DNA of 64,000 nt from positions 6,749,183 through 6,813,182 of the forward strand of contig NZ_LN831029.1 in assembly GCF_001457475.1 (NCBI RefSeq), in the 5' to 3' direction. Below are positions 1-64,000 of the stretch, one piece after another (position 1 is the stretch's first letter; each line of letters opens with the position of its first letter). The notes under the pieces were generated by a model. It saw nothing but the letters and a program-made list of their open reading frames with translations. It made no database searches and was not told the origin of the DNA. This DNA is from Achromobacter xylosoxidans (lineage in GTDB: Bacteria > Pseudomonadota > Gammaproteobacteria > Burkholderiales > Burkholderiaceae_B). The position numbers and the translations under genes were made by a program.

Positions 1-2369
1 GGTCTTCAGTGCCGTGTCGGCCAGACCCTTACGCGCGCCGTGAGTCGAGATGAAGTACTGAAGCACGTTCAGGCCTTCACGGAAGTTCGCGGTAATGGGC
101 GTCTCGATGATCGAGCCGTCCGGCTTGGCCATCAGGCCGCGCATGCCGGCCAGCTGGCGGATCTGGGCGGCCGAACCGCGGGCGCCCGAGTCAGCCATCA
201 TGTAGATGGAGTTGAACGACTCCTGGCGCACTTCCTCGCCGTGACGGTTGATCACGGGTTCGGTGGCCAGCTGTTCCATCATCGCCTTGCCGACCTTGTC
301 GCCGGCCTTGCCCCAGATGTCCACCACGTTGTTGTAGCGTTCCTGGGACGTGACCAGACCCGACGAGTACTGCTTGTCGATTTCCTTCACTTCACGGCTG
401 GCTTCGGCCAGGATGCCTTCCTTGGCCGACGGGATCAGCATGTCGCCCATGGCGATCGAGATACCGCCGCGGGTGGCCAGGCGGAAGCCCGACTGCATCA
501 GCTTGTCGGCGAAGATCACCGTGTCGCGCAGGCCGCAGCGGCGGAACGACTGGTTGATCAGGCGCGAGATTTCCTTCTTCTTCAGCGCCTTGTTCAGGAC
601 GGTGAAGGGCAGGCCCTTGGGCAGGATCTCGGACAGCAGCGCGCGGCCGACGGTGGTTTCGTGGCGGCGGATCACCGGCTGCCATTCGCCATTCTCGTCA
701 CGCTCGTGTTCCTTCAGGCGCACGGTGATGCGGCTTTGCAGCTCCACTTCGCCGTTGTCGTAGGCGCGTTGCACTTCAGCGACGTCGGTGAAGAAGATGC
801 CTTCGCCCTTGCCGTTGATGCGCTCGCGCGTCGTGTAGTACAGACCCAGCACGATGTCCTGGGACGGCACGATCGACGGTTCGCCGTTGGCCGGGAACAG
901 CACGTTGTTCGAAGCCAGCATCAGCGTGCGCGCTTCGAGCTGGGCTTCCAGCGACAGCGGCACGTGGACGGCCATCTGGTCACCGTCGAAGTCGGCGTTG
1001 AACGCCGCGCAGACCAGCGGGTGCAGCTGGATGGCCTTGCCTTCGATCAGGACCGGCTCGAACGCCTGGATGCCCAAACGGTGCAGCGTGGGCGCACGGT
1101 TCAGCATGACCGGGTGTTCGCGGATGACTTCTTCCAGGATGTCCCAGACCACCGGTTCCTGGCTTTCCACCAGCTTCTTGGCGGCCTTGATGGTCGTGGC
1201 CAGGCCCATCATCTCCAGGCGATTGAAGATGAACGGCTTGAACAGTTCCAGGGCCATCAGCTTGGGCAGGCCGCACTGGTGCAGCTTGAGCTGCGGACCC
1301 ACCACGATGACCGAACGGCCCGAGTAGTCGACGCGCTTGCCCAGCAGGTTCTGGCGGAAACGACCGCTCTTGCCCTTGATCATGTCGGCCAGGGACTTGA
1401 GCTGGCGCTTGTTGGCGCCGGTCATGGCCTTGCCGCGGCGACCGTTGTCCAGCAGCGAGTCGACGGCTTCCTGCAGCATGCGCTTTTCGTTGCGCAGGAT
1501 GATTTCAGGGGCCTTCAGCTCCAGCAGGCGCTTCAGACGGTTGTTGCGGTTGATGACGCGGCGGTACAGGTCGTTCAGGTCGGAGGTCGCGAAGCGGCCG
1601 CCGTCCAGCGGCACCAGCGGACGCAGGTCCGGCGGCAGCACGGGCAGCACTTCCATGACCATCCACTCGGCCTTGATGCCGGATTTCTGGAAGCCTTCCA
1701 GCACCTTCAGGCGCTTGGAGATCTTCTTGATCTTGGCTTCCGAGCTGGTGGCCTTCAGTTCGCCGCGCAGCGTTTCCACTTCGCGGTCGATGTCGATGGT
1801 GCGCAGCAGTTCGCGCACGGCTTCGGCGCCCATCAGGGCACGGAAGTCGTCGCCGTATTCCTCGGTCTTGGCCAGGAAATCGTCATCCGACATGATCTGG
1901 CCGCGCTTGAGCGGCGTCATGCCGGGTTCGATCACGCACCAGGCTTCGAAGTACAGGACGCGTTCGATGTCGCGCAGGGTCATGTCGAGCACCATGCCCA
2001 GACGCGACGGCAGGCTCTTCAGGAACCAGATGTGCGCGACGGGGCTGGCCAGCTCGATGTGGCCCATGCGCTCACGGCGAACCTTGGCAACGGTAACTTC
2101 AACGCCGCACTTCTCGCAGATCACGCCACGGTGCTTCAGGCGCTTGTACTTGCCGCACAGGCACTCGTAGTCCTTGATCGGGCCGAAGATCTTGGAGCAG
2201 AACAGACCGTCACGCTCGGGCTTGAACGTGCGGTAGTTGATGGTCTCGGGCTTGCGAACTTCGCCGTAGGACCACGAACGGATCTTCTCGGGCGAGGCGA
2301 TGCCGATCTTGATGGCATCGAATTGCTCGTCTTGCGAGACTTGCTTAAAGAGGTCGAGTAGCGCTTTCA

Positions 2370-2370
<1 letters not shown>
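1..2370 (-). CDS. rpoC: RNA polymerase beta' subunit (N-terminal 790 residues, cut by window edge)
   Basis: Beta' subunit of RNA polymerase, which carries the catalytic magnesium. The minus-strand frame begins [10 protein letters not shown] and stays open to base 1, so the C-terminal part lies outside the window. Visible are the N-terminal zinc-binding cysteines ([20 protein letters not shown], about residues 70-90) and the absolutely conserved NADFDGDQM loop near residue 460, whose three aspartates hold the active-site metal. The ATG shares its A with the TAA of rpoB (TAATG), so the two subunits are translationally coupled. This is the last visible gene of the leftward rpl-rpo block. No truncation or frameshift is seen in the visible part. 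Confidence 0.98.
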
Positions 2371-6482
<4,112 letters not shown>

Positions 6483-6539
6483 GAGCACTCCGACTCGAGG
6501 TTGCATGGGCCGTCAACCACGGCCCCAGGTGATACGACT

Positions 6540-6587
6540 CCAGGAAACCCCTCTGGAAAGGGCATGACCCCAGCAGGGGTTTCCTGG
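6540..6587 (-). promoter_or_regulatory. Large inverted repeat in the rplL-rpoB gap (possible RNase III processing site)
   Basis: A perfect 13-bp inverted repeat, CCAGGAAACCCCT (6540-6552) and AGGGGTTTCCTGG (6575-6587), with a 22-nt loop. In E. coli the same gap carries an RNase III cleavage hairpin; assigning that role here is inference from position and shape. It has no T-run, so it is not a classic terminator. Confidence 0.5.
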
Positions 6588-6593
6588 AAACGC

Positions 6594-6630
6594 AAAAGCC
6601 CGGGGACGGCAAATTGCGCTGTCCCCGGGC
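6594..6630 (-). terminator. Attenuator-like hairpin between rplL and rpoB
   Basis: On the minus strand GCCCGGGGAC (6630-6621) pairs with GTCCCCGGGC (6607-6598) around an AGCGCAATTTGCC loop, followed by TTTTG. A 10-bp GC-rich stem with a short T-run directly after the rplL stop is the expected partial terminator that lets only part of the ribosomal-protein transcripts continue into rpoBC. Confidence 0.65.
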
Positions 6631-6645
6631 AAGTTGACGCAGGTC

Positions 6646-7026
6646 TTACTTGACTTCGACCTTGGCGCCAGCTTCTTCCAGCTTCTTCTTGGCGGCTTCG
6701 GCGTCAGCCTTGGCAACGCCTTCCTTGACGGGCTTCGGAGCGCCGTCGACCAGGTCCTTGGCTTCCTTCAGGCCCAGACCGGTCAGCTCGCGCACGGCCT
6801 TGATGACGGAAACCTTGTTGGCGCCGGCTTCAGCCAGGACAACGGTGAACTCGGTCTGCTCTTCAGCAGCGGCGGCGGCGCCACCAGCGGCGGGAGCAGC
6901 GACAGCAACAGCGGCGGCAGCAGCCGACACGCCGAACTTCTCTTCCATTTCCTTGATCAGCTCGGACAGTTCGAGCACGGTCATGCCAGCGATGGCGTCA
7001 AGGATTTCAGCTTTGTTAAGTGCCAT
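6646..7026 (-). CDS. rplL: 50S ribosomal protein L7/L12
   Basis: Stalk protein of the large subunit, 126 residues, present as dimers that recruit translational GTPases. Start chosen at [20 protein letters not shown]; an ATG five codons upstream is not family-like. The N-terminal dimerisation segment is followed by an alanine-rich hinge around residues 35-55, then the factor-binding C-terminal domain with KTEFTVVL-type (here [12 protein letters not shown]) and [15 protein letters not shown] motifs. It follows rplJ by 81 bp and precedes the attenuator ahead of rpoB. Length and composition are normal. Confidence 0.97.
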
Positions 7027-7107
7027 TTTTAAGAACTCCAAATATTGGGTAATGCCAGGGTTTGGGTGTCGCTCGGTCGTTCAGCGAATTTCCGTGAAGG
7101 GCGGGGA

Positions 7108-7632
7108 TTAAGCCGCGGCCTTCTGGTCGCGCACGGCGGCGAGGCCACGGGCGAACTTGGTCGGAACTTCGTTGAGCGTACGCACGAATTGCGCGATGGG
7201 GGCTTGCATGGTGCCCAGCAGTTTCGACAGCAACTCTTCGCGCGAGGGCATGGTGGCCAGGGCCTTCACGCCTTCTTGGTTCAGCAGGCTGTTGGGCAGA
7301 GCGCCCGCCTTGATGACCAGCTTGTCGTTGCTTTTCGCGAAACCTGCGAGGACCTTGGCCGCCGTAACCGGATCAGCGCTGATGCCATAGATCAGCGGAC
7401 CGGTCAGTTGCTCGGCCAACGGCTCGAAAGCCGTGCCGGCAACAGCACGACGGGCCAGCGAGTTCTTCAGAACACGCAGATACACGCCCGATTCACGCGC
7501 AGTTTTGCGCAGTACGGTGACAGAGGCGACGTCCAGACCACGGTACTCGGCGATAACAATCGATTGCGCCTTGGCCACTTCGGCCGAGACTTCCTCGATT
7601 ACCACCGCTTTCTCTTGACGATTGAGACTCAC
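7108..7632 (-). CDS. rplJ: 50S ribosomal protein L10 (GTG start)
   Basis: L10 anchors L7/L12 dimers to the 23S rRNA; 174 residues starting (GTG)[20 protein letters not shown]. The start codon is GTG (bases 7632-7630) with GGAG about ten bases upstream. The N-terminal RNA-binding globule ([15 protein letters not shown], about 30-45) and the C-terminal helix that binds L7/L12 are present. The 249-bp untranslated region in front is the expected site of autogenous translational control by the L10-L7/L12 complex, which would regulate rplJ and rplL together. Confidence 0.97.
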
Positions 7633-7881
7633 GGTTTGAACACTCCATCAAAAGACGCCTGGGGCCGGAGCCTTGCGCGTCAACCGAATGCGGCGCCTGG
7701 TCGAGTTCTTCGGGTAAAGAAATCTTCCTGGGGACGCCGTCTACGCTGGATCCGAACTTTGCGAGCTTCGGGATTAAGCGGGGCGGCGGGATAGTGCTTC
7801 CACCGACCTGCTCCAGCGGTCTTTGACAGCAGCATCCGGAGGAATCCGGATGCGGCCCAAAGTACGTTTACAGCTGTTGGC
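7633..7881 (-). promoter_or_regulatory. rplA-rplJ intergenic leader (candidate L10 autoregulatory RNA)
   Basis: A 249-bp gap inside an otherwise tightly packed operon. It holds a perfect hairpin GCATCCGGA-tetraloop-TCCGGATGC (7832-7853) just after the rplA stop and other GC-rich stems nearer the rplJ GTG. In other bacteria the L10 leader in this position binds L10-(L7/L12) to repress translation. The assignment rests on position and length; I did not fold the kink-turn. Confidence 0.6.
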
Positions 7882-8583
7882 TTAGTTGGTAGCCGACAGC
7901 GAGGCAATTTCCACGCGCGCACCGCCGCCCATCGTGGACGAAACGGCCAGCTTGCGCAGGTAAATGCCCTTGGCAGCGGCGGGACGAGCCTTTTGCAGGG
8001 CGTCGACCAGAGCGGCCAGGTTGGTTTGCAGCTGTTCCACGCCGAACGACGCGCGGCCGATCGTGGCGTGGATGATGCCGGCCTTGTCGGTGCGGTACTG
8101 AACCTGACCGGCCTTGGCGTTCTTGACGGCGGTGGCGACGTCGGGGGTCACGGTGCCGACCTTCGGGTTCGGCATCAGGCCACGCGGGCCCAGGATCTGA
8201 CCCAGGGCGCCGACGACACGCATCGTGTCGGGCGAGGCGATGACCACGTCGAAGTCCATCTGACCGGCCTTGATCTGGTCAGCCAGGTCGTCCAGGCCGA
8301 CGATGTCAGCGCCGGCGGCCTTGGCGGCCTCGGCCTTGTCGCCTTGGGCGAACACGGCGACACGGACCGTCTTGCCGGTGCCGGCGGGCAGCACGACCGA
8401 GCCGCGGACCAGTTGGTCCGACTTCTTCGGGTCGATGCCCAGCTGCACGGCCACGTCAATCGATTCGTTGAACTTGGCGACAGCGGTTTCCTTGACCAGG
8501 GTCAGGGCTTCGGCGACCGGGTACAGCTTGGTGCGGTCGATCTTTTGCGCAATGGCGGCGGCGCGCTTGCTCAGTTTTGCCAT
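7882..8583 (-). CDS. rplA: 50S ribosomal protein L1
   Basis: L1 forms the mobile stalk at the tRNA exit site and in many bacteria represses translation of the rplK-rplA mRNA. 233 residues from [20 protein letters not shown]. Conserved signatures are [20 protein letters not shown] (about 48-67) and [20 protein letters not shown] (about 122-141). It sits two bases after the rplK stop, so the two are a coupled pair. Downstream is the long rplJ leader. Confidence 0.97.
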
Positions 8584-8585
8584 GA

Positions 8586-9017
8586 TTAGATCCCCTCAAC
8601 CGTGATGCCCATGCTGCGGGCGCTGCCAGCGATCGTGCGGACGGCGGCGTCCAGATCGGCGGCGGTCAGATCGGGGCCCTTGGCCTTGGCGATTTCTTCA
8701 GCTTGCGCGCGGGTCAGCGTGCCGACCTTGTCGGTATGCGGCTTGGACGAACCCTTTTGCACGCCGGCGGCCTTCTTGATGAGGACCGTCGCGGGCGGGG
8801 TCTTCATGATGAAGGTGAAGCTCTTGTCGGCGAAAGCGGTGATCACCACCGGAATCGGCAGACCAGGCTCCATGCCTTGGGTCTTGGCGTTGAACGCCTT
8901 GCAGAATTCCATGATGTTCAGGCCACGCTGACCCAGGGCCGGGCCAATCGGGGGGGAGGGGTTAGCCTTACCAGCCGGCACTTGCAGCTTGATAAAGCCG
9001 ACGATCTTCTTCGCCAT
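8586..9017 (-). CDS. rplK: 50S ribosomal protein L11
   Basis: L11 forms the GTPase-associated centre with 23S rRNA and is needed for the stringent response through RelA. 143 residues from [20 protein letters not shown]. The proline-rich hinge [20 protein letters not shown] and the C-terminal rRNA-binding domain with [22 protein letters not shown] ending are clear. It follows nusG by about 61 bp and directly precedes rplA. Confidence 0.97.
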
Positions 9018-9078
9018 GCTTTGCTCCTTGCGGGTTATATCGCCCTAGCGCGCGGCCAGGGCTCCCCGGGGGTTGAAA

Positions 9079-9612
9079 TCAGGTCTTTTCGACCTGGCTG
9101 AAATCCAGTTCGACGGGGGTGGCACGACCGAAGATCGTGACAGACACGCGAACCTTGCTCTTTTCGTAGTTGACTTCTTCGACGTTGCCGTTGAAGTCCG
9201 CAAACGGACCTTCCTTGACCCGAACCATCTCGCCCACTTCGAACAGGATCTTGGGGCGGGGTTTCTCGACGCCTTCTTCCATCTGGGAGAGGATCTTTTC
9301 GACTTCCTTTTCGGAAATCGGGGTCGGACGATTGCCCGAGCCACCCAAAAAGCCGGTGACACGGTTGGTGTTCTTGACCAGGTGCCACGTTTCGTCGGTC
9401 AGGTCCATTTCAACCAGGACATAACCGGGGAAAATGCGGCGCTCGGTGATCGACTTCTGGCCACCCTTGACCTCGACGACTTCCTCGGAGGGCACAAGAA
9501 TGCGGCCGAAAGACGTTTGCAGGCCCGCGCGCTCGATGCGCTCGTTCAGGGCCTTGTGTACGCTTTTTTCCATGCCGGAGTACACATGGACGACATACCA
9601 ACGCTTACTCAT
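9079..9612 (-). CDS. nusG: Transcription termination/antitermination factor NusG
   Basis: Binds the RNA polymerase clamp with its N-terminal domain and Rho or ribosomal protein S10 with its C-terminal KOW domain. 177 residues; begins [20 protein letters not shown], with the NGN domain to about residue 120 ([20 protein letters not shown]) and the KOW segment [20 protein letters not shown] at about 125-145. It lies 9 bases after secE, the universal secE-nusG pair. Length is normal. Confidence 0.97.
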
Positions 9613-9621
9613 TCGCCGTCC

Positions 9622-10002
9622 TTATTTCCAGCCCAACAACAGGCCGTAGAGAATCCATTCGATGCCCTTGTCGAGCACCCACATGAAAATGCCCATGACC
9701 GCCACGAACGCGAAAACGATGCCCGTCATCTGGGTCGTTTCCTTGCGGGTCGGCCACGACACACGCTTGACTTCGTTGTAGGACTCGCTGGCAAAGCTCA
9801 GGGTGCGACGGCCGGGTTCGCTGAACCAGGCGATCACGGCTGCGATCACGAGGCCGCCGACAAAGACGCCGATACGGGCAGGCATCGGTTGCGCGCTGAG
9901 CACGGAAAACCCGACGATGCCAGCAATAACGACAAGAACCGCCAGCCCGAGCTTGACCCGGTCGGCGGTACTGGTTACGGTTTCTACGCTGGTATTAGAC
10001 AT
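9622..10002 (-). CDS. secE: Preprotein translocase subunit SecE
   Basis: Essential membrane subunit that clamps SecY in the SecYEG channel. 126 residues with three hydrophobic stretches: two in the N-terminal half (LGLAVLVVIAGIVGFSVLSA; IGVFVGGLVIAAVIAWF) and one near the C terminus (IVFAFVAVMGIFMWVLDKGI). The conserved cytoplasmic motif EVKRVSWPTRKETTQMT lies between. The three-segment form matches gamma- and beta-proteobacterial SecE rather than the short single-span type. First gene of the secE-nusG-rplKAJL-rpoBC string. Confidence 0.96.
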   Translation of the reverse strand: MSNTSVETVTSTADRVKLGLAVLVVIAGIVGFSVLSAQPMPARIGVFVGGLVIAAVIAWFSEPGRRTLSFASESYNEVKRVSWPTRKETTQMTGIVFAFVAVMGIFMWVLDKGIEWILYGLLLGWK

Positions 10003-10066
10003 ATTGCGACGCGAGCCGCCGTGAATGCGTAACTCGCGATGATCTCCCGCGGGTTTATCCTGGCGG

Positions 10067-10142
10067 TGGCAGGGGCAGTAGGAATCGAACCTACAACCTT
10101 CGGTTTTGGAGACCGACGCTCTGCCAATTGAGCTATGCCCCT
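10067..10142 (-). tRNA. trpT: tRNA-Trp (anticodon CCA)
   Basis: Complete cloverleaf on the minus strand. The acceptor AGGGGCA pairs with TGCCCCT, the discriminator is G and the CCA end is encoded. The anticodon stem-loop TCGGT-CTCCAAA-ACCGA gives anticodon CCA, and the T-loop is TTCGATT. It lies between tuf and secE, the conserved position in proteobacteria. Confidence 0.96.
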
Positions 10143-10247
10143 AAAACTCACACATCACTACACGTGCACTACACTTTCGCCGTTCCAGCCAGGCCGCCAC
10201 GCGTAGCGGCTTGCGGAACCAAACATCATACTACTTTTACAGCAAAG

Positions 10248-10284
10248 ATGGATAGAGGGGCTTGAGAGCCCACTCTACCCATCC
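10248..10284 (-). terminator. Hairpin after tuf
   Basis: On the minus strand, just past the tuf stop, a 15-bp stem with one bulge forms from GATGGGTAGAGTGGGC and GCCCCTCTATCCATC around a TCTCAA loop. It is followed only by TTTG, so termination may be partial, consistent with some readthrough into tRNA-Trp-secE-nusG. Confidence 0.5.
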
Positions 10285-10293
10285 GGGTATTGC

Positions 10294-11484
<1,191 letters not shown>

Positions 11485-11552
11485 GGCTGACTCCTGACCT
11501 GGATTGCGCTTTTGACTGAAGCTGCTGACTGAAGAAAAGACTTTGGAATTTG

Positions 11553-11627
<75 letters not shown>

Positions 11628-11639
11628 ATGTGTACTGCT

Positions 11640-11713
11640 TGGAGCGGGTGAAGGGAATCGAACCCTCGTCGTAAGCTTGGAAGGCTTCTGCTCTACCATT
11701 GAGCTACACCCGC
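11640..11713 (-). tRNA. glyT: tRNA-Gly (anticodon TCC)
   Basis: Acceptor GCGGGTG pairs with CACCCGC and CCA is encoded. The D arm is GCTCAATGGTAGAGC and the anticodon loop CTTCCAA gives TCC. It is part of the Tyr-Gly-Thr-tuf transcript. Confidence 0.95.
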
Positions 11714-11824
11714 GGCTGTCCTTTCACCACCTCACTATCTATCCCAGACTTTCAAAACTAAGGCCCTGGAGAACCAGCCACCTTCGTTGCGAAGGCCGCC
11801 CAGTTCACTAGGCCTACATTTTAA

Positions 11825-11849
11825 AATCCAGGCAAACATCGCCTGGATT
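11825..11849 (-). terminator. Hairpin between tRNA-Tyr and tRNA-Gly
   Basis: A perfect 9-bp stem, AATCCAGGC and GCCTGGATT, with a 7-nt loop, followed on the minus strand by TTAAAATG. It lies 14 bp after the 3' end of tRNA-Tyr, so it is either a weak terminator or an RNA-processing element in the tRNA-tuf precursor. Confidence 0.4.
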
Positions 11850-11863
11850 CAGGTTTGGGTCTC

Positions 11864-11950
11864 TGGTGGAGGAGGTTGGATTCGAACCAACGTAGGCGCA
11901 AGGCCAACAGATTTACAGTCTGCCCCCTTTAACCACTCGGGCACCCCTCC
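11864..11950 (-). tRNA. tyrU: tRNA-Tyr (anticodon GTA)
   Basis: Class II tRNA of 87 nt with a long variable arm. Acceptor GGAGGGG pairs with CCTCCTCC-side bases, and ACCA is encoded at the 3' end. The anticodon arm CAGA-CTGTAAA-TCTG gives GTA, and the T-loop is TTCGAAT. It is the first gene of the tRNA-tuf transcript. Confidence 0.96.
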
Positions 11951-11965
11951 AGCGGAGAACTTGAG

Positions 11966-11994
11966 ATTATGAACACTTTCAAATCCGCTGTCAA
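11966..11994 (-). promoter_or_regulatory. Strong sigma-70 promoter for tRNA-Tyr/Gly/Thr-tuf
   Basis: On the minus strand TTGACA (11994-11989), an exact 17-bp spacer, then CATAAT (11971-11966), ending 15 bp before the tRNA-Tyr 5' end. It is one base off full consensus, as expected for a stable-RNA/tuf promoter. Confidence 0.8.
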
Positions 11995-12063
11995 ACGCCT
12001 GGGACGAAAAATATTCAAAACTTTCGTTCTGCCTGCCGCGTTTCCGCGCAGAGGGGGCGAAGC

Positions 12064-13227
12064 TTACAAGATTCCGCGAACGGCTGCACGAAAAAGTTCG
12101 GCGTACTGGTCTGGCGTGTAGGCGACGGGGTTGGTGCCGCCCGATGGATCCTCGCTGGCCATGCGCCCTACCCGCTCGGCTTGCGCGTCGTCGATGCCGA
12201 TGTCGGCCAGGGTGTGCGGGATGCCGACGGTCTCGCGCAGGCCCAGCACCCAGTCGAGCACGGCGCCGGGGCCGTCATCCGGCAGTGCCAGATAGCGCGC
12301 CAGCGCCTGCAGCCGCGGCGCCACCGCGTGCTGGTTGGCCTTGAGCACGTAGGGCATGAGGATGGCGTTGAGCATGCCATGATGGGCGTCGTACAGCGCC
12401 CCCAGCGGATGCGCCAGCGCGTGCATCGCGCCCAGGCCGCGCTGGAACGCGGTGGCGCCCATGCTGGAGGCCACCAGCATCTGCTGGCGCGCCTGCAGGT
12501 CGGCGCCATCGGCCACGGCCCGCGGCAGGTATTCCTTGATCATGCGCATGCCTTCCAGCGCGATGCCGGCGGCCATCGGATGGAAGAACGGCGAACAGTA
12601 GGCTTCGAGGTTGTGCGACAGCGCGTCCATGCCGGTCGCGGCGGTGATGCGCGGCGGCAGGCCGACGGTGAGCTCGGGGTCGAGGATGACGATGGCGGGC
12701 AGCATGCGCGCGTGGAAGATGATGCGCTTGACCTGCGCCGCCTCGTCGGTGATGACGGAGGCGCGCCCCACTTCCGAGCCCGTGCCCGCGGTGGTTGGCA
12801 CCGCGACGACTGGCGCCATGCCGGCCACGTTCACGCGCAGGTAGTTGTCGCCCACGTCTTCGAAGTCCCACAGCGGACGCTTCTGGCCGGCCATCAACGC
12901 GATGGCCTTGGCCGCGTCCAGCGCCGAGCCGCCGCCGAACGCGATGACGCCATCGTGGCGGCCTTCGCGATAGCGCGCCACGCCGTCGTCCACGTTCCTG
13001 CCGGTGGGGTTGCCCTTCACTTCGTGGAACAGGCCGCATTCGAGTCCGGCCTGGCGGCAGCCGCGCACCGCATCGGCGATCATGGGCAGCGCGGCCAGGC
13101 CGGGATCGGTGACCAACAAGGGGCGCGCCATGCCGAGTTCGCGGCACCAGTCGGGCAACTCCTTGATGCGGCCGGGGCCCGCCTTGATGGCGGTGGGATA
13201 GTTCCAGTTGACGCTGGGGACGGTCAT
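12064..13227 (-). CDS. Iron-containing alcohol dehydrogenase
   Basis: Group III (iron-dependent) NAD(P) alcohol dehydrogenase, 387 residues, cytoplasmic. Start chosen at MTVPSVNWNYPTAIKAGPGR because AGGAG lies seven bases upstream. The nucleotide-binding GGGSALDAAKAIA motif lies at about residues 98-110. Metal ligands appear as the conserved GMDALSHNLEAY aspartate/histidine and the AMHALAHPLGALYDAHHG histidines. It is the last gene of a leftward phosphatase-ligase-ALDH-ADH unit, 20 bp after the aldehyde dehydrogenase. In that setting it would oxidise a (possibly gamma-glutamylated) amino alcohol; the substrate is inferred from context only. Phosphonoacetaldehyde-type reductases belong to the same family and are an alternative. 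Confidence 0.85.
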   Translation of the reverse strand: MTVPSVNWNYPTAIKAGPGRIKELPDWCRELGMARPLLVTDPGLAALPMIADAVRGCRQAGLECGLFHEVKGNPTGRNVDDGVARYREGRHDGVIAFGGGSALDAAKAIALMAGQKRPLWDFEDVGDNYLRVNVAGMAPVVAVPTTAGTGSEVGRASVITDEAAQVKRIIFHARMLPAIVILDPELTVGLPPRITAATGMDALSHNLEAYCSPFFHPMAAGIALEGMRMIKEYLPRAVADGADLQARQQMLVASSMGATAFQRGLGAMHALAHPLGALYDAHHGMLNAILMPYVLKANQHAVAPRLQALARYLALPDDGPGAVLDWVLGLRETVGIPHTLADIGIDDAQAERVGRMASEDPSGGTNPVAYTPDQYAELFRAAVRGIL

Positions 13228-13247
13228 GTCGGCTCCTGGTCGCGCGC

Positions 13248-14639
13248 TCAGGCGTTGCGGCGCAGATGGAAGGATTTGGCTTGGGTGAGCTGTTCGTAGC
13301 CGACGCGCGACAGCGAAACGCCGCGGCCGGTTTGCTTGACGCCGGTCCACGCCAGCGCGGGATCGAGGTAGTCGCAGCGGTTCATGAAGACGGTGCCCGT
13401 GCGCAACTGGCGGCCGAGATGCAATGCGGCCTCTTCATCCTGCGTGAGGATGGCGGCGGTCAGGCCGTAGGGGCTGTCGTTCATCAAAGCGACGGCCTCT
13501 TCGTCGCTGTCGACCGGCATCACGCCGACCACGGGGCCGAAGCATTCATCGTTCATCACGCGCATGCGGTGATCCACCTGCGTCAGCAGTGCCGGCGCCA
13601 CGTACGGCGTGCCGGCGCGCGCGGCGACGAAACGCGTGGCATCGACCAGGTTGCGGGCGCCGCGCGATTCGGCTTCGGCGATCACTTCGCGCACCTCGTC
13701 GGCCGCGCGCGTGCGCACCACCGGGCCGAGCGTGGTGTCTGGCTGCAAGGGGTCGCCCAGCACGTATTCGCCGGTCAGCGCCGCGGCGCGGTCGATGAAA
13801 TCCTGGTAGCGGTCGCGCGCCACGTAGATGCGCTGAATGCCGCAGCAGGACTGGCCGGAATTGAAGAAGGCGCCATCCACCAGCGTCTCGACCGCGTGCG
13901 CCAGGTTGGCGTCGGCGCGCACATACGCGGGGTCGTTGCCGCCCAGCTCCAGGCCCACGCCGATGAAGCGGCCGGCGGCGGCCTGCTCCACGCTCTGGCC
14001 GCCGCGCACCGAACCGGTGAAGGAGACATAGCCGATCTCGGGCGCGCGGATCAGCCGCTGCGCGATGTCGTGGTTCGCGTGCAGGTACTGGAACACGCCA
14101 TGCGGCACGCCGGCCTCGCTGAAAGCGCGGCCGATGAGCTCGGCGCACAGCGGGGTCTGGTCGGAGTGCTTGAGGATGACAGTGTTGCCGGCCATCAGCG
14201 CCGGCACGATGCTGTTCACGGCCGTCAGCAGCGGATAGTTCCAAGGCGCGATCGTCAACGCCACGCCGATCGGCTCGCGGCTGATGAAGCGCGTGAAGCC
14301 CGCGATCTCGGGCACCTGGATCGGCGCCAGCGCTTCGGCGGCGATGCCGATCATGTGGCGCGCGCGCGCCTCGAAGCCATCCACTTCGCCAGGCGTGTAG
14401 CGCGAGGGGCGGCCCATCTGGATCGTGATGGCGCGCGCGATCTCGGCCTTGCCGGCGACGAAGCGCGTCACCGCATCGGACAGGATGCGGCCGCGCTGCT
14501 CGATGCCGAGCGCGTGCCACGCGCCCTGCGCGGCCTGCGCGTCGGCCAGCGCCTGCGCGACCTGCGCCTCGCTGGCGTAGGGGCGGCGCACGACTTCGCG
14601 GCCGTCGATGGGACTGATGGTGATGAGTTCCTGCGTCAT
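13248..14639 (-). CDS. NAD(P)-dependent aldehyde dehydrogenase
   Basis: Aldehyde dehydrogenase superfamily, 463 residues from MTQELITISPIDGREVVRRP. Signatures in order are the APWNYPLLTAVNSIVPALMA oxyanion/cofactor region, the FTGSVRGG NAD loop, ELGGNDPAYV (general-base glutamate), NSGQSCCGIQRIYV (catalytic cysteine) and the late ECFGPVVGVMPV segment. It lies 43 bp after the glutamine-synthetase-like gene and 20 bp before the iron ADH, so alcohol and aldehyde oxidation are coupled in one transcript. The exact aldehyde is not readable from sequence; a gamma-glutamyl amino-aldehyde is my inference. Confidence 0.85.
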   Translation of the reverse strand: MTQELITISPIDGREVVRRPYASEAQVAQALADAQAAQGAWHALGIEQRGRILSDAVTRFVAGKAEIARAITIQMGRPSRYTPGEVDGFEARARHMIGIAAEALAPIQVPEIAGFTRFISREPIGVALTIAPWNYPLLTAVNSIVPALMAGNTVILKHSDQTPLCAELIGRAFSEAGVPHGVFQYLHANHDIAQRLIRAPEIGYVSFTGSVRGGQSVEQAAAGRFIGVGLELGGNDPAYVRADANLAHAVETLVDGAFFNSGQSCCGIQRIYVARDRYQDFIDRAAALTGEYVLGDPLQPDTTLGPVVRTRAADEVREVIAEAESRGARNLVDATRFVAARAGTPYVAPALLTQVDHRMRVMNDECFGPVVGVMPVDSDEEAVALMNDSPYGLTAAILTQDEEAALHLGRQLRTGTVFMNRCDYLDPALAWTGVKQTGRGVSLSRVGYEQLTQAKSFHLRRNA

Positions 14640-14682
14640 GGCGACCCTGTGCATGCGTGGTGAAAAGATGAAGCGGCGGCGT

Positions 14683-16068
14683 TCAGATGATCTCGAAATA
14701 GCGAGCCAATTCCCAATCGGTGACGTGACGGCGGAACTGGCGTTCTTCCCATTCGCGCGTGGCGGCATAGTGCTCGACGAAGGCATCGCCGAACAGCTCG
14801 CGCGCGGCTTCGGACTGGCGCAGGCGCTGCGCCGCTTCCCACAACGTGGTGGGCAGGTGCAGGCGGTCGGGAAACTGCTGCGTGTAGGCGTTGCCCTGCA
14901 CCATTGGTTCGGGTTCCAGGCCCTGCTCGATGCCATGCAGGCCAGAGGCCAACGCGGCGGACAGCGCCAGATAGGGATTGGCGTCGGCCGAGCCGATGCG
15001 CACCTCGACGCGCTGCGACTTGTCGCTGCCCGGGATGAGGCGCAGCGCGGTGGTGCGGTTCTCCATGCCCCAGGTGGCGTCCAGCGGCGCCCAGTAACCC
15101 GGCACCAGGCGCGAATAGCTGTTGATGGTCTGCGCGTACAGCGCCATGAATTCGGGCAGGTAGCGTTGCACGCCGGCCATGAAGGCGGCCTGCGTCGCGC
15201 TCATGCCGTGCGGGCGCGACTCGTCGTAGAAGGCCGAGCGGCCGCTGGTGCGGTCGCGTAGCGACAGGTGGATGTGGCCGCTCTGGCCGGGATGCTCGTG
15301 CGACCACTTCGCCATGAAGGTGGCCATCAGGCCGTTCTGCTGCGCCAGCGCCTTGGTGAAGGTCTTGAAGAGGAAGGCCTTGTCGCCGGCGGCGGCGGCC
15401 TGATCGACCGCGATGGCCGCCTCCAGCACGCCGGGACCGGTCTCGGTATGCAGGCCTTCGATCGGCATGTCCATGCGCTCGCACATGTCGAGCAGCTTGC
15501 GATAGAAATCGCCCTGCACGGTGCTGCGCAGCACCGAGTAGCCGAAGTTGCCGGGGGTCCAGTTCTCCATGTCGCGGTAGTGCTTGGCGCGCACCGAGTG
15601 CGGCGTCTCGCGGAACATGAAAAACTCGTATTCGAGCGCGGCGTAGACCTCGAAGCCCATGCCGGCGGCGCGATCCAGCGTGCGATGCAGCAGGCGGCGC
15701 GGGCAGATGTCGGCCGCGGAGCCTTCGAACTCGGCCAGGAACAGCAGCATGTCCTCGCCGCCGGGCCCCTGCTCCAGCGGCAGCCGGCGGCAGGTGCTGG
15801 GCACGATGCGCAGCTTGGCATCGGGATAGGCCGTGTGCCAGCCGGTGTACTTGGTGTTGTCGTAGAGCTGGTCGTCCAGGTCCCAGCCGAACACCACGTC
15901 GCAGAAAGCCAGCCCGCCGCGCAGCGCGGCCAGGAATTTGTCGCGCCTGACGTACTTGCCCAGCATGACGCCATCGACGTCGGACAGGCCGATCTTGATA
16001 TGCGAGAGCGTGCTGGCCTGGACCAGCCGCTCCGCGTCTTCCACCGTTGCTACCCCTAGTGCATGCAT
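14683..16068 (-). CDS. Glutamine-synthetase-like gamma-glutamyl amine/amino-alcohol ligase
   Basis: Glutamine synthetase fold, 461 residues, of the catabolic gamma-glutamylpolyamine/amide synthetase branch (PuuA, IpuC, GlnA4-like) rather than GlnA. The N-terminal beta-grasp loop DVDGVMLGKYVRRDK is present. Catalytic motifs are ALEYEFFMFRE (metal glutamates), ETGPGVLEAAI, SGHIHLSL (ATP/metal histidine), WGMENRTTALRL and EVRIGSADANPYLALSAAL. The adenylylation loop tyrosine of GlnA is not evident. Such enzymes use ATP to join glutamate to an amine, protecting it during later oxidation. The neighbouring ALDH and ADH fit that route. Start is ATG at 16068, 64 bp after the phosphatase gene. Confidence 0.8.
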   Translation of the reverse strand: MHALGVATVEDAERLVQASTLSHIKIGLSDVDGVMLGKYVRRDKFLAALRGGLAFCDVVFGWDLDDQLYDNTKYTGWHTAYPDAKLRIVPSTCRRLPLEQGPGGEDMLLFLAEFEGSAADICPRRLLHRTLDRAAGMGFEVYAALEYEFFMFRETPHSVRAKHYRDMENWTPGNFGYSVLRSTVQGDFYRKLLDMCERMDMPIEGLHTETGPGVLEAAIAVDQAAAAGDKAFLFKTFTKALAQQNGLMATFMAKWSHEHPGQSGHIHLSLRDRTSGRSAFYDESRPHGMSATQAAFMAGVQRYLPEFMALYAQTINSYSRLVPGYWAPLDATWGMENRTTALRLIPGSDKSQRVEVRIGSADANPYLALSAALASGLHGIEQGLEPEPMVQGNAYTQQFPDRLHLPTTLWEAAQRLRQSEAARELFGDAFVEHYAATREWEERQFRRHVTDWELARYFEII

Positions 16069-16132
16069 GGCTCGTTCACCTTGTCGTGGCTGAAGCGTTG
16101 CGTTGACGTGCGGGGTCGCGGGGCGCGGTGTT

Positions 16133-16939
16133 TCAGGTCACGGCCGCCCCCAGCATCCGCATCGCCTCGCGATGCAGCTGCGGCGTGGCGGCCGCGATCA
16201 CGCGGCCCTGCGACGCGAGGCCTAACGGCTGCCCCGACCAATCGGTAATGACGCCGCCCGCGCCTTCGATCACGGGCATCAGCGCCAGGTAGTCATACGG
16301 CTGCAGGCCGGCCTCGACCACCAGGTCGACGTGGCCGCTGGCCAGCAGGCCATAGCTGTAGCAATCGCCGCCATAGCGGCGCATGCGCACCGAGCGCGCC
16401 AGCGCGTCGAATGCGGCCAGATCGGCGCCTTCGAAGATGTCGGGCGAGGTGGCGTAGAGAATCGCCTGGTCCAGTTCGGTGCATTGACGGGTGCGGCAGG
16501 GCTCGCCATTCAGGCGCGCGGGCGAACCGGCGGCGCCGAGCCAGCGCTCGGCCATCATGGGAATGTCGATCAGGCCCAGCACCGGGCGGCCGCGGTGCAG
16601 CAGGCCCAGCAGCGTGCCCCACAGGGGATTGCCGGAAATGAACGCGCGGGTGCCGTCGATGGGGTCGAGCGACCACACCCACTCGGCCCCGGCATGGCTG
16701 GCGCCGTATTCCTCGCCGAAGATGCCGTGATCCGGATACTGGCGGGCGATGGCTTCGCGCAGCGCTTGCTCGACCTCGCGGTCGGCGCGGGTGACGGGAC
16801 TTTCATCCGCCTTGGTCTCCACCATCAGGGGGTGGCGGAACCACTGGCGCGACAGGGGCCGGACCTGGTCCGCCAGCGTCTGGGCGAACGAGGAAAACGC
16901 GGCCAATTGCTGCGCGGTGGGCAGCGGCGAAGTTTGCAT
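16133..16939 (-). CDS. Inositol-monophosphatase-family phosphatase (HisN-like)
   Basis: Metal-dependent phosphomonoesterase, 268 residues from MQTSPLPTAQQLAAFSSFAQ, chosen for the CGGAG six bases upstream; longer starts would run through the promoter region. Metal ligands are GEE (75-77) and DPIDGT (92-97), with the late QPYDYLALMPVIEGAGGVIT motif. The PYDYLAL form resembles histidinol-phosphate phosphatases (HisN type) more than inositol enzymes, i.e. a phosphorylated amino alcohol substrate. First gene of the leftward unit, divergent from an ABC importer. Removing phosphate from the imported compound is the inferred role. Confidence 0.8.
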   Translation of the reverse strand: MQTSPLPTAQQLAAFSSFAQTLADQVRPLSRQWFRHPLMVETKADESPVTRADREVEQALREAIARQYPDHGIFGEEYGASHAGAEWVWSLDPIDGTRAFISGNPLWGTLLGLLHRGRPVLGLIDIPMMAERWLGAAGSPARLNGEPCRTRQCTELDQAILYATSPDIFEGADLAAFDALARSVRMRRYGGDCYSYGLLASGHVDLVVEAGLQPYDYLALMPVIEGAGGVITDWSGQPLGLASQGRVIAAATPQLHREAMRMLGAAVT

Positions 16940-17016
16940 GACGAGCTCCGAGGCGTAACGCGGCGCGGAAAGACCCATGCGATTCGGGTTTTTCCAGTCT
17001 AGACACGTTGCCACAA

Positions 17017-17063
17017 ATTTGCAAATATACCTAAAAACGCAACCCGGGAAACGCAACGTTTCC
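17017..17063. promoter_or_regulatory. Operator-like palindromes in the divergent phosphatase/ABC control region
   Basis: Between the divergent starts at 16939 and 17154 are ATTTGCAAAT (17017-17026, perfect 10-bp palindrome) and GGAAACG-CAA-CGTTTCC (17047-17063, perfect 7-bp arms). The latter is a plausible operator for the DeoR-family regulator encoded at the end of the rightward unit. Function is inferred; promoters themselves are not clear. Confidence 0.5.
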
Positions 17064-17153
17064 TCGCGCAACCCTACCGCCCCGCCCGCAGGTCGCCGTC
17101 CGCAGAAAAGCAGCTCATCGCCGTTGCCGTGTATTCCTTTCCGGAGTCCCATC

Positions 17154-18164
17154 ATGCAATGTAAGAAGAAGCTTGGTCTTGTGGTTGCAGTAATTTCCCT
17201 AGGTTTTGCCCAGGCCGTCCACGCCGGCGCGATCACCGTCTACACGGCGCTGGAGGAAGACGAGATTGCCGCCTACCTGAAGGCCGCCAACGCCGCCCTG
17301 CCCGACGTGAAGGTCAATGTGCTGCGCCTGTCCACCGGCGACCTGGGCGCTCGCCTGATCGCCGAGGCCGGCAATCCGCAGCAGGACGTGATCTGGGGCT
17401 TCGCGGTCAGCAACATGCTGGATCCGCGCCTGCAGAAGCTGCTGGAACCGTATGCGGCTAAGGGCATCGAAGCCCTGCCCGCGCAATACAAGGCCGCCGA
17501 CAACAAATGGTTCGCCGCCACCGGCTACGTGGCCGCGTTCTGTGTCAACACCGACCGGCTCAAGTCCAGGAACCTGCCGATGCCGACCTCGTGGGAAGAC
17601 CTGACCAAGCCGGTCTACAAGGGCGAGATCGTCATCCCCAGTCCGGCGGCATCCGGCACCGGTTATCTGCAGATCGTCGCGCTGCTGCAGGGCCTGGGCG
17701 CCGAGAAAGGCTGGGCGCTGCTCAAGGACCTGGACAAGAACGTGGCGCAGTACACGCCGTCGGGGTCGCGCCCCTGCAAGATGGCGCGCGCCGGCGAGTA
17801 TGCGATCGGCGTGTCGTTCGCGTTCCCGGCGATGCAATCGATCGAGGAAGGCTTTCCGGTGAAGATGGTGATCCCGTCGAAATGGGTGGGCTATGAGCTG
17901 GAAGCCTCGGGCCTGATGAAGACCGCCAAGAATCCCGCGGACGCCAAGCGCTTCCTCGACTGGACGCTGTCGGCGCAGGCCGGCGGGCTGTACAGCAAGT
18001 ACAAAGAGCTGGTGACGATTCCCGGCGCCGCCCCCAACAAGGCGGCCGAAGCCGCAGGCTTGCCCAAGGACCTGACCGCCGTGCTGTATCCGGTGGACTT
18101 CCAGAAATCGGCGGCGGAACGCGACGCCACCATCAAGACCTGGCAGGACACCATCAAACGCTGA
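17154..18164 (+). CDS. Periplasmic binding protein of an Fe3+/2-aminoethylphosphonate-type ABC importer
   Basis: Extracellular solute-binding protein, 336 residues. A signal peptide MQCKKKLGLVVAVISLGFAQ ends at VHA-GA (about residue 24), and the mature protein starts with the family-typical AITVYTALEEDE. Start chosen for GGAG eight bases upstream; the frame extends further but into the control region. The PSPAASGTGYLQIVALLQGLG segment and the general layout match the family that binds ferric iron, aminoethylphosphonate or phosphate esters. Followed by the ATPase after 51 bp. Its genomic pairing with a phosphatase argues for an organophosphate ligand rather than iron; that is inference. Confidence 0.85.
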   Translation: MQCKKKLGLVVAVISLGFAQAVHAGAITVYTALEEDEIAAYLKAANAALPDVKVNVLRLSTGDLGARLIAEAGNPQQDVIWGFAVSNMLDPRLQKLLEPYAAKGIEALPAQYKAADNKWFAATGYVAAFCVNTDRLKSRNLPMPTSWEDLTKPVYKGEIVIPSPAASGTGYLQIVALLQGLGAEKGWALLKDLDKNVAQYTPSGSRPCKMARAGEYAIGVSFAFPAMQSIEEGFPVKMVIPSKWVGYELEASGLMKTAKNPADAKRFLDWTLSAQAGGLYSKYKELVTIPGAAPNKAAEAAGLPKDLTAVLYPVDFQKSAAERDATIKTWQDTIKR

Positions 18165-18215
18165 CGGCGCGCGCGGCCGGCGCCGCCGGCCGCCACGCCA
18201 CCGCCTGGAGCGGCC

Positions 18216-19223
18216 ATGTACCTGGATTTGCGCGGGATCCGCAAGACCTTCGACGGCGCGGTGGCGCTGGAAGGCATCGACCTGTCGGTGGGCGAACATG
18301 AATTCGTCTGCCTGCTGGGACCCAGCGGCTGCGGCAAGACGACCCTGCTGCGCATCGTCGCCGGCCTGCTGCCATTCGACAGCGGCACCATCACGCTGGG
18401 CGGACGCGACCTGTCGGCGCTGCCGGCGCGCAAGCGCGGCTTCGGCATCGTGTTCCAGTCGTATTCGCTGTTTCCCAACATGACGGTGGCCGAGAACGTC
18501 GGCTACGGGTTGCGCATCCGCGGCGAGACGCGCGAGCGCATCGACGCACGGGTGCGCGAATTGCTCGCGCTGATCAAGCTGCCGGATTATGCACAGCGTT
18601 ATCCCCACCAATTGTCCGGCGGCCAGCAGCAGCGCGTGGCATTGGCGCGCGCGCTGGCGGTGGACCCCGCGCTGATCCTGCTTGATGAACCCCTGTCGGC
18701 GCTGGATGCGCGCGTGCGCACCGACATGCGCGCCGAGATCCACGATGTGCAGCGACGCCTGCGGATCCCGACCATCATGGTGACGCACGACCAGGAGGAA
18801 GCGCTCACGCTGGCCGATAAGATCGTGTGCATGAATGACGGCCGCGTCGAGCAGGTGGGATCGCCTTCCGACCTGTATCTGCGGCCGAGCACACGCTTCG
18901 TCGCCAACTTCGTCGGCCTGAGCAACCTGTTGCCGACCGACTGGGTGCGCGAGGCCATGCCGGCGTTGCTGGCGACCCGGCCGGACGGCGCCAGCGAGCG
19001 TTTCGAGGCCTGCCTGCGGCCGGAAAGCCTGCGCATCGCCGCCGACGAGCGCGGGCCGGGCCGGGTGCGCGAAATGACCTTCATGGGCAACCTGACGCGC
19101 GTGCGGGTGGACTGGCGAGGCCGCGAGTTGCTGGTCGAACAACAGGGCGCGGCGGGCCTGTCGCAGGGCGCGCCCGTGCGGCTGGACCTGGCGCCGGAAC
19201 AATGCGCCTGGGTTCGCGTATGA
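18216..19223 (+). CDS. ABC importer ATP-binding protein
   Basis: ATPase of the importer, 335 residues. Walker A GPSGCGKTT (about 37-45), signature LSGGQQQRVALARAL (about 132-146), Walker B LILLDEPLSALDAR and the switch motif MVTHDQEEALTLADK are all intact. A C-terminal TOBE-like domain of about 100 residues follows (AACLRPESLRI-type, here EACLRPESLRIAADERG), as in the FbpC/PotA/PhnT group. Encoded between binding protein and permease; acts on the cytoplasmic face. Confidence 0.92.
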   Translation: MYLDLRGIRKTFDGAVALEGIDLSVGEHEFVCLLGPSGCGKTTLLRIVAGLLPFDSGTITLGGRDLSALPARKRGFGIVFQSYSLFPNMTVAENVGYGLRIRGETRERIDARVRELLALIKLPDYAQRYPHQLSGGQQQRVALARALAVDPALILLDEPLSALDARVRTDMRAEIHDVQRRLRIPTIMVTHDQEEALTLADKIVCMNDGRVEQVGSPSDLYLRPSTRFVANFVGLSNLLPTDWVREAMPALLATRPDGASERFEACLRPESLRIAADERGPGRVREMTFMGNLTRVRVDWRGRELLVEQQGAAGLSQGAPVRLDLAPEQCAWVRV

Positions 19224-19260
19224 CTGCGTCCGCCACGCCGGCACGCGCGGGGGTCATGGC

Positions 19261-20943
19261 ATGAACACGGTTCGTATCGGCGCCGCCACTTCGCCGCGGG
19301 CCAATCGCTCGTCGGCCTCCCTGGATCGACTGCTGCTATGGACCTGCGTCGGCATCCCGATGGCGGGCCTGGCGCTGTTCTTCCTGTATCCATTGGCCAC
19401 CGTCGGCTGGCGCAGCCTGGTGGAAAAGGACGGCGCTATCGGCCTGGGCAATTACGCCGACGTGTTCGCCACCCGCGGCATCCTGACCGCCACCGCCAAC
19501 AGCCTGACGATGAGCGCGGCCACCACCGCCGTCAGCCTGCTGCTGGGCTTTGCCATCGCTTTCGGGCTGGACCGCAGCCGCATGCGCGGAAAGGCGCTGG
19601 TGAAGCTGGCGCTGGTGCTGCCGCTGCTGGCGCCGTCGCTGGTGCAGGGGCTGGGGCTGATCTTCATCCTTGGACGCAACGGCCTGGTGCATCGCTGGAC
19701 CGGGTGGGAGTTCGATATCTACGGGTTCTGGGGCCTGCTGATCTCCAACGTGTTCTACGCCCTGCCCCAGGCCGTGCTGATCCTGCAGGCGGCGCTGCGC
19801 AACACCGATGCGCGCTATTACGACGCGGCCGAGGTGATGGGCGCGTCGAGCGCGCGGCAGTTCTTCGACATCACGCTGCCCAACTGCAAGTTCGGGCTGC
19901 TGAGCGCGGCGTTCGTGGTGTTCGTCATCACCATCACCGACTTCGGCAACGCCGCGGTGATCGGCGGCAACTATCGCGTGCCGGCCACCGAGATCTACAG
20001 CCAGGTGTCGGGCCAGATGAATTTCGGCATGGGCTCGGTGGTGGGCATTTTGCTGCTGTTGCCGTCGCTGATCTCGGTGCAGATCGAACGGGTGGCCTCG
20101 CAACGCCAGTTCGGCGCCGCCTCGCCCAGCGGACTGCGCGTCACGCCGCAACCGGCGCGCGGCCGCGACCTGGCGTTCACGGCGGGCGTGCTGCTGTGCG
20201 CCAGCGCCATCGTGGTGACGGTGGGCACGGTGGTGTTCGCCAGCTTCATGCGGCTGTGGCCCTATCGCATGGAATGGACCCTGAAGCACTACGACATCAC
20301 CGTCAGCGGCGGCTATGCGCCGCTGTGGACTTCGCTGTACCTGTCGCTGGCGGCCGCGGCCGGCGGCGTGCTGCTGCTGTTCTTCCTGACCTTCGGCGTA
20401 TGCCGCATCCCCCGCGCGTGGGCCAAGCTGGTCTACCTGGTGTCGGTGCTGCCGGTGGGCGTGCCGGGGCTGGTATTGGGGCTGTCCTACATCTTCGCCT
20501 TCAACTCGCCTTCCACGCCGCTGTACGCGCTATACGGCAGCGCCGCACTGATCGCGCTGTGCAACTTCTACCACTATCACACGCAAGGCTTCCTGACGAT
20601 GATGACCGGCATGCGCGCGGTGCCGCAGGCGCTGGAGGAAGCGGTCAGCTGCCTGGGCGGCGGCACGTTGCACATCGTGCGCGATGCGGTGCTGCCGCAG
20701 ATCGCCCCAACGGTGCTGGGCGTGTTCTTTTTCCTGTTCATGCGTTCCATGGTGACGCTGTCGGCGGTGATCTTCCTGGTCACACCGTCGGTCAGTGTCG
20801 CGCCGGTTTCCGTACTGCGGCTGGACGAAGCGGGGTTCGTCTCGCAGGCCGCGGCCTATTCGACGCTTATCATGCTGGTCGTGGGTGGTTCGCTGCTGGC
20901 GATGCGCGCGTTGATCGCGTTGCCGGCGCGGCGCCGCAAATAG
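19261..20943 (+). CDS. Double-length ABC permease (FbpB/PhnU-V-like)
   Basis: Inner-membrane permease of 560 residues that contains two complete permease halves, so one chain can form the whole channel. Each half has an EAA loop: AEVMGASSARQFFDITLP near residue 197 and LEEAVSCLGGGTLHIVRDAV near residue 458. About twelve hydrophobic segments are visible. This fused form is typical of ferric-iron and aminoethylphosphonate importers. It starts 37 bp after the ATPase and is followed after 19 bp by the regulator gene. Confidence 0.9.
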   Translation: MNTVRIGAATSPRANRSSASLDRLLLWTCVGIPMAGLALFFLYPLATVGWRSLVEKDGAIGLGNYADVFATRGILTATANSLTMSAATTAVSLLLGFAIAFGLDRSRMRGKALVKLALVLPLLAPSLVQGLGLIFILGRNGLVHRWTGWEFDIYGFWGLLISNVFYALPQAVLILQAALRNTDARYYDAAEVMGASSARQFFDITLPNCKFGLLSAAFVVFVITITDFGNAAVIGGNYRVPATEIYSQVSGQMNFGMGSVVGILLLLPSLISVQIERVASQRQFGAASPSGLRVTPQPARGRDLAFTAGVLLCASAIVVTVGTVVFASFMRLWPYRMEWTLKHYDITVSGGYAPLWTSLYLSLAAAAGGVLLLFFLTFGVCRIPRAWAKLVYLVSVLPVGVPGLVLGLSYIFAFNSPSTPLYALYGSAALIALCNFYHYHTQGFLTMMTGMRAVPQALEEAVSCLGGGTLHIVRDAVLPQIAPTVLGVFFFLFMRSMVTLSAVIFLVTPSVSVAPVSVLRLDEAGFVSQAAAYSTLIMLVVGGSLLAMRALIALPARRRK

Positions 20944-20962
20944 AGATTAGGAAGCATCCGAT

Positions 20963-21724
20963 ATGTGGCAAGAAGAGCGGTATCAGAGAATCCGCGCCCT
21001 GCTGTCTTCCCTGCAGCAGGTATCGACCGACCGTATCGTCGGCGAACTGGGGGTATCGCGGGAGACCGTCCGGCGCGATCTGCTGGAGCTGGAGGCGATG
21101 GGCGAGCTGCGCCGCGTGCATGGCGGCGCGGTGCCGGTGCACAGCGAGCCGCCGATCACGGAACGCGTGCACACCCGCGTCAAGTACAAGCGCGCCATCG
21201 CGCGCGCCGCGGCCGGCCTGGTGACGAGCGGGCAGACGCTGTTCCTGGATGCGGGCAGCACCACCAGCATGCTTGCGGACGAGCTGGCCAAGCTGAGCGG
21301 GCTGACCCTCATCACCAATTCGTTCGACGTGGCGCTCAAGGTCGGCGCCGCCGGCAGCGGGGCCAATGAACTCATCATGCTGGGCGGATCGGTGGGTGGG
21401 CCGGTGTGCGCCACCGCCGGCGACATCACCATCGCCGAGATCCACCGCTACCGCGCCGACGTGGCGTTGCTGTCACCGGTGGGCGTGGACGCCGAATGCG
21501 GCGCCACCAGCTACGACCTGCGCGAAGCCGAAGTGGCGCGCGCGATGGCCGCCAACGCCAAGCAGCGCATCCTGCTGGCCGATTTCAGCAAGATCGGCCT
21601 GTGCAGCCGGGTGTCGTACTGCGAAGTGAACCGCATCGATCACCTCATCACCAACACCAACGCGCAGAAGCAGCCCGCCTTCGCGGCCCTGAAGGCCGCG
21701 GTCGGCAAGGTTCTGGTGGCTTAG
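20963..21724 (+). CDS. DeoR/GlpR-family transcriptional regulator
   Basis: 253 residues. N-terminal helix-turn-helix RYQRIRALLSSLQQVSTDRI with VSRETVRRDLLELEAMGELR (about 25-52, the DeoR signature) and RVHGGAVP. The C-terminal DeoRC sensor has LDAGSTTSMLADEL and ITNSFDVAL motifs that in the family bind phosphorylated sugars or polyols. A regulator sensing a phosphorylated effector fits a cluster with an organophosphate importer and phosphatase. Last gene of the rightward unit, probably repressing both arms through the palindromes near 17.05 kb (inference). Confidence 0.9.
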   Translation: MWQEERYQRIRALLSSLQQVSTDRIVGELGVSRETVRRDLLELEAMGELRRVHGGAVPVHSEPPITERVHTRVKYKRAIARAAAGLVTSGQTLFLDAGSTTSMLADELAKLSGLTLITNSFDVALKVGAAGSGANELIMLGGSVGGPVCATAGDITIAEIHRYRADVALLSPVGVDAECGATSYDLREAEVARAMAANAKQRILLADFSKIGLCSRVSYCEVNRIDHLITNTNAQKQPAFAALKAAVGKVLVA

Positions 21725-21732
21725 CCGCCGCT

Positions 21733-22734
21733 TCAATCCACCGACACGCCCGCAACCTTGACCATGTCGGCCCAGTACGTGGTGTCCTGTTGCAGGCGCT
21801 TGCCGAACGCATCGGGCGCGCTGCCGACGGGCTGGCTGCCGCCGGCCTGGATCTTGGCGATCACGTTGGGCGATTTCATGGCCTGCGCCACCGCTTGCGC
21901 CAGGTAGGCGATGCGCTCGGGCGGCGTGCCGGCCGGCGCGAACAGGCCGTACCAGTCGTCGGCCGTGATGCCGTCCATGCCGGATTGGGCAAGCGTGGGC
22001 GCGCCCTTGAAGATGCCGATGCCGTTCTCATGGCTCAGCGCAAGGATGCGCAGCTTGCCGGCCGCCACCATCGGCTCGGCCGAGGCCGGCGAAGTGATCA
22101 GCATGTCGACGGTGCCGCCCATCAGGTCGGTGATGGCGGGCGCGGCGCCGCGATACGGCACGTGCACCAGTTTCACGTTGGCCTTCTGCGACAGCAGCGC
22201 GCCCATCAGATGGCTCATGGTGCCGTTGCCGGGCGTGGCGTAGGTGATGACGCCGGGCTGCTTGCGCGCGGCGTCCAGGTAGTCGCCCAGCGACTTGTAG
22301 GCGCTTTCGCTGCGCGCCACCAGCACCAGCGGCGCCGAGGTGATCTGCGAGATCGGCACGAAGTCCTTGAGCGGATCGAAACCCACGTTCTTGTACAGGC
22401 GCGGGTTGACCGCCATGACGCTGGTCTGCGACATCACCAACGTATAGCCGTCGGGCTTGGCGCGCGACACCTGCGAAGTGCCGACGTTGCCGCCCGCGCC
22501 GGAACGGTTTTCCACCACCACGCTCTGGCCGGTGATCGCCCCGAGTTCCTGCGCGATCAGGCGCGCCACGCCATCGTTGCCGCCCCCGGGCGGGAACGGC
22601 GAGACCACGGTGATGGCCTGCTTGGGGTAGTCGGCCAGGGGCGCGGGCGCCTGGGCGTGGGCGTTCAGCCCCCACGCCAGGCAGGCCAGGGCGGCGGCGG
22701 TCTTGCAGGCATGTTGCAGCTGGTACTTGTTCAT
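21733..22734 (-). CDS. Bug-family (TctC-like) periplasmic binding protein
   Basis: Tripartite tricarboxylate transporter receptor family, 333 residues. Signal peptide MNKYQLQHACKTAAALACLA ending NAHA-QA (about residue 27). Family motifs FPPGGGNDGVARLIAQ, VENRSGAGGNVGTSQV, PGNGTMSHLMGALLSQ and HVPYRGAAPAITDLMGG are present. No membrane subunits are adjacent, so it is an orphan Bug protein of the kind greatly expanded in Bordetella and relatives. It is 151 bp downstream of the rhodanese gene on the same strand and may bind a product or substrate of the sulfur pathway; the ligand is unknown. Confidence 0.88.
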   Translation of the reverse strand: MNKYQLQHACKTAAALACLAWGLNAHAQAPAPLADYPKQAITVVSPFPPGGGNDGVARLIAQELGAITGQSVVVENRSGAGGNVGTSQVSRAKPDGYTLVMSQTSVMAVNPRLYKNVGFDPLKDFVPISQITSAPLVLVARSESAYKSLGDYLDAARKQPGVITYATPGNGTMSHLMGALLSQKANVKLVHVPYRGAAPAITDLMGGTVDMLITSPASAEPMVAAGKLRILALSHENGIGIFKGAPTLAQSGMDGITADDWYGLFAPAGTPPERIAYLAQAVAQAMKSPNVIAKIQAGGSQPVGSAPDAFGKRLQQDTTYWADMVKVAGVSVD

Positions 22735-22886
22735 CGATATTTCCCCTTGTGATTGGCGGCCGGATGCTCGGCCGTCCATTGCATTTCGGTTCGCCATGAA
22801 CCGTCCGCGCCCCGTCGGCGAAGCGCCGGGGCGTGCTGATCGGATGAAGCGTGTGGCGCGGCCACGGGGGCAGTCCGCCCCGATGG

Positions 22887-24482
22887 TCACCCCGCCGGGA
22901 AGCGATACGCGGCGCGTTCGCGCGCGTCGATCTGCTTGACCAGGTTGGTTTCCCAGGCGAGGTACTGACGCGCCGCGGCCTTGTTGCCGTCGTGGCGGTC
23001 GTGCACGAAAAACAGGTAATCGATGCAATCGCGGTCGGCGGGCGTGGACGGCGTGGATTCCAGCGCGATGCCCGCCGCCGACCAGCCGGCCGCCGTGCCC
23101 AGGTTGACGGCAAGGTCCCGCGCGCCGCGCGCCCGCAGGTCCGCCGCGGCCCAGGCGGCCACCGCGAGTTCCTCGGCCAGCAGCACCAACGGACGTGCCG
23201 GGTCCAGCGCCAGGCCGGCAAAGCGCGGCCGGATGGCCCATTGCGCTCCCGCGATGTGTTGGGCGCGATAGCGCATGCTGGGGCGGATGTCGATGAGTTG
23301 CGCGCCTGCGTCCAGCGCGGCGGCCAGCGCCGCGTCATCCAATACCTTGACCGGCGGTTCGGCGATCGGGGCGACAGGCGCTTGCAGGTCGGCGCCCACG
23401 CCTTCCTGCAGCACGCTCGCGTCCCAGCCCATCTGGCGCAACCAGCTGGCCACCACCGGCGCGCGCACGCCTTCGCCATCGAACACCACGATGCGCGCGC
23501 CACGCACGGCCACGTACTGGTCGGTGGCCTGGATCAACTGGCCGCCGGGCGTGTGCTGCGCGCCGCGCAACGAGCCTTGCGCGTACTCCTCGGCACTGCG
23601 CACGTCGCACAGGAAGGTGCTGCGGCCCGTGTCGGCCAGCCAGCTGCGCACCTGCGCGGCGTTCACCCACGGCACGCCATGGCGTTCGGCCAGGCCGGCC
23701 GAGCGTTGCGCCAGCGCCGGTATATCGGCCGCGGCAATGGCATCCTCATATCGACGGCTGGCGCCATGATCGAGCTTGAAATCCGCCAGGTACCAGCCCT
23801 GGGTGCCGTTCTCCAGCGCGTAGACGGGATTGGGCACGCCCAGGTTGATGAGGGTCTGCGCGCCGATGATGCTGCGGGTACGGCCGGCGCAGTTGACCAC
23901 GATGGTGGTCTTCGGATCGGGCGCCAGGCCGTGCGCGCGCAGCGCGAGCTCGCCGTTGGGGCAGCAGATGCCGCCGGGGATGCTCATCTTCTGGTATTCG
24001 GCGTAGGGCCGGCCGTCGAGCACGATCAGATCGTCGCCACGACGCTGGCGCTCGGCCAGTTCGGCCGCGCTGATGCGCGGCGTGTGGAAGACTTCTTCGG
24101 CGAGCTCGCCGAAAGTCTTGCTCGGGACATTGACCCCCGCGAAAGCGGCGTAGCCATCGCGTTGCCATTGCGCGATGCCGCCTGCGAGGCGGTGGACCTG
24201 CGTGTAGCCCACGGCCCGCAAGGCCGCTGCCGCGCGCGCCGCGACGTCATCGTCATCCCCCGCGTCGTAGACCACCACGCGCGCATCGCGCCGCGGCGCC
24301 AGGCGCGCGATATCGGCCTCGAGCCGGCTGAACGGCACCGGCGCCGCATAGAACAGGTGGGACTCGCCGTATTGGCCATGCTCGCGCACGTCCAGCAGCG
24401 CAATCTCGCCGCCGTCATGCAGCCAGCCCTTGAGGGTGTGCGAGTCGATATCGGCCAGTTTCAGGTCGGAATGGGCATGCAT
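22887..24482 (-). CDS. Four-domain rhodanese-like sulfurtransferase, one active site left
   Basis: 531 residues in four tandem rhodanese domains (about 15-112, 135-245, 265-375, 380-485), cytoplasmic. Only the second has a catalytic loop, VVNCAGRTRS with Cys198. The equivalent positions in domains 1, 3 and 4 read VVYDAGDDD, VVFDGEGVRA and LVLLAEELAV, with no cysteine. Start MHAHSDLKLADIDSHTLKGW lies 2 bp after the C-S lyase stop. Context with a thiol dioxygenase and a PLP C-S lyase suggests it accepts sulfane sulfur released from a thiol amino acid. The frame extends upstream into the lyase but that is a shadow. Confidence 0.88.
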   Translation of the reverse strand: MHAHSDLKLADIDSHTLKGWLHDGGEIALLDVREHGQYGESHLFYAAPVPFSRLEADIARLAPRRDARVVVYDAGDDDDVAARAAAALRAVGYTQVHRLAGGIAQWQRDGYAAFAGVNVPSKTFGELAEEVFHTPRISAAELAERQRRGDDLIVLDGRPYAEYQKMSIPGGICCPNGELALRAHGLAPDPKTTIVVNCAGRTRSIIGAQTLINLGVPNPVYALENGTQGWYLADFKLDHGASRRYEDAIAAADIPALAQRSAGLAERHGVPWVNAAQVRSWLADTGRSTFLCDVRSAEEYAQGSLRGAQHTPGGQLIQATDQYVAVRGARIVVFDGEGVRAPVVASWLRQMGWDASVLQEGVGADLQAPVAPIAEPPVKVLDDAALAAALDAGAQLIDIRPSMRYRAQHIAGAQWAIRPRFAGLALDPARPLVLLAEELAVAAWAAADLRARGARDLAVNLGTAAGWSAAGIALESTPSTPADRDCIDYLFFVHDRHDGNKAAARQYLAWETNLVKQIDARERAAYRFPAG

Positions 24483-24484
24483 CG

Positions 24485-25696
24485 TTAAATCCGCAGGGAA
24501 TCGGGGGAATGGGAATTCAGGGCCGCCAGGACGGGCCGTAATTGGCCGAATGCCTGTTCGAGATCGGCGATCAGGTCGTCCGGATCCTCCAGCCCGATAT
24601 GCAGGCGCAGCATGGCGCCATGCGGGGCCACGGGCAGGGATCGCGCCTTGGCCAGATTGACGGGTATCACCAGGCTCTCGAATCCGCCCCAGGATGCGCC
24701 GATGCCGAACAGGCGCAGCGCGTCGATGACGCGTTCCATGTCGGCATCGGCGATGCCGGCGGCGAACTCCAGCGTCAGCAGGCCGTTGGTGCCGGTGCAC
24801 TCGCGACGCCAGACCGCGTGCGCGGGGTCGTCAGGCAGGGCCGGGCACAGCACGCGCGCCACTTCCGCCCTGCCCTGCAACCACTGCGCTACGCGCAATG
24901 CGCTGTGGGCATGTTGCGCCAGGCGCAGCGGCAGCGAACGCATGCCGCGTAGCACCAGATAGGCATCGTCGGCGCCGACGGTCTGGCCGAAATCGATGCT
25001 GGCGCGTTCCAGCGCGCGCCAGGCGCGGGCATTGGTCACGACCGCGCCCATCATCACGTCGGCGTGGCCGCCCAGGTACTTGGTGGCGGCGAGAATCGAG
25101 ATGTCCGCGCCCAGCGCCAATGGCTGGCACAGCAAGCCGGACGCCCAGGTGTTGTCCACAGCCAGCCAGCAATCATGGCGTTGCGCCAACTCAGCCAGCT
25201 GCCGCAGGTCCGGCATTTCGTAGGTGAGCGAACCCGGCGACTCGGCATAGATCATGCGCGTGTTGGGACGCAGCAGCTGCGCCAGGCCGGCGCCATCCGG
25301 CGGATAGAAAGTGAATTCGATGCCCAGCCGCGACAGGTGCTCGGCGCAGAAGCGGCGCACCGGTTCGTAGACCGCATCGGTCACCAGCACGTGGTCGCCG
25401 GCGCGCAGATAGGCCAGCAACACGATGGCGATGGCGGCCTGCCCGGTGGGGTACAGCTGGGCGCGATGCCCCTGCTCCAGCTCGACCAGCGCGTCTTCCA
25501 GCGCGTGCGTGCTGTCGGTGCCGCGCGCGCCGTACGACGGCAGGCGTTCCTGTTCGCGGCGGGCGCGGGTGTCGCGCCAGGCCGCGACGCTGTCGAACAC
25601 ATAGGTGCTGGCACGCGTGACCGGGGTGTTGACCCAGCCGGCATGGGGACGCCCGGCGCGCAGCAGGCGCGTCGCGGACCGCAGGGGCTTGTTCAT
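24485..25696 (-). CDS. PLP-dependent C-S lyase (cystathionine beta-lyase/gamma-synthase family)
   Basis: Trans-sulfuration enzyme family, 403 residues. The fold motifs are YPTGQAAIAIVLLAYL (PLP phosphate binding), YAESPGSLTYEMPDL, AVDNTWASGLLCQPLALGAD and SILAATKYLGGHADVMMGAV, where the lysine forms the internal aldimine. It is closest to MetC-type beta-lyases, which split cystathionine or cystine into a thiol/persulfide, pyruvate and ammonia. It lies 5 bp after the dioxygenase stop and 2 bp before the rhodanese, so the three enzymes are one tight operon. The precise substrate is not decidable from sequence. Confidence 0.85.
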   Translation of the reverse strand: MNKPLRSATRLLRAGRPHAGWVNTPVTRASTYVFDSVAAWRDTRARREQERLPSYGARGTDSTHALEDALVELEQGHRAQLYPTGQAAIAIVLLAYLRAGDHVLVTDAVYEPVRRFCAEHLSRLGIEFTFYPPDGAGLAQLLRPNTRMIYAESPGSLTYEMPDLRQLAELAQRHDCWLAVDNTWASGLLCQPLALGADISILAATKYLGGHADVMMGAVVTNARAWRALERASIDFGQTVGADDAYLVLRGMRSLPLRLAQHAHSALRVAQWLQGRAEVARVLCPALPDDPAHAVWRRECTGTNGLLTLEFAAGIADADMERVIDALRLFGIGASWGGFESLVIPVNLAKARSLPVAPHGAMLRLHIGLEDPDDLIADLEQAFGQLRPVLAALNSHSPDSLRI

Positions 25697-25701
25697 GATG
25701 G

Positions 25702-26289
25702 TCAGCGGCGGGTCTGCACGCCGATCGGCATGACCTTGCAGGTGCCGGCGGCCAGGTCGAAGGCCAGCCGCTCGGTCAGCGTTTCGAGGGCGCGGCCGTA
25801 CATGTGCAGGTGGCGGATGACGCTATCGCCCTGGATCTCGACGGCATGGATATCGTCCGGCATCAGCGCGATGCCGGTGCCCGGCCCCACCACCACGGTC
25901 CCGGTCTTTTCCAGGCGGCCCACGCCGGGCACGGAGCCATCGTCGGTGCGGTCGTAGACGTAGTTGTATTCCACGCCTTCCACGGCGGCGATACAGGCCC
26001 AGGTGGTGTGGTTGTGCGGCACGATCTGCTTGCCGGGACGCATCACGTTCAGGTAGAGCGCGTAGCTCTTGTCGGCGTCCTCGCCGATCAGGTAGCGCGC
26101 CTGGCGTTCGCCCTCTTCCGGCGCCGGGTAGCGATCCTGGGCCCACCAGTCGGTATGACTGGCCAGGCCGATCAACTCGTCCAGCACGACCTTCAGGCTG
26201 TCGCGGTTCAGGCCCTTATTTCCTAAAGTAGTTTTAATATTTCCGATGGCGCTGTCGATGCCTTGTTGCTGGGGATGCGTGGTGCTCAC
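25702..26289 (-). CDS. Cysteine/thiol dioxygenase (GTG start)
   Basis: Mononuclear iron cupin that oxidises a thiol to a sulfinate. 195 residues if started at GTG 26289 (GAGG ten bases upstream); a longer ATG start at 26355 would invade the promoter. Iron ligands are His92, His94 ([10 protein letters not shown]) and His148 ([10 protein letters not shown]). Arg65 sits where cysteine dioxygenases bind the substrate carboxylate. Cys99 and Tyr164 occupy the positions of the mammalian Cys-Tyr cross-link (Cys93-Tyr157 in rat), which is unusual for a bacterial member. First gene of the leftward sulfur operon, divergent from the LysR gene. Confidence 0.85.
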
Positions 26290-26411
26290 AATGACTTTTC
26301 CTCTTGTTTCATGAGTTATTGCAGTCACTGTATCGCCGCGCGCGAGCGCCAACAATTTAAATTGCCTTAATATTCCATAAGCATCTCTAATACTTTCGAC
26401 TCGCTGCTCCC
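26290..26411. promoter_or_regulatory. Divergent control region of the dioxygenase operon and LysR gene
   Basis: The 122-bp gap contains CAATTTAAATTG (26353-26364), a perfect 12-bp palindrome suited to a LysR-type dimer. On the minus strand TTGTTG, 17 bp, TACAGT is a possible promoter for the dioxygenase operon. Roles are inferred from position. Confidence 0.5.
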
Positions 26412-27293
26412 ATGCGCAATCTCGACCTGGACCTGCTGCGCACGCTGACCGCGATCGCGCGCTACGAAACGTTTTCCGAAGCGGCCAACCGGTTGCACAA
26501 GACGCAATCGGCGGTGACGCAGCAGATGCAGCGGCTGGAAGCGGCCATCGGTTTGCCGCTGTTCGAGAAACAGGGGCGCAACAAAGCCTTATCCATGCAT
26601 GGACGGCGCCTGGTCGAATACGCGCGCCACATGCTGGCCATCAACGATGAAGCGCTGCGCGCGCTGCAGGATGCCCCGCTGGAAGGCGACCTGCGGCTGG
26701 GCGCGCCACTGGACGTGGCCGACACCATCCTGCCGACCCTGCTGACCCATATCGCGCGCTCGGCACCGCGCGTGAAACTGGAGATCCGCACCGATCGCAG
26801 CCCATTCCTGATGGACGCATTGCGCGCCGGAGAACTGGACCTGACCATCTCGACCCGCTTCGACCAGGAGTTCGAGGGCGTGGCGCTGCGCACCTCGCCC
26901 ACGGTGTGGCTGGCCTCGGCCGACTACGTGCATGACCTCAACGCGCCGGTGCCGCTGGTGCTGGCCGACGAACCCAGCATCTTCCGCCGCCTGGCGCTGA
27001 CCGCGCTGGAACAGGCGCAGGTGCGCTGGCACACCAACTACGTGGCGCCCAACCTGGTGAGCATCAAGGCCGCCTTGCGCGCAGGCCTGGGCGTGACCGC
27101 GCGCAGCGTCGAACTGCTGGCCCCGGAAATGCGGGTGCTCGGGGAAAAGGAAGGCCTGCCACCGCTACCGGACGTGACGTACTTCCTGTGGATAAGGCGA
27201 GACCTGATCAATCCGCTGACACGGCAGGTCTACGACATGCTGCGCAGCAACCTGGGATTGGCGCGCGGCGCGGATGCGCCACCCAATCCATGA
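26412..27293 (+). CDS. LysR-family transcriptional regulator
   Basis: 293 residues. N-terminal winged helix [40 protein letters not shown] and [20 protein letters not shown] (to about residue 62), then a periplasmic-binding-protein-like effector domain ([20 protein letters not shown] onward). Divergent to the thiol dioxygenase-lyase-rhodanese operon, so it is the likely activator responding to a sulfur compound. Near its 3' end a DnaA box (27187-27195) is encoded with the uncommon codons ATA and AGG. Confidence 0.92.
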
Positions 27294-27307
27294 GGCGGCA
27301 GGCAGCG

Positions 27308-27330
27308 CGGCGGCCCGAGACAGGCCGCCG
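27308..27330. terminator. Bidirectional hairpin between the LysR and asparaginase genes
   Basis: CGGCGGCC and GGCCGCCG with a 7-nt loop in the 47-bp gap between two converging genes. It has no T-run on either side, so strength is uncertain. Confidence 0.45.
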
Positions 27331-27340
27331 TGCGCATCAC

Positions 27341-28345
27341 TCAATAGCGGTCGAAGCAGCGCTGCAGCGCCGCGGGTTCACGCGTGACGCACAGCGCCAG
27401 CATCAGCAGGATGCGGGCCTTCTGCGGATTCAGGTCGCCGGCGGCGATGAAACCCAGCACCGCGTCATCCAGTTCGACGTCGCGCGCGACGAAACCGCTG
27501 CCGGTGCGGCTGGAGCGCAGCACCGCGACGCCATCGGCGGCGGCGCGGGCCAGGGCGTCGATGGCCAGGTCCGTGGCGTTGCCGTCGCCCACGCCCGCCA
27601 GCACGATGCCATCGGCCTGGCGCGCGATGAAATCGATGACGTCGCCTTGCAGGTCGGCATGCGCATAGACGATGTCCACGCGCGGCCAACCGGCCTTCTC
27701 CAGCAATGCGAGTGAAAACTCGCTTTGCATGCCGTGCGTGGTGGTGTTGCGCGAATAGAAGCACGGCGTGCCGCCATGCATCACGCCGGCGCGGCCGCGG
27801 TTGGGCGAGGCAAAGGCGTTGATGCCTGCGCTGGCGATCTTCTGGATCTCGCGAGCGTAGTGCACATCTTCGTTCATGACGACCAGCGGCCCGCGGCCGC
27901 GCGCGTCGGGATGGCGCGCCAGCGCCACCGCGTTGTACAGGTTCGCCGGGCCTTCGGCGCCCAGCGCGGTGGCCGGCCGCATCGCGCCCACCAGCACCAC
28001 GGGCTTGTCGTGGCGGATCACCAGGCTGAGGAAGTACGCGGTTTCCTCAAGCGTGTCGGTGCCGTGCGTGATGACGATGCCGGCAACGGAAGGATCCGCG
28101 CACAAGGCTTCGACACGCTGCGCCAGCGCGCGCCACACGTCGTGCGTCATGTTCTGGCTGCCGACGTTGGCAACCTGCTCGGCGCGGATCTCGGCCAGGC
28201 CCGCCAATTGCGGCACCGCGGCCAACAGGTCGCCCACCGAGAACGAACCCGCCTTGTAGCCGGCGGACGTGGCATCGGCCTGGGCGCCGGCGATGGTGCC
28301 GCCGGTAGCCAGCACCGCGATGACGGGGAGCGCCTGCTCAGGCAT
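27341..28345 (-). CDS. L-asparaginase (type II-like)
   Basis: Hydrolyses L-asparagine to aspartate and ammonia. 334 residues. The two catalytic threonine motifs are VLATGGTIAGAQ (about 10-21) and VITHGTDTLEETAYFLSLVI (about 91-110). No signal peptide is visible, so it is probably cytoplasmic although the domain layout is of the AnsB/type II kind. Its ATG overlaps the 3' end of parB by 8 bp, which places it at the end of the mnmG-rsmG-parA-GNAT-parB transcript. That is an unusual partner for partition genes and may simply be readthrough. Confidence 0.9.
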   Translation of the reverse strand: MPEQALPVIAVLATGGTIAGAQADATSAGYKAGSFSVGDLLAAVPQLAGLAEIRAEQVANVGSQNMTHDVWRALAQRVEALCADPSVAGIVITHGTDTLEETAYFLSLVIRHDKPVVLVGAMRPATALGAEGPANLYNAVALARHPDARGRGPLVVMNEDVHYAREIQKIASAGINAFASPNRGRAGVMHGGTPCFYSRNTTTHGMQSEFSLALLEKAGWPRVDIVYAHADLQGDVIDFIARQADGIVLAGVGDGNATDLAIDALARAAADGVAVLRSSRTGSGFVARDVELDDAVLGFIAAGDLNPQKARILLMLALCVTREPAALQRCFDRY

Positions 28346-29255
28346 CGACCACTCCGGACAGGCCTTGGCGCTCGAGCAGCGAATTCAGGTGTTCCCAACC
28401 GTGGAAGTCGATGACGATCTGGCCCTTTTCCTTGGCTCCGACCTTCAGCGCCACGCGCGTGCCCAGGTGATCGGACAGGGCTTCTTCCAGGCGCGTCAGG
28501 TCGCGCGATACGCCGTTGGCCTTTTTCTTGGGCGACGCCGCGCTCTCGGCTTCCTTGGCGGTCTTGGCGACCAGTTTTTCGGCTTCGCGCACCGACAGGC
28601 GGCGCGCGATGATCTGGTTGGCCAGCTGGATCTGGGTGGCGGCATCCACCGCCAGCAGCGCGCGCGCATGGCCCATGTCGACGTCGCCGGCCAGCAGCAT
28701 GGTCTGCACCGCCGACGCCAGGTTCAACAGGCGCAACAGATTGCTGGTGGCAGAACGCGAACGACCGATGGCCTGGGCGGCCTGCTCGTGGGTCAGGCCG
28801 AATTCGTCCAGCAGGCGGCGCACGCCATGCGCCTCTTCGAGCGGATTCAGGTCTTCGCGCTGGATGTTTTCGATCAGCGCCATGACCGCCGCGTTTTCGT
28901 CGGCGACCTCGCGCACCAGCACCGGCACTTCCTTCAGGCCGGCCAGCTGGGCGGCGCGGAAACGGCGTTCGCCCGCGATGATTTCGTAATGGCCGGGCGC
29001 GTCGCCGAGCGCGCGCACCAGAATGGGCTGCATGATGCCTTGCGTGCGGATCGACTCGGCCAGCTCGCCCAACGCGCCCTCGTCCATGCGAGTGCGCGGC
29101 TGGTACTTGCCGGCTCGCATCTTCGAAACAGGCAAGGTGGACGGCAGACCCTCGGGCTTGGCCGGAGCCTTGCCGATATTGTCGATGGCAGGCGCGTCGG
29201 CGCCCAGCAAGGCGTCGAGTCCGCGACCCAATCCCTTGGGTTTCTTGGTGGCCAT
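28338..29255 (-). CDS. parB: Chromosome partition protein ParB
   Basis: CTP-dependent DNA clamp that loads at parS and spreads. 305 residues from MATKKPKGLGRGLDALLGAD (canonical ParB N terminus that stimulates ParA). The CTP-binding/arginine motif reads GHYEIIAGERRFRAAQLAGL (about 104-123), followed by a helix-turn-helix QAAQAIGRSRSATSNLLRLL and the C-terminal dimerisation domain ending FHGWEHLNSLLERQGLSGV. Its targets are the parS cluster at 33.6-34.8 kb, including one that overlaps the promoter of its own operon. Confidence 0.97.
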   Translation of the reverse strand: MATKKPKGLGRGLDALLGADAPAIDNIGKAPAKPEGLPSTLPVSKMRAGKYQPRTRMDEGALGELAESIRTQGIMQPILVRALGDAPGHYEIIAGERRFRAAQLAGLKEVPVLVREVADENAAVMALIENIQREDLNPLEEAHGVRRLLDEFGLTHEQAAQAIGRSRSATSNLLRLLNLASAVQTMLLAGDVDMGHARALLAVDAATQIQLANQIIARRLSVREAEKLVAKTAKEAESAASPKKKANGVSRDLTRLEEALSDHLGTRVALKVGAKEKGQIVIDFHGWEHLNSLLERQGLSGVVDA

Positions 29256-29299
29256 AGTTAAATCCTCTTTCCTTCTGTTTTTGGTATCCCGAGCCGGGC

Positions 29300-30112
29300 T
29301 CAGGCGGCCGCCTGCTCGGCGGGCAGGCGGTACCAATACGCGTAACAGTCTTTGAAACCGTAGCGGCCATACAAAGCGCGCGCGGCGGTGTTTTGCGGTT
29401 CCACCTGCAGGTAGGCCGTGGTGGCGCCGTCTTCGACGCACAACGCCAGCAGATGGTCCACCAGCGTCGCGGCATGTCCCTTGCGCCGCTGGCCGGGATC
29501 CGTCACCACGTCGAACAGGCCGGCCAGTTCGCCGTCGCGCACGGCCATGCCGCCGGCCACGCACGCGCCAGCGGTATCGAATGCCAGCACCGGCAGGATA
29601 TCCACAGCCAGGCCCTCCAGGCGCGCCTGGTGCTCGGCGATGTGCTCGGGGCGGGACTCGCGCATGCGACCGACCGCCGCCGCAAAGCGCGCGGCGTCCA
29701 CTGTCCTGAAAACCAGATCGCCCCGGGCGGCCAGCCTGGGAGCGAGCGGCATGCTCATGACTCGGGTCTCTTCGCCAAGGAGGTAACCCCGCGACGCCAG
29801 TTCGGCATCCAGGGTGAAATCCGGACCGATGGAGGTCAGGCGCAACACCATGGGCAGGCCATGGCGCGCGTACAACGTTGAACAATACGCCAGCCGCTCA
29901 TCCAGCGGACGTGTGGATAACCCCAGCACGTTGATGCTGCGTACCCGTTTGGCCGACGATGGCGCATAGCGCACCAGCCAGCCGTCGTACAGCACCTGCG
30001 CGCGCACCGCCGTGGCGTTGAGCGCGGCCTCTTCCAGCCGCACGCGCAGCGCGTCGCGCGCATCGGCGGGCGGCGTGCGGGCGTCTGGGGACAGGTGCAT
30101 GACGGCGGACAT
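29300..30112 (-). CDS. GNAT-family N-acetyltransferase inside the par operon
   Basis: 270 residues from MSAVMHLSPDARTPPADARD. The acetyl-CoA site is in the C-terminal half: AGLFDVVTDPGQRRKGHAAT (Q/RxxGxG/A-like loop) followed by TTAYLQVEPQNTAARALYGRYGF, the typical GNAT ending. It lies between parA (8-bp gap) and parB (44-bp gap) on the same strand, so it is cotranscribed with the partition genes. I recall this insertion as conserved in Bordetella. Its substrate is unknown. A perfect DnaA box (29912-29920) is encoded at Leu65-Ser66-Thr67 as TTA-TCC-ACA. Confidence 0.85.
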   Translation of the reverse strand: MSAVMHLSPDARTPPADARDALRVRLEEAALNATAVRAQVLYDGWLVRYAPSSAKRVRSINVLGLSTRPLDERLAYCSTLYARHGLPMVLRLTSIGPDFTLDAELASRGYLLGEETRVMSMPLAPRLAARGDLVFRTVDAARFAAAVGRMRESRPEHIAEHQARLEGLAVDILPVLAFDTAGACVAGGMAVRDGELAGLFDVVTDPGQRRKGHAATLVDHLLALCVEDGATTAYLQVEPQNTAARALYGRYGFKDCYAYWYRLPAEQAAA

Positions 30113-30120
30113 ACAGCGCT

Positions 30121-30918
30121 TCAGCTCAGCTCGCGCACGCGCTCGATCATTTCGGCGCCGAACGAGATGTAGGCCTGCGCGCCCCGCGAAGCGCGGTCGT
30201 AGACCACGCCGGGCATGCCGTAGCTGGGCGCTTCGGCCAGGCGCACGTTGCGCGGCACGACGGTCTTGAAGACCTTGTCGCCGAAGTGCGATTCGAGTTG
30301 CGCCGACACCTGCTGCTGCAGCGTCATGCGGGGGTCGAACATCACGCGCAGCAGGCCGATGACACGCAGGTCGTCGTTGATATTGCGGTGCACGCGCTTG
30401 ATGGTGTTGACCAGGTCGGACAGGCCTTCGAGCGCGAAGTACTCGCACTGCATCGGAATGATGACGCCGTGGGCCGCGGCCAGACCGTTCAGCGTCAGCA
30501 GCGACAACGTGGGCGGGCAATCGATCAGCACGAAGTCGTACTGGCCGGACACGGTGTCGATGGCGGTCTTGAGCTGGCGCTCGCGCTCGTCCATCTGCAC
30601 CAGGTCGATCTCGGCGCCGGACAGTTCGCGGTTGGCGGGCAACACGTCGTAGCCGCCCGACTCCGAACGCACGCGGGCCTGTTCGATGGTGGCTTCGCCG
30701 ATCAGCACCTGGTACAGGTTGGACTCGAGCGAATTCTTGTCGATGCCGCTGCCCATGGTGGCGTTGCCTTGGGGATCCAGGTCCACCAGCAGCACGCGTT
30801 GCTTGTGCGTGGCCAGCCCGGCCGCCAGGTTGATGGCGGTCGTCGTCTTGCCGACACCACCCTTCTGGTTGGCGATGCAGAAAACGCGGGCGGTCGAGCT
30901 GGGGGGTAGGTTCTTCAT
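30121..30918 (-). CDS. parA: Chromosome partition ATPase ParA (Soj)
   Basis: Deviant Walker-type ATPase that moves ParB-parS complexes. 265 residues from [20 protein letters not shown]; the upstream extension in frame lies in rsmG. Walker A IANQKGGVGKTTTAINLAAG, A' DLDPQGNATMGSG and Walker B YDFVLIDCPPTLSLLTLN are intact. It is the short chromosomal type without an N-terminal DNA-binding domain. It overlaps the rsmG stop by 4 bp, part of the mnmG-rsmG-parA-GNAT-parB string. Confidence 0.97.
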   Translation of the reverse strand: MKNLPPSSTARVFCIANQKGGVGKTTTAINLAAGLATHKQRVLLVDLDPQGNATMGSGIDKNSLESNLYQVLIGEATIEQARVRSESGGYDVLPANRELSGAEIDLVQMDERERQLKTAIDTVSGQYDFVLIDCPPTLSLLTLNGLAAAHGVIIPMQCEYFALEGLSDLVNTIKRVHRNINDDLRVIGLLRVMFDPRMTLQQQVSAQLESHFGDKVFKTVVPRNVRLAEAPSYGMPGVVYDRASRGAQAYISFGAEMIERVRELS

Positions 30919-31604
30919 AGGGTTCCTTGACTGCGGCGCATCCAGATCAGGCAGCGTTCCGCTTGCAGCTCCGGCACCTGGAGCGGCTGTATGTGGTCGA
31001 CTTGCCATTCCCCACGCGCGTGCAGCGCCTGGATTTCATCATCCGGGACCTTGCCCTTCATGGCGACGAGGGTACCATCGTTGTCCACATGTCTGCCTGC
31101 GAGCATCGCAAAATCCTCCAAGGATGCGAATGCCCGCGACGTCACAATGTTGCAACCGGCGGGTTCCAGCGTCTCGATGCGCGCATGACGCGCCTGCAGA
31201 TTGGGCAGCGCCAGGGCGCCGCTCATCTGTCGGACGAATGCGGTTTTCTTTTCAACGGCGTCGATGCAGGTCACCGACCATTCGGGCCGCATGACGGCCA
31301 GGACCACGCCGGGCAGGCCGCCGCCCGACCCGACGTCGTAGATCTTTGCCGGCGTGCCGGGCGCGCCCAGCGCTTCGCTGAACGGCCCCACGGCGGCCAG
31401 GCTGTCGAACAGGTGCTGCACCAGCATCTGTTGCGGATCGCGGATGGCGGTCAGGTTATAGGTGCGGTTCCAGCGCTGCATTTGCGCCAGGTAGTCCAGC
31501 AGTTTGGCGGCCGCGGCGGCGTCGGCCTGCAGCCCGAGCTGCCCGAAGGCATGGGACAGGCGGCCGGCCATGTCCGCGCCGGCCGGGTTGGCGTGGGCGC
31601 TCAT
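30915..31604 (-). CDS. rsmG: 16S rRNA m7G527 methyltransferase RsmG
   Basis: SAM-dependent methylation of G527 in 16S rRNA. 229 residues; SAM motif [17 protein letters not shown] (about 91-107) preceded by NRTYNLTAI and HLFDSLAAV, both family hallmarks. Loss of this enzyme gives low-level streptomycin resistance in other bacteria. It overlaps the mnmG stop by 4 bp (ATGA) and runs into parA. Confidence 0.96.
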
Positions 31605-33520
31605 GCGGCTTGCTTGCGCGAGCCGTAGTGCAGGCGCTTCAGGTGGATGAGCAGCAGCGAGATCGCCGCCGGTGTCACGCCCGAGATGCGGCCGGCCTGG
31701 CCGATGGTCTCGGGACGGTGCGTTTTGAGCTTCTGGCGCACCTCGAATGACAGGCTGGTGACGGCGTCGTAATCGACGTCCGCCGGAATCGGCTGTTGCT
31801 CGTGGGCAATCTGCTTTTGGACTTCGTCCTGCTGGCGGGCGATGTAGCCGGCGTATTTCACCTGGATCTCGACCTGTTCGGCCAGCACCTCATCGGCGGC
31901 CACACCCGGGCCCGCCAGTAGCGTACCGTCGGTATTGCGGGCGGCCATCAAGGCTTCATAGGAAACATTGGGCCGTTTCAGCAGGTCCGCTAGTGAGTAC
32001 TCACGTTCAATTGCCTTGCCCAGCAGCGGCTCGGCCACTTCCTGCGGCAACACGCGGGGATTGACCCACGACGATTTCAAGCGTTCGACTTCGGCCGCGA
32101 CGGCGTCGCGCTTGCGGTTGAAAGCATCCCAGCGGGCATCGTCGACGATGCCGAGCTGGCGGCCGATTTCGGTCAGGCGCAGATCGGCATTGTCTTCGCG
32201 CAGGCTCAGGCGATATTCGGCGCGCGAGGTGAACATGCGGTACGGTTCGGTCACGCCACGCGTGACCAGGTCGTCCACCAGCACGCCCAGGTAGGCTTCG
32301 TCGCGACGCGGCGTCCACTGCTCGCGGTCCAGTGCCGACAAGGCGGCGTTGACTCCGGCGAGCAAGCCTTGGGCGGCGGCTTCTTCGTAGCCGGTCGTGC
32401 CGTTGATCTGGCCGGCGAAATACAGGCCGGCAATCGCCTTGGTTTCCAGGGTGCTCTTCAATCCACGTGGATCGAAGTAGTCGTACTCGATGGCGTAGCC
32501 GGGACGCAGGATGTGCGCGTTCTCCAGGCCGGGCAAGGAATGGATCAGCGCGAGCTGCACGTCGAATGGCAGGCTGGTGGAGACGCCGTTGGGATAGACC
32601 TCGTGCGTGTCCAGGCCTTCCGGTTCCAGGAAGACCTGGTGCGATTCCTTGTCCGCAAAGCGATGGATCTTGTCTTCGATCGACGGGCAGTAGCGCGGGC
32701 CGACGCCTTCGATCACGCCGCTGTACATCGGGGAACGATCCAGGCCGCCGCGGATGATGTCATGGGTCCGGGCATTGGTATGCGTGATCCAGCACGGCAG
32801 TTGCCGGGGATGCATGGCCACACTACCCATGTACGAAAACACCGGAATCGGATCCAGGTCACCGGGCTGTTCTTCCAGAATGCCGTAGTTGATGCTGCGA
32901 CCGTCGATGCGCGGCGGCGTGCCGGTCTTCAAGCGACCTTGCGGCAACTGCAATTCCTTCAAGCGCTGGCCCAGGGAAATCGCGGGCGGATCACCGGCTC
33001 GGCCGCCCGAATAGTTCTGCAGGCCCACATGGATCAAGCCATTCAGGAACGTACCGGCTGTCAGCACCACCGTCTTTGCCCGGAACTTCAATCCGACCTG
33101 GGTCACGGCGCCAACCACGCGATCGCCCTCCACCATCAGGTCTTCCACCGCTTGCTGGAACAACCAGAGGTTCGGCTGGTTTTCCAGGCGGCCACGGATG
33201 GCCTTGCGGTACAGCACCCGGTCGGCCTGGGCGCGGGTAGCGCGCACAGCCGGCCCCTTCGAGCCGTTCAAGATACGGAATTGAATCCCCGCCTCGTCCG
33301 TCGCCAGCGCCATGGCACCGCCTAGGGCATCGACTTCTTTGACGAGATGGCCCTTGCCGATCCCACCGATGGAGGGATTGCAGGACATTTGGCCTAGGGT
33401 CTCGATGTTGTGGGTCAGCAGCAGCGTCTGGGCACCAGTACGCGCCGCAGCCAGCGCCGCTTCGGTACCGGCGTGACCGCCACCGACGACGATGACATCG
33501 AATTCGCGGGGATAATCCAT
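31601..33520 (-). CDS. mnmG: tRNA U34 carboxymethylaminomethyl synthesis enzyme MnmG
   Basis: FAD-dependent partner of MnmE in building cmnm5U34 at the tRNA wobble position. 639 residues from [20 protein letters not shown]. Dinucleotide-binding [17 protein letters not shown], the conserved [20 protein letters not shown] and [20 protein letters not shown] motifs, and the C-terminal MnmE-binding helical domain are present. It is the first gene of the mnmG-rsmG-par unit and borders the putative origin. Its MnmE partner is encoded 15 kb away at 48.3 kb. Confidence 0.97.
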
Positions 33521-33550
33521 GATGGGGAGATAAGAGAGCGTTCGGTGCTC

Positions 33551-33579
33551 ATTATAGAGGCAGGGTGGGCATGTTTCAC
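33551..33579 (-). promoter_or_regulatory. Promoter of the mnmG-rsmG-parA-parB unit, overlapped by parS
   Basis: On the minus strand a perfect TATAAT (33556-33551), a 17-bp spacer, and GTGAAA (33579-33574) as a four-of-six -35 element that lies within the first perfect parS site. The -10 is 31 bp from the mnmG ATG. ParB bound at parS would cover the -35, which suggests autoregulation (inference). Confidence 0.65.
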
Positions 33580-33587
33580 GTGAAACA
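33572..33587. promoter_or_regulatory. parS: parS site 1 (perfect)
   Basis: TGTTTCACGTGAAACA, identical to the canonical chromosomal parS. It overlaps the -35 of the mnmG promoter. Confidence 0.97.
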
Positions 33588-33698
33588 TGGTTGGACTGGG
33601 CAAAGCCAACCTCGAAGGGACTGGGTTTTGCAAATTGGCAACGCGCCTAAGGCTGACGGCGTTTGAATATGTCGGCATTTGCCGGTGTTTCGGTTCGA

Positions 33699-33714
33699 TG
33701 TTTCACGTGAAACA
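33699..33714. promoter_or_regulatory. parS: parS site 2 (perfect)
   Basis: TGTTTCACGTGAAACA, 127 bp from site 1, a full 16-of-16 match. Confidence 0.97.
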
Positions 33715-33870
33715 CCACTCCTGACGGAGCAGGCTATGCCTCGCATAAAGGGTGAATAGAAGATTGGCGTGCAGTGTCCAATACAGTTCACCTTTCCGGT
33801 CATACCTCTAGGAACTCACTCTGAGGTCCGTCTACGGTCGAACTCACCAGTCGTCTCTATGCCGTGGTGA

Positions 33871-33886
33871 CGTTTCACGTGGAACA
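33871..33886. promoter_or_regulatory. parS: parS-like site 3
   Basis: CGTTTCACGTGGAACA, 14 of 16 matches to parS, differing at positions 1 and 12. Confidence 0.85.
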
Positions 33887-33985
33887 TTGCATGCCCCACA
33901 TCTGCAATCACGCGTGCGAACGCCCCTTCACCGCGGCCCTTCCATCGGCACGTCGTATCGACCCCTGCCATGCCTTCGCCCTTAC

Positions 33986-34001
33986 TGTTTCACGTGGAAC
34001 A
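33986..34001. promoter_or_regulatory. parS: parS-like site 4
   Basis: TGTTTCACGTGGAACA, 15 of 16 matches; same G substitution at position 12 as sites 3 and 8. Confidence 0.9.
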
Positions 34002-34179
34002 TCGAGCTCCACAGCTGGAACGCTAATATGAGGCGGGCTGTCGTCCCTTTCCTGAAGTCATTGACGCCCGTTCTTTGCATCTACGCGCCGCACAACATGC
34101 GGAGAGCATGGGCAAACCGCCATCTTTTCTACTGTGCGTCGCATCTATAGAAAGCCAAATTATGCTTTCCGTCTGCAGG

Positions 34180-34195
34180 TGTTCCACGTGAAACA
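34180..34195. promoter_or_regulatory. parS: parS-like site 5
   Basis: TGTTCCACGTGAAACA, 15 of 16 matches. It is the mirror image of site 4, so the same variant sits in opposite orientation. Confidence 0.9.
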
Positions 34196-34314
34196 TCAAA
34201 GCCACTTGCCTAGTGCGCCCTCGAACAACGGCATCGCCTGCCCACCCGGTCGACCGGCGACTTCCGACGCCTGCAGATGGATGCGTCGATATCCACGGAT
34301 GACAGCCTGACTTC

Positions 34315-34330
34315 GGTTTCACGTGAAACC
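34315..34330. promoter_or_regulatory. parS: parS-like site 6
   Basis: GGTTTCACGTGAAACC, a perfect palindrome with both outer bases changed, 14 of 16. It is next to an A-rich tract starting at 34340. Confidence 0.85.
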
Positions 34331-34396
34331 AAATCAGCAAAAAAAGTGATTTACTAGCCCTTACCCTACCCCTACCCCGCGAAAACAGAATTTTTC

Positions 34397-34412
34397 CGTT
34401 TCACGTGAAGTT
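34397..34412. promoter_or_regulatory. Degenerate parS-like site 7
   Basis: CGTTTCACGTGAAGTT keeps the left half and the central CACGTG but loses the right end (12 of 16). Possibly a decayed or weak site. Confidence 0.55.
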
Positions 34413-34775
34413 CTTTCCCGGCGGCAAGTGTAGGAGCATCAAGCCATGCCTTCCCAAACCTGCCCCGTCGACTATCAAATGAATGTCACCCGTCATTCAG
34501 CTGAAACATAGAAGTCCTAGGACCAACTTGTCACACCGGCTCGATAATACTTACGGGGCACCGGGCAGCGACAAAGTGTATGGCACGCTTCGCAGCGGCA
34601 TCAGAAACAAACACTCGAGGCGAAGAGATTCTGTCGCCGCGATCAATGCGTGTTTGCGTCGCCGAAATCCATATCGGGTAGATCGTCGCGAACTCAATGC
34701 AGAAAAAGCGATGCCGGCGGAGTCCCAGGCTCTCATACGGCGACTTATCCACCAAGCCATCCACATCAGCGCGGC

Positions 34776-34791
34776 GGTTTCACGTGGAACA
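34776..34791. promoter_or_regulatory. parS: parS-like site 8
   Basis: GGTTTCACGTGGAACA, 14 of 16. It is flanked by 8-of-9 DnaA boxes at 34745-34753 and 34796-34804, so partition and initiator sites interleave here. Confidence 0.85.
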
Positions 34792-35020
34792 ACTCTGGGG
34801 ATAAGTCGCCTGCAAAGTCGGCGGAAAGATGCGGGAGGGGTGCCATGCGACTGCGCACTCTTGCGTTGGAGAACAAATACCCAGAATCGGGAAAACGCAC
34901 AAATCCGCAATGAAAGCGAGGAAATCCGCGCTTCAGGTAACGCCCTTCCATTCCCATAAGAACTGACTTCGCCCACCGGGCCCTAACCTTGTGCGACATG
35001 CGCATTCCGGTGGACAAAAA

Positions 35021-35029
35021 TGTGGATAA
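35021..35029. promoter_or_regulatory. Perfect DnaA box in oriC region
   Basis: TGTGGATAA, the reverse complement of the consensus TTATCCACA. Confidence 0.8.
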
Positions 35030-35861
35030 GCTTCGACTATCGATCCGATAAGCAAGCCTCGCAGCCAGGTCACGACATTCCAGATCGGCCGGCCCAGGTA
35101 GTCAGACCTGCCCACCTCTCGACCGCAAGCGCGGGAACTTCGATTCTCTTCGCCAGTCCAACCGCCGCGCCTGACCATCACCTTGTCCACAGACTCTTAT
35201 GTGTCGGTCGGCCACCACCCTTTGTGCATAACTCCCAAAGCCAATGGATGGGCGGACAATCATCTTGCTCCTCGCCGGTCCTTTGCGCCATCATCCTTTC
35301 GGCCGAGGCACGGACGCCCGCCGGCAATGTGGACCGCAGGTTGTGGAAAAGTCGCTTGCCGATTCGCGCCGTGAAATTCCTTCACATGAAGTCCGCCGCG
35401 GTCCTTCAAGACGCGCGGCAATCCAGTGTCCATGACATCAGACGTCGCGCGGCGGGCGCCTTCCCCCTTCGGCAAAGAGCCGCTATCCCCATTTCTATCC
35501 ACAGGTTGAACGCTCGCCTTTTGGCTAATCCAGGCATCATTCTGTGCATAACCGGGATGGGGATATCTTTGTGAACAACCGTGCCTGGAAACGGCAAAAA
35601 TGCCGTTCCTGGTGAAAAGCCGTCTCGTCCGGCTGCGGGAGAATGGCCGGCGGCGGCATTGAAAAAAAGGCGTAAATGCCTGGTTTTCCTGGGGAAATGC
35701 GTTATTTCCCCCTGCATGCCCTTGGGGAAAGAGTGCTGCCAGCCCGCGGCCGATGGCGGTAGGACAACACCATGGATTCAACCCAAAAATGTGCAAAACC
35801 ATTATTCCGAACGCGCCGTTGCTTCATTACTGCGCAACGAATTGCTCATGCCCGAAAATAA

Positions 35862-35882
35862 TTATCCACAAACTTATCCAAA
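35862..35882. promoter_or_regulatory. Tandem DnaA boxes beside an AT-rich stretch
   Basis: TTATCCACA (35862-35870, perfect) followed three bases later by TTATCCAAA (35874-35882, 8 of 9), same orientation, inside the most AT-rich part of the region (35851-35915). This pair plus AT-rich DNA is the best candidate for the DnaA loading and unwinding site. Confidence 0.7.
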
Positions 35883-35944
35883 GGCCGAGAATATGTTAGT
35901 GATTACTAACTGTCTCTATGCAGTGCGTGAGAATGCGCCGCGGC

Positions 35945-35988
35945 CCCAAAGAAACAACGCCCCAGACCGCGAGGTTCTGGGGCGTTGT
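35945..35988 (-). terminator. Rho-independent terminator of the cold-shock gene
   Basis: On the minus strand ACAACGCCCCAGA and TCTGGGGCGTTGT form a 13-bp stem around ACCTCGCGG, followed by TTCTTTGG. It lies 43 bp after the cold-shock stop and insulates the origin region from incoming transcription. Confidence 0.8.
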
Positions 35989-36031
35989 AGCCAGGCCTGG
36001 CCTGGCACACGGGAAATTGGGATTTCCCGAT

Positions 36032-36238
36032 TTAGAGCGGGCGAATTTCGGCCGCTTGAGGTCCTTTCGGACCATCCTTGACTTCGAATTCGACTTCCTG
36101 GCCTTCGTTCAGGCTGCGATAGCCGCGGCCCTGGATGGCGGAAAAGTGTGCGAAAACATCGGTACCGCCGGCGTCCGGCGTAATGAAACCGTAACCCTTG
36201 TCAGCGTTGAACCACTTAACTTTGCCCTTCTGAGCCAT
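36032..36238 (-). CDS. Cold-shock-domain RNA chaperone (CspA family)
   Basis: 68-residue nucleic-acid-binding beta barrel. RNP1 KGYGFITP and RNP2 VFAHFSAI are intact within [20 protein letters not shown] onward. It melts RNA structure and aids growth at low temperature or in stress. The 231-bp gap to the next upstream gene would give the long 5' untranslated leader common in csp mRNAs. Several csp genes are usual in these genomes, so a specific number cannot be assigned. It borders the origin region and reads toward it. Confidence 0.95.
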
Positions 36239-36469
36239 TTTCCTAGCGTCCTGTAATTAACGAGATGCAATGAATCAAGGACGCCGTGAGAACTGAACGA
36301 CCGGTAGGGATACCTGCGTTGCTGCTGCGTTCTCGCTTGCCGCAAAAGCGGCAGACAAGTCCGCGCGCTGCTTGAATCAACTGCGGAAACCAGCATACTC
36401 ATCCAGCATTACAGACTCATATAGTTGTTTTCCCCAATGTCGTATTTTTCTGACTGGAACCCAATACCG

Positions 36470-37528
36470 CTACGCGGAATTTGCGTTGCGACGCGCCAGG
36501 AACGCGTACATCGGGCCGGTGACCAGCACGACGAACACCATGCGGGTCACATGGAACGCAGTCACCACGGGCACGCCCAGCTGCAGCACCTTGGCAGTGA
36601 TGGCCATCTCGGCGATTCCCCCCGGCGTGGTGCCCAGGATGAGCGTCGGTATCGGCGCCGCCGACCATAGCGACAACAAGGCGCCCAGGCCGAACGCCAA
36701 GGCCAGCGCCACCACGGTGAAAGCCGCCACCACCGCGATGAAGCGCGGCGCGGCACGAAAGAAGTCCGGCCGATAACGATCACCCAGCGACCAACCGATA
36801 AGCAACTGGCCGACCTTCGGCACGTAATCGGGCAAGGCGGAAAGCTCGATGCCGCATGCAGTCAGAGTCATCGCCGCCAGCATCGGTCCCAATACCCAGG
36901 GATTGGGCCAGCGCAGTTTCATGAAGCACAGCCCCCCCACGCAGGTCAGCGCAACCAGCGCTGCCAGCCCGCCAGCGTGCACCGTACGCGGACCCGGCAC
37001 CGTCGGATCCAGGCCCGCCACGCCCCACCACTGGAAGATGAACGGCACGGTCACCACCACCAGCAGCACGCGCACACTGTGCGCGGTCGCCACGCGGTCG
37101 ATACGGGCACCGTGGCGTTCGGCCAGGCTGGCCATTTCGCTGGCACCGCCAATAGCCGAAGCAAACCACGCGGTCTTGAAATCGACGTCGGTATAGCGCC
37201 GCAACAGCGCGGTGCCGATGAATGCCAGCCCCAATGCGAACAGCATGCCCACGACGATGGGACCGGCATTGGCGCCGATATGGCCGATCACCTGCGGCGT
37301 GAAATACAGGCCCAGCGAAGTGCCGATCACCCATTGGCCGGCATTGCGCGCCGGCCGCGGGCACACCGTTGCCCCGCCCGCGATCCGCACCGCCGCGGTA
37401 AGCAGCAACGCGCCCAGCATCCACGGCAGCGGCAGATGCGCCCACACCGCCAGCAACGCGCCGGCCAGTGCAATCGCCAAACCGCCCGCCACCCTCCACA
37501 ACATGTTCCGAAACACGATACCGCCCAC
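36470..37528 (-). CDS. AbrB-family membrane protein
   Basis: Polytopic inner-membrane protein of 352 residues with about ten hydrophobic segments arranged as two similar halves (LPLPWMLGALLLTAAVRIAG in the first, WPNPWVLGPMLAAMTLTACG in the second). This is the duplicated motif of the E. coli AbrB-like family, sometimes mislabelled ammonia monooxygenase. Transport function is unproven. The frame starts at GTG 37528 without a clear ribosome-binding site; an ATG at 37504 is the alternative. Divergent from the aminotransferase gene. Confidence 0.85.
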   Translation of the reverse strand: MGGIVFRNMLWRVAGGLAIALAGALLAVWAHLPLPWMLGALLLTAAVRIAGGATVCPRPARNAGQWVIGTSLGLYFTPQVIGHIGANAGPIVVGMLFALGLAFIGTALLRRYTDVDFKTAWFASAIGGASEMASLAERHGARIDRVATAHSVRVLLVVVTVPFIFQWWGVAGLDPTVPGPRTVHAGGLAALVALTCVGGLCFMKLRWPNPWVLGPMLAAMTLTACGIELSALPDYVPKVGQLLIGWSLGDRYRPDFFRAAPRFIAVVAAFTVVALALAFGLGALLSLWSAAPIPTLILGTTPGGIAEMAITAKVLQLGVPVVTAFHVTRMVFVVLVTGPMYAFLARRNANSA

Positions 37529-37618
37529 GCCATAAGCTCATGAGAATCCCGAATTATGAGTTAGTGGGATACTTACGAAAACTCTTGCGCACACCCAGCG
37601 TTCCTTTTCGCGTCCACC

Positions 37619-38785
37619 ATGATCCGATCCAAACTTCCCGACGTCGGCACCACCATCTTCACCGTCATGAGCCGCCTGGCCATCGAGCACAAGGCCATCA
37701 ACCTGGGCCAGGGCTTTCCGGACTTCGATCCCGATCCCGCGCTCTGCGCGCTGGTCAGCAAGGCCATGGCCGACGGCCACAACCAGTACCCTTACATGCC
37801 CGGCGTGGCGCCGCTGCGCGAGGCCATCGCCGCCAAGACGCAGTCGCTGTACGGCCGCGCCTACGATCCCGAAACCGAGATCACCGTCACCAGCGGCGCC
37901 ACCGAAGCGCTGATGGCCACCGTGCTGGCCGCGGTCGGCAGCGGCGACGAAGTGGTCGTCATCGAGCCCTGCTACGACTCCTACCTGCCGGCCATCCGCC
38001 TTGCCGGCGGCACCGCGGTGCCGGTGCCGCTGCGCGCGCCCACCTCGGACGATCCGTACTACCGCATCGATTGGCAACGCGTGCGCGACGCCATCACTTC
38101 CAAGACCCGCCTGCTGATGCTGAACTTCCCGCACAACCCCACCGGGGCGGTGCTGGACGACAGCGACCTGGACGCGCTCGAAGCCATCGTGCGCGACACC
38201 GGCGTGCTGCTGGTGTCGGACGAGGTCTACGAACACATCGTGTTCGACGGCAAGCCGCATGCGAGCATTGCGCGCCGTCCGCTGCTGGCTGAACACGCTT
38301 TCGTGATCTCGTCGTTCGGCAAGACCTACCACACCACCGGCTGGAAAATCGGCTATTGCTGCGCGCCGCGCCAGCTCAGCGCGGAGCTGCGCAAGGTGCA
38401 CCAGTTCATGGTGTTCACCGTGCCGTCGCCGATGCAGTTCGCGCTGGCCGAGTTCATGCGCGATCCCAAGCCCTACCTGGATTTGCCAGCCTTCTACCAG
38501 GCCAAGCGCGATCGCCTCTCGCAAGGCCTGGCCAAGACGCGCTTCAAGCCGCTGCCCAGCCCGGGCACGTTCTTCCTGTTGGCGGACTACAGCGAGATAT
38601 CCAAACAGAACGAAGCGGACTTCGCGCGCGATCTGACAGTGCGGCATGGCGTGACGGTGATCCCGGTTTCCGCCTTCTATCAACGGCCCGACGCCGCCGA
38701 CTCCAACCACCGTATCGTGCGCTTCTGCTTCGCCAAGAAAGACGCGACGCTGGACGCGGCGCTGGAGCGCTTGGCGCAAGTCTGA
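37619..38785 (+). CDS. PLP aminotransferase, methionine/kynurenine type (YbdL-like)
   Basis: Class I/II aminotransferase of 388 residues. Motifs are NLGQGFPDFDPDPAL, TVTSGATEALMATVLAAVG (PLP phosphate loop), NFPHNPTGAVL (asparagine contacting PLP), VSDEVYEHIVFDG and SSFGKTYHTTGWKIGYC, whose first lysine is the Schiff-base residue. The GKTYHTTGWK signature is that of methionine-preferring YbdL/MtnE-like enzymes, so transamination of methionine or aromatic amino acids with a keto acid is expected. Single-gene unit closed by a strong terminator. Confidence 0.88.
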   Translation: MIRSKLPDVGTTIFTVMSRLAIEHKAINLGQGFPDFDPDPALCALVSKAMADGHNQYPYMPGVAPLREAIAAKTQSLYGRAYDPETEITVTSGATEALMATVLAAVGSGDEVVVIEPCYDSYLPAIRLAGGTAVPVPLRAPTSDDPYYRIDWQRVRDAITSKTRLLMLNFPHNPTGAVLDDSDLDALEAIVRDTGVLLVSDEVYEHIVFDGKPHASIARRPLLAEHAFVISSFGKTYHTTGWKIGYCCAPRQLSAELRKVHQFMVFTVPSPMQFALAEFMRDPKPYLDLPAFYQAKRDRLSQGLAKTRFKPLPSPGTFFLLADYSEISKQNEADFARDLTVRHGVTVIPVSAFYQRPDAADSNHRIVRFCFAKKDATLDAALERLAQV

Positions 38786-38810
38786 CGCCACGCGACACAC
38801 GCCGACTGGA

Positions 38811-38833
38811 AACGCCCCGCCGGGGCGTTTTTC
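38811..38833 (+). terminator. Rho-independent terminator after the aminotransferase
   Basis: AACGCCCCG and CGGGGCGTT form a near loopless stem followed by TTTCTTTT. On the other strand the stem is preceded by an A-rich run, so it may also serve tctA from the right. Confidence 0.85.
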
Positions 38834-38947
38834 TTTTCATCCGCATGTCGCCCATGAAAAAAAGGAGCGCCGCGGCGCTCCCTTGCAATGACCGGTGCCT
38901 CGGTCGCAGCCGGCCGGCCTTCGCGGACAGGCCGGCGCGCGGATCCA

Positions 38948-40474
38948 TCACACCGGTTCGGCGACTGCCTTCCTGGCCTTGCGCATACGGCGCAGGAGCT
39001 GCGGGACAATCACCACGGCGATGGCCGCGGTCCACAAGGCGATCGCGACCGGGCTGGCGAACAGCACCGACACATTGCCGTCGGTCATCGACAAGGCGCG
39101 ACGCAGGTTCTGTTCCATCATGTCGCCCAGCACCACGCCGAGCACCAGCGGCGCCATCGGCACACCGAACTTGCGCAGGAAATAGCCCAACGTGCCGATG
39201 CCTGCCACCAGCAGCAGATCGAAGGTGCCCGCGTTGATCGCATACACGCCGATGTAGCTGATGCACAGGATGCCCGGCACCATCAGCCAGCCCGGTACCG
39301 ACAGCACTTTCGAGAACAGGCGCACCATCGGCACGTTCATCACGAACAGCAGCACGTTGGCCACGAACAGCGAAGCGATCAGGCCCCACACCAGCTCCGG
39401 CTTGGAGTCGAACAGCACTGGACCCGGCGTGATGTTGTAGAGCGTCAGCGCCCCCATCATCACCGCGGTGGTGCCCGAGCCCGGCACGCCCAGCGTCAGC
39501 ATGGGCACGAACGAACCGATGGCCGACGAGGTGGCGGCGGCTTCGGGCGCCACCAGGCCGCGCATGTCGCCCTTGCCGAACTTGGCATCCGGGTCCTTGG
39601 CTTCGATGATGCGCTTTTCCTGCGAGTACGCCACGGCCGCGGCCACGCTGGCGCCGGCGCCCGGCAACACGCCGACACCGAAGCCCACCAATGCGCTGCG
39701 CACCACGCTCCACCAGGTGAACGCCAGCTCCTTCAAATTGAACAGCTTGCGGCCGCTGGGTTTGACCTCGACGCTGTGGCCCGCCATCACCTTCTCGAGC
39801 ATTTCCAGCATCTCGCTGACCGCGAACAAGGCGATCACCACGACCACGAAATCGATGCCATCGGCCAGGTGCACGGAGTCGAAGGTATAGCGGTATACGC
39901 CCGAGTTCGCATCCACGCCGATGACCGAGATCGACAGGCCGATCATTGCCGCCAGCACGCCCTTGATGGGTTGCTTGCCGAGCAGGCTGGTGAGGCAGCA
40001 GAAGGCGAAGATCATCAGCACGAAATACTCGGCCGGACCGAACGCCAATGCCCATTTGGCCAGCAGCGGCGCCAGCAGGATGATGCCCACCACCGACACG
40101 ATCGCGCCGAAGAAGGCGGACCACGCCGACAGCGACAACGCGACGTTGGCCAGGCCCTGGCGCGCCAATGGATAACCGTCCAGCGTCGTCATGATGGCGC
40201 TTGCCTCGCCCGGCACGTTGAGCAGGATCGAGGTGATGCGGCCGCCGTATTCCGCGCCCACGTACACCGCCGCCAGCAGGATCAGCGCGGTCTCGGGCGG
40301 CAGGTTCATGGCGAAGGCAATCGGGATCAGCATTGCCACGCCGTTGATCGGCCCCAGGCCCGGCAGCACGCCCACCATGGTGCCGAAGAACGAACCGATC
40401 GCGGCCACCAGAATGTTGGTCCACGAGAACGCCACGCCAAAGCCGATCGATAGATGATCGAGGATTCCGCTCAT
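38948..40474 (-). CDS. tctA: Tripartite tricarboxylate transporter large membrane subunit TctA
   Basis: Large permease, 508 residues from MSGILDHLSIGFGVAFSWTN, with about twelve membrane segments. Family hallmarks are GVLPGLGPINGVAMLIPIAF, the NVPGEASAIMTTLDGYPLAR loop and, in the second half, VGVLPGAGASVAAAVAYSQE and FVPMLTLGVPGSGTTAVMMG. The start overlaps the tctB stop (ATGA). Together with TctB and the periplasmic TctC it imports a carboxylate such as citrate, driven by ion gradient. Last gene of the leftward tctDE-CBA run. Confidence 0.95.
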   Translation of the reverse strand: MSGILDHLSIGFGVAFSWTNILVAAIGSFFGTMVGVLPGLGPINGVAMLIPIAFAMNLPPETALILLAAVYVGAEYGGRITSILLNVPGEASAIMTTLDGYPLARQGLANVALSLSAWSAFFGAIVSVVGIILLAPLLAKWALAFGPAEYFVLMIFAFCCLTSLLGKQPIKGVLAAMIGLSISVIGVDANSGVYRYTFDSVHLADGIDFVVVVIALFAVSEMLEMLEKVMAGHSVEVKPSGRKLFNLKELAFTWWSVVRSALVGFGVGVLPGAGASVAAAVAYSQEKRIIEAKDPDAKFGKGDMRGLVAPEAAATSSAIGSFVPMLTLGVPGSGTTAVMMGALTLYNITPGPVLFDSKPELVWGLIASLFVANVLLFVMNVPMVRLFSKVLSVPGWLMVPGILCISYIGVYAINAGTFDLLLVAGIGTLGYFLRKFGVPMAPLVLGVVLGDMMEQNLRRALSMTDGNVSVLFASPVAIALWTAAIAVVIVPQLLRRMRKARKAVAEPV

Positions 40475-40908
40475 ATCAGGTTCTCCAGCAGCCCGCCGGG
40501 CAGGACCACGTCCAGCACCTTGTCGAACAGCACGTAGAAGAAAGCGCTCATGACGATGCCGCCAATCGCGCACTTGACCCAGCCGCCGCCGAACAGGCGG
40601 CCGACGAAGACCGTCATCAACGCGGTGGCGATGATGAAACCCAGCCACTGGAACAGGAACGCATACGCGGCGGCGAACACCACCATCAACGCGATGCGGC
40701 CGTTGGCGCCGGCGGGGTTCGGCTCGACCGCGTTGCCGCCCTTGTAGGCCAGGCGCAGACCGCACAGGCCGATGATCAGCGCCAGCAGCAACGGGAAGGC
40801 GCGCGGGCCCACCGGTTCATAGGCGAACGGCGCTTCGATGCCCCACCCTGCCCAGGTCATGAAGGCCGCCAGCGCAAGCGCCGCGATGCCCAGGATTCGA
40901 TCGTTCAT
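40471..40908 (-). CDS. tctB: Tripartite tricarboxylate transporter small membrane subunit TctB
   Basis: Small four-span membrane protein, 145 residues from MNDRILGIAALALAAFMTWA, chosen for GGAAAG before the ATG. Hydrophobic stretches lie at about 5-22, 37-55, 75-105 and 110-130, with GPRAFPLLLALIIGLCGLRL matching the family. Coupled to tctA by a 4-bp overlap; 119 bp after tctC, a gap with GC-rich stems that may reduce expression relative to the binding protein. Confidence 0.92.
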   Translation of the reverse strand: MNDRILGIAALALAAFMTWAGWGIEAPFAYEPVGPRAFPLLLALIIGLCGLRLAYKGGNAVEPNPAGANGRIALMVVFAAAYAFLFQWLGFIIATALMTVFVGRLFGGGWVKCAIGGIVMSAFFYVLFDKVLDVVLPGGLLENLI

Positions 40909-41027
40909 GATCAGCTTTCCGTTGGTAGAAGGACCGCGCGGCGCAAGCCCGCCCCGGCCTCCGGCTGGGAGCCGGCGGCGCAAGGTGCGCGTTAACCCGC
41001 ACGCGGTCGGTAGGCAAGCCTTGCGGC

Positions 41028-42026
41028 TTATTTCTTGACCAGGCCGAAAGAGTCGGCCAGTTCGGCGTATTGCTTGACCTGCTGCTTCACGTAGGCATCG
41101 AGGTCGGCGCCGGTCTTGTTGAAGGGGAACAGTCCCTGCTGTTCGCGCAGCTTGGCGAACTCGGGCGCCGCGGCGACGCGATTGAAGGCGTTGACCCAGA
41201 ACTGGTAGTCGGCATCGGACACCTTGGGACCGACGTAGAAGCCGCGGATGATGGGCCAGACGATGTCGTAGCCCTGCTCTTTCGCGGTGGGCACCGTGCC
41301 CAGCTTGCCCGGCAGGCGCTGGTCGTTGAAGACCGCCAGCACGCGGATGGGAGCGCCGCCTTCGAGCATGGTGAAGGCCTCGGCGGCATCACCCATGTAG
41401 GCCTGGATATGGCCGCCGCGCAGCGCGGTCACGGCCTCGCCGCCGCCTTCGAAGGCAACGAAGCGCATCTTCTTGAAATCGACGCCGGCCGCCTTGGCGG
41501 TCAGTGCGGCTTTCATCCAGTCCTGGCTGCCGACGGTGCCGCCGGCGCCCAGCACGATCTTGGTCGGGTCCTGCTTGAAGGCTTCCATCAGGCCCTTCAG
41601 GTCGGTGTACGGCGAATCGTTGCGCACCACGGCCACACCGTAGTCGGTGCCGATGGCCGCCAGCCAGCGCACGTCGTCGACGTTGTACTTGCCGAACTTG
41701 CCTTGCGCCAGGTTCAGCAGCGAACCGCCCGAGAACGCCACGATGGTGCCGGGCTCGTTGGGGTGTTGGGCGACGATGTTGTTGTAGGCCACCGCGCCGA
41801 TGCCGCCCGGCATGTAGACGATGCGCATGGCGCTCTTGAGCGCCCCGCTCTGCTTCAGGCCCTCGGTGGCCAGGCGGCAGGTCAGGTCGAAGCCGCCGCC
41901 GGGTTGGGCCGGCGCGATGCATTCCGGCCGGCGCGGTTCGTCGGCGGCGTGGGCGGTGCCCAGGGACAGGGTGATCGCGCCGAGCGCCGCGACGGCGGCC
42001 AGGCGCAGCTTGAGGCTGGTCTGCAT
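41028..42026 (-). CDS. tctC: Tripartite tricarboxylate transporter binding protein TctC
   Basis: Periplasmic Bug-fold receptor, 332 residues, signal peptide ending GTAHA-AD (about residue 27). Motifs are PAQPGGGFDLTCRLATEGLK, VYMPGGIGAVAYNNIV, VLGAGGTVGSQDWMKAAL and FEGGGEAVTALRGGHIQAYM. The PGGGFDLT ligand loop is typical of true TctC proteins paired with TctAB, unlike the orphan Bug protein at 21.7 kb. Between the tctE kinase and tctB, so this is a full regulated tct locus. Confidence 0.93.
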   Translation of the reverse strand: MQTSLKLRLAAVAALGAITLSLGTAHAADEPRRPECIAPAQPGGGFDLTCRLATEGLKQSGALKSAMRIVYMPGGIGAVAYNNIVAQHPNEPGTIVAFSGGSLLNLAQGKFGKYNVDDVRWLAAIGTDYGVAVVRNDSPYTDLKGLMEAFKQDPTKIVLGAGGTVGSQDWMKAALTAKAAGVDFKKMRFVAFEGGGEAVTALRGGHIQAYMGDAAEAFTMLEGGAPIRVLAVFNDQRLPGKLGTVPTAKEQGYDIVWPIIRGFYVGPKVSDADYQFWVNAFNRVAAAPEFAKLREQQGLFPFNKTGADLDAYVKQQVKQYAELADSFGLVKK

Positions 42027-42138
42027 TCTTGCGTCTCCGAATTTATAGGTCTAGTCAGGGCTGGCGATCGAGGCGGTCTGTCGCCTGATCGGACTCCAGC
42101 GGATGCAACCGTACAAAATCGAAGCTTTCCAGAACCTT

Positions 42139-43623
42139 TCAAAAATCGCCATTTTCCTGGTGCGGCGCAACATACGGGGCCGTTTCCAGGGAAAACACCA
42201 GCGCCGCGCGCAGGCCGGCCAACGGCGTCCGGTTCTCCAGCACCAGGCGGGCGCCCAGCAATCCGGCGATGGTATCGACGATGGCCAGCCCCAATCCCGC
42301 GCCGGGCTTGTTCTTGCCGGCCGCGCCCCGGCGGAACCGGATGCCGGCGCGGGCAATGTCCTCGGCCGACATGCCCGGGCCGCTGTCCTCCACCGCCAGG
42401 CTGGCCTGACCGGCTTGGCGGCGCACCACCACGGTCACCACGCCACCCGGGGCGGTGTAGCGGATGGCGTTGTCGACCAGGTTGCTGGCGGCCTCGCGCA
42501 GCAGCCAGTCCACGCCCTGCACCACCAGCGGGTCGTCGCCGGCATCGAGCCCGATGTCGATCTGGCGGGCCCGGGCGGTCGGCAACAGGGTCCGGATGAC
42601 CCCGTGGGCCAGCGCGGCCAGATCCACCGGTTCGGCCGCCAGGCCGCCTTCGGCCAGCGAGGCGTCTTTAGCGCGCGCCAGGGCCAGCATCTGGTTGGTG
42701 GTGCGTACCGCCCTGTCCAACCCCTCCTGCATCGCCAGAAGGGCTGTACGGACCTCCTGGGGGCATGTTTCACGCAGGGCGTAGGCGGTCTGGGTCCGTA
42801 GGACCGACAGCGGCGTGCGCAATTGGTGCGAGGCGTCGTCCAGGAACTGGCTCTGGACCCTCGCCTGGGCCGCGTAGCGGGCCATGTGGAGGTTTACGGC
42901 GGCGACCAGGGGTAGGACCTCCCCTGGCATCTCGGACGCGCTGACGGGGCTTAAATCGTCCGCGGAGCGCCTTTCCACTTCCTGGCGCAGGCGCTCCAGG
43001 GGGCGCAGGGCCATGAAAACCCCCAGGACGATCACCAGCACGCTGATCAGGATCACGGCCAGGTCGCGTTCGACCGAACGCACCAGCACCTGGTGCAGGA
43101 AGGCCTGGCGGCTTTCCAGCCCTTCGGCGACCTGGACGATAACCCGTCCCCCTTTGTTTGCGTACAGCGGTGGATCCATGGCCCGCGCCAGCGCGGCCAC
43201 GCGTACGGGAGCCCCCTGGTAGGTGGCGTAGAAGAACTGCGGTTCGCCCGAAACCAGCGGCTGGGCCGGCATCGGCAGCCCGGGATGGCCGATCTCGGCC
43301 AGGCCGTCCTCGGTGGCCACGCGGTAGAACACGCTGCCATTGGCCGTCAACTCGAAAAATTCCAGCATCAGATACGGCTGCTCCATGGCTAATCCACCGC
43401 TGGCTGTGGATATGTTGTGGTCGATCGCGCGCAGCGCGCCGGCAAGCGAACGGTCGTAGGCAATGTCGACCTGGTTGCGCAGCTGGTGGTTGGACAGCCA
43501 CAGGGCGCCCATCATCACCAGCACCAGGGTGGGGATCAACCACCAGAGCAACTGCGTTTTCAGGGTGCGATTGCGGTTTTTTTTCCTGGAAACCGGGGTT
43601 TTTTCCGGAAAACTAGTTGTCAA
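42139..43623 (-). CDS. tctE: Sensor histidine kinase TctE (TTG start)
   Basis: Two-span membrane kinase, 494 residues. N-terminal segment LLWWLIPTLVLVMMGALWLS, a periplasmic sensor of about 140 residues, second segment DLAVILISVLVIVLGVFMAL, HAMP-like linker, then the phosphoacceptor DDASHQLRTPLSVLRTQ, N box EAASNLVDNAIRYTAPGG, and G boxes VEDSGPGMS and GAGLGLAIVDTIAG. No suitable ATG exists. TTG 43623 has GGAG seven bases upstream and overlaps tctD by 11 bp. It probably senses extracellular tricarboxylate and activates TctD for tctCBA. Ile71-Ser-Thr is encoded ATA-TCC-ACA, a near DnaA box. Confidence 0.9.
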   Translation of the reverse strand: MTTSFPEKTPVSRKKNRNRTLKTQLLWWLIPTLVLVMMGALWLSNHQLRNQVDIAYDRSLAGALRAIDHNISTASGGLAMEQPYLMLEFFELTANGSVFYRVATEDGLAEIGHPGLPMPAQPLVSGEPQFFYATYQGAPVRVAALARAMDPPLYANKGGRVIVQVAEGLESRQAFLHQVLVRSVERDLAVILISVLVIVLGVFMALRPLERLRQEVERRSADDLSPVSASEMPGEVLPLVAAVNLHMARYAAQARVQSQFLDDASHQLRTPLSVLRTQTAYALRETCPQEVRTALLAMQEGLDRAVRTTNQMLALARAKDASLAEGGLAAEPVDLAALAHGVIRTLLPTARARQIDIGLDAGDDPLVVQGVDWLLREAASNLVDNAIRYTAPGGVVTVVVRRQAGQASLAVEDSGPGMSAEDIARAGIRFRRGAAGKNKPGAGLGLAIVDTIAGLLGARLVLENRTPLAGLRAALVFSLETAPYVAPHQENGDF

Positions 43624-44290
43624 CAGCGTTCTCCAGGCAGTAGCCCATGCCCCGCATGGTGGTGATCTGCACGCCGGTTTCCGCCAATTTCTTGCGCAGG
43701 CGGTGTACCAGTACCTCGATGGCTTCGAGGTTGATGTCAGCATCGTCGGTCACGATGCGGTCGAGGATCTGCTGCTTGTTGATGGGTTCGCCGCTTTTCT
43801 GGATCAACACCCGCAGTACGGCGTGTTCACGTGGGGATAACTGCAAAGCCTGTCCCGAGACCGTGAACTTTTGCCCCGAAGTCTCGAAAACCAGGTTTCC
43901 CAGGGTGAGTCGCGGGTGTTCACGGCCACGGCTGCGACGCACCAGTGCGATCAGGCGCGCTTCCAACTCTTCCACAACAAACGGTTTCGGCAGGAAATCG
44001 TCCGCGCCTTCGTGAAGTGTCCCGATTTTTTCGGCCAATGAATCGCGCGCGGTCAGGACCAGCACCGGCGTGCGGTCGTCCCGCGCGCGGATCTTCGCCA
44101 GCAAGGTATGGCCATCCATGCCGGGAAGTCCCAGGTCGAGGATGACCGCATCGAATTCTTCGACGGCCAACCTTCTTTCGGCGACCAATCCGTCGTCAGC
44201 CCATTCGACAACGAAGCCCGCATGTCGGGCCAGGCTTCTGGACAGCCAGCGGGCAAGTTCCGCTTCGTCTTCTATCAGGAGGATGCGCAT
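43613..44290 (-). CDS. tctD: Response regulator TctD (OmpR family)
   Basis: 225 residues. Receiver domain with acidic pocket (IEDEAELARWL), phosphoacceptor in DAVILDLGLPGMDGHTLL, TARDSLAEKIGTLHEGADDF and the PKPFVVEELEARL lysine. The C-terminal winged helix has LQLSPREHAVLRVLIQKSGE and VHRLRKKLAETGVQITTMRG. First gene of the tctDE-CBA run; a 12-bp palindrome CTTTATATAAAG lies 68 bp upstream and could be part of its promoter or a binding site. Confidence 0.95.
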   Translation of the reverse strand: MRILLIEDEAELARWLSRSLARHAGFVVEWADDGLVAERRLAVEEFDAVILDLGLPGMDGHTLLAKIRARDDRTPVLVLTARDSLAEKIGTLHEGADDFLPKPFVVEELEARLIALVRRSRGREHPRLTLGNLVFETSGQKFTVSGQALQLSPREHAVLRVLIQKSGEPINKQQILDRIVTDDADINLEAIEVLVHRLRKKLAETGVQITTMRGMGYCLENAVDN

Positions 44291-44781
44291 GGACGGAGTC
44301 CGGGGGGGTGTGGCTGGGAGATAGGAGAAAGCATGTTTGTCTTTTCCCTGTATTTCTCTTTATATAAAGACTAATGATTAATAAGGCCTGTGGATAACTA
44401 CCTTAACCTTGGAAACCCGTTTTTTTTCATCGACTTGCGGGCGTTTTTGGCTGTGCAAGAACTCTGTGTGGAAAAAGAGCCGAAGTTGGACAAGATTTCG
44501 GACCTCGTCCAAAACCCCTGCTTGTTCAACTCGCCTCCACACAATGTGCACAACCTGCCGCCTTAGGAGTTATCCACAGCCCTCTTCTGCCAAACCGGGT
44601 CGGGCAGCGGCACTTTTACCCCGAAAAAACGCTGGTTGCCTACCCTGGTTTTCGCCTCTTTGCAGGCCCGTAAAGGCCCCTGGAGGCGTTGCCCGAATCG
44701 GCCCTGTGAGGGGTGGCGTCCCGCCGTGGTTGACGTCCGGCTGAACAAAAAGTGAGCAGGTTTCCGCCGTAGAATCCGCCC
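44291..44781. promoter_or_regulatory. Divergent tctD / channel-gene intergenic region with two DnaA boxes
   Basis: A 491-bp gap without a credible gene. It contains CTTTATATAAAG (44358-44369) and AT-rich DNA near the tctD start. Two perfect DnaA 9-mers lie in opposite orientation, TGTGGATAA (44389-44397) and TTATCCACA (44570-44578). Between them are further TGTGG elements. Promoters for tctD (left) and the channel gene (right) must lie here but I could not fix the latter. Confidence 0.6.
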
Positions 44782-46176
44782 ATGGCAAGACAACTCAGAA
44801 TCAAGAAACCGGCCTGGGCAACCTGGCTGAGAGGCCGTTTGCTGGCCGACAATCTTCCTGCGACGCTGTGCGCGGCAGCCCTGATGGGGCTGGCCGGCGC
44901 GCTGGCAACGGTGATCTTTCGGGAACTGCTGGGCTGGATCCAGATGCTGCTGGGCGGGGTCGATTCGCCGCATGGCATGGTGTCGCTGGCGCGCGGCATG
45001 TCGTCCTGGGAACGGCTGCTGCTGCCGGCGGCCGGCGGCGCGATCGCCGGGTTGATCCTGCAGGTGGCCGCTCGCCGGCTGCCGCCGCGCGGGGCCGCCG
45101 ACTATATGGAGGCCATTGCCATCGGCCGCGGCGTGATCGGCTTTCGCCAGACCGTGGCGCGTAGCATTTCTTCTTTGTTTTCAATCGGTTCCGGGGCTTC
45201 GATTGGCCGCGAAGGGCCGATGGTGCAGTTGGCGGCGATGTTCTCGTCGTTGTCGGGCCGCTACCTGGTGCTGCCGCCGCGGCATCTGCGGCTGCTGGTG
45301 GCGTGCGGCGCCACCGCCGGGATCACGGCCGCCTATAACGCGCCGATTGCCGGCGCGCTGTTCATTTCTGAGATCGTCTATGGCGCCATAGCGTCGGCCA
45401 CCCTGGTGCCGCTGGTGGTGTCATCGGTGGTCGCCAACATCGTGACGCGCCAGATCCTGCACTACGACGCGGTGTTCCATATGCCGCCGTTCGATTTCGT
45501 GTCGGGCTGGGAAGTGGCCAATTACCTGGGGCTGGGCCTCATCGCAGGGATGGTGGCGCCGCAATTCCTGCGGTTCCTGGATGCATCGAAGGCGCTGTTT
45601 CGTCGGCTGACGCTGCCGTTGTGGGCCAAGATGGCGCTCGGCGGACTGGTGGTGGGCGCCCTGTCGGTGTTCAAGCCCGAGGTCTGGGGCAACGGCTACA
45701 GCGTGGTCAACAGCATGCTGCATACCGACGAATGGGCCTGGCAGGCGGTGGCGGCGATCCTGCTGTTCAAGATCGTGGCCACCGGCGCCAGCGTCGGTTC
45801 CGGCGCGATCGGCGGGGTATTCACGCCGACGCTGTTCGTGGGGGCTGCCGTCGGCGCCCTGTATGGTTCCGGTTTGCATGCGCTGTTTCCCGCCGGCGAC
45901 CTGTCCGCGGTATCGAGCTACGCGGTGGTGGGCATGGGGGCGTTGCTGGCGGCCACGACCTACGCGCCGCTGATGTCGATATTGATGATTTTCGAGATGA
46001 CGTTGAGCTATGAGGTGATGTTGCCGTTGATGCTGGCGTGCATCACGGGTTTTGTCATTGCGCAGCGCATTCGACCGGATTCGGTGTACGCGAAGTCATT
46101 GGCCAGCAATCGTCTTGCGCGCGAGACCTTGAAGGGGGCGCTCGCGTTGACGGCGGGAAAGTCTCGAGATGCGTGA
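44782..46176 (+). CDS. clcB: ClC-family chloride channel/antiporter, ClcB type
   Basis: Polytopic ClC protein of 464 residues. The gating-glutamate motif GREGPMVQLAAMFSSLSGRY and the late SGAIGGVFTPTLFVGAAVGA anion-site motif are present. The first selectivity motif (GSGIP in E. coli ClcA) is replaced by RGAADYMEAIAIG, as in ClcB-type proteins. At the position of the proton glutamate of ClcA (second E of IEEM) this protein has ISEIV, i.e. isoleucine by my alignment. This suggests channel-like or altered coupling. Single gene, divergent from tctD. Confidence 0.85.
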   Translation: MARQLRIKKPAWATWLRGRLLADNLPATLCAAALMGLAGALATVIFRELLGWIQMLLGGVDSPHGMVSLARGMSSWERLLLPAAGGAIAGLILQVAARRLPPRGAADYMEAIAIGRGVIGFRQTVARSISSLFSIGSGASIGREGPMVQLAAMFSSLSGRYLVLPPRHLRLLVACGATAGITAAYNAPIAGALFISEIVYGAIASATLVPLVVSSVVANIVTRQILHYDAVFHMPPFDFVSGWEVANYLGLGLIAGMVAPQFLRFLDASKALFRRLTLPLWAKMALGGLVVGALSVFKPEVWGNGYSVVNSMLHTDEWAWQAVAAILLFKIVATGASVGSGAIGGVFTPTLFVGAAVGALYGSGLHALFPAGDLSAVSSYAVVGMGALLAATTYAPLMSILMIFEMTLSYEVMLPLMLACITGFVIAQRIRPDSVYAKSLASNRLARETLKGALALTAGKSRDA

Positions 46177-46227
46177 TTCTGGAATTTCCTCTCCTGGAAT
46201 TTCCTCTTTAAGTGCCTTGAAGATAGG

Positions 46228-46271
46228 TATGAGCAAAAGCTCATATTCTATAAATGAGCAATTGCTCATTT
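46228..46271. promoter_or_regulatory. Twin operator-like palindromes between convergent genes
   Basis: TATGAGC-AAAA-GCTCATA (46228-46245) and AAATGAGCAATTGCTCATTT (46252-46271) share the TGAGC/GCTCA half-sites and are spaced about one to two helical turns apart, with TATAGAAT-like DNA between on the minus strand. Just before is a direct repeat of TGGAATTTCCTCT. They lie in the 104-bp gap between two genes that end toward each other, where no promoter is needed. Confidence 0.55.
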
Positions 46272-46280
46272 AATGTGGAG

Positions 46281-46736
46281 TCACGGATCAAGCTGCTTGG
46301 TCATGAATACCCGCTTCAAGCCTATTTCCTCGGCGCGGTGGGTCTCGACATAGCCATAGCGTTGATAGATGGCGATGTTCTCGATCATCGCTTCCTGTGT
46401 GTATAGCCGGATGCGGCGGTAGCCCGCCTGCCGCGCCACGCTCTCCGCCCATCGCATCAGTTCGCGGCCATAGCCACGTCCTTGCGCAGCGGGCGAGACC
46501 GCCACGTTGTCCAGCAGCAGGCAGTCCCTTTCATGCACCAGGACCAGCACGGCCTGGATACCGGCTTCGTCCTCCACTACTTGCACCTGTCCCCGGACGA
46601 TACGTGCGCGGTAGTCGTCGCGCATTGGTCCCGGCGTGGCGCCGATGCGCGCGACGTAATGGCGATAGGCATCGTGGACGATGTGCTCCACCGTGGGCAG
46701 ATCCTCCGCGACGGCGGGGCGGATGATGTGTCCCAT
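46281..46736 (-). CDS. GNAT-family N-acetyltransferase
   Basis: Small acetyltransferase, 151 residues. Acetyl-CoA loop VSPAAQGRGYGRELMRWAES (about 81-100) with the Q-x-x-G-x-G/A pattern, and the ending IRLYTQEAMIENIAIYQRYG. The acceptor substrate cannot be inferred. It converges with the channel gene and diverges from the low-GC gene to its right. The twin palindromes lie just past its stop. Confidence 0.88.
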   Translation of the reverse strand: MGHIIRPAVAEDLPTVEHIVHDAYRHYVARIGATPGPMRDDYRARIVRGQVQVVEDEAGIQAVLVLVHERDCLLLDNVAVSPAAQGRGYGRELMRWAESVARQAGYRRIRLYTQEAMIENIAIYQRYGYVETHRAEEIGLKRVFMTKQLDP

Positions 46737-46867
46737 GTCGTGGCTCCAATCGGTTGGTTTCGAAAAAAAACCAATACTGAATCCTTCAGACCTATAATTT
46801 CCTGAAATACGTGCATATGCTAACTATTTCTACCAGCTGTATAGATGGAAATTTGGAGACCTGAGTT

Positions 46868-48205
46868 TTGTTCAAGAAATTGAGATCCAGACTGTTGCTG
46901 TCCTTGGCGGCCATTGTCGTCGCGGGTGGCTATGTCTACAAAAACGTTGCGGAGAACGGCCAGGCCTCACAGCAAACAGCACAAGCATCCATTACCACTG
47001 AGGAGTACCTGAGTCGTTTTGATCCTGAACGGTACATGCGTATCGGGACGGACTACTTCAATCCGAGATACAGCCCGAGTCGACTCAATAAGCCGATTGA
47101 TCAGATCGACATAACGTACGACTACCCATTTGCGTACCTTGCCAAGGTCGAGAAAAAGCTGGCAGATGTTGACCGTCTGACTGCCCTGCGAGAGATCTTC
47201 AAGAAATTGACCGCAGGCGCGAAAACAAACCAGGAACGCCACCTGGCCGTCCTGGACTTCCTCTACAAGGCGGCGTACCACAATCCGTATGTCCAACCGA
47301 TGTACGAAGACAAACAAGCAGTATTCGATCCGATTGTGCTTCTCAAGCTGGGCGAAATGCGTTGTGGTGGTGTTGCCCGTGTTGCCGCAGACTTGTTCGA
47401 AGCGGCGGGCTACAAGACCAGTCTGGTGCAAGCCCATGCCCATATCACCACGGAGATTTATTACGACGGAGGTTGGCACCTCTTTGAAGCTGACCTTGTG
47501 GGCGGCCCCCCCGTAATGATCAATGGGCGTATCCCTTCCGTTGCCGAACTCGCAAACAACCCATTTCTCATCGATAAGTCCCCTTCTCATTTCCTGGTGT
47601 ACGTGGCTCCGGGGCCAAGTGGCGGGGGGGATAAATCTCCAGTCTATCCGTCCTACTACTACTTCTCCAGTCAAGCCCTGGCGGGCCTTGACGCGGCTTA
47701 CTACTACAAGACCGCCACGCCGGAAGAGGCTGCGGACTCCAAGTGGTATGGATGGAACTATTACGAGACGACTACCAATCGCTGGAAACTCACCGACTTT
47801 GGACCGAAGTACGAACCTGATCCACCTGATTTCAAGAACGTGAAAGTGAAAAGGGGAAAATTCCTCGTTGAATGGTTGCCCGCGCGCGACTCGGACAATG
47901 ATCTTCTTGGCTATCGTGTCTATGTGTCGTCGCGCAGCAGGGGATGGAATTATCAGGACATCGACGCGCCCGAGAGCGTCAAAAAGTACTTCGTGGGTGG
48001 CTGGAAGCCGGAAATGTACGACAGTCTGTACAAAACGCCGCCCAAGGATGTCGCGTTCCTGGAAACTAAATCAACCCATATAGAACTCCCCGCTCCCAAG
48101 GGAGGTGGCCCGCTCTATGTGACCGTAATGCCGTTCGATAAGCATGGCGAATCGGTGGGCAGGCGCCTTTACAACATGTCGGCGGAGTTGAAGCTGTCCC
48201 TCTGA
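46868..48205 (+). CDS. Secreted transglutaminase-like protein with C-terminal Fn3-like domain (low GC, TTG start)
   Basis: 445 residues. TTG start at 46868 with GGAG nine bases upstream; the only nearby ATG is in a frame that stops at once. An N-terminal signal anchor (LLLSLAAIVVAGGYVYKN) exports the rest. A papain/transglutaminase-like core has Cys in KLGEMRCGGVARVAADLFEA, His in AHAHITTEIYYDGGWHLFEA and Asp in the following FEAD. From about residue 315 a beta-rich segment (FLVEWLPARDSDNDLLGYRV) resembles fibronectin type III. Codon use and base composition are clearly less GC-rich than neighbours, suggesting horizontal origin. Function unknown: peptide hydrolysis, cross-linking or polysaccharide-associated roles are all possible. 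Confidence 0.7.
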   Translation: MFKKLRSRLLLSLAAIVVAGGYVYKNVAENGQASQQTAQASITTEEYLSRFDPERYMRIGTDYFNPRYSPSRLNKPIDQIDITYDYPFAYLAKVEKKLADVDRLTALREIFKKLTAGAKTNQERHLAVLDFLYKAAYHNPYVQPMYEDKQAVFDPIVLLKLGEMRCGGVARVAADLFEAAGYKTSLVQAHAHITTEIYYDGGWHLFEADLVGGPPVMINGRIPSVAELANNPFLIDKSPSHFLVYVAPGPSGGGDKSPVYPSYYYFSSQALAGLDAAYYYKTATPEEAADSKWYGWNYYETTTNRWKLTDFGPKYEPDPPDFKNVKVKRGKFLVEWLPARDSDNDLLGYRVYVSSRSRGWNYQDIDAPESVKKYFVGGWKPEMYDSLYKTPPKDVAFLETKSTHIELPAPKGGGPLYVTVMPFDKHGESVGRRLYNMSAELKLSL

Positions 48206-48256
48206 GGGGCGGGGCTCTCAGCGCAGGTGGCGAGACGGTGGCAGAAACGGGTAACG

Positions 48257-49609
48257 CTACTTCCCGATGCAAAAGCTGGAAAAGATCTCGCCCAACAAAT
48301 CATCGCTGGTGAACTTCCCGGTGATGCTCGACAGGCTGTCATGCGCCAGCCGCAGTTCCTCGGCGAACAGGTCCAGCACGCGGTCGTCCTGTTCAGCGTG
48401 TTCCACGGCCAGCGCCAGGTGATCGGCGGCATCCTGCAGCGCGTGCAGGTGCCGTTCGCGCGCCAGCCAGGGCGACTCGGCGCCGGGATTCCAGCCGGCG
48501 ATGCGTAGCAGCTCGGCGCGCAGCGCGTCCAGGCCCGCGCCGCGCTTGGCCGAGATGCCGAGTTCGCCGGGGCCGGCCGCAAAGGCTGTGGATAACAGGT
48601 CCACCTTGTTGAAAACCTTCAGCACTGGCGTGCGCGGCGGCAGGCGCGCGGTGATCTGCGCGTCCAGTTCGTCGCCGGGCTGGGTGGCGTCCTGCAGGTG
48701 CAGGATGACGTCGGCGCGCTCGATTTCCTGCCAGCTGCGGGCGATGCCGATGCTTTCCACGGTGTCCTCGGTTTCGCGCAGGCCGGCGGTGTCGACGATG
48801 TGCAGCGGCACGCCGTCGATATGGATCTGTTGCACCACTTTGTCGCGCGTGGTGCCGGCGATCGGTGTGACGATGGCAACGTCGTCGCCGGCCAGGGCAT
48901 TGAGCAGGCTGGATTTGCCGACGTTGGGCTGGCCGGCCAGCACCACATGCAGGCCTTCGCGCAGGATCACACCCTGGCGCGCCTGGGCGATGAGATGACC
49001 GAGGTCGCCGGCCAGCTTTTCCAGCGTGGGGCGCGCCTGGTATTTCTCGAGGAAGTCGATTTCCTCTTCGGGAAAATCGAGCGTGGCCTCGACCAGCATG
49101 CGCAGGTGGATGATGCGGTCGGACAGGTCGTTGACGCGCGCCGAGAAGTCGCCCGACAGCGACGCCATGGCGCCGCGCGCGGCGGCCACCGACGAGGCTT
49201 CGATCAAATCGGCGACGGCCTCGGCCTGCGCCAGATCCATGCGGTCATTGAGGAACGCGCGGCGGGTGAATTCACCCGGCTCGGCCAGCCGCAGGCCCAG
49301 GTCGCGGCCCGCCGCCAGGCAGCTGTCGAGCACGCGGCGCAGGACCGCGGGTCCGCCGTGGCCCTGCAGTTCCAGCACGTCTTCGCCGGTGTAGGAATGC
49401 GGCCCCTTGAAGTACAGCGCGATGCCTTCGTCGAGCAGTTCGCCATCGACCGCCTTGAACGGCAGATAGTGCGCGTGACGCGGCGTGAGTTCGCGCTGGA
49501 ACAGGCGACGCACCAATTCGGACAGGTCCGCACCAGAAACGCGCACGACACCGATGCCACCTCTTCCGGGGGCGGTTGCAATGGCGGCAATAGGGGCATG
49601 GACGGACAT
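48257..49609 (-). CDS. mnmE: tRNA modification GTPase MnmE
   Basis: Partner of MnmG in wobble uridine modification. 450 residues from [20 protein letters not shown]; an ATG nine codons upstream is less family-like. The N-terminal tetrahydrofolate-binding domain is followed by the helical domain and inserted G domain ([38 protein letters not shown]). The protein ends in the catalytic C-terminal CIGK. Residues Leu339-Ser-Thr are encoded TTA-TCC-ACA, forming a perfect DnaA box at 48587-48595. In relatives this gene lies directly between yidC and mnmG; here accessory genes separate it on both sides. Confidence 0.96.
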
Positions 49610-49721
49610 ATCGGGGACAACGCGAGGCAAGGACAATAGGGGAATATAACTGTTGCGCGGGGCCTTGTTTGCTGGTTAAGGTGCGCCAGAGGTTTAAAAC
49701 CCGAAACAACCCTGGGAGATC

Positions 49722-51311
49722 ATGATGGCATCTCGGTTTTCGCGTGTGTTGGCCTGTGGTTCGGTAGCGGTTCTGCTGGCCTTCGGCACCCTCAATTCGG
49801 CGCTGGCGCGCGACCTGGTGATCGGGCTGAAGACCGAGCCATCATCGATGGATCCGCAGTACCACGCGTTGACGCCGAACACCCAGATCTCCCAGACCAT
49901 TTTCGACACGCTGGTGGCCACCGACGCGCAGCTCAAGCCGGTGCCGGCGCTGGCCGAGTCCTGGACCGTCGATGGCAAGGTGTGGACCTTCAAGCTGCGG
50001 CCCGGCGTGAAGTTCTCCGATGGGTCGCCGTTCACCGCCGAGGACGTGGTCTTCACCTATGACCGCGTGCCCAAGGTGCCGAACAGCCCGTCGCCGTTCA
50101 CGCTGTACCTGGGCTCGGTGGCCAAGGCCGAAGCGGTGGATCCGATGACCCTGCGCATCACCACCAAGGAAGTGGCGCCGAACCTGCTGGTGAACCTGGC
50201 GCAGTTGCCCATCATGTCGAAGAAGGCCGCCTCCGGCCCCGCGGCCGAAGGCAAGACCACCACGGAATTGAACAGCGGCGACGGCCTCATCGGTACCGGC
50301 CCGTACAAGTTCGTGTCGTGGAAGCGCGGCGCCGAATTCGTGCTGGCGCGCAATGAAAACTACTGGGGCAAGAAGCCCGTGTGGGACAAGGTGATCTATC
50401 GCCCGATCAGCAATGCCGCGGCGCGCGTGGCGGCCCTGCTGGCCGGCGACGTCGACATGATCGAGGATCCCCCGACCGATGACCTGCCCAAGCTCAAGGG
50501 CGACAAGAAGTTGTATGTCGAAGAGACGCCGTCGGTACGCGTGGTGTACGTGGCGCTGGACCAGTACGCCGAGCCCTCGCCCGGCATCCAGGGCACCGAC
50601 AAAAATCCGTTGAAAGACAAGCGCGTGCGCGAAGCGCTGTCGCTGGCGCTCAACCGCGATGCGCTGGTCGAGCGCGTGATGGGGGGCGTGGCGCTGCCCG
50701 CCGGCAATCTTCTGCCCTACCCCATGTTCGGTTCCAGCAAGGAACATTCCAAGGCGCCCAAGGCCGATGTCGAAAAGGCCAAGGCGCTGTTGAAGGAAGC
50801 CGGCTATCCCAACGGTTTCTCGATCACGCTGGGCTCGCCGTCGGGCCGCTACGTCAACGATTCCAAGGTGGCGCAGGCGATCGCGTCGATGTGGACCCGC
50901 GTGGGCGTCAAGACCAGCGTCGACGCCATGGCGCCGCCGGTGTTCTTCAAGAATCGCGACAGCTATGCGTTCTCGGCCTACCTGGCTGGCTGGTCGGTGA
51001 CCAGCGGCGAGATGTCGAACGCGCTGACCTCGCTCCTGGTGACGCGCAATCCCGAGGCGGGCCTGGGCACCACCAACCGTAGCCGCTATTCCAATCCCAA
51101 GATGGACGAGCTGGTGAAGGAAGCCTCGTCCACCATGGATGACGCCAAGCGCGCCGAGCTGCTGTCCAAGGCCAGCAACATCGCCATGGATGACTACGCC
51201 ATGCTGCCGGTGCACTTCGAGTTGTCGGTGTGGGCGATGAAGAACGACATCCGCTACCAGGGCCGTCCCGACCAGGTCACGCTGGCGCAGTTCGCTACGC
51301 TGAAGAAGTGA
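49722..51311 (+). CDS. Dipeptide/oligopeptide ABC importer binding protein
   Basis: Family 5 solute-binding protein, 529 residues. Signal peptide (VLACGSVAVLLAFGTLNSAL ending ALA-RD, about residue 30). Family motifs are EPSSMDPQYHALTPNTQISQ, WTFKLRPGVKFSDGSPFTAE and TGPYKFVSWKRGAEFVLARN. First gene of a five-gene importer operon that ends at 55242; GGGAG precedes the tandem ATG ATG start. The downstream M20 hydrolase suggests an N-acyl amino acid or peptide as the cargo; this is inference. Confidence 0.93.
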   Translation: MMASRFSRVLACGSVAVLLAFGTLNSALARDLVIGLKTEPSSMDPQYHALTPNTQISQTIFDTLVATDAQLKPVPALAESWTVDGKVWTFKLRPGVKFSDGSPFTAEDVVFTYDRVPKVPNSPSPFTLYLGSVAKAEAVDPMTLRITTKEVAPNLLVNLAQLPIMSKKAASGPAAEGKTTTELNSGDGLIGTGPYKFVSWKRGAEFVLARNENYWGKKPVWDKVIYRPISNAAARVAALLAGDVDMIEDPPTDDLPKLKGDKKLYVEETPSVRVVYVALDQYAEPSPGIQGTDKNPLKDKRVREALSLALNRDALVERVMGGVALPAGNLLPYPMFGSSKEHSKAPKADVEKAKALLKEAGYPNGFSITLGSPSGRYVNDSKVAQAIASMWTRVGVKTSVDAMAPPVFFKNRDSYAFSAYLAGWSVTSGEMSNALTSLLVTRNPEAGLGTTNRSRYSNPKMDELVKEASSTMDDAKRAELLSKASNIAMDDYAMLPVHFELSVWAMKNDIRYQGRPDQVTLAQFATLKK

Positions 51312-51333
51312 CGCACGTCGCGGGCGGTATCCT

Positions 51334-52308
51334 GTGCTAGCGACAATCGTACGAAGGCTGCTGCAAACCATCGTCGTCATGATGGTCATGTCGGCGCTGG
51401 TCTTCGCCGGCATCTACATGGTCGGCGATCCGGTGTCGATGCTGGCCAGTCCGGAGGCCACCGAGGCGCAGCGCGCCGCCATCCGCGCCTCGCTGGGCCT
51501 GGACCTGCCGCTGTGGCGGCAGTACCTGATCTTCATGGGCCAGGCGGTGCGCGGTGATTTCGGCAACAGCTTCCTGACCGGCGAACCAGCCATGCGCCTG
51601 ATCCTGGAGCGCATGCCGGCCACCGTCGAGCTGGCCTGTGTGGCCATGCTGCTGTCGGTGCTGATCGGCGTGCCGCTGGGCATCATCGCGGGCCTCAAGC
51701 CCAAGGCGGCCGGCTCGCGCGCCATCATGACGGGATCGGTGCTGGGGTTCTCGCTGCCCAATTTCTGGGTGGGCCTGATGCTCATCATGGTGTTCGCGGT
51801 GATGCTGGGCTGGGTGCCGGCCGGCGGCCGCGGCCAGACCGTCAGCATCGGTTCGCTGCAGTTGAGCGTGCTGACGCTGGACGGCTGGCTGAGCCTGGCC
51901 TTGCCGGCCGCCACCATCGCCTTCGCCAAGTGCGCCATGATCATCCGCGTGACCCGCGCCGCCACGCGCGAGGCGCTGCCGATGGACTACATCAAGTTCG
52001 CGCGCGCCAAGGGCCTGTCGGAAAAGCGCGTGCTGGGCGTGCACCTGCTCAAGAACATCCTGATCCCCGTGGTGACAGTGGCGGGCCTGGAGTTCGGCCA
52101 GGTGATGGCCTTCGCGGTGGTGACCGAGACGGTGTTCTCGTGGCCCGGCATGGGCAAGCTGCTGATCGATTCCATCATCAACCTGGACCGGCCGGTGGTG
52201 GTGGCGTACCTGCTGCTGATCGTGTTCTTCCTTGTGATGCTGAACCTCGTGGTGGACATCATCTATACGGTGCTGGATCCCCGCGTACGCCTGGATAGCC
52301 GCCGATGA
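51334..52308 (+). CDS. Dipeptide-type ABC permease 1 (DppB-like, GTG start)
   Basis: Inner-membrane permease of 324 residues with six hydrophobic spans. The N-terminal signature LDLPLWRQYLIFMGQAVRGDFGN (split here as LGLDLPLWRQYL and GDFGNSFLT) and the EAA loop DYIKFARAKGLSEKRVLGVH are typical of DppB/OppB. Starts at GTG 51334, 22 bp after the binding-protein stop. Its stop overlaps the start of permease 2. Confidence 0.92.
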   Translation: MLATIVRRLLQTIVVMMVMSALVFAGIYMVGDPVSMLASPEATEAQRAAIRASLGLDLPLWRQYLIFMGQAVRGDFGNSFLTGEPAMRLILERMPATVELACVAMLLSVLIGVPLGIIAGLKPKAAGSRAIMTGSVLGFSLPNFWVGLMLIMVFAVMLGWVPAGGRGQTVSIGSLQLSVLTLDGWLSLALPAATIAFAKCAMIIRVTRAATREALPMDYIKFARAKGLSEKRVLGVHLLKNILIPVVTVAGLEFGQVMAFAVVTETVFSWPGMGKLLIDSIINLDRPVVVAYLLLIVFFLVMLNLVVDIIYTVLDPRVRLDSRR

Positions 52309-53222
52309 CCGCCCCCGTGACTGCTGCCGTACCCGCCGCCGCCAGGGAACAGACGCCGTGGCGCCGCTTCCTGGGCGATTTCTTCGCCAGCAAGCTGGCC
52401 ACGCTGGGCCTGGTGATGCTGGTGCTGATCGTCGGCGCCGCCTTGCTGGCGCCGTGGATCGCGCCGCAGAATCCGTATGACCTGGCATCGCTGGACATCA
52501 TGGATTCCAAGCTCAAGCCCGGCAGCGAAAGCGGCGACGGCAGCATGCATTACTGGCTGGGCACCGATGGCCAGGCGCGTGACTTGCTGTCGGCGATCCT
52601 GTACGGCATGCGCACCAGCCTGCTGGTGGCCACCGTGTCGGTACTGGCGGCGTTCGGCATCGGCGCCACCGTGGGCCTGATCGCGGCGTACTTCGGCGGG
52701 CGCATCGACGCGCTGCTGATGCGCATTGTGGATATCCAGTTGTCGTTCCCGGCGATCCTGGTGGCGCTGATGCTGCTGGCGATCCTGGGCAAGGGTGTGG
52801 ATAAGGTGATCATCGCGCTGATCGTGGTGCAGTGGGCCTATTTCGCCCGCGCCGCGCGCGGCGCCGCATTGGTCGAGCGCGGCAAGGAATACGTCGAGGC
52901 GGCGCGCTGCATGTCGCTGTCGTGGGGGCGGGTATTGTTCCGCCACGTGCTGCCCAACTGCATGCCGCCGCTGATCGTAATCGCCACCATCGACCTGGCT
53001 CACGCCATCGCGCTGGAAGCCACGCTGTCGTTCCTGGGCGTGGGCGTGCCGGTGACCGAGCCGTCGCTGGGCATGCTGATCTACAACGGCTTCGAGTACC
53101 TGCTGTCGGGCCAGTACTGGATCTCGTTCTTCCCCGGCATCGCGCTGGCGCTGGCCATCATCGCCATCAACCTGGTGGGCGACCACCTGCGCGATGTGCT
53201 CAACCCGCGCCACGCGAACTGA
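52305..53222 (+). CDS. Dipeptide-type ABC permease 2 (DppC-like)
   Basis: Second permease, 305 residues, with the N-terminal extension and first span (LGLVMLVLIVGAALLAPWIA) characteristic of DppC/OppC and the EAA loop EYVEAARCMSLSWGRVLFRH. ATG overlaps the previous stop by 4 bp, so the two halves are made in equal amounts. A perfect DnaA 9-mer at 52796-52804 falls on ordinary codons (GTG GAT AAG) and is probably chance. Confidence 0.92.
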   Translation: MTAPVTAAVPAAAREQTPWRRFLGDFFASKLATLGLVMLVLIVGAALLAPWIAPQNPYDLASLDIMDSKLKPGSESGDGSMHYWLGTDGQARDLLSAILYGMRTSLLVATVSVLAAFGIGATVGLIAAYFGGRIDALLMRIVDIQLSFPAILVALMLLAILGKGVDKVIIALIVVQWAYFARAARGAALVERGKEYVEAARCMSLSWGRVLFRHVLPNCMPPLIVIATIDLAHAIALEATLSFLGVGVPVTEPSLGMLIYNGFEYLLSGQYWISFFPGIALALAIIAINLVGDHLRDVLNPRHAN

Positions 53223-53233
53223 GGGCGGACGCG

Positions 53234-54225
53234 ATGCAGATACAAGCTGTGGAAAAGTCGCCGGTGCTCGATGTGCGCGGACTGAAGACGCATTTCTTCA
53301 CCCGCAACGGCGTGGTCAAGGCGGTCGATGGCGTCGACCTGACGGTGGCCGAGGGCGAGATCCTGGGGCTGGTGGGCGAATCGGGTTCGGGCAAGAGCAT
53401 CACCGGTTTCTCGCTGATGGGCCTGCTGGATGAACCGGGCCGCATCGTCGAGGGCGAGCTGCGCCTGAACGGCGAAGACCTGCGCGGCGCGTCGCCCGCG
53501 CGCTGGCGGCAGTTGCGCGGCCAGGAGATCGCCATGATCTTCCAGGACCCGATGATGACGCTGAACCCGGTGCTGCGCGTCGATACGCAGATGATCGAAG
53601 CGGTACAGGCGCACCAAAAGGTGTCGCGCGAACAGGCGCGTGAACGCGCCCTGCAGACGCTGACGATGGTCGGCATCCCGTCGCCGCAGGAACGCCTGCG
53701 CACCTATCCGCACCAGTTGTCCGGCGGCATGCGGCAACGCGTGGCGATCGCGATCGCGCTGCTGAATTCGCCGCGCGTCATCATCGCCGATGAACCCACC
53801 ACGGCGCTGGACGTGACCATCCAGGGGCAGATCCTGTTCGAAGTGCAGAAGCTGTGCCGAGAGACCGGCACCGGCCTGGTGTGGATCACGCACGACCTGG
53901 CGGTGGTGGCGGGGCTGGCCGACCGCGTGTCGGTGATGTACGCCGGCCGCGTGGTCGAGACCGGCAGCACGCGCGACGTCATCAGCCATCCGATGCATCC
54001 CTACACGCACGGCCTGATCGCCTCGATTCCCACGCCGGAATCGCGCGGCCGGCCGCTGGTGCCGATTCCCGGCATGACGCCGTCGCTGCTCAACTTGCCG
54101 CAGGGCTGTGCGTTTCGCGGGCGCTGCCCGCGCGCCAGCGAGGCCTGTCTGACCGAACCGCAGCCCGTGGAGGTGCGCCCGGCGCAATGGGTGCGCTGCT
54201 GGCATGCCGGCGCGCCGGAGGTCCA

Positions 54226-54229
<4 letters not shown>
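53234..54229 (+). CDS. Dipeptide-type ABC ATPase 1 (DppD-like)
   Basis: 331 residues from MQIQAVEKSPVLDVRGLKTH; the frame is open much further upstream but that overlaps permease 2. Walker A GESGSGKS, signature LSGGMRQRVAIAIALL, Walker B VIIADEPTTALDVT, and the C-terminal cysteine-rich oligopeptide-transporter tail GCAFRGRCPRASEAC. It overlaps ATPase 2 by 4 bp. Confidence 0.93.
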
Positions 54230-55242
<1,013 letters not shown>

Positions 55243-55374
55243 CGCTAATCCGTAACAACGCTGGACGCGGCCGGCGACGGGCGCGAGAATTTTCCGATAC
55301 GCTGTCATACGACATCCGTTCTCTCGTTTGCGTCCTGCCCTTTCCTCCCTATTCCCTTCCGCCTATCCACCGCC

Positions 55375-56577
55375 ATGAAAACCCTAGCCGAAATCGAACG
55401 CGCCCACGGTGCGCTGACCGAACTGCGCCGTGACATCCACGCCCATCCCGAGCTGGCCTTCCAGGAAACGCGCACCTCCAACCTGGTGGCCGAGCGCCTG
55501 CGCCAATGGGGGCTGGAAGTCCACACGGGGTTGGGGAAAACCGGCGTGGTCGGCGTCCTGCGCGGCGGCAGCGGCGGCAAGACCATCGGCCTGCGCGCCG
55601 ACATGGACGCGCTGCCCATGCCCGAGCACAACCGCTTCGCGCACAAGTCCACCATCAGCGGCCGCATGCACGGCTGCGGCCACGACGGCCACACCACGAT
55701 GCTGCTGGGCGCGGCGCAATACCTGTCCACGCATCGCGATTTCGACGGCACCGTGGTGTTCATCTTCCAGCCGGCCGAGGAAGGCGGCAACGCCGGCGCG
55801 CGCGCCATGATGCAGGATGGACTGTTCGAGAAATTCCCCTGTGACGCGGTGTTCGGCATCCACAACATGCCCGGCATGCCGGTCAACCAGTTCGGCTTTC
55901 GCGCCGGTCCCACCATGGCGTCGAGCAACCGCTGGGACATCGTCATCAAGGGCGTGGGCGGCCACGCCGCGCAGCCGCATGCGTCGGTCGACCCGATCAT
56001 CGTCGCGGCCGACATGGTGCATGCGCTGCAGACGGTGATCTCGCGCAGCAAGAATCCGCTGGAGCAAGCGGTGCTGTCGATCACGCAAATCCATGCCGGC
56101 GACGCCTACAACGTGATTCCCGGCGAAGCGGTGCTGCGCGGCACGGTGCGCACCTATTCGGTCGAGGTGCTCGACAAGATCGAGGAAGACATGCGCCGCA
56201 TCGCCACCACGCTGCCGCAAGTGTATGGCGGCACCGGCACGCTGGACTTCGTGCGCGCCTATCCGCCGCTGGTGAACTGGGACAAGGAAACCGCGTTTGC
56301 CGCGCAGGTGGCCGAGGACACCTTCGGCGCCGAGAACGTGGTGCGCGACATGCCGCCCTTCATGGGCGCCGAGGACTTTTCCTTCTTCCTGGAAGCCCTG
56401 CCCGGCACCTACCTGTTCCTGGGCAACGGCGATGGCGACCATCGCATGGAGAGCTATCACGGCATGGGGCCCTGCCAGCTGCACAATCCGAACTACGACT
56501 TCAATGACGCGCTGCTGCCGGTCGGCGCGACGTATTGGGTCAAGCTGGTCGAGGCCTACCTGTCCAAGCACAAGTAG
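55375..56577 (+). CDS. M20D-family amidohydrolase (hippurate hydrolase/N-acyl amino acid hydrolase type)
   Basis: Cytoplasmic metallohydrolase, 400 residues. Metal-site motifs are LRADMDALPM (about 76-85), GRMHGCGHDGHTTMLLGAAQ (about 98-117, including the bridging ligand region) and QPAEEGGNAGARAMMQDG (catalytic glutamates). The lid/dimerisation domain GVGGHAAQPHASVDPIIVAA follows, and the late LPGTYLFLGNG motif closes it. It removes acyl groups from N-acyl amino acids such as hippurate. It lies 132 bp after the dipeptide-type importer and is probably its metabolic partner. Confidence 0.9.
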   Translation: MKTLAEIERAHGALTELRRDIHAHPELAFQETRTSNLVAERLRQWGLEVHTGLGKTGVVGVLRGGSGGKTIGLRADMDALPMPEHNRFAHKSTISGRMHGCGHDGHTTMLLGAAQYLSTHRDFDGTVVFIFQPAEEGGNAGARAMMQDGLFEKFPCDAVFGIHNMPGMPVNQFGFRAGPTMASSNRWDIVIKGVGGHAAQPHASVDPIIVAADMVHALQTVISRSKNPLEQAVLSITQIHAGDAYNVIPGEAVLRGTVRTYSVEVLDKIEEDMRRIATTLPQVYGGTGTLDFVRAYPPLVNWDKETAFAAQVAEDTFGAENVVRDMPPFMGAEDFSFFLEALPGTYLFLGNGDGDHRMESYHGMGPCQLHNPNYDFNDALLPVGATYWVKLVEAYLSKHK

Positions 56578-56632
56578 CGCGCCACGGCGCTTCAGGCATT
56601 GCGGTTATTTGCTTATGCGCCATGCCGCCACA

Positions 56633-56660
56633 AACCGCCCGCTTGCCCCGGGCGGTTTTT
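56633..56660 (+). terminator. Rho-independent terminator after the M20 hydrolase
   Basis: AACCGCCC and GGGCGGTT around a GCTTGCCCC loop, followed by TTTC, 55 bp after the stop codon. It ends the importer-hydrolase transcript. Confidence 0.8.
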
Positions 56661-56802
56661 CTATATGACGCCAGGCTTTGTTCAAACGCCGATAACTTCG
56701 TTTGAGATACAAGGCGCGCTTTCCATAATCGATCATTCCTGATCCATCCGCGGATGGATCTCAGCGCCGGCGGCAACGCCGCCACGCCAACCGGAGTGAC
56801 CG

Positions 56803-57717
56803 ATGTCCCAGAGCAACGCCGTGCGGCGCGAAGAGGCCGCCCCCGTCCCGCCGCGCCCGGCCGCGCAGGCGTTCGAGCTGCGGCCGCTGCCGGGCCCGGT
56901 GGGCGCCGAACTGATCGGCCTGGACCTGGGACAAGAACTGTCGCCCGCCGACTTCAAGCGCGTGCACCAGGCGCATCTGGACCACCACCTGCTGGTGTTC
57001 CGCGACCAGCGCATCACGCCGCAGCAGCACATCGACTTCAGCCGCCGCTTCGGGCCGCTGATGATCCACGTGCTGCACCAGTTCCACCTGGCCAATCATC
57101 CCGAGATCCTGATCGTCTCCAACATCGTCGAGAACGGCAAGCCGGTCGGCCTGGGCGATGCGGGCAAGTACTGGCATTCGGACATCTCGTACAAGGAACT
57201 GCCCAGCCTGGGCTCGCTGCTGCATGCGCAGGAATTGCCGGCGCAAGGCGGCGACACGCTGTTCGCCAACATGCACCTGGCCTATGACACCTTGCCCGCC
57301 GCGCTGCGCAACGCCGTCCAAGGCAGGCGCGCGGTGCATTCGTACCTGGCCAAGTACGGCCAGCTGCAGAAGGAAGGCAACTGGCGGCCCAACCTGAGCG
57401 CGCAGCAGGTGGCGCAGGTGCAGGCGGTGTCGCATCCGGTGGTGCGCACCCATCCCGAGAATGGCCGCCGCGCCCTGTTCGTGAGCGAAGGCTTCACCAC
57501 CCACATCGAAGGCCTGCCGGAAGACGAGAGCCGGCAACTGCTGGACGAACTGTTCGCGCACAGCGTGCGGCCCGAACACATCTACCGCCACCGCTGGCAG
57601 CCGCACGACCTGGTGTTCTGGGACAACCGCTCGCTCATCCACCTGGCGGGCGGCACGCCCGACCACCTGCGCCGCAAGCTGTACCGCACCACGATCGAGG
57701 GCGACGTGCCGTTCTAG
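56803..57717 (+). CDS. TauD/TfdA-family 2-oxoglutarate-dependent dioxygenase
   Basis: 304 residues. Iron ligands are the H and D of YWHSDISYKELPS (about 124-136) and the distal His in FWDNRSLIHLAGG (about 267-279). The 2-oxoglutarate-binding arginine lies in RRKLYRTTIEGD near the C terminus. Relatives release sulfite from taurine and other sulfonates or attack aryloxyalkanoates. No sulfonate importer is adjacent; the following small secreted protein and cysteine-synthase homologue hint at sulfur scavenging. The substrate is otherwise open. Confidence 0.9.
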   Translation: MSQSNAVRREEAAPVPPRPAAQAFELRPLPGPVGAELIGLDLGQELSPADFKRVHQAHLDHHLLVFRDQRITPQQHIDFSRRFGPLMIHVLHQFHLANHPEILIVSNIVENGKPVGLGDAGKYWHSDISYKELPSLGSLLHAQELPAQGGDTLFANMHLAYDTLPAALRNAVQGRRAVHSYLAKYGQLQKEGNWRPNLSAQQVAQVQAVSHPVVRTHPENGRRALFVSEGFTTHIEGLPEDESRQLLDELFAHSVRPEHIYRHRWQPHDLVFWDNRSLIHLAGGTPDHLRRKLYRTTIEGDVPF

Positions 57718-57748
57718 GCCGATGCGCGACTTATCCACAAGGACCACC

Positions 57749-57934
57749 ATGAATCTGTCACCTGACCTGCGCGAACGACTGGTTCGCACCGCCACCGCGG
57801 CCGGCGTGGCATTGGCGTTGGCCCTGGTGGCCCTGGCCTCGCCCACGCCCGCGCTGGCGGCTGACGGCGCCCATGCCGCGCCGTCGCAGCCCGCGGCTGT
57901 CGCGCCGTCCGACATCGCGCCCCGCCGCGACTGA
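57749..57934 (+). CDS. Small exported protein of unknown function
   Basis: 61 residues from MNLSPDLRERLVRTATAAGV, chosen for AAGGA seven bases upstream; an ATG at 57722 lacks such a site. A typical signal peptide (VALALALVALASPTPALAAD) leaves a mature part of only about 20 residues rich in Ala and Pro (SQPAAVAPSDIAPRRD). No family is recognised. It sits between the dioxygenase and cysteine-synthase genes on the same strand. A perfect DnaA box (57731-57739) overlaps its upstream region. Confidence 0.5.
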   Translation: MNLSPDLRERLVRTATAAGVALALALVALASPTPALAADGAHAAPSQPAAVAPSDIAPRRD

Positions 57935-58046
57935 TCGGCGCGCGCGCCGACCTGTGGATATCCCAGCATCCCTAAAATAGTCCGGTACGCGGCAACCACG
58001 CCCCCGGCATCCGCCGGATGCGCGCGGGGCATCCACCGGACTCGAC

Positions 58047-58973
58047 ATGCTGGCAACCTCTTCGATTGAACTCATCGGCAACACCCCCCTGATCGCGCTG
58101 AGCCGCGCGCACGATGGCCCTGGCCGCATCGTGGCCAAGGCCGAATTCCTGCAGCCGGGCGGCAGCGTCAAGGACCGCGCCGCCAAGGCCATCCTGCTGG
58201 CCGCCCGCGCCGATGGCCGGCTCCGGCCCGGCATGCCGGTGATCGAGATGACCAGCGGCAACATGGGGGCGGGCCTGGCCGTGGCCTGCGCCGCGCTGGG
58301 GCATCCGCTGGTCGTCACCATGTCGGCCGGCAACAGCCCCGCCCGTGCCCGCATGCTGGAAGGACTGGGCGCCGAGGTGGTGCTGGTGCCGCAGGTCGAT
58401 GGCGCCGCGGGGCAGGTCACTGGCGCCGACGTCGAGGCGGCGGCCCGTGTCGCCGCCGAGTTGGCGCGGGAGCGCGGCGGCTTCTACGTCGACCAGTTCA
58501 ACGCGGTTGAATGCATCACCGCGCACGAGACCGGCACCGGCCGCGAAATCCTCGAACAATTCGGCGCCCCCGTGGATGGCTGGGCCGCGGCCGTCGGCAC
58601 CGGCTGCACCTTCATGGGCGTGGCGCGCGCGCTCAAGGCGGCCAGCGCCGCCACCGTTTGCGCGGCGGTCGAGCCGCTGGGCTGCGAAGTGCTGGCCGGC
58701 GCGCCGGTGACCAAGGCGCGCCACCTGATCCAGGGCACCAGCTATGGCGCGGTGCCGCCGCACTGGGATCCGTCCCTGATGGACCTGAGCATTGCGGTCG
58801 CCGATGACGAGGCGCAGGAATGGCGGCGCCTGCTGGCCGTGCGCGAGGGGCTGTACGTGGGTTATTCCGCTGCCGCCAACGTGTGCGCGGCGGCCAAGCT
58901 GTTGCGTTCGGGACGGCTGCGCCCGGATGCGGCGGTGGCCACGGTGCTGTGCGATACCGGCCTGAAATACTAG
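58047..58973 (+). CDS. cysM: Cysteine synthase/PLP beta-family enzyme (CysM-like)
   Basis: Fold-type II PLP enzyme, 308 residues. It contains IELIGNTPLIALSR, the lysine motif FLQPGGSVKDRAAKAILLAA (Schiff-base lysine near residue 42), the substrate loop TSGNMGAGLAV and the phosphate-binding GTGCTFMGVARAL. Cysteine synthases use GTGGT here; the G-C-T change and TSGNMG (instead of TSGNTG) point to the CysM or a more specialised branch. It may make cysteine from O-acetylserine with sulfide or thiosulfate. Gene order with a dioxygenase that could release sulfite supports a sulfur role. Confidence 0.8.
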   Translation: MLATSSIELIGNTPLIALSRAHDGPGRIVAKAEFLQPGGSVKDRAAKAILLAARADGRLRPGMPVIEMTSGNMGAGLAVACAALGHPLVVTMSAGNSPARARMLEGLGAEVVLVPQVDGAAGQVTGADVEAAARVAAELARERGGFYVDQFNAVECITAHETGTGREILEQFGAPVDGWAAAVGTGCTFMGVARALKAASAATVCAAVEPLGCEVLAGAPVTKARHLIQGTSYGAVPPHWDPSLMDLSIAVADDEAQEWRRLLAVREGLYVGYSAAANVCAAAKLLRSGRLRPDAAVATVLCDTGLKY

Positions 58974-59266
58974 GAAAGCGGGTTTTCCACAGCATTCACG
59001 GGGAAAGCTATCCCCAGCGCCTGTGGAATTCCTGTGGATTGCCTGTGAATTGGCTGTGGACGAATGGGGATAACTTTTCGCCGCCCAGTTGTGGAGAAGT
59101 CGCTTGCGGCGGCTTTCGGAGCAAAACGCAGGCGAAAACCGCGGGCGCGGCCACCAAGAATGGGCGCGGAAGCGGGCGGAAAACGCACGGCAGGCAAGAA
59201 AACGGGCGGCCCGCGGGCCGCCCGATGCGTGTTGCGCGGCGCGTTGGCCGCGCCGGGGCGCCGCCC
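58974..59266. repeat. Gene-free gap with an 11-bp-periodic array of DnaA-box-like repeats
   Basis: Between cysM and katA. CTGTGGAATTC, CTGTGGATTGC, CTGTGAATTGG and CTGTGGACGAA follow head to tail at 59021, 59032, 59043 and 59054, each 11 bp long. TGGGGATAA (59065-59073, 8 of 9 to a DnaA box) comes next. TTTTCCACA (58983-58991) is on the left and TTGTGGAGAAGTCGC on the right. No gene is seen here. Confidence 0.7.
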
Positions 59267-60712
59267 TTACAGCTTCAGGCCCAGTGCCTTGGCCACGCCC
59301 GCCGCGTAGGCCGGATCGGCCTTGCGGAAGTGTTCCAGCTGACGGCGCTGGATTTCCTCGGGCACGCCGGCCATGTGGCGGCCGATGTTGCCGAACAGCA
59401 ATTCCTGCTGCGCCGGCGTCATCAGGCGGAACAAGGCGCCCGGCTGCGAGTAGTAGTCATCGTCGACGCGGTGGTTCCAGCGGGCGGCGGCCTGGCCGTC
59501 CAGCGGCAGCGGCGGCTCGCCGGCCGACGGGGTTTCCTTCCACTCGCCGGCGCTGTTGGGCTCGTAGTTGAGCGTGCCGCCGGCATTGCCATCCACGCGC
59601 GCCGCGCCGTCGCGGTGATAGCTGTGGAACGGGCAGCGCGGCGCGTTCACCGGGATCTGGTGGTGGTTGATGCCCAGGCGGTAGCGGTGCGTGTCGCCGT
59701 ACGAGAACAGGCGGCCCTGCAGCATCTTGTCCGGCGAGAAGTCGATGCCGGGCACCACGTTGGCGGGCGTGAAGGCGGCCTGCTCGACCTCGGCGAAGTA
59801 GTTCTCCGGGTTCTTGTTCAGTTCCAGCACGCCCACTTCGATCAGCGGGTAATCGCCGTGCGGCCACACCTTGGTCAGATCGAACGGATTGATGTGATAG
59901 GTCTCGGCTTCGGCCGCGGGCATGATCTGCACCTTCAGCGTCCACTTCGGGAAGTTGCCCTGCTCGATGTTGTCGAACAGGTCGCGCTGCGAGCTCTCGC
60001 GATCGTGGGCCACGACCTGCGCGGCTTCCTCGTCGGTCAGACAGGCGATGCCCTGCTGCGACTTGAAGTGGAATTTCACGTAGAAGCGTTCCCCTTCGGC
60101 ATTGACGAAGCTGAAGGTGTGCGAGCCGAATCCATGCTGCTGGCGCAGGTTGGCCGGAATGCCGCGGTCGCTCATCAGGATGGTGACCTGGTGCAGCGAT
60201 TCGGGGCTGAGCGACCAGAAATCCCAGGCCGCCGTGGCGCTGCGCAGGTTGGTCTTGGGGTCGCGCTTCTGGGTGTGGATGAAGTCGGGGAACTTGAGCG
60301 GGTCGCGGATGAAGAACACCGGGGTGTTGTTGCCCACCAGGTCCCAGTTGCCTTCGTCGGTGTAGAACTTGATGGCGAAGCCGCGCACGTCGCGCTCGGC
60401 GTCGGCCGCGCCGCGCTCGCCGGCCACGGTCGAGAAGCGCAGGAACAGCGGCGTCTGCTTGCCGACCTTGGAGAAGATGCTGGCGCGGGTGTACTTGGTG
60501 ATGTCGTGGGTGACGGTGAAGGTGCCATAGGCGCCCGAGCCCTTGGCGTGCACCACGCGTTCGGGGATGCGTTCACGGTCGAAATGGGCAAGCTTTTCTA
60601 TCAGCCAGAAGTCCTGCAACAACGCCGGGCCGCGCGGGCCGGCGGTCAGGGTGTTGTTGTTGTCGGCCACCGGGGCGCCAGAGGCGGTGGTCAGATGCTT
60701 CTTGTCGGTCAT
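59267..60712 (-). CDS. katA: Heme catalase (small-subunit monofunctional)
   Basis: Decomposes hydrogen peroxide. 481 residues from [20 protein letters not shown]; an ATG three codons upstream is possible. Active-site histidine in [14 protein letters not shown], asparagine in [16 protein letters not shown], and heme-ligand tyrosine in [14 protein letters not shown] are intact. The length fits clade 3 small-subunit catalases, which also bind NADPH. No signal peptide. Upstream is a sigma-70 promoter with an OxyR-type site, so induction by peroxide is expected. Confidence 0.96.
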
Positions 60713-60816
60713 GGCACACACTCCCTACGTAATTCCTGGAATGCGCGGCGACGGGGCCGCGCAACGTGATCGGATACCGTCCCGGAACATTGCCGGCCGG
60801 GGGATATCTCCGACAC

Positions 60817-60882
60817 ATCATAGGGGTCATTGTTTGCAGTGTGAAGTTGATTGATCCATCAAATTTGATTGAAAATAACTAT
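60817..60882 (-). promoter_or_regulatory. katA promoter with OxyR-type binding site
   Basis: On the minus strand: ATAG-N7-CAAT-N7-GATG-N7-CAAC (60882-60846), matching the four-element, 7-bp-spaced OxyR pattern (weaker toward the promoter). It is directly followed by TTCACA (60845-60840), a 17-bp spacer and TATGAT (60822-60817). The operator abuts the -35 as for OxyR-activated promoters. The start codon is 105 bp downstream. Confidence 0.65.
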
Positions 60883-60934
60883 CACTGGCGTGACCTGACG
60901 CGCATCGCCGCCAAACCCGCGTGCAACCTGGACG

Positions 60935-60961
60935 AAAAAAAACCGGCCCCTGGGGGCCGGC
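60935..60961 (-). terminator. Rho-independent terminator after yidC
   Basis: On the minus strand GCCGGCCCC-CA-GGGGCCGG followed by eight T residues, 22 bp after the yidC stop. A textbook terminator that closes the rpmH-rnpA-yidD-yidC unit. Confidence 0.92.
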
Positions 60962-60982
60962 TTTTCATGGCGCGAGCGGGAA

Positions 60983-62668
60983 TCAGCGATTCGCCGCGGC
61001 TTCCGTCTTGCGCTGCATGGCGCGGGTGATCGACCACTGCTGCGCGATCGACAGCGTGTTGTTGACGCACCAGTAGAGCACCAGGCCGGCCGGGAAGAAG
61101 AACATCATCCCGCCGAACACCAGCGGCATGATCATCATGACCTTGGCCTGGACGGGGTCCGGGGGCGTCGGGTTCAGCTTGATCTGCAGGAACATGGTGG
61201 CCATCATGATGGCGGGCAGGATGAAGTACGGGTCGCGGATCGACAGGTCGTGCACCCACAGGATCCACGGCGCGCCGCGCATTTCCACGCTGGCCAGCAG
61301 CACCCAGTACAGCGAGATGAACACCGGGATCTGCACCACCATCGGCAGGCAGCCGCCCAGCGGGTTGATCTTCTCGGTGCGGTACATCTCCATCATGGCC
61401 GCATTGAGCTTCTGCTTGTCGTCGCCGTACTTTTCCTTCAGGGCCTGCAGGCGCGGGGCGACCTGCTTCATGCGGGCCATGGAGCGGTAGCTGGCGGCGG
61501 CCAGGGGGTAGAACAGCGCTTTGATCAGCACGGTCAGGGCGACGATGGTCCAGCCCCAGTTGCCCAGGATGGAATGCAGCCAGGTCATCAGCGTGAACAG
61601 CGGCTTGGCGATGATGGTCAGCCAGCCGTAGTCGACCACCAGTTCCAGGCCGGGGGCGAGCGCCGCCATGGCCTTCTGGTCCTGCGGGCCGACCCACAGG
61701 TGCGAATCGACGCGGGCGGCGGCGCCCGGGGCGATCTCGCCGACGGCTTCGATGGTGCGGGCGGCGTACAGGTTCTTCTGCACTTCCAGCACTTCGTTGT
61801 TGCGCGGCTTGCCTTGCGGCGGCACCCAGGCGGTGGCGAAGTAGTGCTGCACCACGGCGATCCAGCCGTTGTCCGCCTGCTTGATGTAGTTGGCCTTCTT
61901 CTTCTCGATGTCGGCGAAGGTCATCTTCTGGAACTTGTCCTGTTCCGAGTAGACGGCCATGCCGGTGAAGGTGTGATAGAAGCTGGAGGTGTCGGCCGGG
62001 TCGTTGCCGTCGCGCTCGAGCTGCAGGTACAGCGCCGGCGTCACGGGGGCGGCGCCGACGTTGGCCAGGTCGTGGCGCACGTCGATGTCATAGCGGCCGC
62101 GGTGCAGCGTGAAGGTCTTGGTGACCTTGACGCCACCCGATTCGGCTTCGAACGCCACCGCCAGGCTGTCGCCCGTCATCTGGCGGTCGGTCGAGACCAC
62201 GCGGAACGGCGTCTGGTGGGTGGGGAAGTTCTGGCCATTGGCGGCGCCGACGACGCCGGTCTGGGCCACGTAGTTCAGGCCCGCGGTGCGGTCGAGCAGC
62301 ACGGTGGGCTTGTCGGCCTGGCCGGTGGCCGGGTACTTCAGCAGCTCGGCGCGCACCAGTTGGGCGCCCAGCGTGTCGAAGGTCAGGCGCAGCACGTCGG
62401 TGGTGATGACGACTTCTTCCGAGCGCGTCGGCACCGGCGCGGCGGCGCCCGGCACGGCCGAGGGCGCGGCGGCGGTCGCCGGCGGCGCATTGGGCACCGA
62501 GGGCGTCGCGTTGTTCGCGGCGGCCGGCGTGCCGTTGGCGTTCGTGCTGGCCGTGGGCGTGGGCGCCCCGAACAACGACGGTTTGCCGTTATGGATCTGC
62601 CAGTTGTTCCACAGGAGCAACAGCGAGAAGGAGAAAATCATCCAGAGGACGGTTCGTCGGATATCCAT
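60983..62668 (-). CDS. yidC: Membrane protein insertase YidC
   Basis: Inserts membrane proteins alone or with SecYEG. 561 residues. N-terminal span (TVLWMIFSFSLLLLWNNWQI), an Ala/Pro/Thr-rich linker, the large periplasmic beta-domain (about 90-340), then the five-span core with DYGWLTIIAKPLFTLMTWLH, the cytoplasmic helical hairpin (MKQVAPRLQALKEKYGDDKQ), GCLPMVVQIPVFISLYWVLL and the PAGLVLYWCVNNTLSIAQQW segment. It follows yidD by 48 bp in the conserved rpmH-rnpA-yidD-yidC order. Confidence 0.97.
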   Translation of the reverse strand: MDIRRTVLWMIFSFSLLLLWNNWQIHNGKPSLFGAPTPTASTNANGTPAAANNATPSVPNAPPATAAAPSAVPGAAAPVPTRSEEVVITTDVLRLTFDTLGAQLVRAELLKYPATGQADKPTVLLDRTAGLNYVAQTGVVGAANGQNFPTHQTPFRVVSTDRQMTGDSLAVAFEAESGGVKVTKTFTLHRGRYDIDVRHDLANVGAAPVTPALYLQLERDGNDPADTSSFYHTFTGMAVYSEQDKFQKMTFADIEKKKANYIKQADNGWIAVVQHYFATAWVPPQGKPRNNEVLEVQKNLYAARTIEAVGEIAPGAAARVDSHLWVGPQDQKAMAALAPGLELVVDYGWLTIIAKPLFTLMTWLHSILGNWGWTIVALTVLIKALFYPLAAASYRSMARMKQVAPRLQALKEKYGDDKQKLNAAMMEMYRTEKINPLGGCLPMVVQIPVFISLYWVLLASVEMRGAPWILWVHDLSIRDPYFILPAIMMATMFLQIKLNPTPPDPVQAKVMMIMPLVFGGMMFFFPAGLVLYWCVNNTLSIAQQWSITRAMQRKTEAAANR

Positions 62669-62716
62669 GGTGCCTACTGAAGTGAATACGGGCCAGCAAA
62701 GCCCGCCAGTTTAGCG

Positions 62717-63040
62717 TCAATCATGCTCGGTGCGGTGGCCATGGGAACAGCAGGCACCGCCATTGGTTCCCTTGCCCGGGGGAACCGGGTCCCAGCCGCC
62801 GGGCGACCAGGGGTGGCAGCGGCCGATGCGTCGCAGCATCAGCCAGAAGCCGCGCCAGGGCCCGTGGCGTTCGATCGCCTCGATCGCGTACGCCGAGCAG
62901 GTCGGAGTGAAGCGGCATTGCCGGCCGATCCAGGGGCTCAGGAAAAACCTGTAGAACCGGATCGGGGCAATGAGTATTGCGGCCCCCACGGAACGCCCGC
63001 GCTGCGCGCGGCCTGCCTGCCGGGGGGATGGCCCGTTCAT
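62717..63040 (-). CDS. yidD: Membrane protein insertion efficiency factor YidD
   Basis: Small membrane-associated protein, 107 residues, that helps YidC-dependent insertion. The conserved block [40 protein letters not shown] and [13 protein letters not shown] is intact. It overlaps rnpA by 4 bp. The C-terminal tail contains Cys and His residues ([14 protein letters not shown]) that vary within the family. Confidence 0.94.
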
Positions 63041-63408
63041 CGCGCGATCCGCTCGAAGTGAGCGTCCGCTTCGGCCCGGGCCGCCTGTTTCAGCGCGGTG
63101 AGCGTGGCGGGCGTCACCTTGCTGTGCAGCCGGACGACGTAGTCTTTCGCCGGCAATCCGAGCCGCCGGTGGCGGAACGCTTCGCGGATGACCCGCTTGA
63201 GGGCGTTGCGCGTGGTGGCGTGGGCGGCGAAGCGCTTGGCGATCACCAGGCCCAGCCGGGCACAGGGAGCCTGGCCGGGAGGCAGTTCGTTGGAAGCGGC
63301 GCTCACAACGAAAAACGCCCCTCGGGCCAGACGCCGGCCTTTGAGGGCGGCGGCGAACTCGGAGGGGCGATGCAGCCGCGCCTCCGGCGGAAGCGTGGCG
63401 CGCGGCAT
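63037..63408 (-). CDS. rnpA: Ribonuclease P protein component
   Basis: Protein subunit of RNase P, which matures tRNA 5' ends. 123 residues from [20 protein letters not shown]; the frame is open upstream through rpmH but that is not coding. The RNR signature is [20 protein letters not shown] followed by [11 protein letters not shown]. It follows rpmH after 44 bp, as in nearly all bacteria. Confidence 0.95.
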
Positions 63409-63452
63409 GGACTGCGGGTCAGCGGGTCGGGTGTCTGCGCAGAAAGCGAGAC

Positions 63453-63587
63453 TTAGACGGCCAGACGCTTGCGGCCCTTGGCGCGGCGAGCGTTCAGGAT
63501 GGCGCGGCCAGCGCGGGTCTTCATGCGCACGCGGAAACCATGGGTGCGCTTGCGGCGGGTAACGGAAGGTTGGTAGGTGCGTTTCAT
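63453..63587 (-). CDS. rpmH: 50S ribosomal protein L34
   Basis: 44 residues, [20 protein letters not shown] to KGRKRLAV, highly basic and nearly invariant among bacteria. First gene of the leftward rpmH-rnpA-yidD-yidC unit; dnaA is expected on the opposite strand past the right edge. Confidence 0.98.
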
Positions 63588-64000
63588 GGACGATCCACAA
63601 AAAGAACAAAAGTCAGAAGGGACCTGCCCGGAGGGTTCCTGGTCGCAAATCCGGTAGCGGGTATCTAGTAAGCGTTTCGCTGTGAATCGCATGTGATATG
63701 CGGATTCACCGGCAAAGACAGGCTTGTAGACGGGGCTCTGGTCCGGGTAATCCCCGGGCGACCTATTCAGCAAGGCACAGTGCCGGGGACGGGGTAAGTG
63801 TAACCATTACCCTATTACCCGTGCGAATCTGGGCCTTCTGCGAAACCTTCTGACAGACAGAATTCGGAAAAGCCCACCATTTCAGCAAGTTTTCCCTGTC
63901 TTGTCAAACAGTTAAGGGGGCGGATTGTGCACGTCCATGCCCTACCCTGTGGATAACCCGTGCCCAGGCAAGGTAGAATCGAGGTTTGAATAAGAGCGAC
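63588..64000. promoter_or_regulatory. rpmH upstream region and start of the presumed dnaA control region
   Basis: 413 bp without a gene. Minus strand: TTGACA (63907-63902), 17 bp, TGAAAT (63884-63879) is a candidate rpmH promoter. A hairpin with GTGAATC/GATTCAC arms lies at 63682-63709. Plus strand: a perfect DnaA box TGTGGATAA (63948-63956) covers the -35 position of a promoter with TAGAAT at 63974-63979, pointing out of the window toward the expected dnaA. Confidence 0.6.

Follow-up and report, generated by a model that had tools for sequence, protein, structure and literature searches.

A divergent Achromobacter gene cluster predicted to import phosphoethanolamine intact and oxidise it as a glutamate conjugate

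Gene content and modularity of the cluster

Phosphatidylethanolamine ranks among the major lipids of bacteria, which commonly draw phosphorus, nitrogen and carbon from its headgroup. What substrate is handled by a cluster of eight genes at 12064-21724 of a 64,000-nucleotide stretch of Achromobacter xylosoxidans DNA (the window)? The database names, those of an iron or phosphonate transporter and of a histidine-pathway phosphatase, would mask a likely use of phosphoethanolamine. The original prediction of a divergent eight-gene cluster was confirmed: all eight genes are intact open reading frames, with families assigned using Pfam and limits that are the likely coding limits.

12064-13227, minus strand: Fe-ADH (Pfam PF00465/PF25137), predicted gamma-glutamyl-ethanolamide dehydrogenase
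13248-14639, minus strand: ALDH (Aldedh, Pfam PF00171), predicted gamma-glutamyl-aminoacetaldehyde dehydrogenase
14683-16068, minus strand: GS-like ligase (Pfam PF00120, Gln-synt_C), predicted ethanolamine gamma-glutamylase
16133-16939, minus strand: IMPase/HisN-like phosphatase (Inositol_P, TIGR02067), predicted phosphoethanolamine phosphatase
16998-17043, no strand: conserved divergent-promoter block, candidate DeoR operator, with inverted TTGC/GCAA half-sites at 17008-17025
17154-18164, plus strand: periplasmic binding protein (SBP_bac_6), predicted to bind phosphoethanolamine
18216-19223, plus strand: ABC ATPase (ABC_tran; TIGR03265 below cut-off)
19261-20943, plus strand: fused permease, double because it has two BPD_transp_1 stretches (TIGR03262 below cut-off)
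20963-21724, plus strand: DeoR/GlpR-family regulator (PF00455, DeoRC, and PF08220)

The proposed sequence of amino-alcohol phosphate import, dephosphorylation, gamma-glutamylation and oxidation is also favoured by comparison with related loci. From the observed gene content, conservation, modularity and alternative partners we infer all substrates and reactions by context, and we consider it probable (roughly 0.8) that the cluster scavenges phosphoethanolamine by intact import, dephosphorylation and oxidation of the ethanolamine as a glutamate conjugate. The ABC importer (17154-20943) would bring intact phosphoethanolamine in from the periplasm, and the HisN-like phosphatase would split it into ethanolamine and phosphate. 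The ligase would join ethanolamine to glutamate in an ATP-driven step, Fe-ADH and ALDH would convert gamma-glutamyl-ethanolamide to the aldehyde and then to gamma-glutamyl-glycine, and a hydrolase encoded outside the locus would yield glycine and glutamate. The cluster may thus offer a candidate importer, cytoplasmic phosphatase and downstream route for the phosphatidylethanolamine headgroup.

The suggested genome comparison gave a divided answer on whether the eight genes co-occur. Among the 80 loci with ligases most similar to that of the window, 15 have the full set, so the assemblage is not due to chance; the remaining 65 lack it, an outcome that the original prediction had listed as counting against it, and a single conserved, cluster-wide unit was rejected. 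The carriers are 13 of the 14 Achromobacter loci (L010 included, with a binding-protein match >55%) and two others, L029 and L030, with changed gene order. In an evenly drawn sample of the family, the importer orthologue occurs in only two of six genomes of the window's genus, and two genomes (G003 and G075) keep the phosphatase and the ligase operon with importer and DeoR absent at the locus. Judged by gene content, the eight genes are two modules, a catabolic core and a portable cassette of transporter, phosphatase and DeoR.

The catabolic core and the published ethanolamine route

The ligase, ALDH and Fe-ADH are a widespread operon, already known as the published gamma-glutamyl-ethanolamine route; clustering places Fe-ADH with the ligase in 74 of the 80 loci and ALDH in 69. 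Westermann et al. (2023, PMC10132767) describe the operon of Phaeobacter sp. MED193 and Chromohalobacter salexigens as EtoVWX, ETAGA, GAADDH, GETADH and GGAH. In the operon described there (PMC10132767), the Phaeobacter ligase, ALDH and ADH follow the order seen in the window. A TRAP importer for ethanolamine accompanies them, as does a class-I GATase-like hydrolase, and both have counterparts in relatives of the window locus. In this marine route, PhoX frees ethanolamine extracellularly before ethanolamine is imported (PMC10132767), whereas the window locus encodes an ABC importer of the phosphate-ester kind together with a predicted cytoplasmic phosphatase, and contains no hydrolase gene. 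The original prediction knew of no described system with exactly this set; its three-enzyme core, at least, is not new. Work on the gamma-glutamyl-ethanolamine operon was reportedly preceded by Vetting et al. 2015.

By its sequence, the ligase differs from ordinary glutamine synthetases. At 222 bits it falls short of the GlnA cut-off of 429, and the genome carries a separate, ordinary GlnA-like gene at another place. The PHYEAP motif of that GlnA is replaced by PGYWAP or PGFWAP in the window ligase and four relatives; the lost Glu presumably belongs to the ammonium-site loop of glutamine synthetase. The closest PDB entry reaches 228 bits only, so it is through gene order and neighbouring genes that the ligase is linked to enzymes with assayed activity. 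For the two dehydrogenases, no NCBIfam equivalog scored above cut-off, among the best 25 of 45 matches in the case of ALDH. GlnA4 of Streptomyces coelicolor is described as a GS-like enzyme that gamma-glutamylates amines (PMC6529630). Like the window ligase as predicted, GlnA4 and IpuC of Paenarthrobacter (41% identical to the window ligase) are GS-like and gamma-glutamylate amines prior to oxidation, but their operons differ from that of the window, as does the amine of IpuC. We know of no importer/phosphatase cassette for either.

Neighbours of the core point to ethanolamine. A permease clusters with it in 18 loci, where 14 match the ethanolamine permease model TIGR00908 (E<=1e-110) and four do not, and a TRAP binding protein adjoins it in eight. 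One of the latter, from L075, matches PDB 4uab, which we take to be the ethanolamine protein Csal_0678, at 541 bits (next match 60), and the other seven are 69-77% identical to it. An EutR-like regulator adjoins the core in five loci; combined, 29 of the 66 non-Achromobacter ligase loci have a permease, TRAP or EutR-like neighbour. Ethanolamine transporters were found beside these orthologous operons and are absent at the window locus itself, and the window genome has no EutB and no ethanolamine permease above cut-off. Locus L122 combines both arrangements: around a single ligase operon it has a TRAP protein of the ethanolamine type as well as the cassette of importer and phosphatase.

The original prediction had also remarked that a final hydrolase is missing, and indeed no gamma-glutamyl-glycine hydrolase was found at the Achromobacter locus. 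In the 66 non-Achromobacter loci this slot holds a GATase-like gene in 31 cases and an M81 gene in 11 (the Allopusillimonas operon has one), and we put forward the M81 proteins as candidate gamma-glutamyl-glycine hydrolases. The best matches in the window genome are 31% (GATase) and 49% (M81, at C1:5921576).

The importer and its alternative partners

The closest solved structures to the binding protein, AfuA, VcA0625 and P5PA, bind phosphate esters, and the fold and phosphate-binding motifs of the AfuA/P5PA organophosphate-ester group are present. According to the respective papers, AfuABC takes hexose phosphates (PMC4546632) and P5PA pyridoxal phosphate (PMC8427247). At about 30% identity to AfuA and P5PA, the window protein keeps their phosphate cradle but not the sugar residues: AfuA His205, Asp206 (both ring-binding; PMC4546632) and Glu229 correspond to Phe224, Pro225 and Glu248, which is not the hexose-phosphate set. 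The window protein was aligned by structure with 41 homologues, taken from 120 listed among 1212 found. Pro225 proved atypical for the clade: 15 of the 42 proteins have it, and 26 have Ala instead. Iron uptake was rejected. In the ferric-binding (FbpA) comparison the structural Z is lower (<=31.6 vs 35-38), and no YY pair occurs anywhere in the binding protein, whereas FbpA proteins have adjacent iron-binding tyrosines (Y195/Y196).

NCBIfam names would make the importer a carrier of 2-aminoethylphosphonate (AEP), a near-isostere of phosphoethanolamine. The best models are PhnS2, PhnT2 and PhnU2, those of a putative AEP importer with the same fused permease as the window. However, all three cut-offs are missed (binding protein, TIGR03261, 345 bits against 393; ATPase, TIGR03265, 407.5 against 457.7; permease, TIGR03262, 473.6 against 593.25). 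Phosphonate-type binding proteins form a separate clade with 100/100 support, and most carry Asp-Tyr-Arg on the pocket strand where the window clade has Ala-Phe-Ala/Pro; the tree covers four of 10 phosphonate-type controls and 23 of the 28 loci with the binding protein, H44, H47, H51, H53 and H55 being near copies that were omitted, and G485 is a long branch of unsure placement. A phosphatase could not break the C-P bond, and the neighbours are other ones: by tblastn, PhnW and PhnA were not found in the 27 orthologue loci scanned, whereas PhnW lies near two of the 10 controls (Shinella and L145; not found in the other eight). AEP uptake was rejected on the models, the clade and the neighbours, and we hold it to be very improbable.

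The 28 binding-protein loci divide into a core clade of 22 and a side group of six; their plasmid members are among the matches listed (the best 40 of 559 plasmid records, of which all 16 at or above 50% were read). In the core clade, the importer cluster contains a HisN-like phosphatase in 16 loci and an ethanolamine-phosphate phospho-lyase-like gene in six, never both together. On four Azospirillum plasmids, hisN-eutB-eutC lies divergent to the importer, EutBC being ethanolamine ammonia-lyase. Two of the six lyase-like proteins match the ethanolamine-phosphate phospho-lyase PDB 6tor and the phospholyase 5g4i with 314-357 bits, against 179-190 for the next family; we take the sources of the two entries to be human and Arthrobacter. 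The remaining four, all enteric, share 74% identity with that pair. Relatives of these enzymes thus occur in 6 of 28 importer clusters but not in the window locus; a homologue (52% identity) lies elsewhere in the window genome, at C1:4686415-4687686. Three unrelated ethanolamine- or phosphoethanolamine-consuming enzyme sets therefore share one importer, which indicates phosphoethanolamine as its probable substrate; among the candidates originally named, this one gains from the pairing with EutBC or a phospho-lyase-like enzyme. The Fisher values (2e-6, 5e-13 and 1e-7) ignore kinship and are not taken as probabilities. Ancestry and co-occurrence are linked here: the four Azospirillum plasmids are close kin, and so are the four enteric ones.

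Viewed from the lyase side, nine plasmid matches reach at least 60%, and four were found adjoining the importer (seven read; H83 and H89 omitted). A class-wide search found the lyase in 9 of 321 genomes at 44-52% identity; because G485 is outside that set, the plasmid search and not this one probed the link to the importer. One lyase-type importer locus also encodes a member of the phosphocholine-specific phospholipase C family, which scores 929 bits against a cut-off of 580.

Phospho-lyases and ammonia-lyases of these families accept aminopropanol homologues, and relatives of the binding protein take varied phosphate esters. Another amino-alcohol phosphate (1-amino-2-propanol phosphate or alaninol phosphate), with the chemistry unchanged, would fit both facts, but all three downstream sets take their names from ethanolamine or phosphoethanolamine, and the recognised transporters of the catabolic core are for ethanolamine; we judge it unlikely. 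Glycerophosphoethanolamine or phosphocholine as cargo would suit the phospholipase C beside one importer. We give this little credence, since the ligase, EutBC and the lyase all require a primary amine and no diesterase is among the names of annotated importer-adjacent genes (15 annotated plasmid loci).

Phosphoethanolamine is thus the preferred cargo, and it seems reasonably likely that the importer belongs to a mobile family serving many Pseudomonadota for intact headgroup uptake, with three interchangeable ends: a phosphatase with the gamma-glutamyl route, a phosphatase with EutBC, or a phospho-lyase. Westermann et al. (2023, PMC10132767) write that import of the whole headgroup 'remains to be determined', and our literature search found no paper naming a phosphoethanolamine importer of this kind. 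If our reading is true, this importer is the missing step left open in that account (PMC10132767), and iron(III)/phosphonate binding-protein and HisN annotations would be corrected in Alpha-, Beta- and Gammaproteobacteria.

The side group comprises six alphaproteobacterial loci (L136, L137, L188-L190 and L192), with Martelella and Sulfitobacter among the carriers; their pocket and their permease set them apart, and they are not counted with the core clade. Binding proteins there are 53-57% identical (tblastn) and permeases 42-46%, and the pocket strand has Arg at the position shared with phosphonate-type proteins. A HAD hydrolase is the partner in four loci, and none was found in two. From these sequences, side-group importers may have a substrate other than that of the core clade.

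The phosphatase and the regulator

The phosphatase passes the HisN model TIGR02067 (298.9 vs 275.15), the only one of four matches in the genome to do so, which would suit a housekeeping HisN present by accident beside a transporter for another phosphate ester. The partner phosphatases of G033, Azospirillum and Sagittula pass the same cut-off. Against this reading, the orthologue (>=61%) occurs in just 12 of 121 family genomes, with the ligase present in all 12; this patchy presence tied to the ligase disfavours a role in histidine synthesis. Genome G118 has no orthologue, apart from a 50% homologue elsewhere, and weaker phosphatases (47-50%) occur in five further genomes, of which only one has the ligase; the identity splits of 61% here and 63% for the binding protein were chosen after the hits were seen. 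A lyase-like gene replaces the phosphatase beside the same importer, and eutBC adjoins it in Azospirillum. We set aside the housekeeping role, whose chance of being right appears slight. Histidinol phosphate, another of the candidates first named, is disfavoured as substrate, and its use by the cluster was likewise set aside. Copies of the phosphatase in relatives are annotated HisN.

The DeoR regulator would govern both directions of the cluster, probably via the shared promoter region. The block at 16998-17043 is conserved across an alignment of 21 intergenic regions, and a related palindrome, TTGCNNAAATNTGCAA (<=1 mismatch), lies in the same gap in 7 of 38 stretches scanned; two of its nine matches in total are outside the promoter gap. 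The strict search returned no Achromobacter site, the half-sites there being one base further apart. In genome G047, DeoR still adjoins the ligase operon at a locus that lacks both phosphatase and importer.

The eight-gene cluster and its core

The window occupies positions 6749183-6813182 of a single-contig genome of 6.81 Mb. All eight genes are in place with intact reading frames, and the families originally predicted for them from sequence were borne out by profile matches:

12064-13227, minus strand, iron alcohol dehydrogenase (Fe-ADH)
13248-14639, minus strand, aldehyde dehydrogenase (ALDH)
14683-16068, minus strand, glutamine-synthetase-like ligase
16133-16939, minus strand, HisN-like phosphatase
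17154-20943, plus strand, ABC importer (binding protein, ATPase, fused double permease)
20963-21724, plus strand, DeoR regulator

Ligase, ALDH and Fe-ADH form the core, a predicted gamma-glutamyl-ethanolamine route; the remaining genes form the cassette. The core operon is widespread and already known. With the window ligase as query, we fetched the best 80 of a larger number of loci, the nearest named ones being from A. dolens and A. ruhlandii (98% identity), which places the window's genome in Achromobacter. Among these 80, ALDH clusters with the ligase in 69 and Fe-ADH in 74. The order of ligase, ALDH and ADH is identical to that of the Phaeobacter ethanolamine operon, given by Westermann et al. 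2023 (PMC10132767) as EtoVWX-ETAGA-GAADDH-GETADH plus a gamma-glutamyl-glycine amidohydrolase.

The window ligase scores under the GlnA cut-off, and where the PHYEAP loop of the genome's own GlnA has Glu, a residue that serves ammonium binding, it aligns a Trp. Upstream of the core, the 66 non-Achromobacter loci among the best 80 carry a permease in 18 cases (14 matching the ethanolamine permease TIGR00908 at E<=1e-110) and a TRAP binding protein in 8; an AraC regulator nearest to EutR is linked to the core in 5, and the one scored reached 245 bits, under the cut-off of 319. Any of the three is found in 29/66. The TRAP protein of locus L075 matches PDB 4uab, which we take to be the ethanolamine-binding protein Csal_0678, at 541 bits (next match, 60), and the remaining ones are 69-77% identical to it.

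Behind the core operon, 31 of the same 66 loci have a class-I GATase-like gene and 11 an M81/MlrC-like gene in its slot (L023, L025, L028-L031, L034-L036, L038 and L078, mostly Betaproteobacteria); none has both. Families were checked by profile on two GATase-like proteins and one M81 protein. The M81/MlrC-like metallopeptidase is a candidate for hydrolysing gamma-glutamyl-glycine as a non-homologous stand-in for the GATase-like enzyme. In the window's genome the best GATase match has 31% identity and the best M81 match 49%. Further loci listed for an M81/MlrC-like gene in the slot are L118, L119, L149, L155 and L156.

The cassette as a unit of its own

Phosphatase, importer and DeoR regulator act as their own unit, apart from the core. 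All eight genes occur together in 15 of the best 80 ligase loci (13 Achromobacter, L029 and L030), and the other 65 are without the full set; the phosphatase is present in 17. Among 121 GTDB-family genomes, 31 in all match the binding protein at E<=1e-40, with 8 orthologues of at least 63% identity and a second group at 46% or less (phosphonate-type). Importer orthologues occur in 2 of the 6 sampled genomes of the window's genus. At E<=1e-100, matches to the binding protein are present in 3 of the 369 genomes sampled across the class, the window's own counted. The phosphatase is divergent to the importer in 7 of the 8 family-sample loci, and the core is contiguous with them in 6 of these 7; in genome G013 the same contig holds it at a distance of ~550 kb. 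Genome G134 (locus L132), from the class sample, also has the phosphatase beside the importer.

The phosphatase was found in 17/121 family genomes at E<=1e-60 (12 at >=61% identity, 5 at 47-50%), and a ligase orthologue in 17/121; the ligase is present in all 12 genomes of the former class and in 1 of the 5 of the latter. Two genomes (G003, G075) keep phosphatase and core with importer and DeoR absent at the locus, G118 lacks importer, DeoR and phosphatase at its core locus, G063 keeps DeoR and a C-terminal permease remnant, and in G047 only DeoR remains beside the core. The cassette is therefore dispensable and is being lost in places. DeoR belongs with the core too, not with the cassette alone. 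An alignment of intergenic regions shows a conserved block in the divergent promoter region; it contains inverted half-sites and is a candidate operator.

By eye, L149:9252-9596 is a permease C-terminus remnant between DeoR and phosphatase, the rest of the importer being gone. Adjoining the cluster, window 21733-26355 encodes a tripartite-tricarboxylate-type binding protein. By eye, this stretch also has genes for a rhodanese-repeat protein, a cystathionine lyase/synthase-like enzyme and a cysteine dioxygenase, and other Achromobacter (L146, L151) share the gene order, again by eye.

Partner enzymes of the importer

We compared 28 binding-protein loci: the window, L117-L123, L132, L133, L136, L137 and 16 plasmids. 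The last are those of at least 50% identity among the 40 listed of 559 matches in 72,556 plasmid records. In 22 of the 28, the importer clusters with a HisN-like gene (16) or an ethanolamine-phosphate phospho-lyase-like gene (6), and never with both. The rule is chemical: a phosphatase is found where free ethanolamine is what the next enzyme would need, and is missing where that enzyme would take the phosphate ester.

At locus L121 (genome G008) there is no phosphatase at the importer; a class-III aminotransferase-like gene is divergent to it, and a phospholipase C gene (929 bits, cut-off 580) lies between binding protein and ATPase. The lyase-like protein matches PDB 6tor (ethanolamine-phosphate phospho-lyase, 348 bits) and 5g4i (phospholyase, 326), with the next at 179. 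The phosphonate lyase PbfA fits more poorly (191 bits, cut-off 525). Locus L133 (genome G485, from the class sample) has consecutive genes for binding protein, ATPase, permease, DeoR and a lyase-like protein that shares 69% identity with the one of L121. Away from the importer, the neighbours of lyase-like genes include an APH-family kinase (in Acinetobacter named by annotation only) and, in Chimaeribacter, also an ethanolamine permease, as expected of an enzyme using phosphoethanolamine.

Four Azospirillum plasmids carry hisN, eutB and eutC divergent to the importer (EutB 708 bits, cut-off 554). In one Enterobacter and three Klebsiella plasmids, hisN is absent from the importer locus and a lyase-like gene is present, its product 74% identical to those of L121 and L133; a lyase-based plasmid search recovers the same four. 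Two Sagittula plasmids and one of Roseinatronobacter pair the importer with hisN, and Shinella Teo12 (an unannotated record) with a 42% identical phosphatase. An HAD hydrolase lies 3' of the permease in Sulfitobacter (n=1), Martelella (n=2) and a Martelella-like plasmid (n=1).

These four HAD loci and L136 and L137 (phylum sample) form a side group (6/28), set off by permease identity of 42-46%, tree support of 94/97 and an Arg in the pocket strand; the HAD gene is found in 4/6 and none of the sought partners in 2/6. Its importer may carry another phosphate or phosphonate. The group (L188-L190, L192, L136, L137) is alphaproteobacterial, and its pocket-strand Arg is as in phosphonate-type proteins.

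Nine control loci of the phosphonate-type group had no HisN-like, DeoR, ligase, EutB or HAD match; one had matches of 29% identity to both aminotransferase and M81, and one had PhnW. A tenth, from Shinella, has PhnW, PhnA and PhnY, so phosphonate genes are nearby in only 2 of the 10. In a tree of 27 binding proteins the phosphonate-type branch is separate (100/100 support). To explain where the lyase partner occurs, at least two changes have to be placed on branches with good support, G485 being a long branch of unsure placement; the pairing thus probably originated, or was retained, repeatedly.

The Enterobacter and Klebsiella islands of importer, DeoR and lyase-like gene (L173, L174, L180, L186) are on clinical-isolate plasmids typed conjugative. 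The annotation of Sagittula sp. P11 splits the permease into two overlapping pieces (L187:7050-8719), unlike that of its close relative Sagittula MA-2. On a Lachnospira eligens plasmid (L179), a lyase-like homologue of 61% identity lies behind a polyamine-type ABC transporter and ahead of a metallophosphoesterase; the transporter may represent a further type of phosphoethanolamine importer in Bacillota.

Ethanolamine routes and the entry step

The original prediction knew of no described system with this gene set. Its core is published, as noted; among open-licence PMC papers, none was found that describes import of intact phosphoethanolamine coupled to a cytoplasmic phosphatase, and PMC10132767 states import of the intact headgroup as an open question. 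The new part is the entry step, joined to a known route and known enzyme classes, and we infer its substrate from the three partner-enzyme sets.

The window's genome gave no EutB match in a search whose E. coli control was positive, and nothing in it passes the cut-off for an ethanolamine permease, leaving the gamma-glutamyl route as the only recognised ethanolamine route, a 52% phospho-lyase homologue aside. This homologue (C1:4686415-4687686, compared with the L133 protein) is remote from any importer of the cassette kind and may provide a second outlet for phosphoethanolamine. Its neighbours, by eye, are a TctAB-like transporter and an M20-like peptidase.
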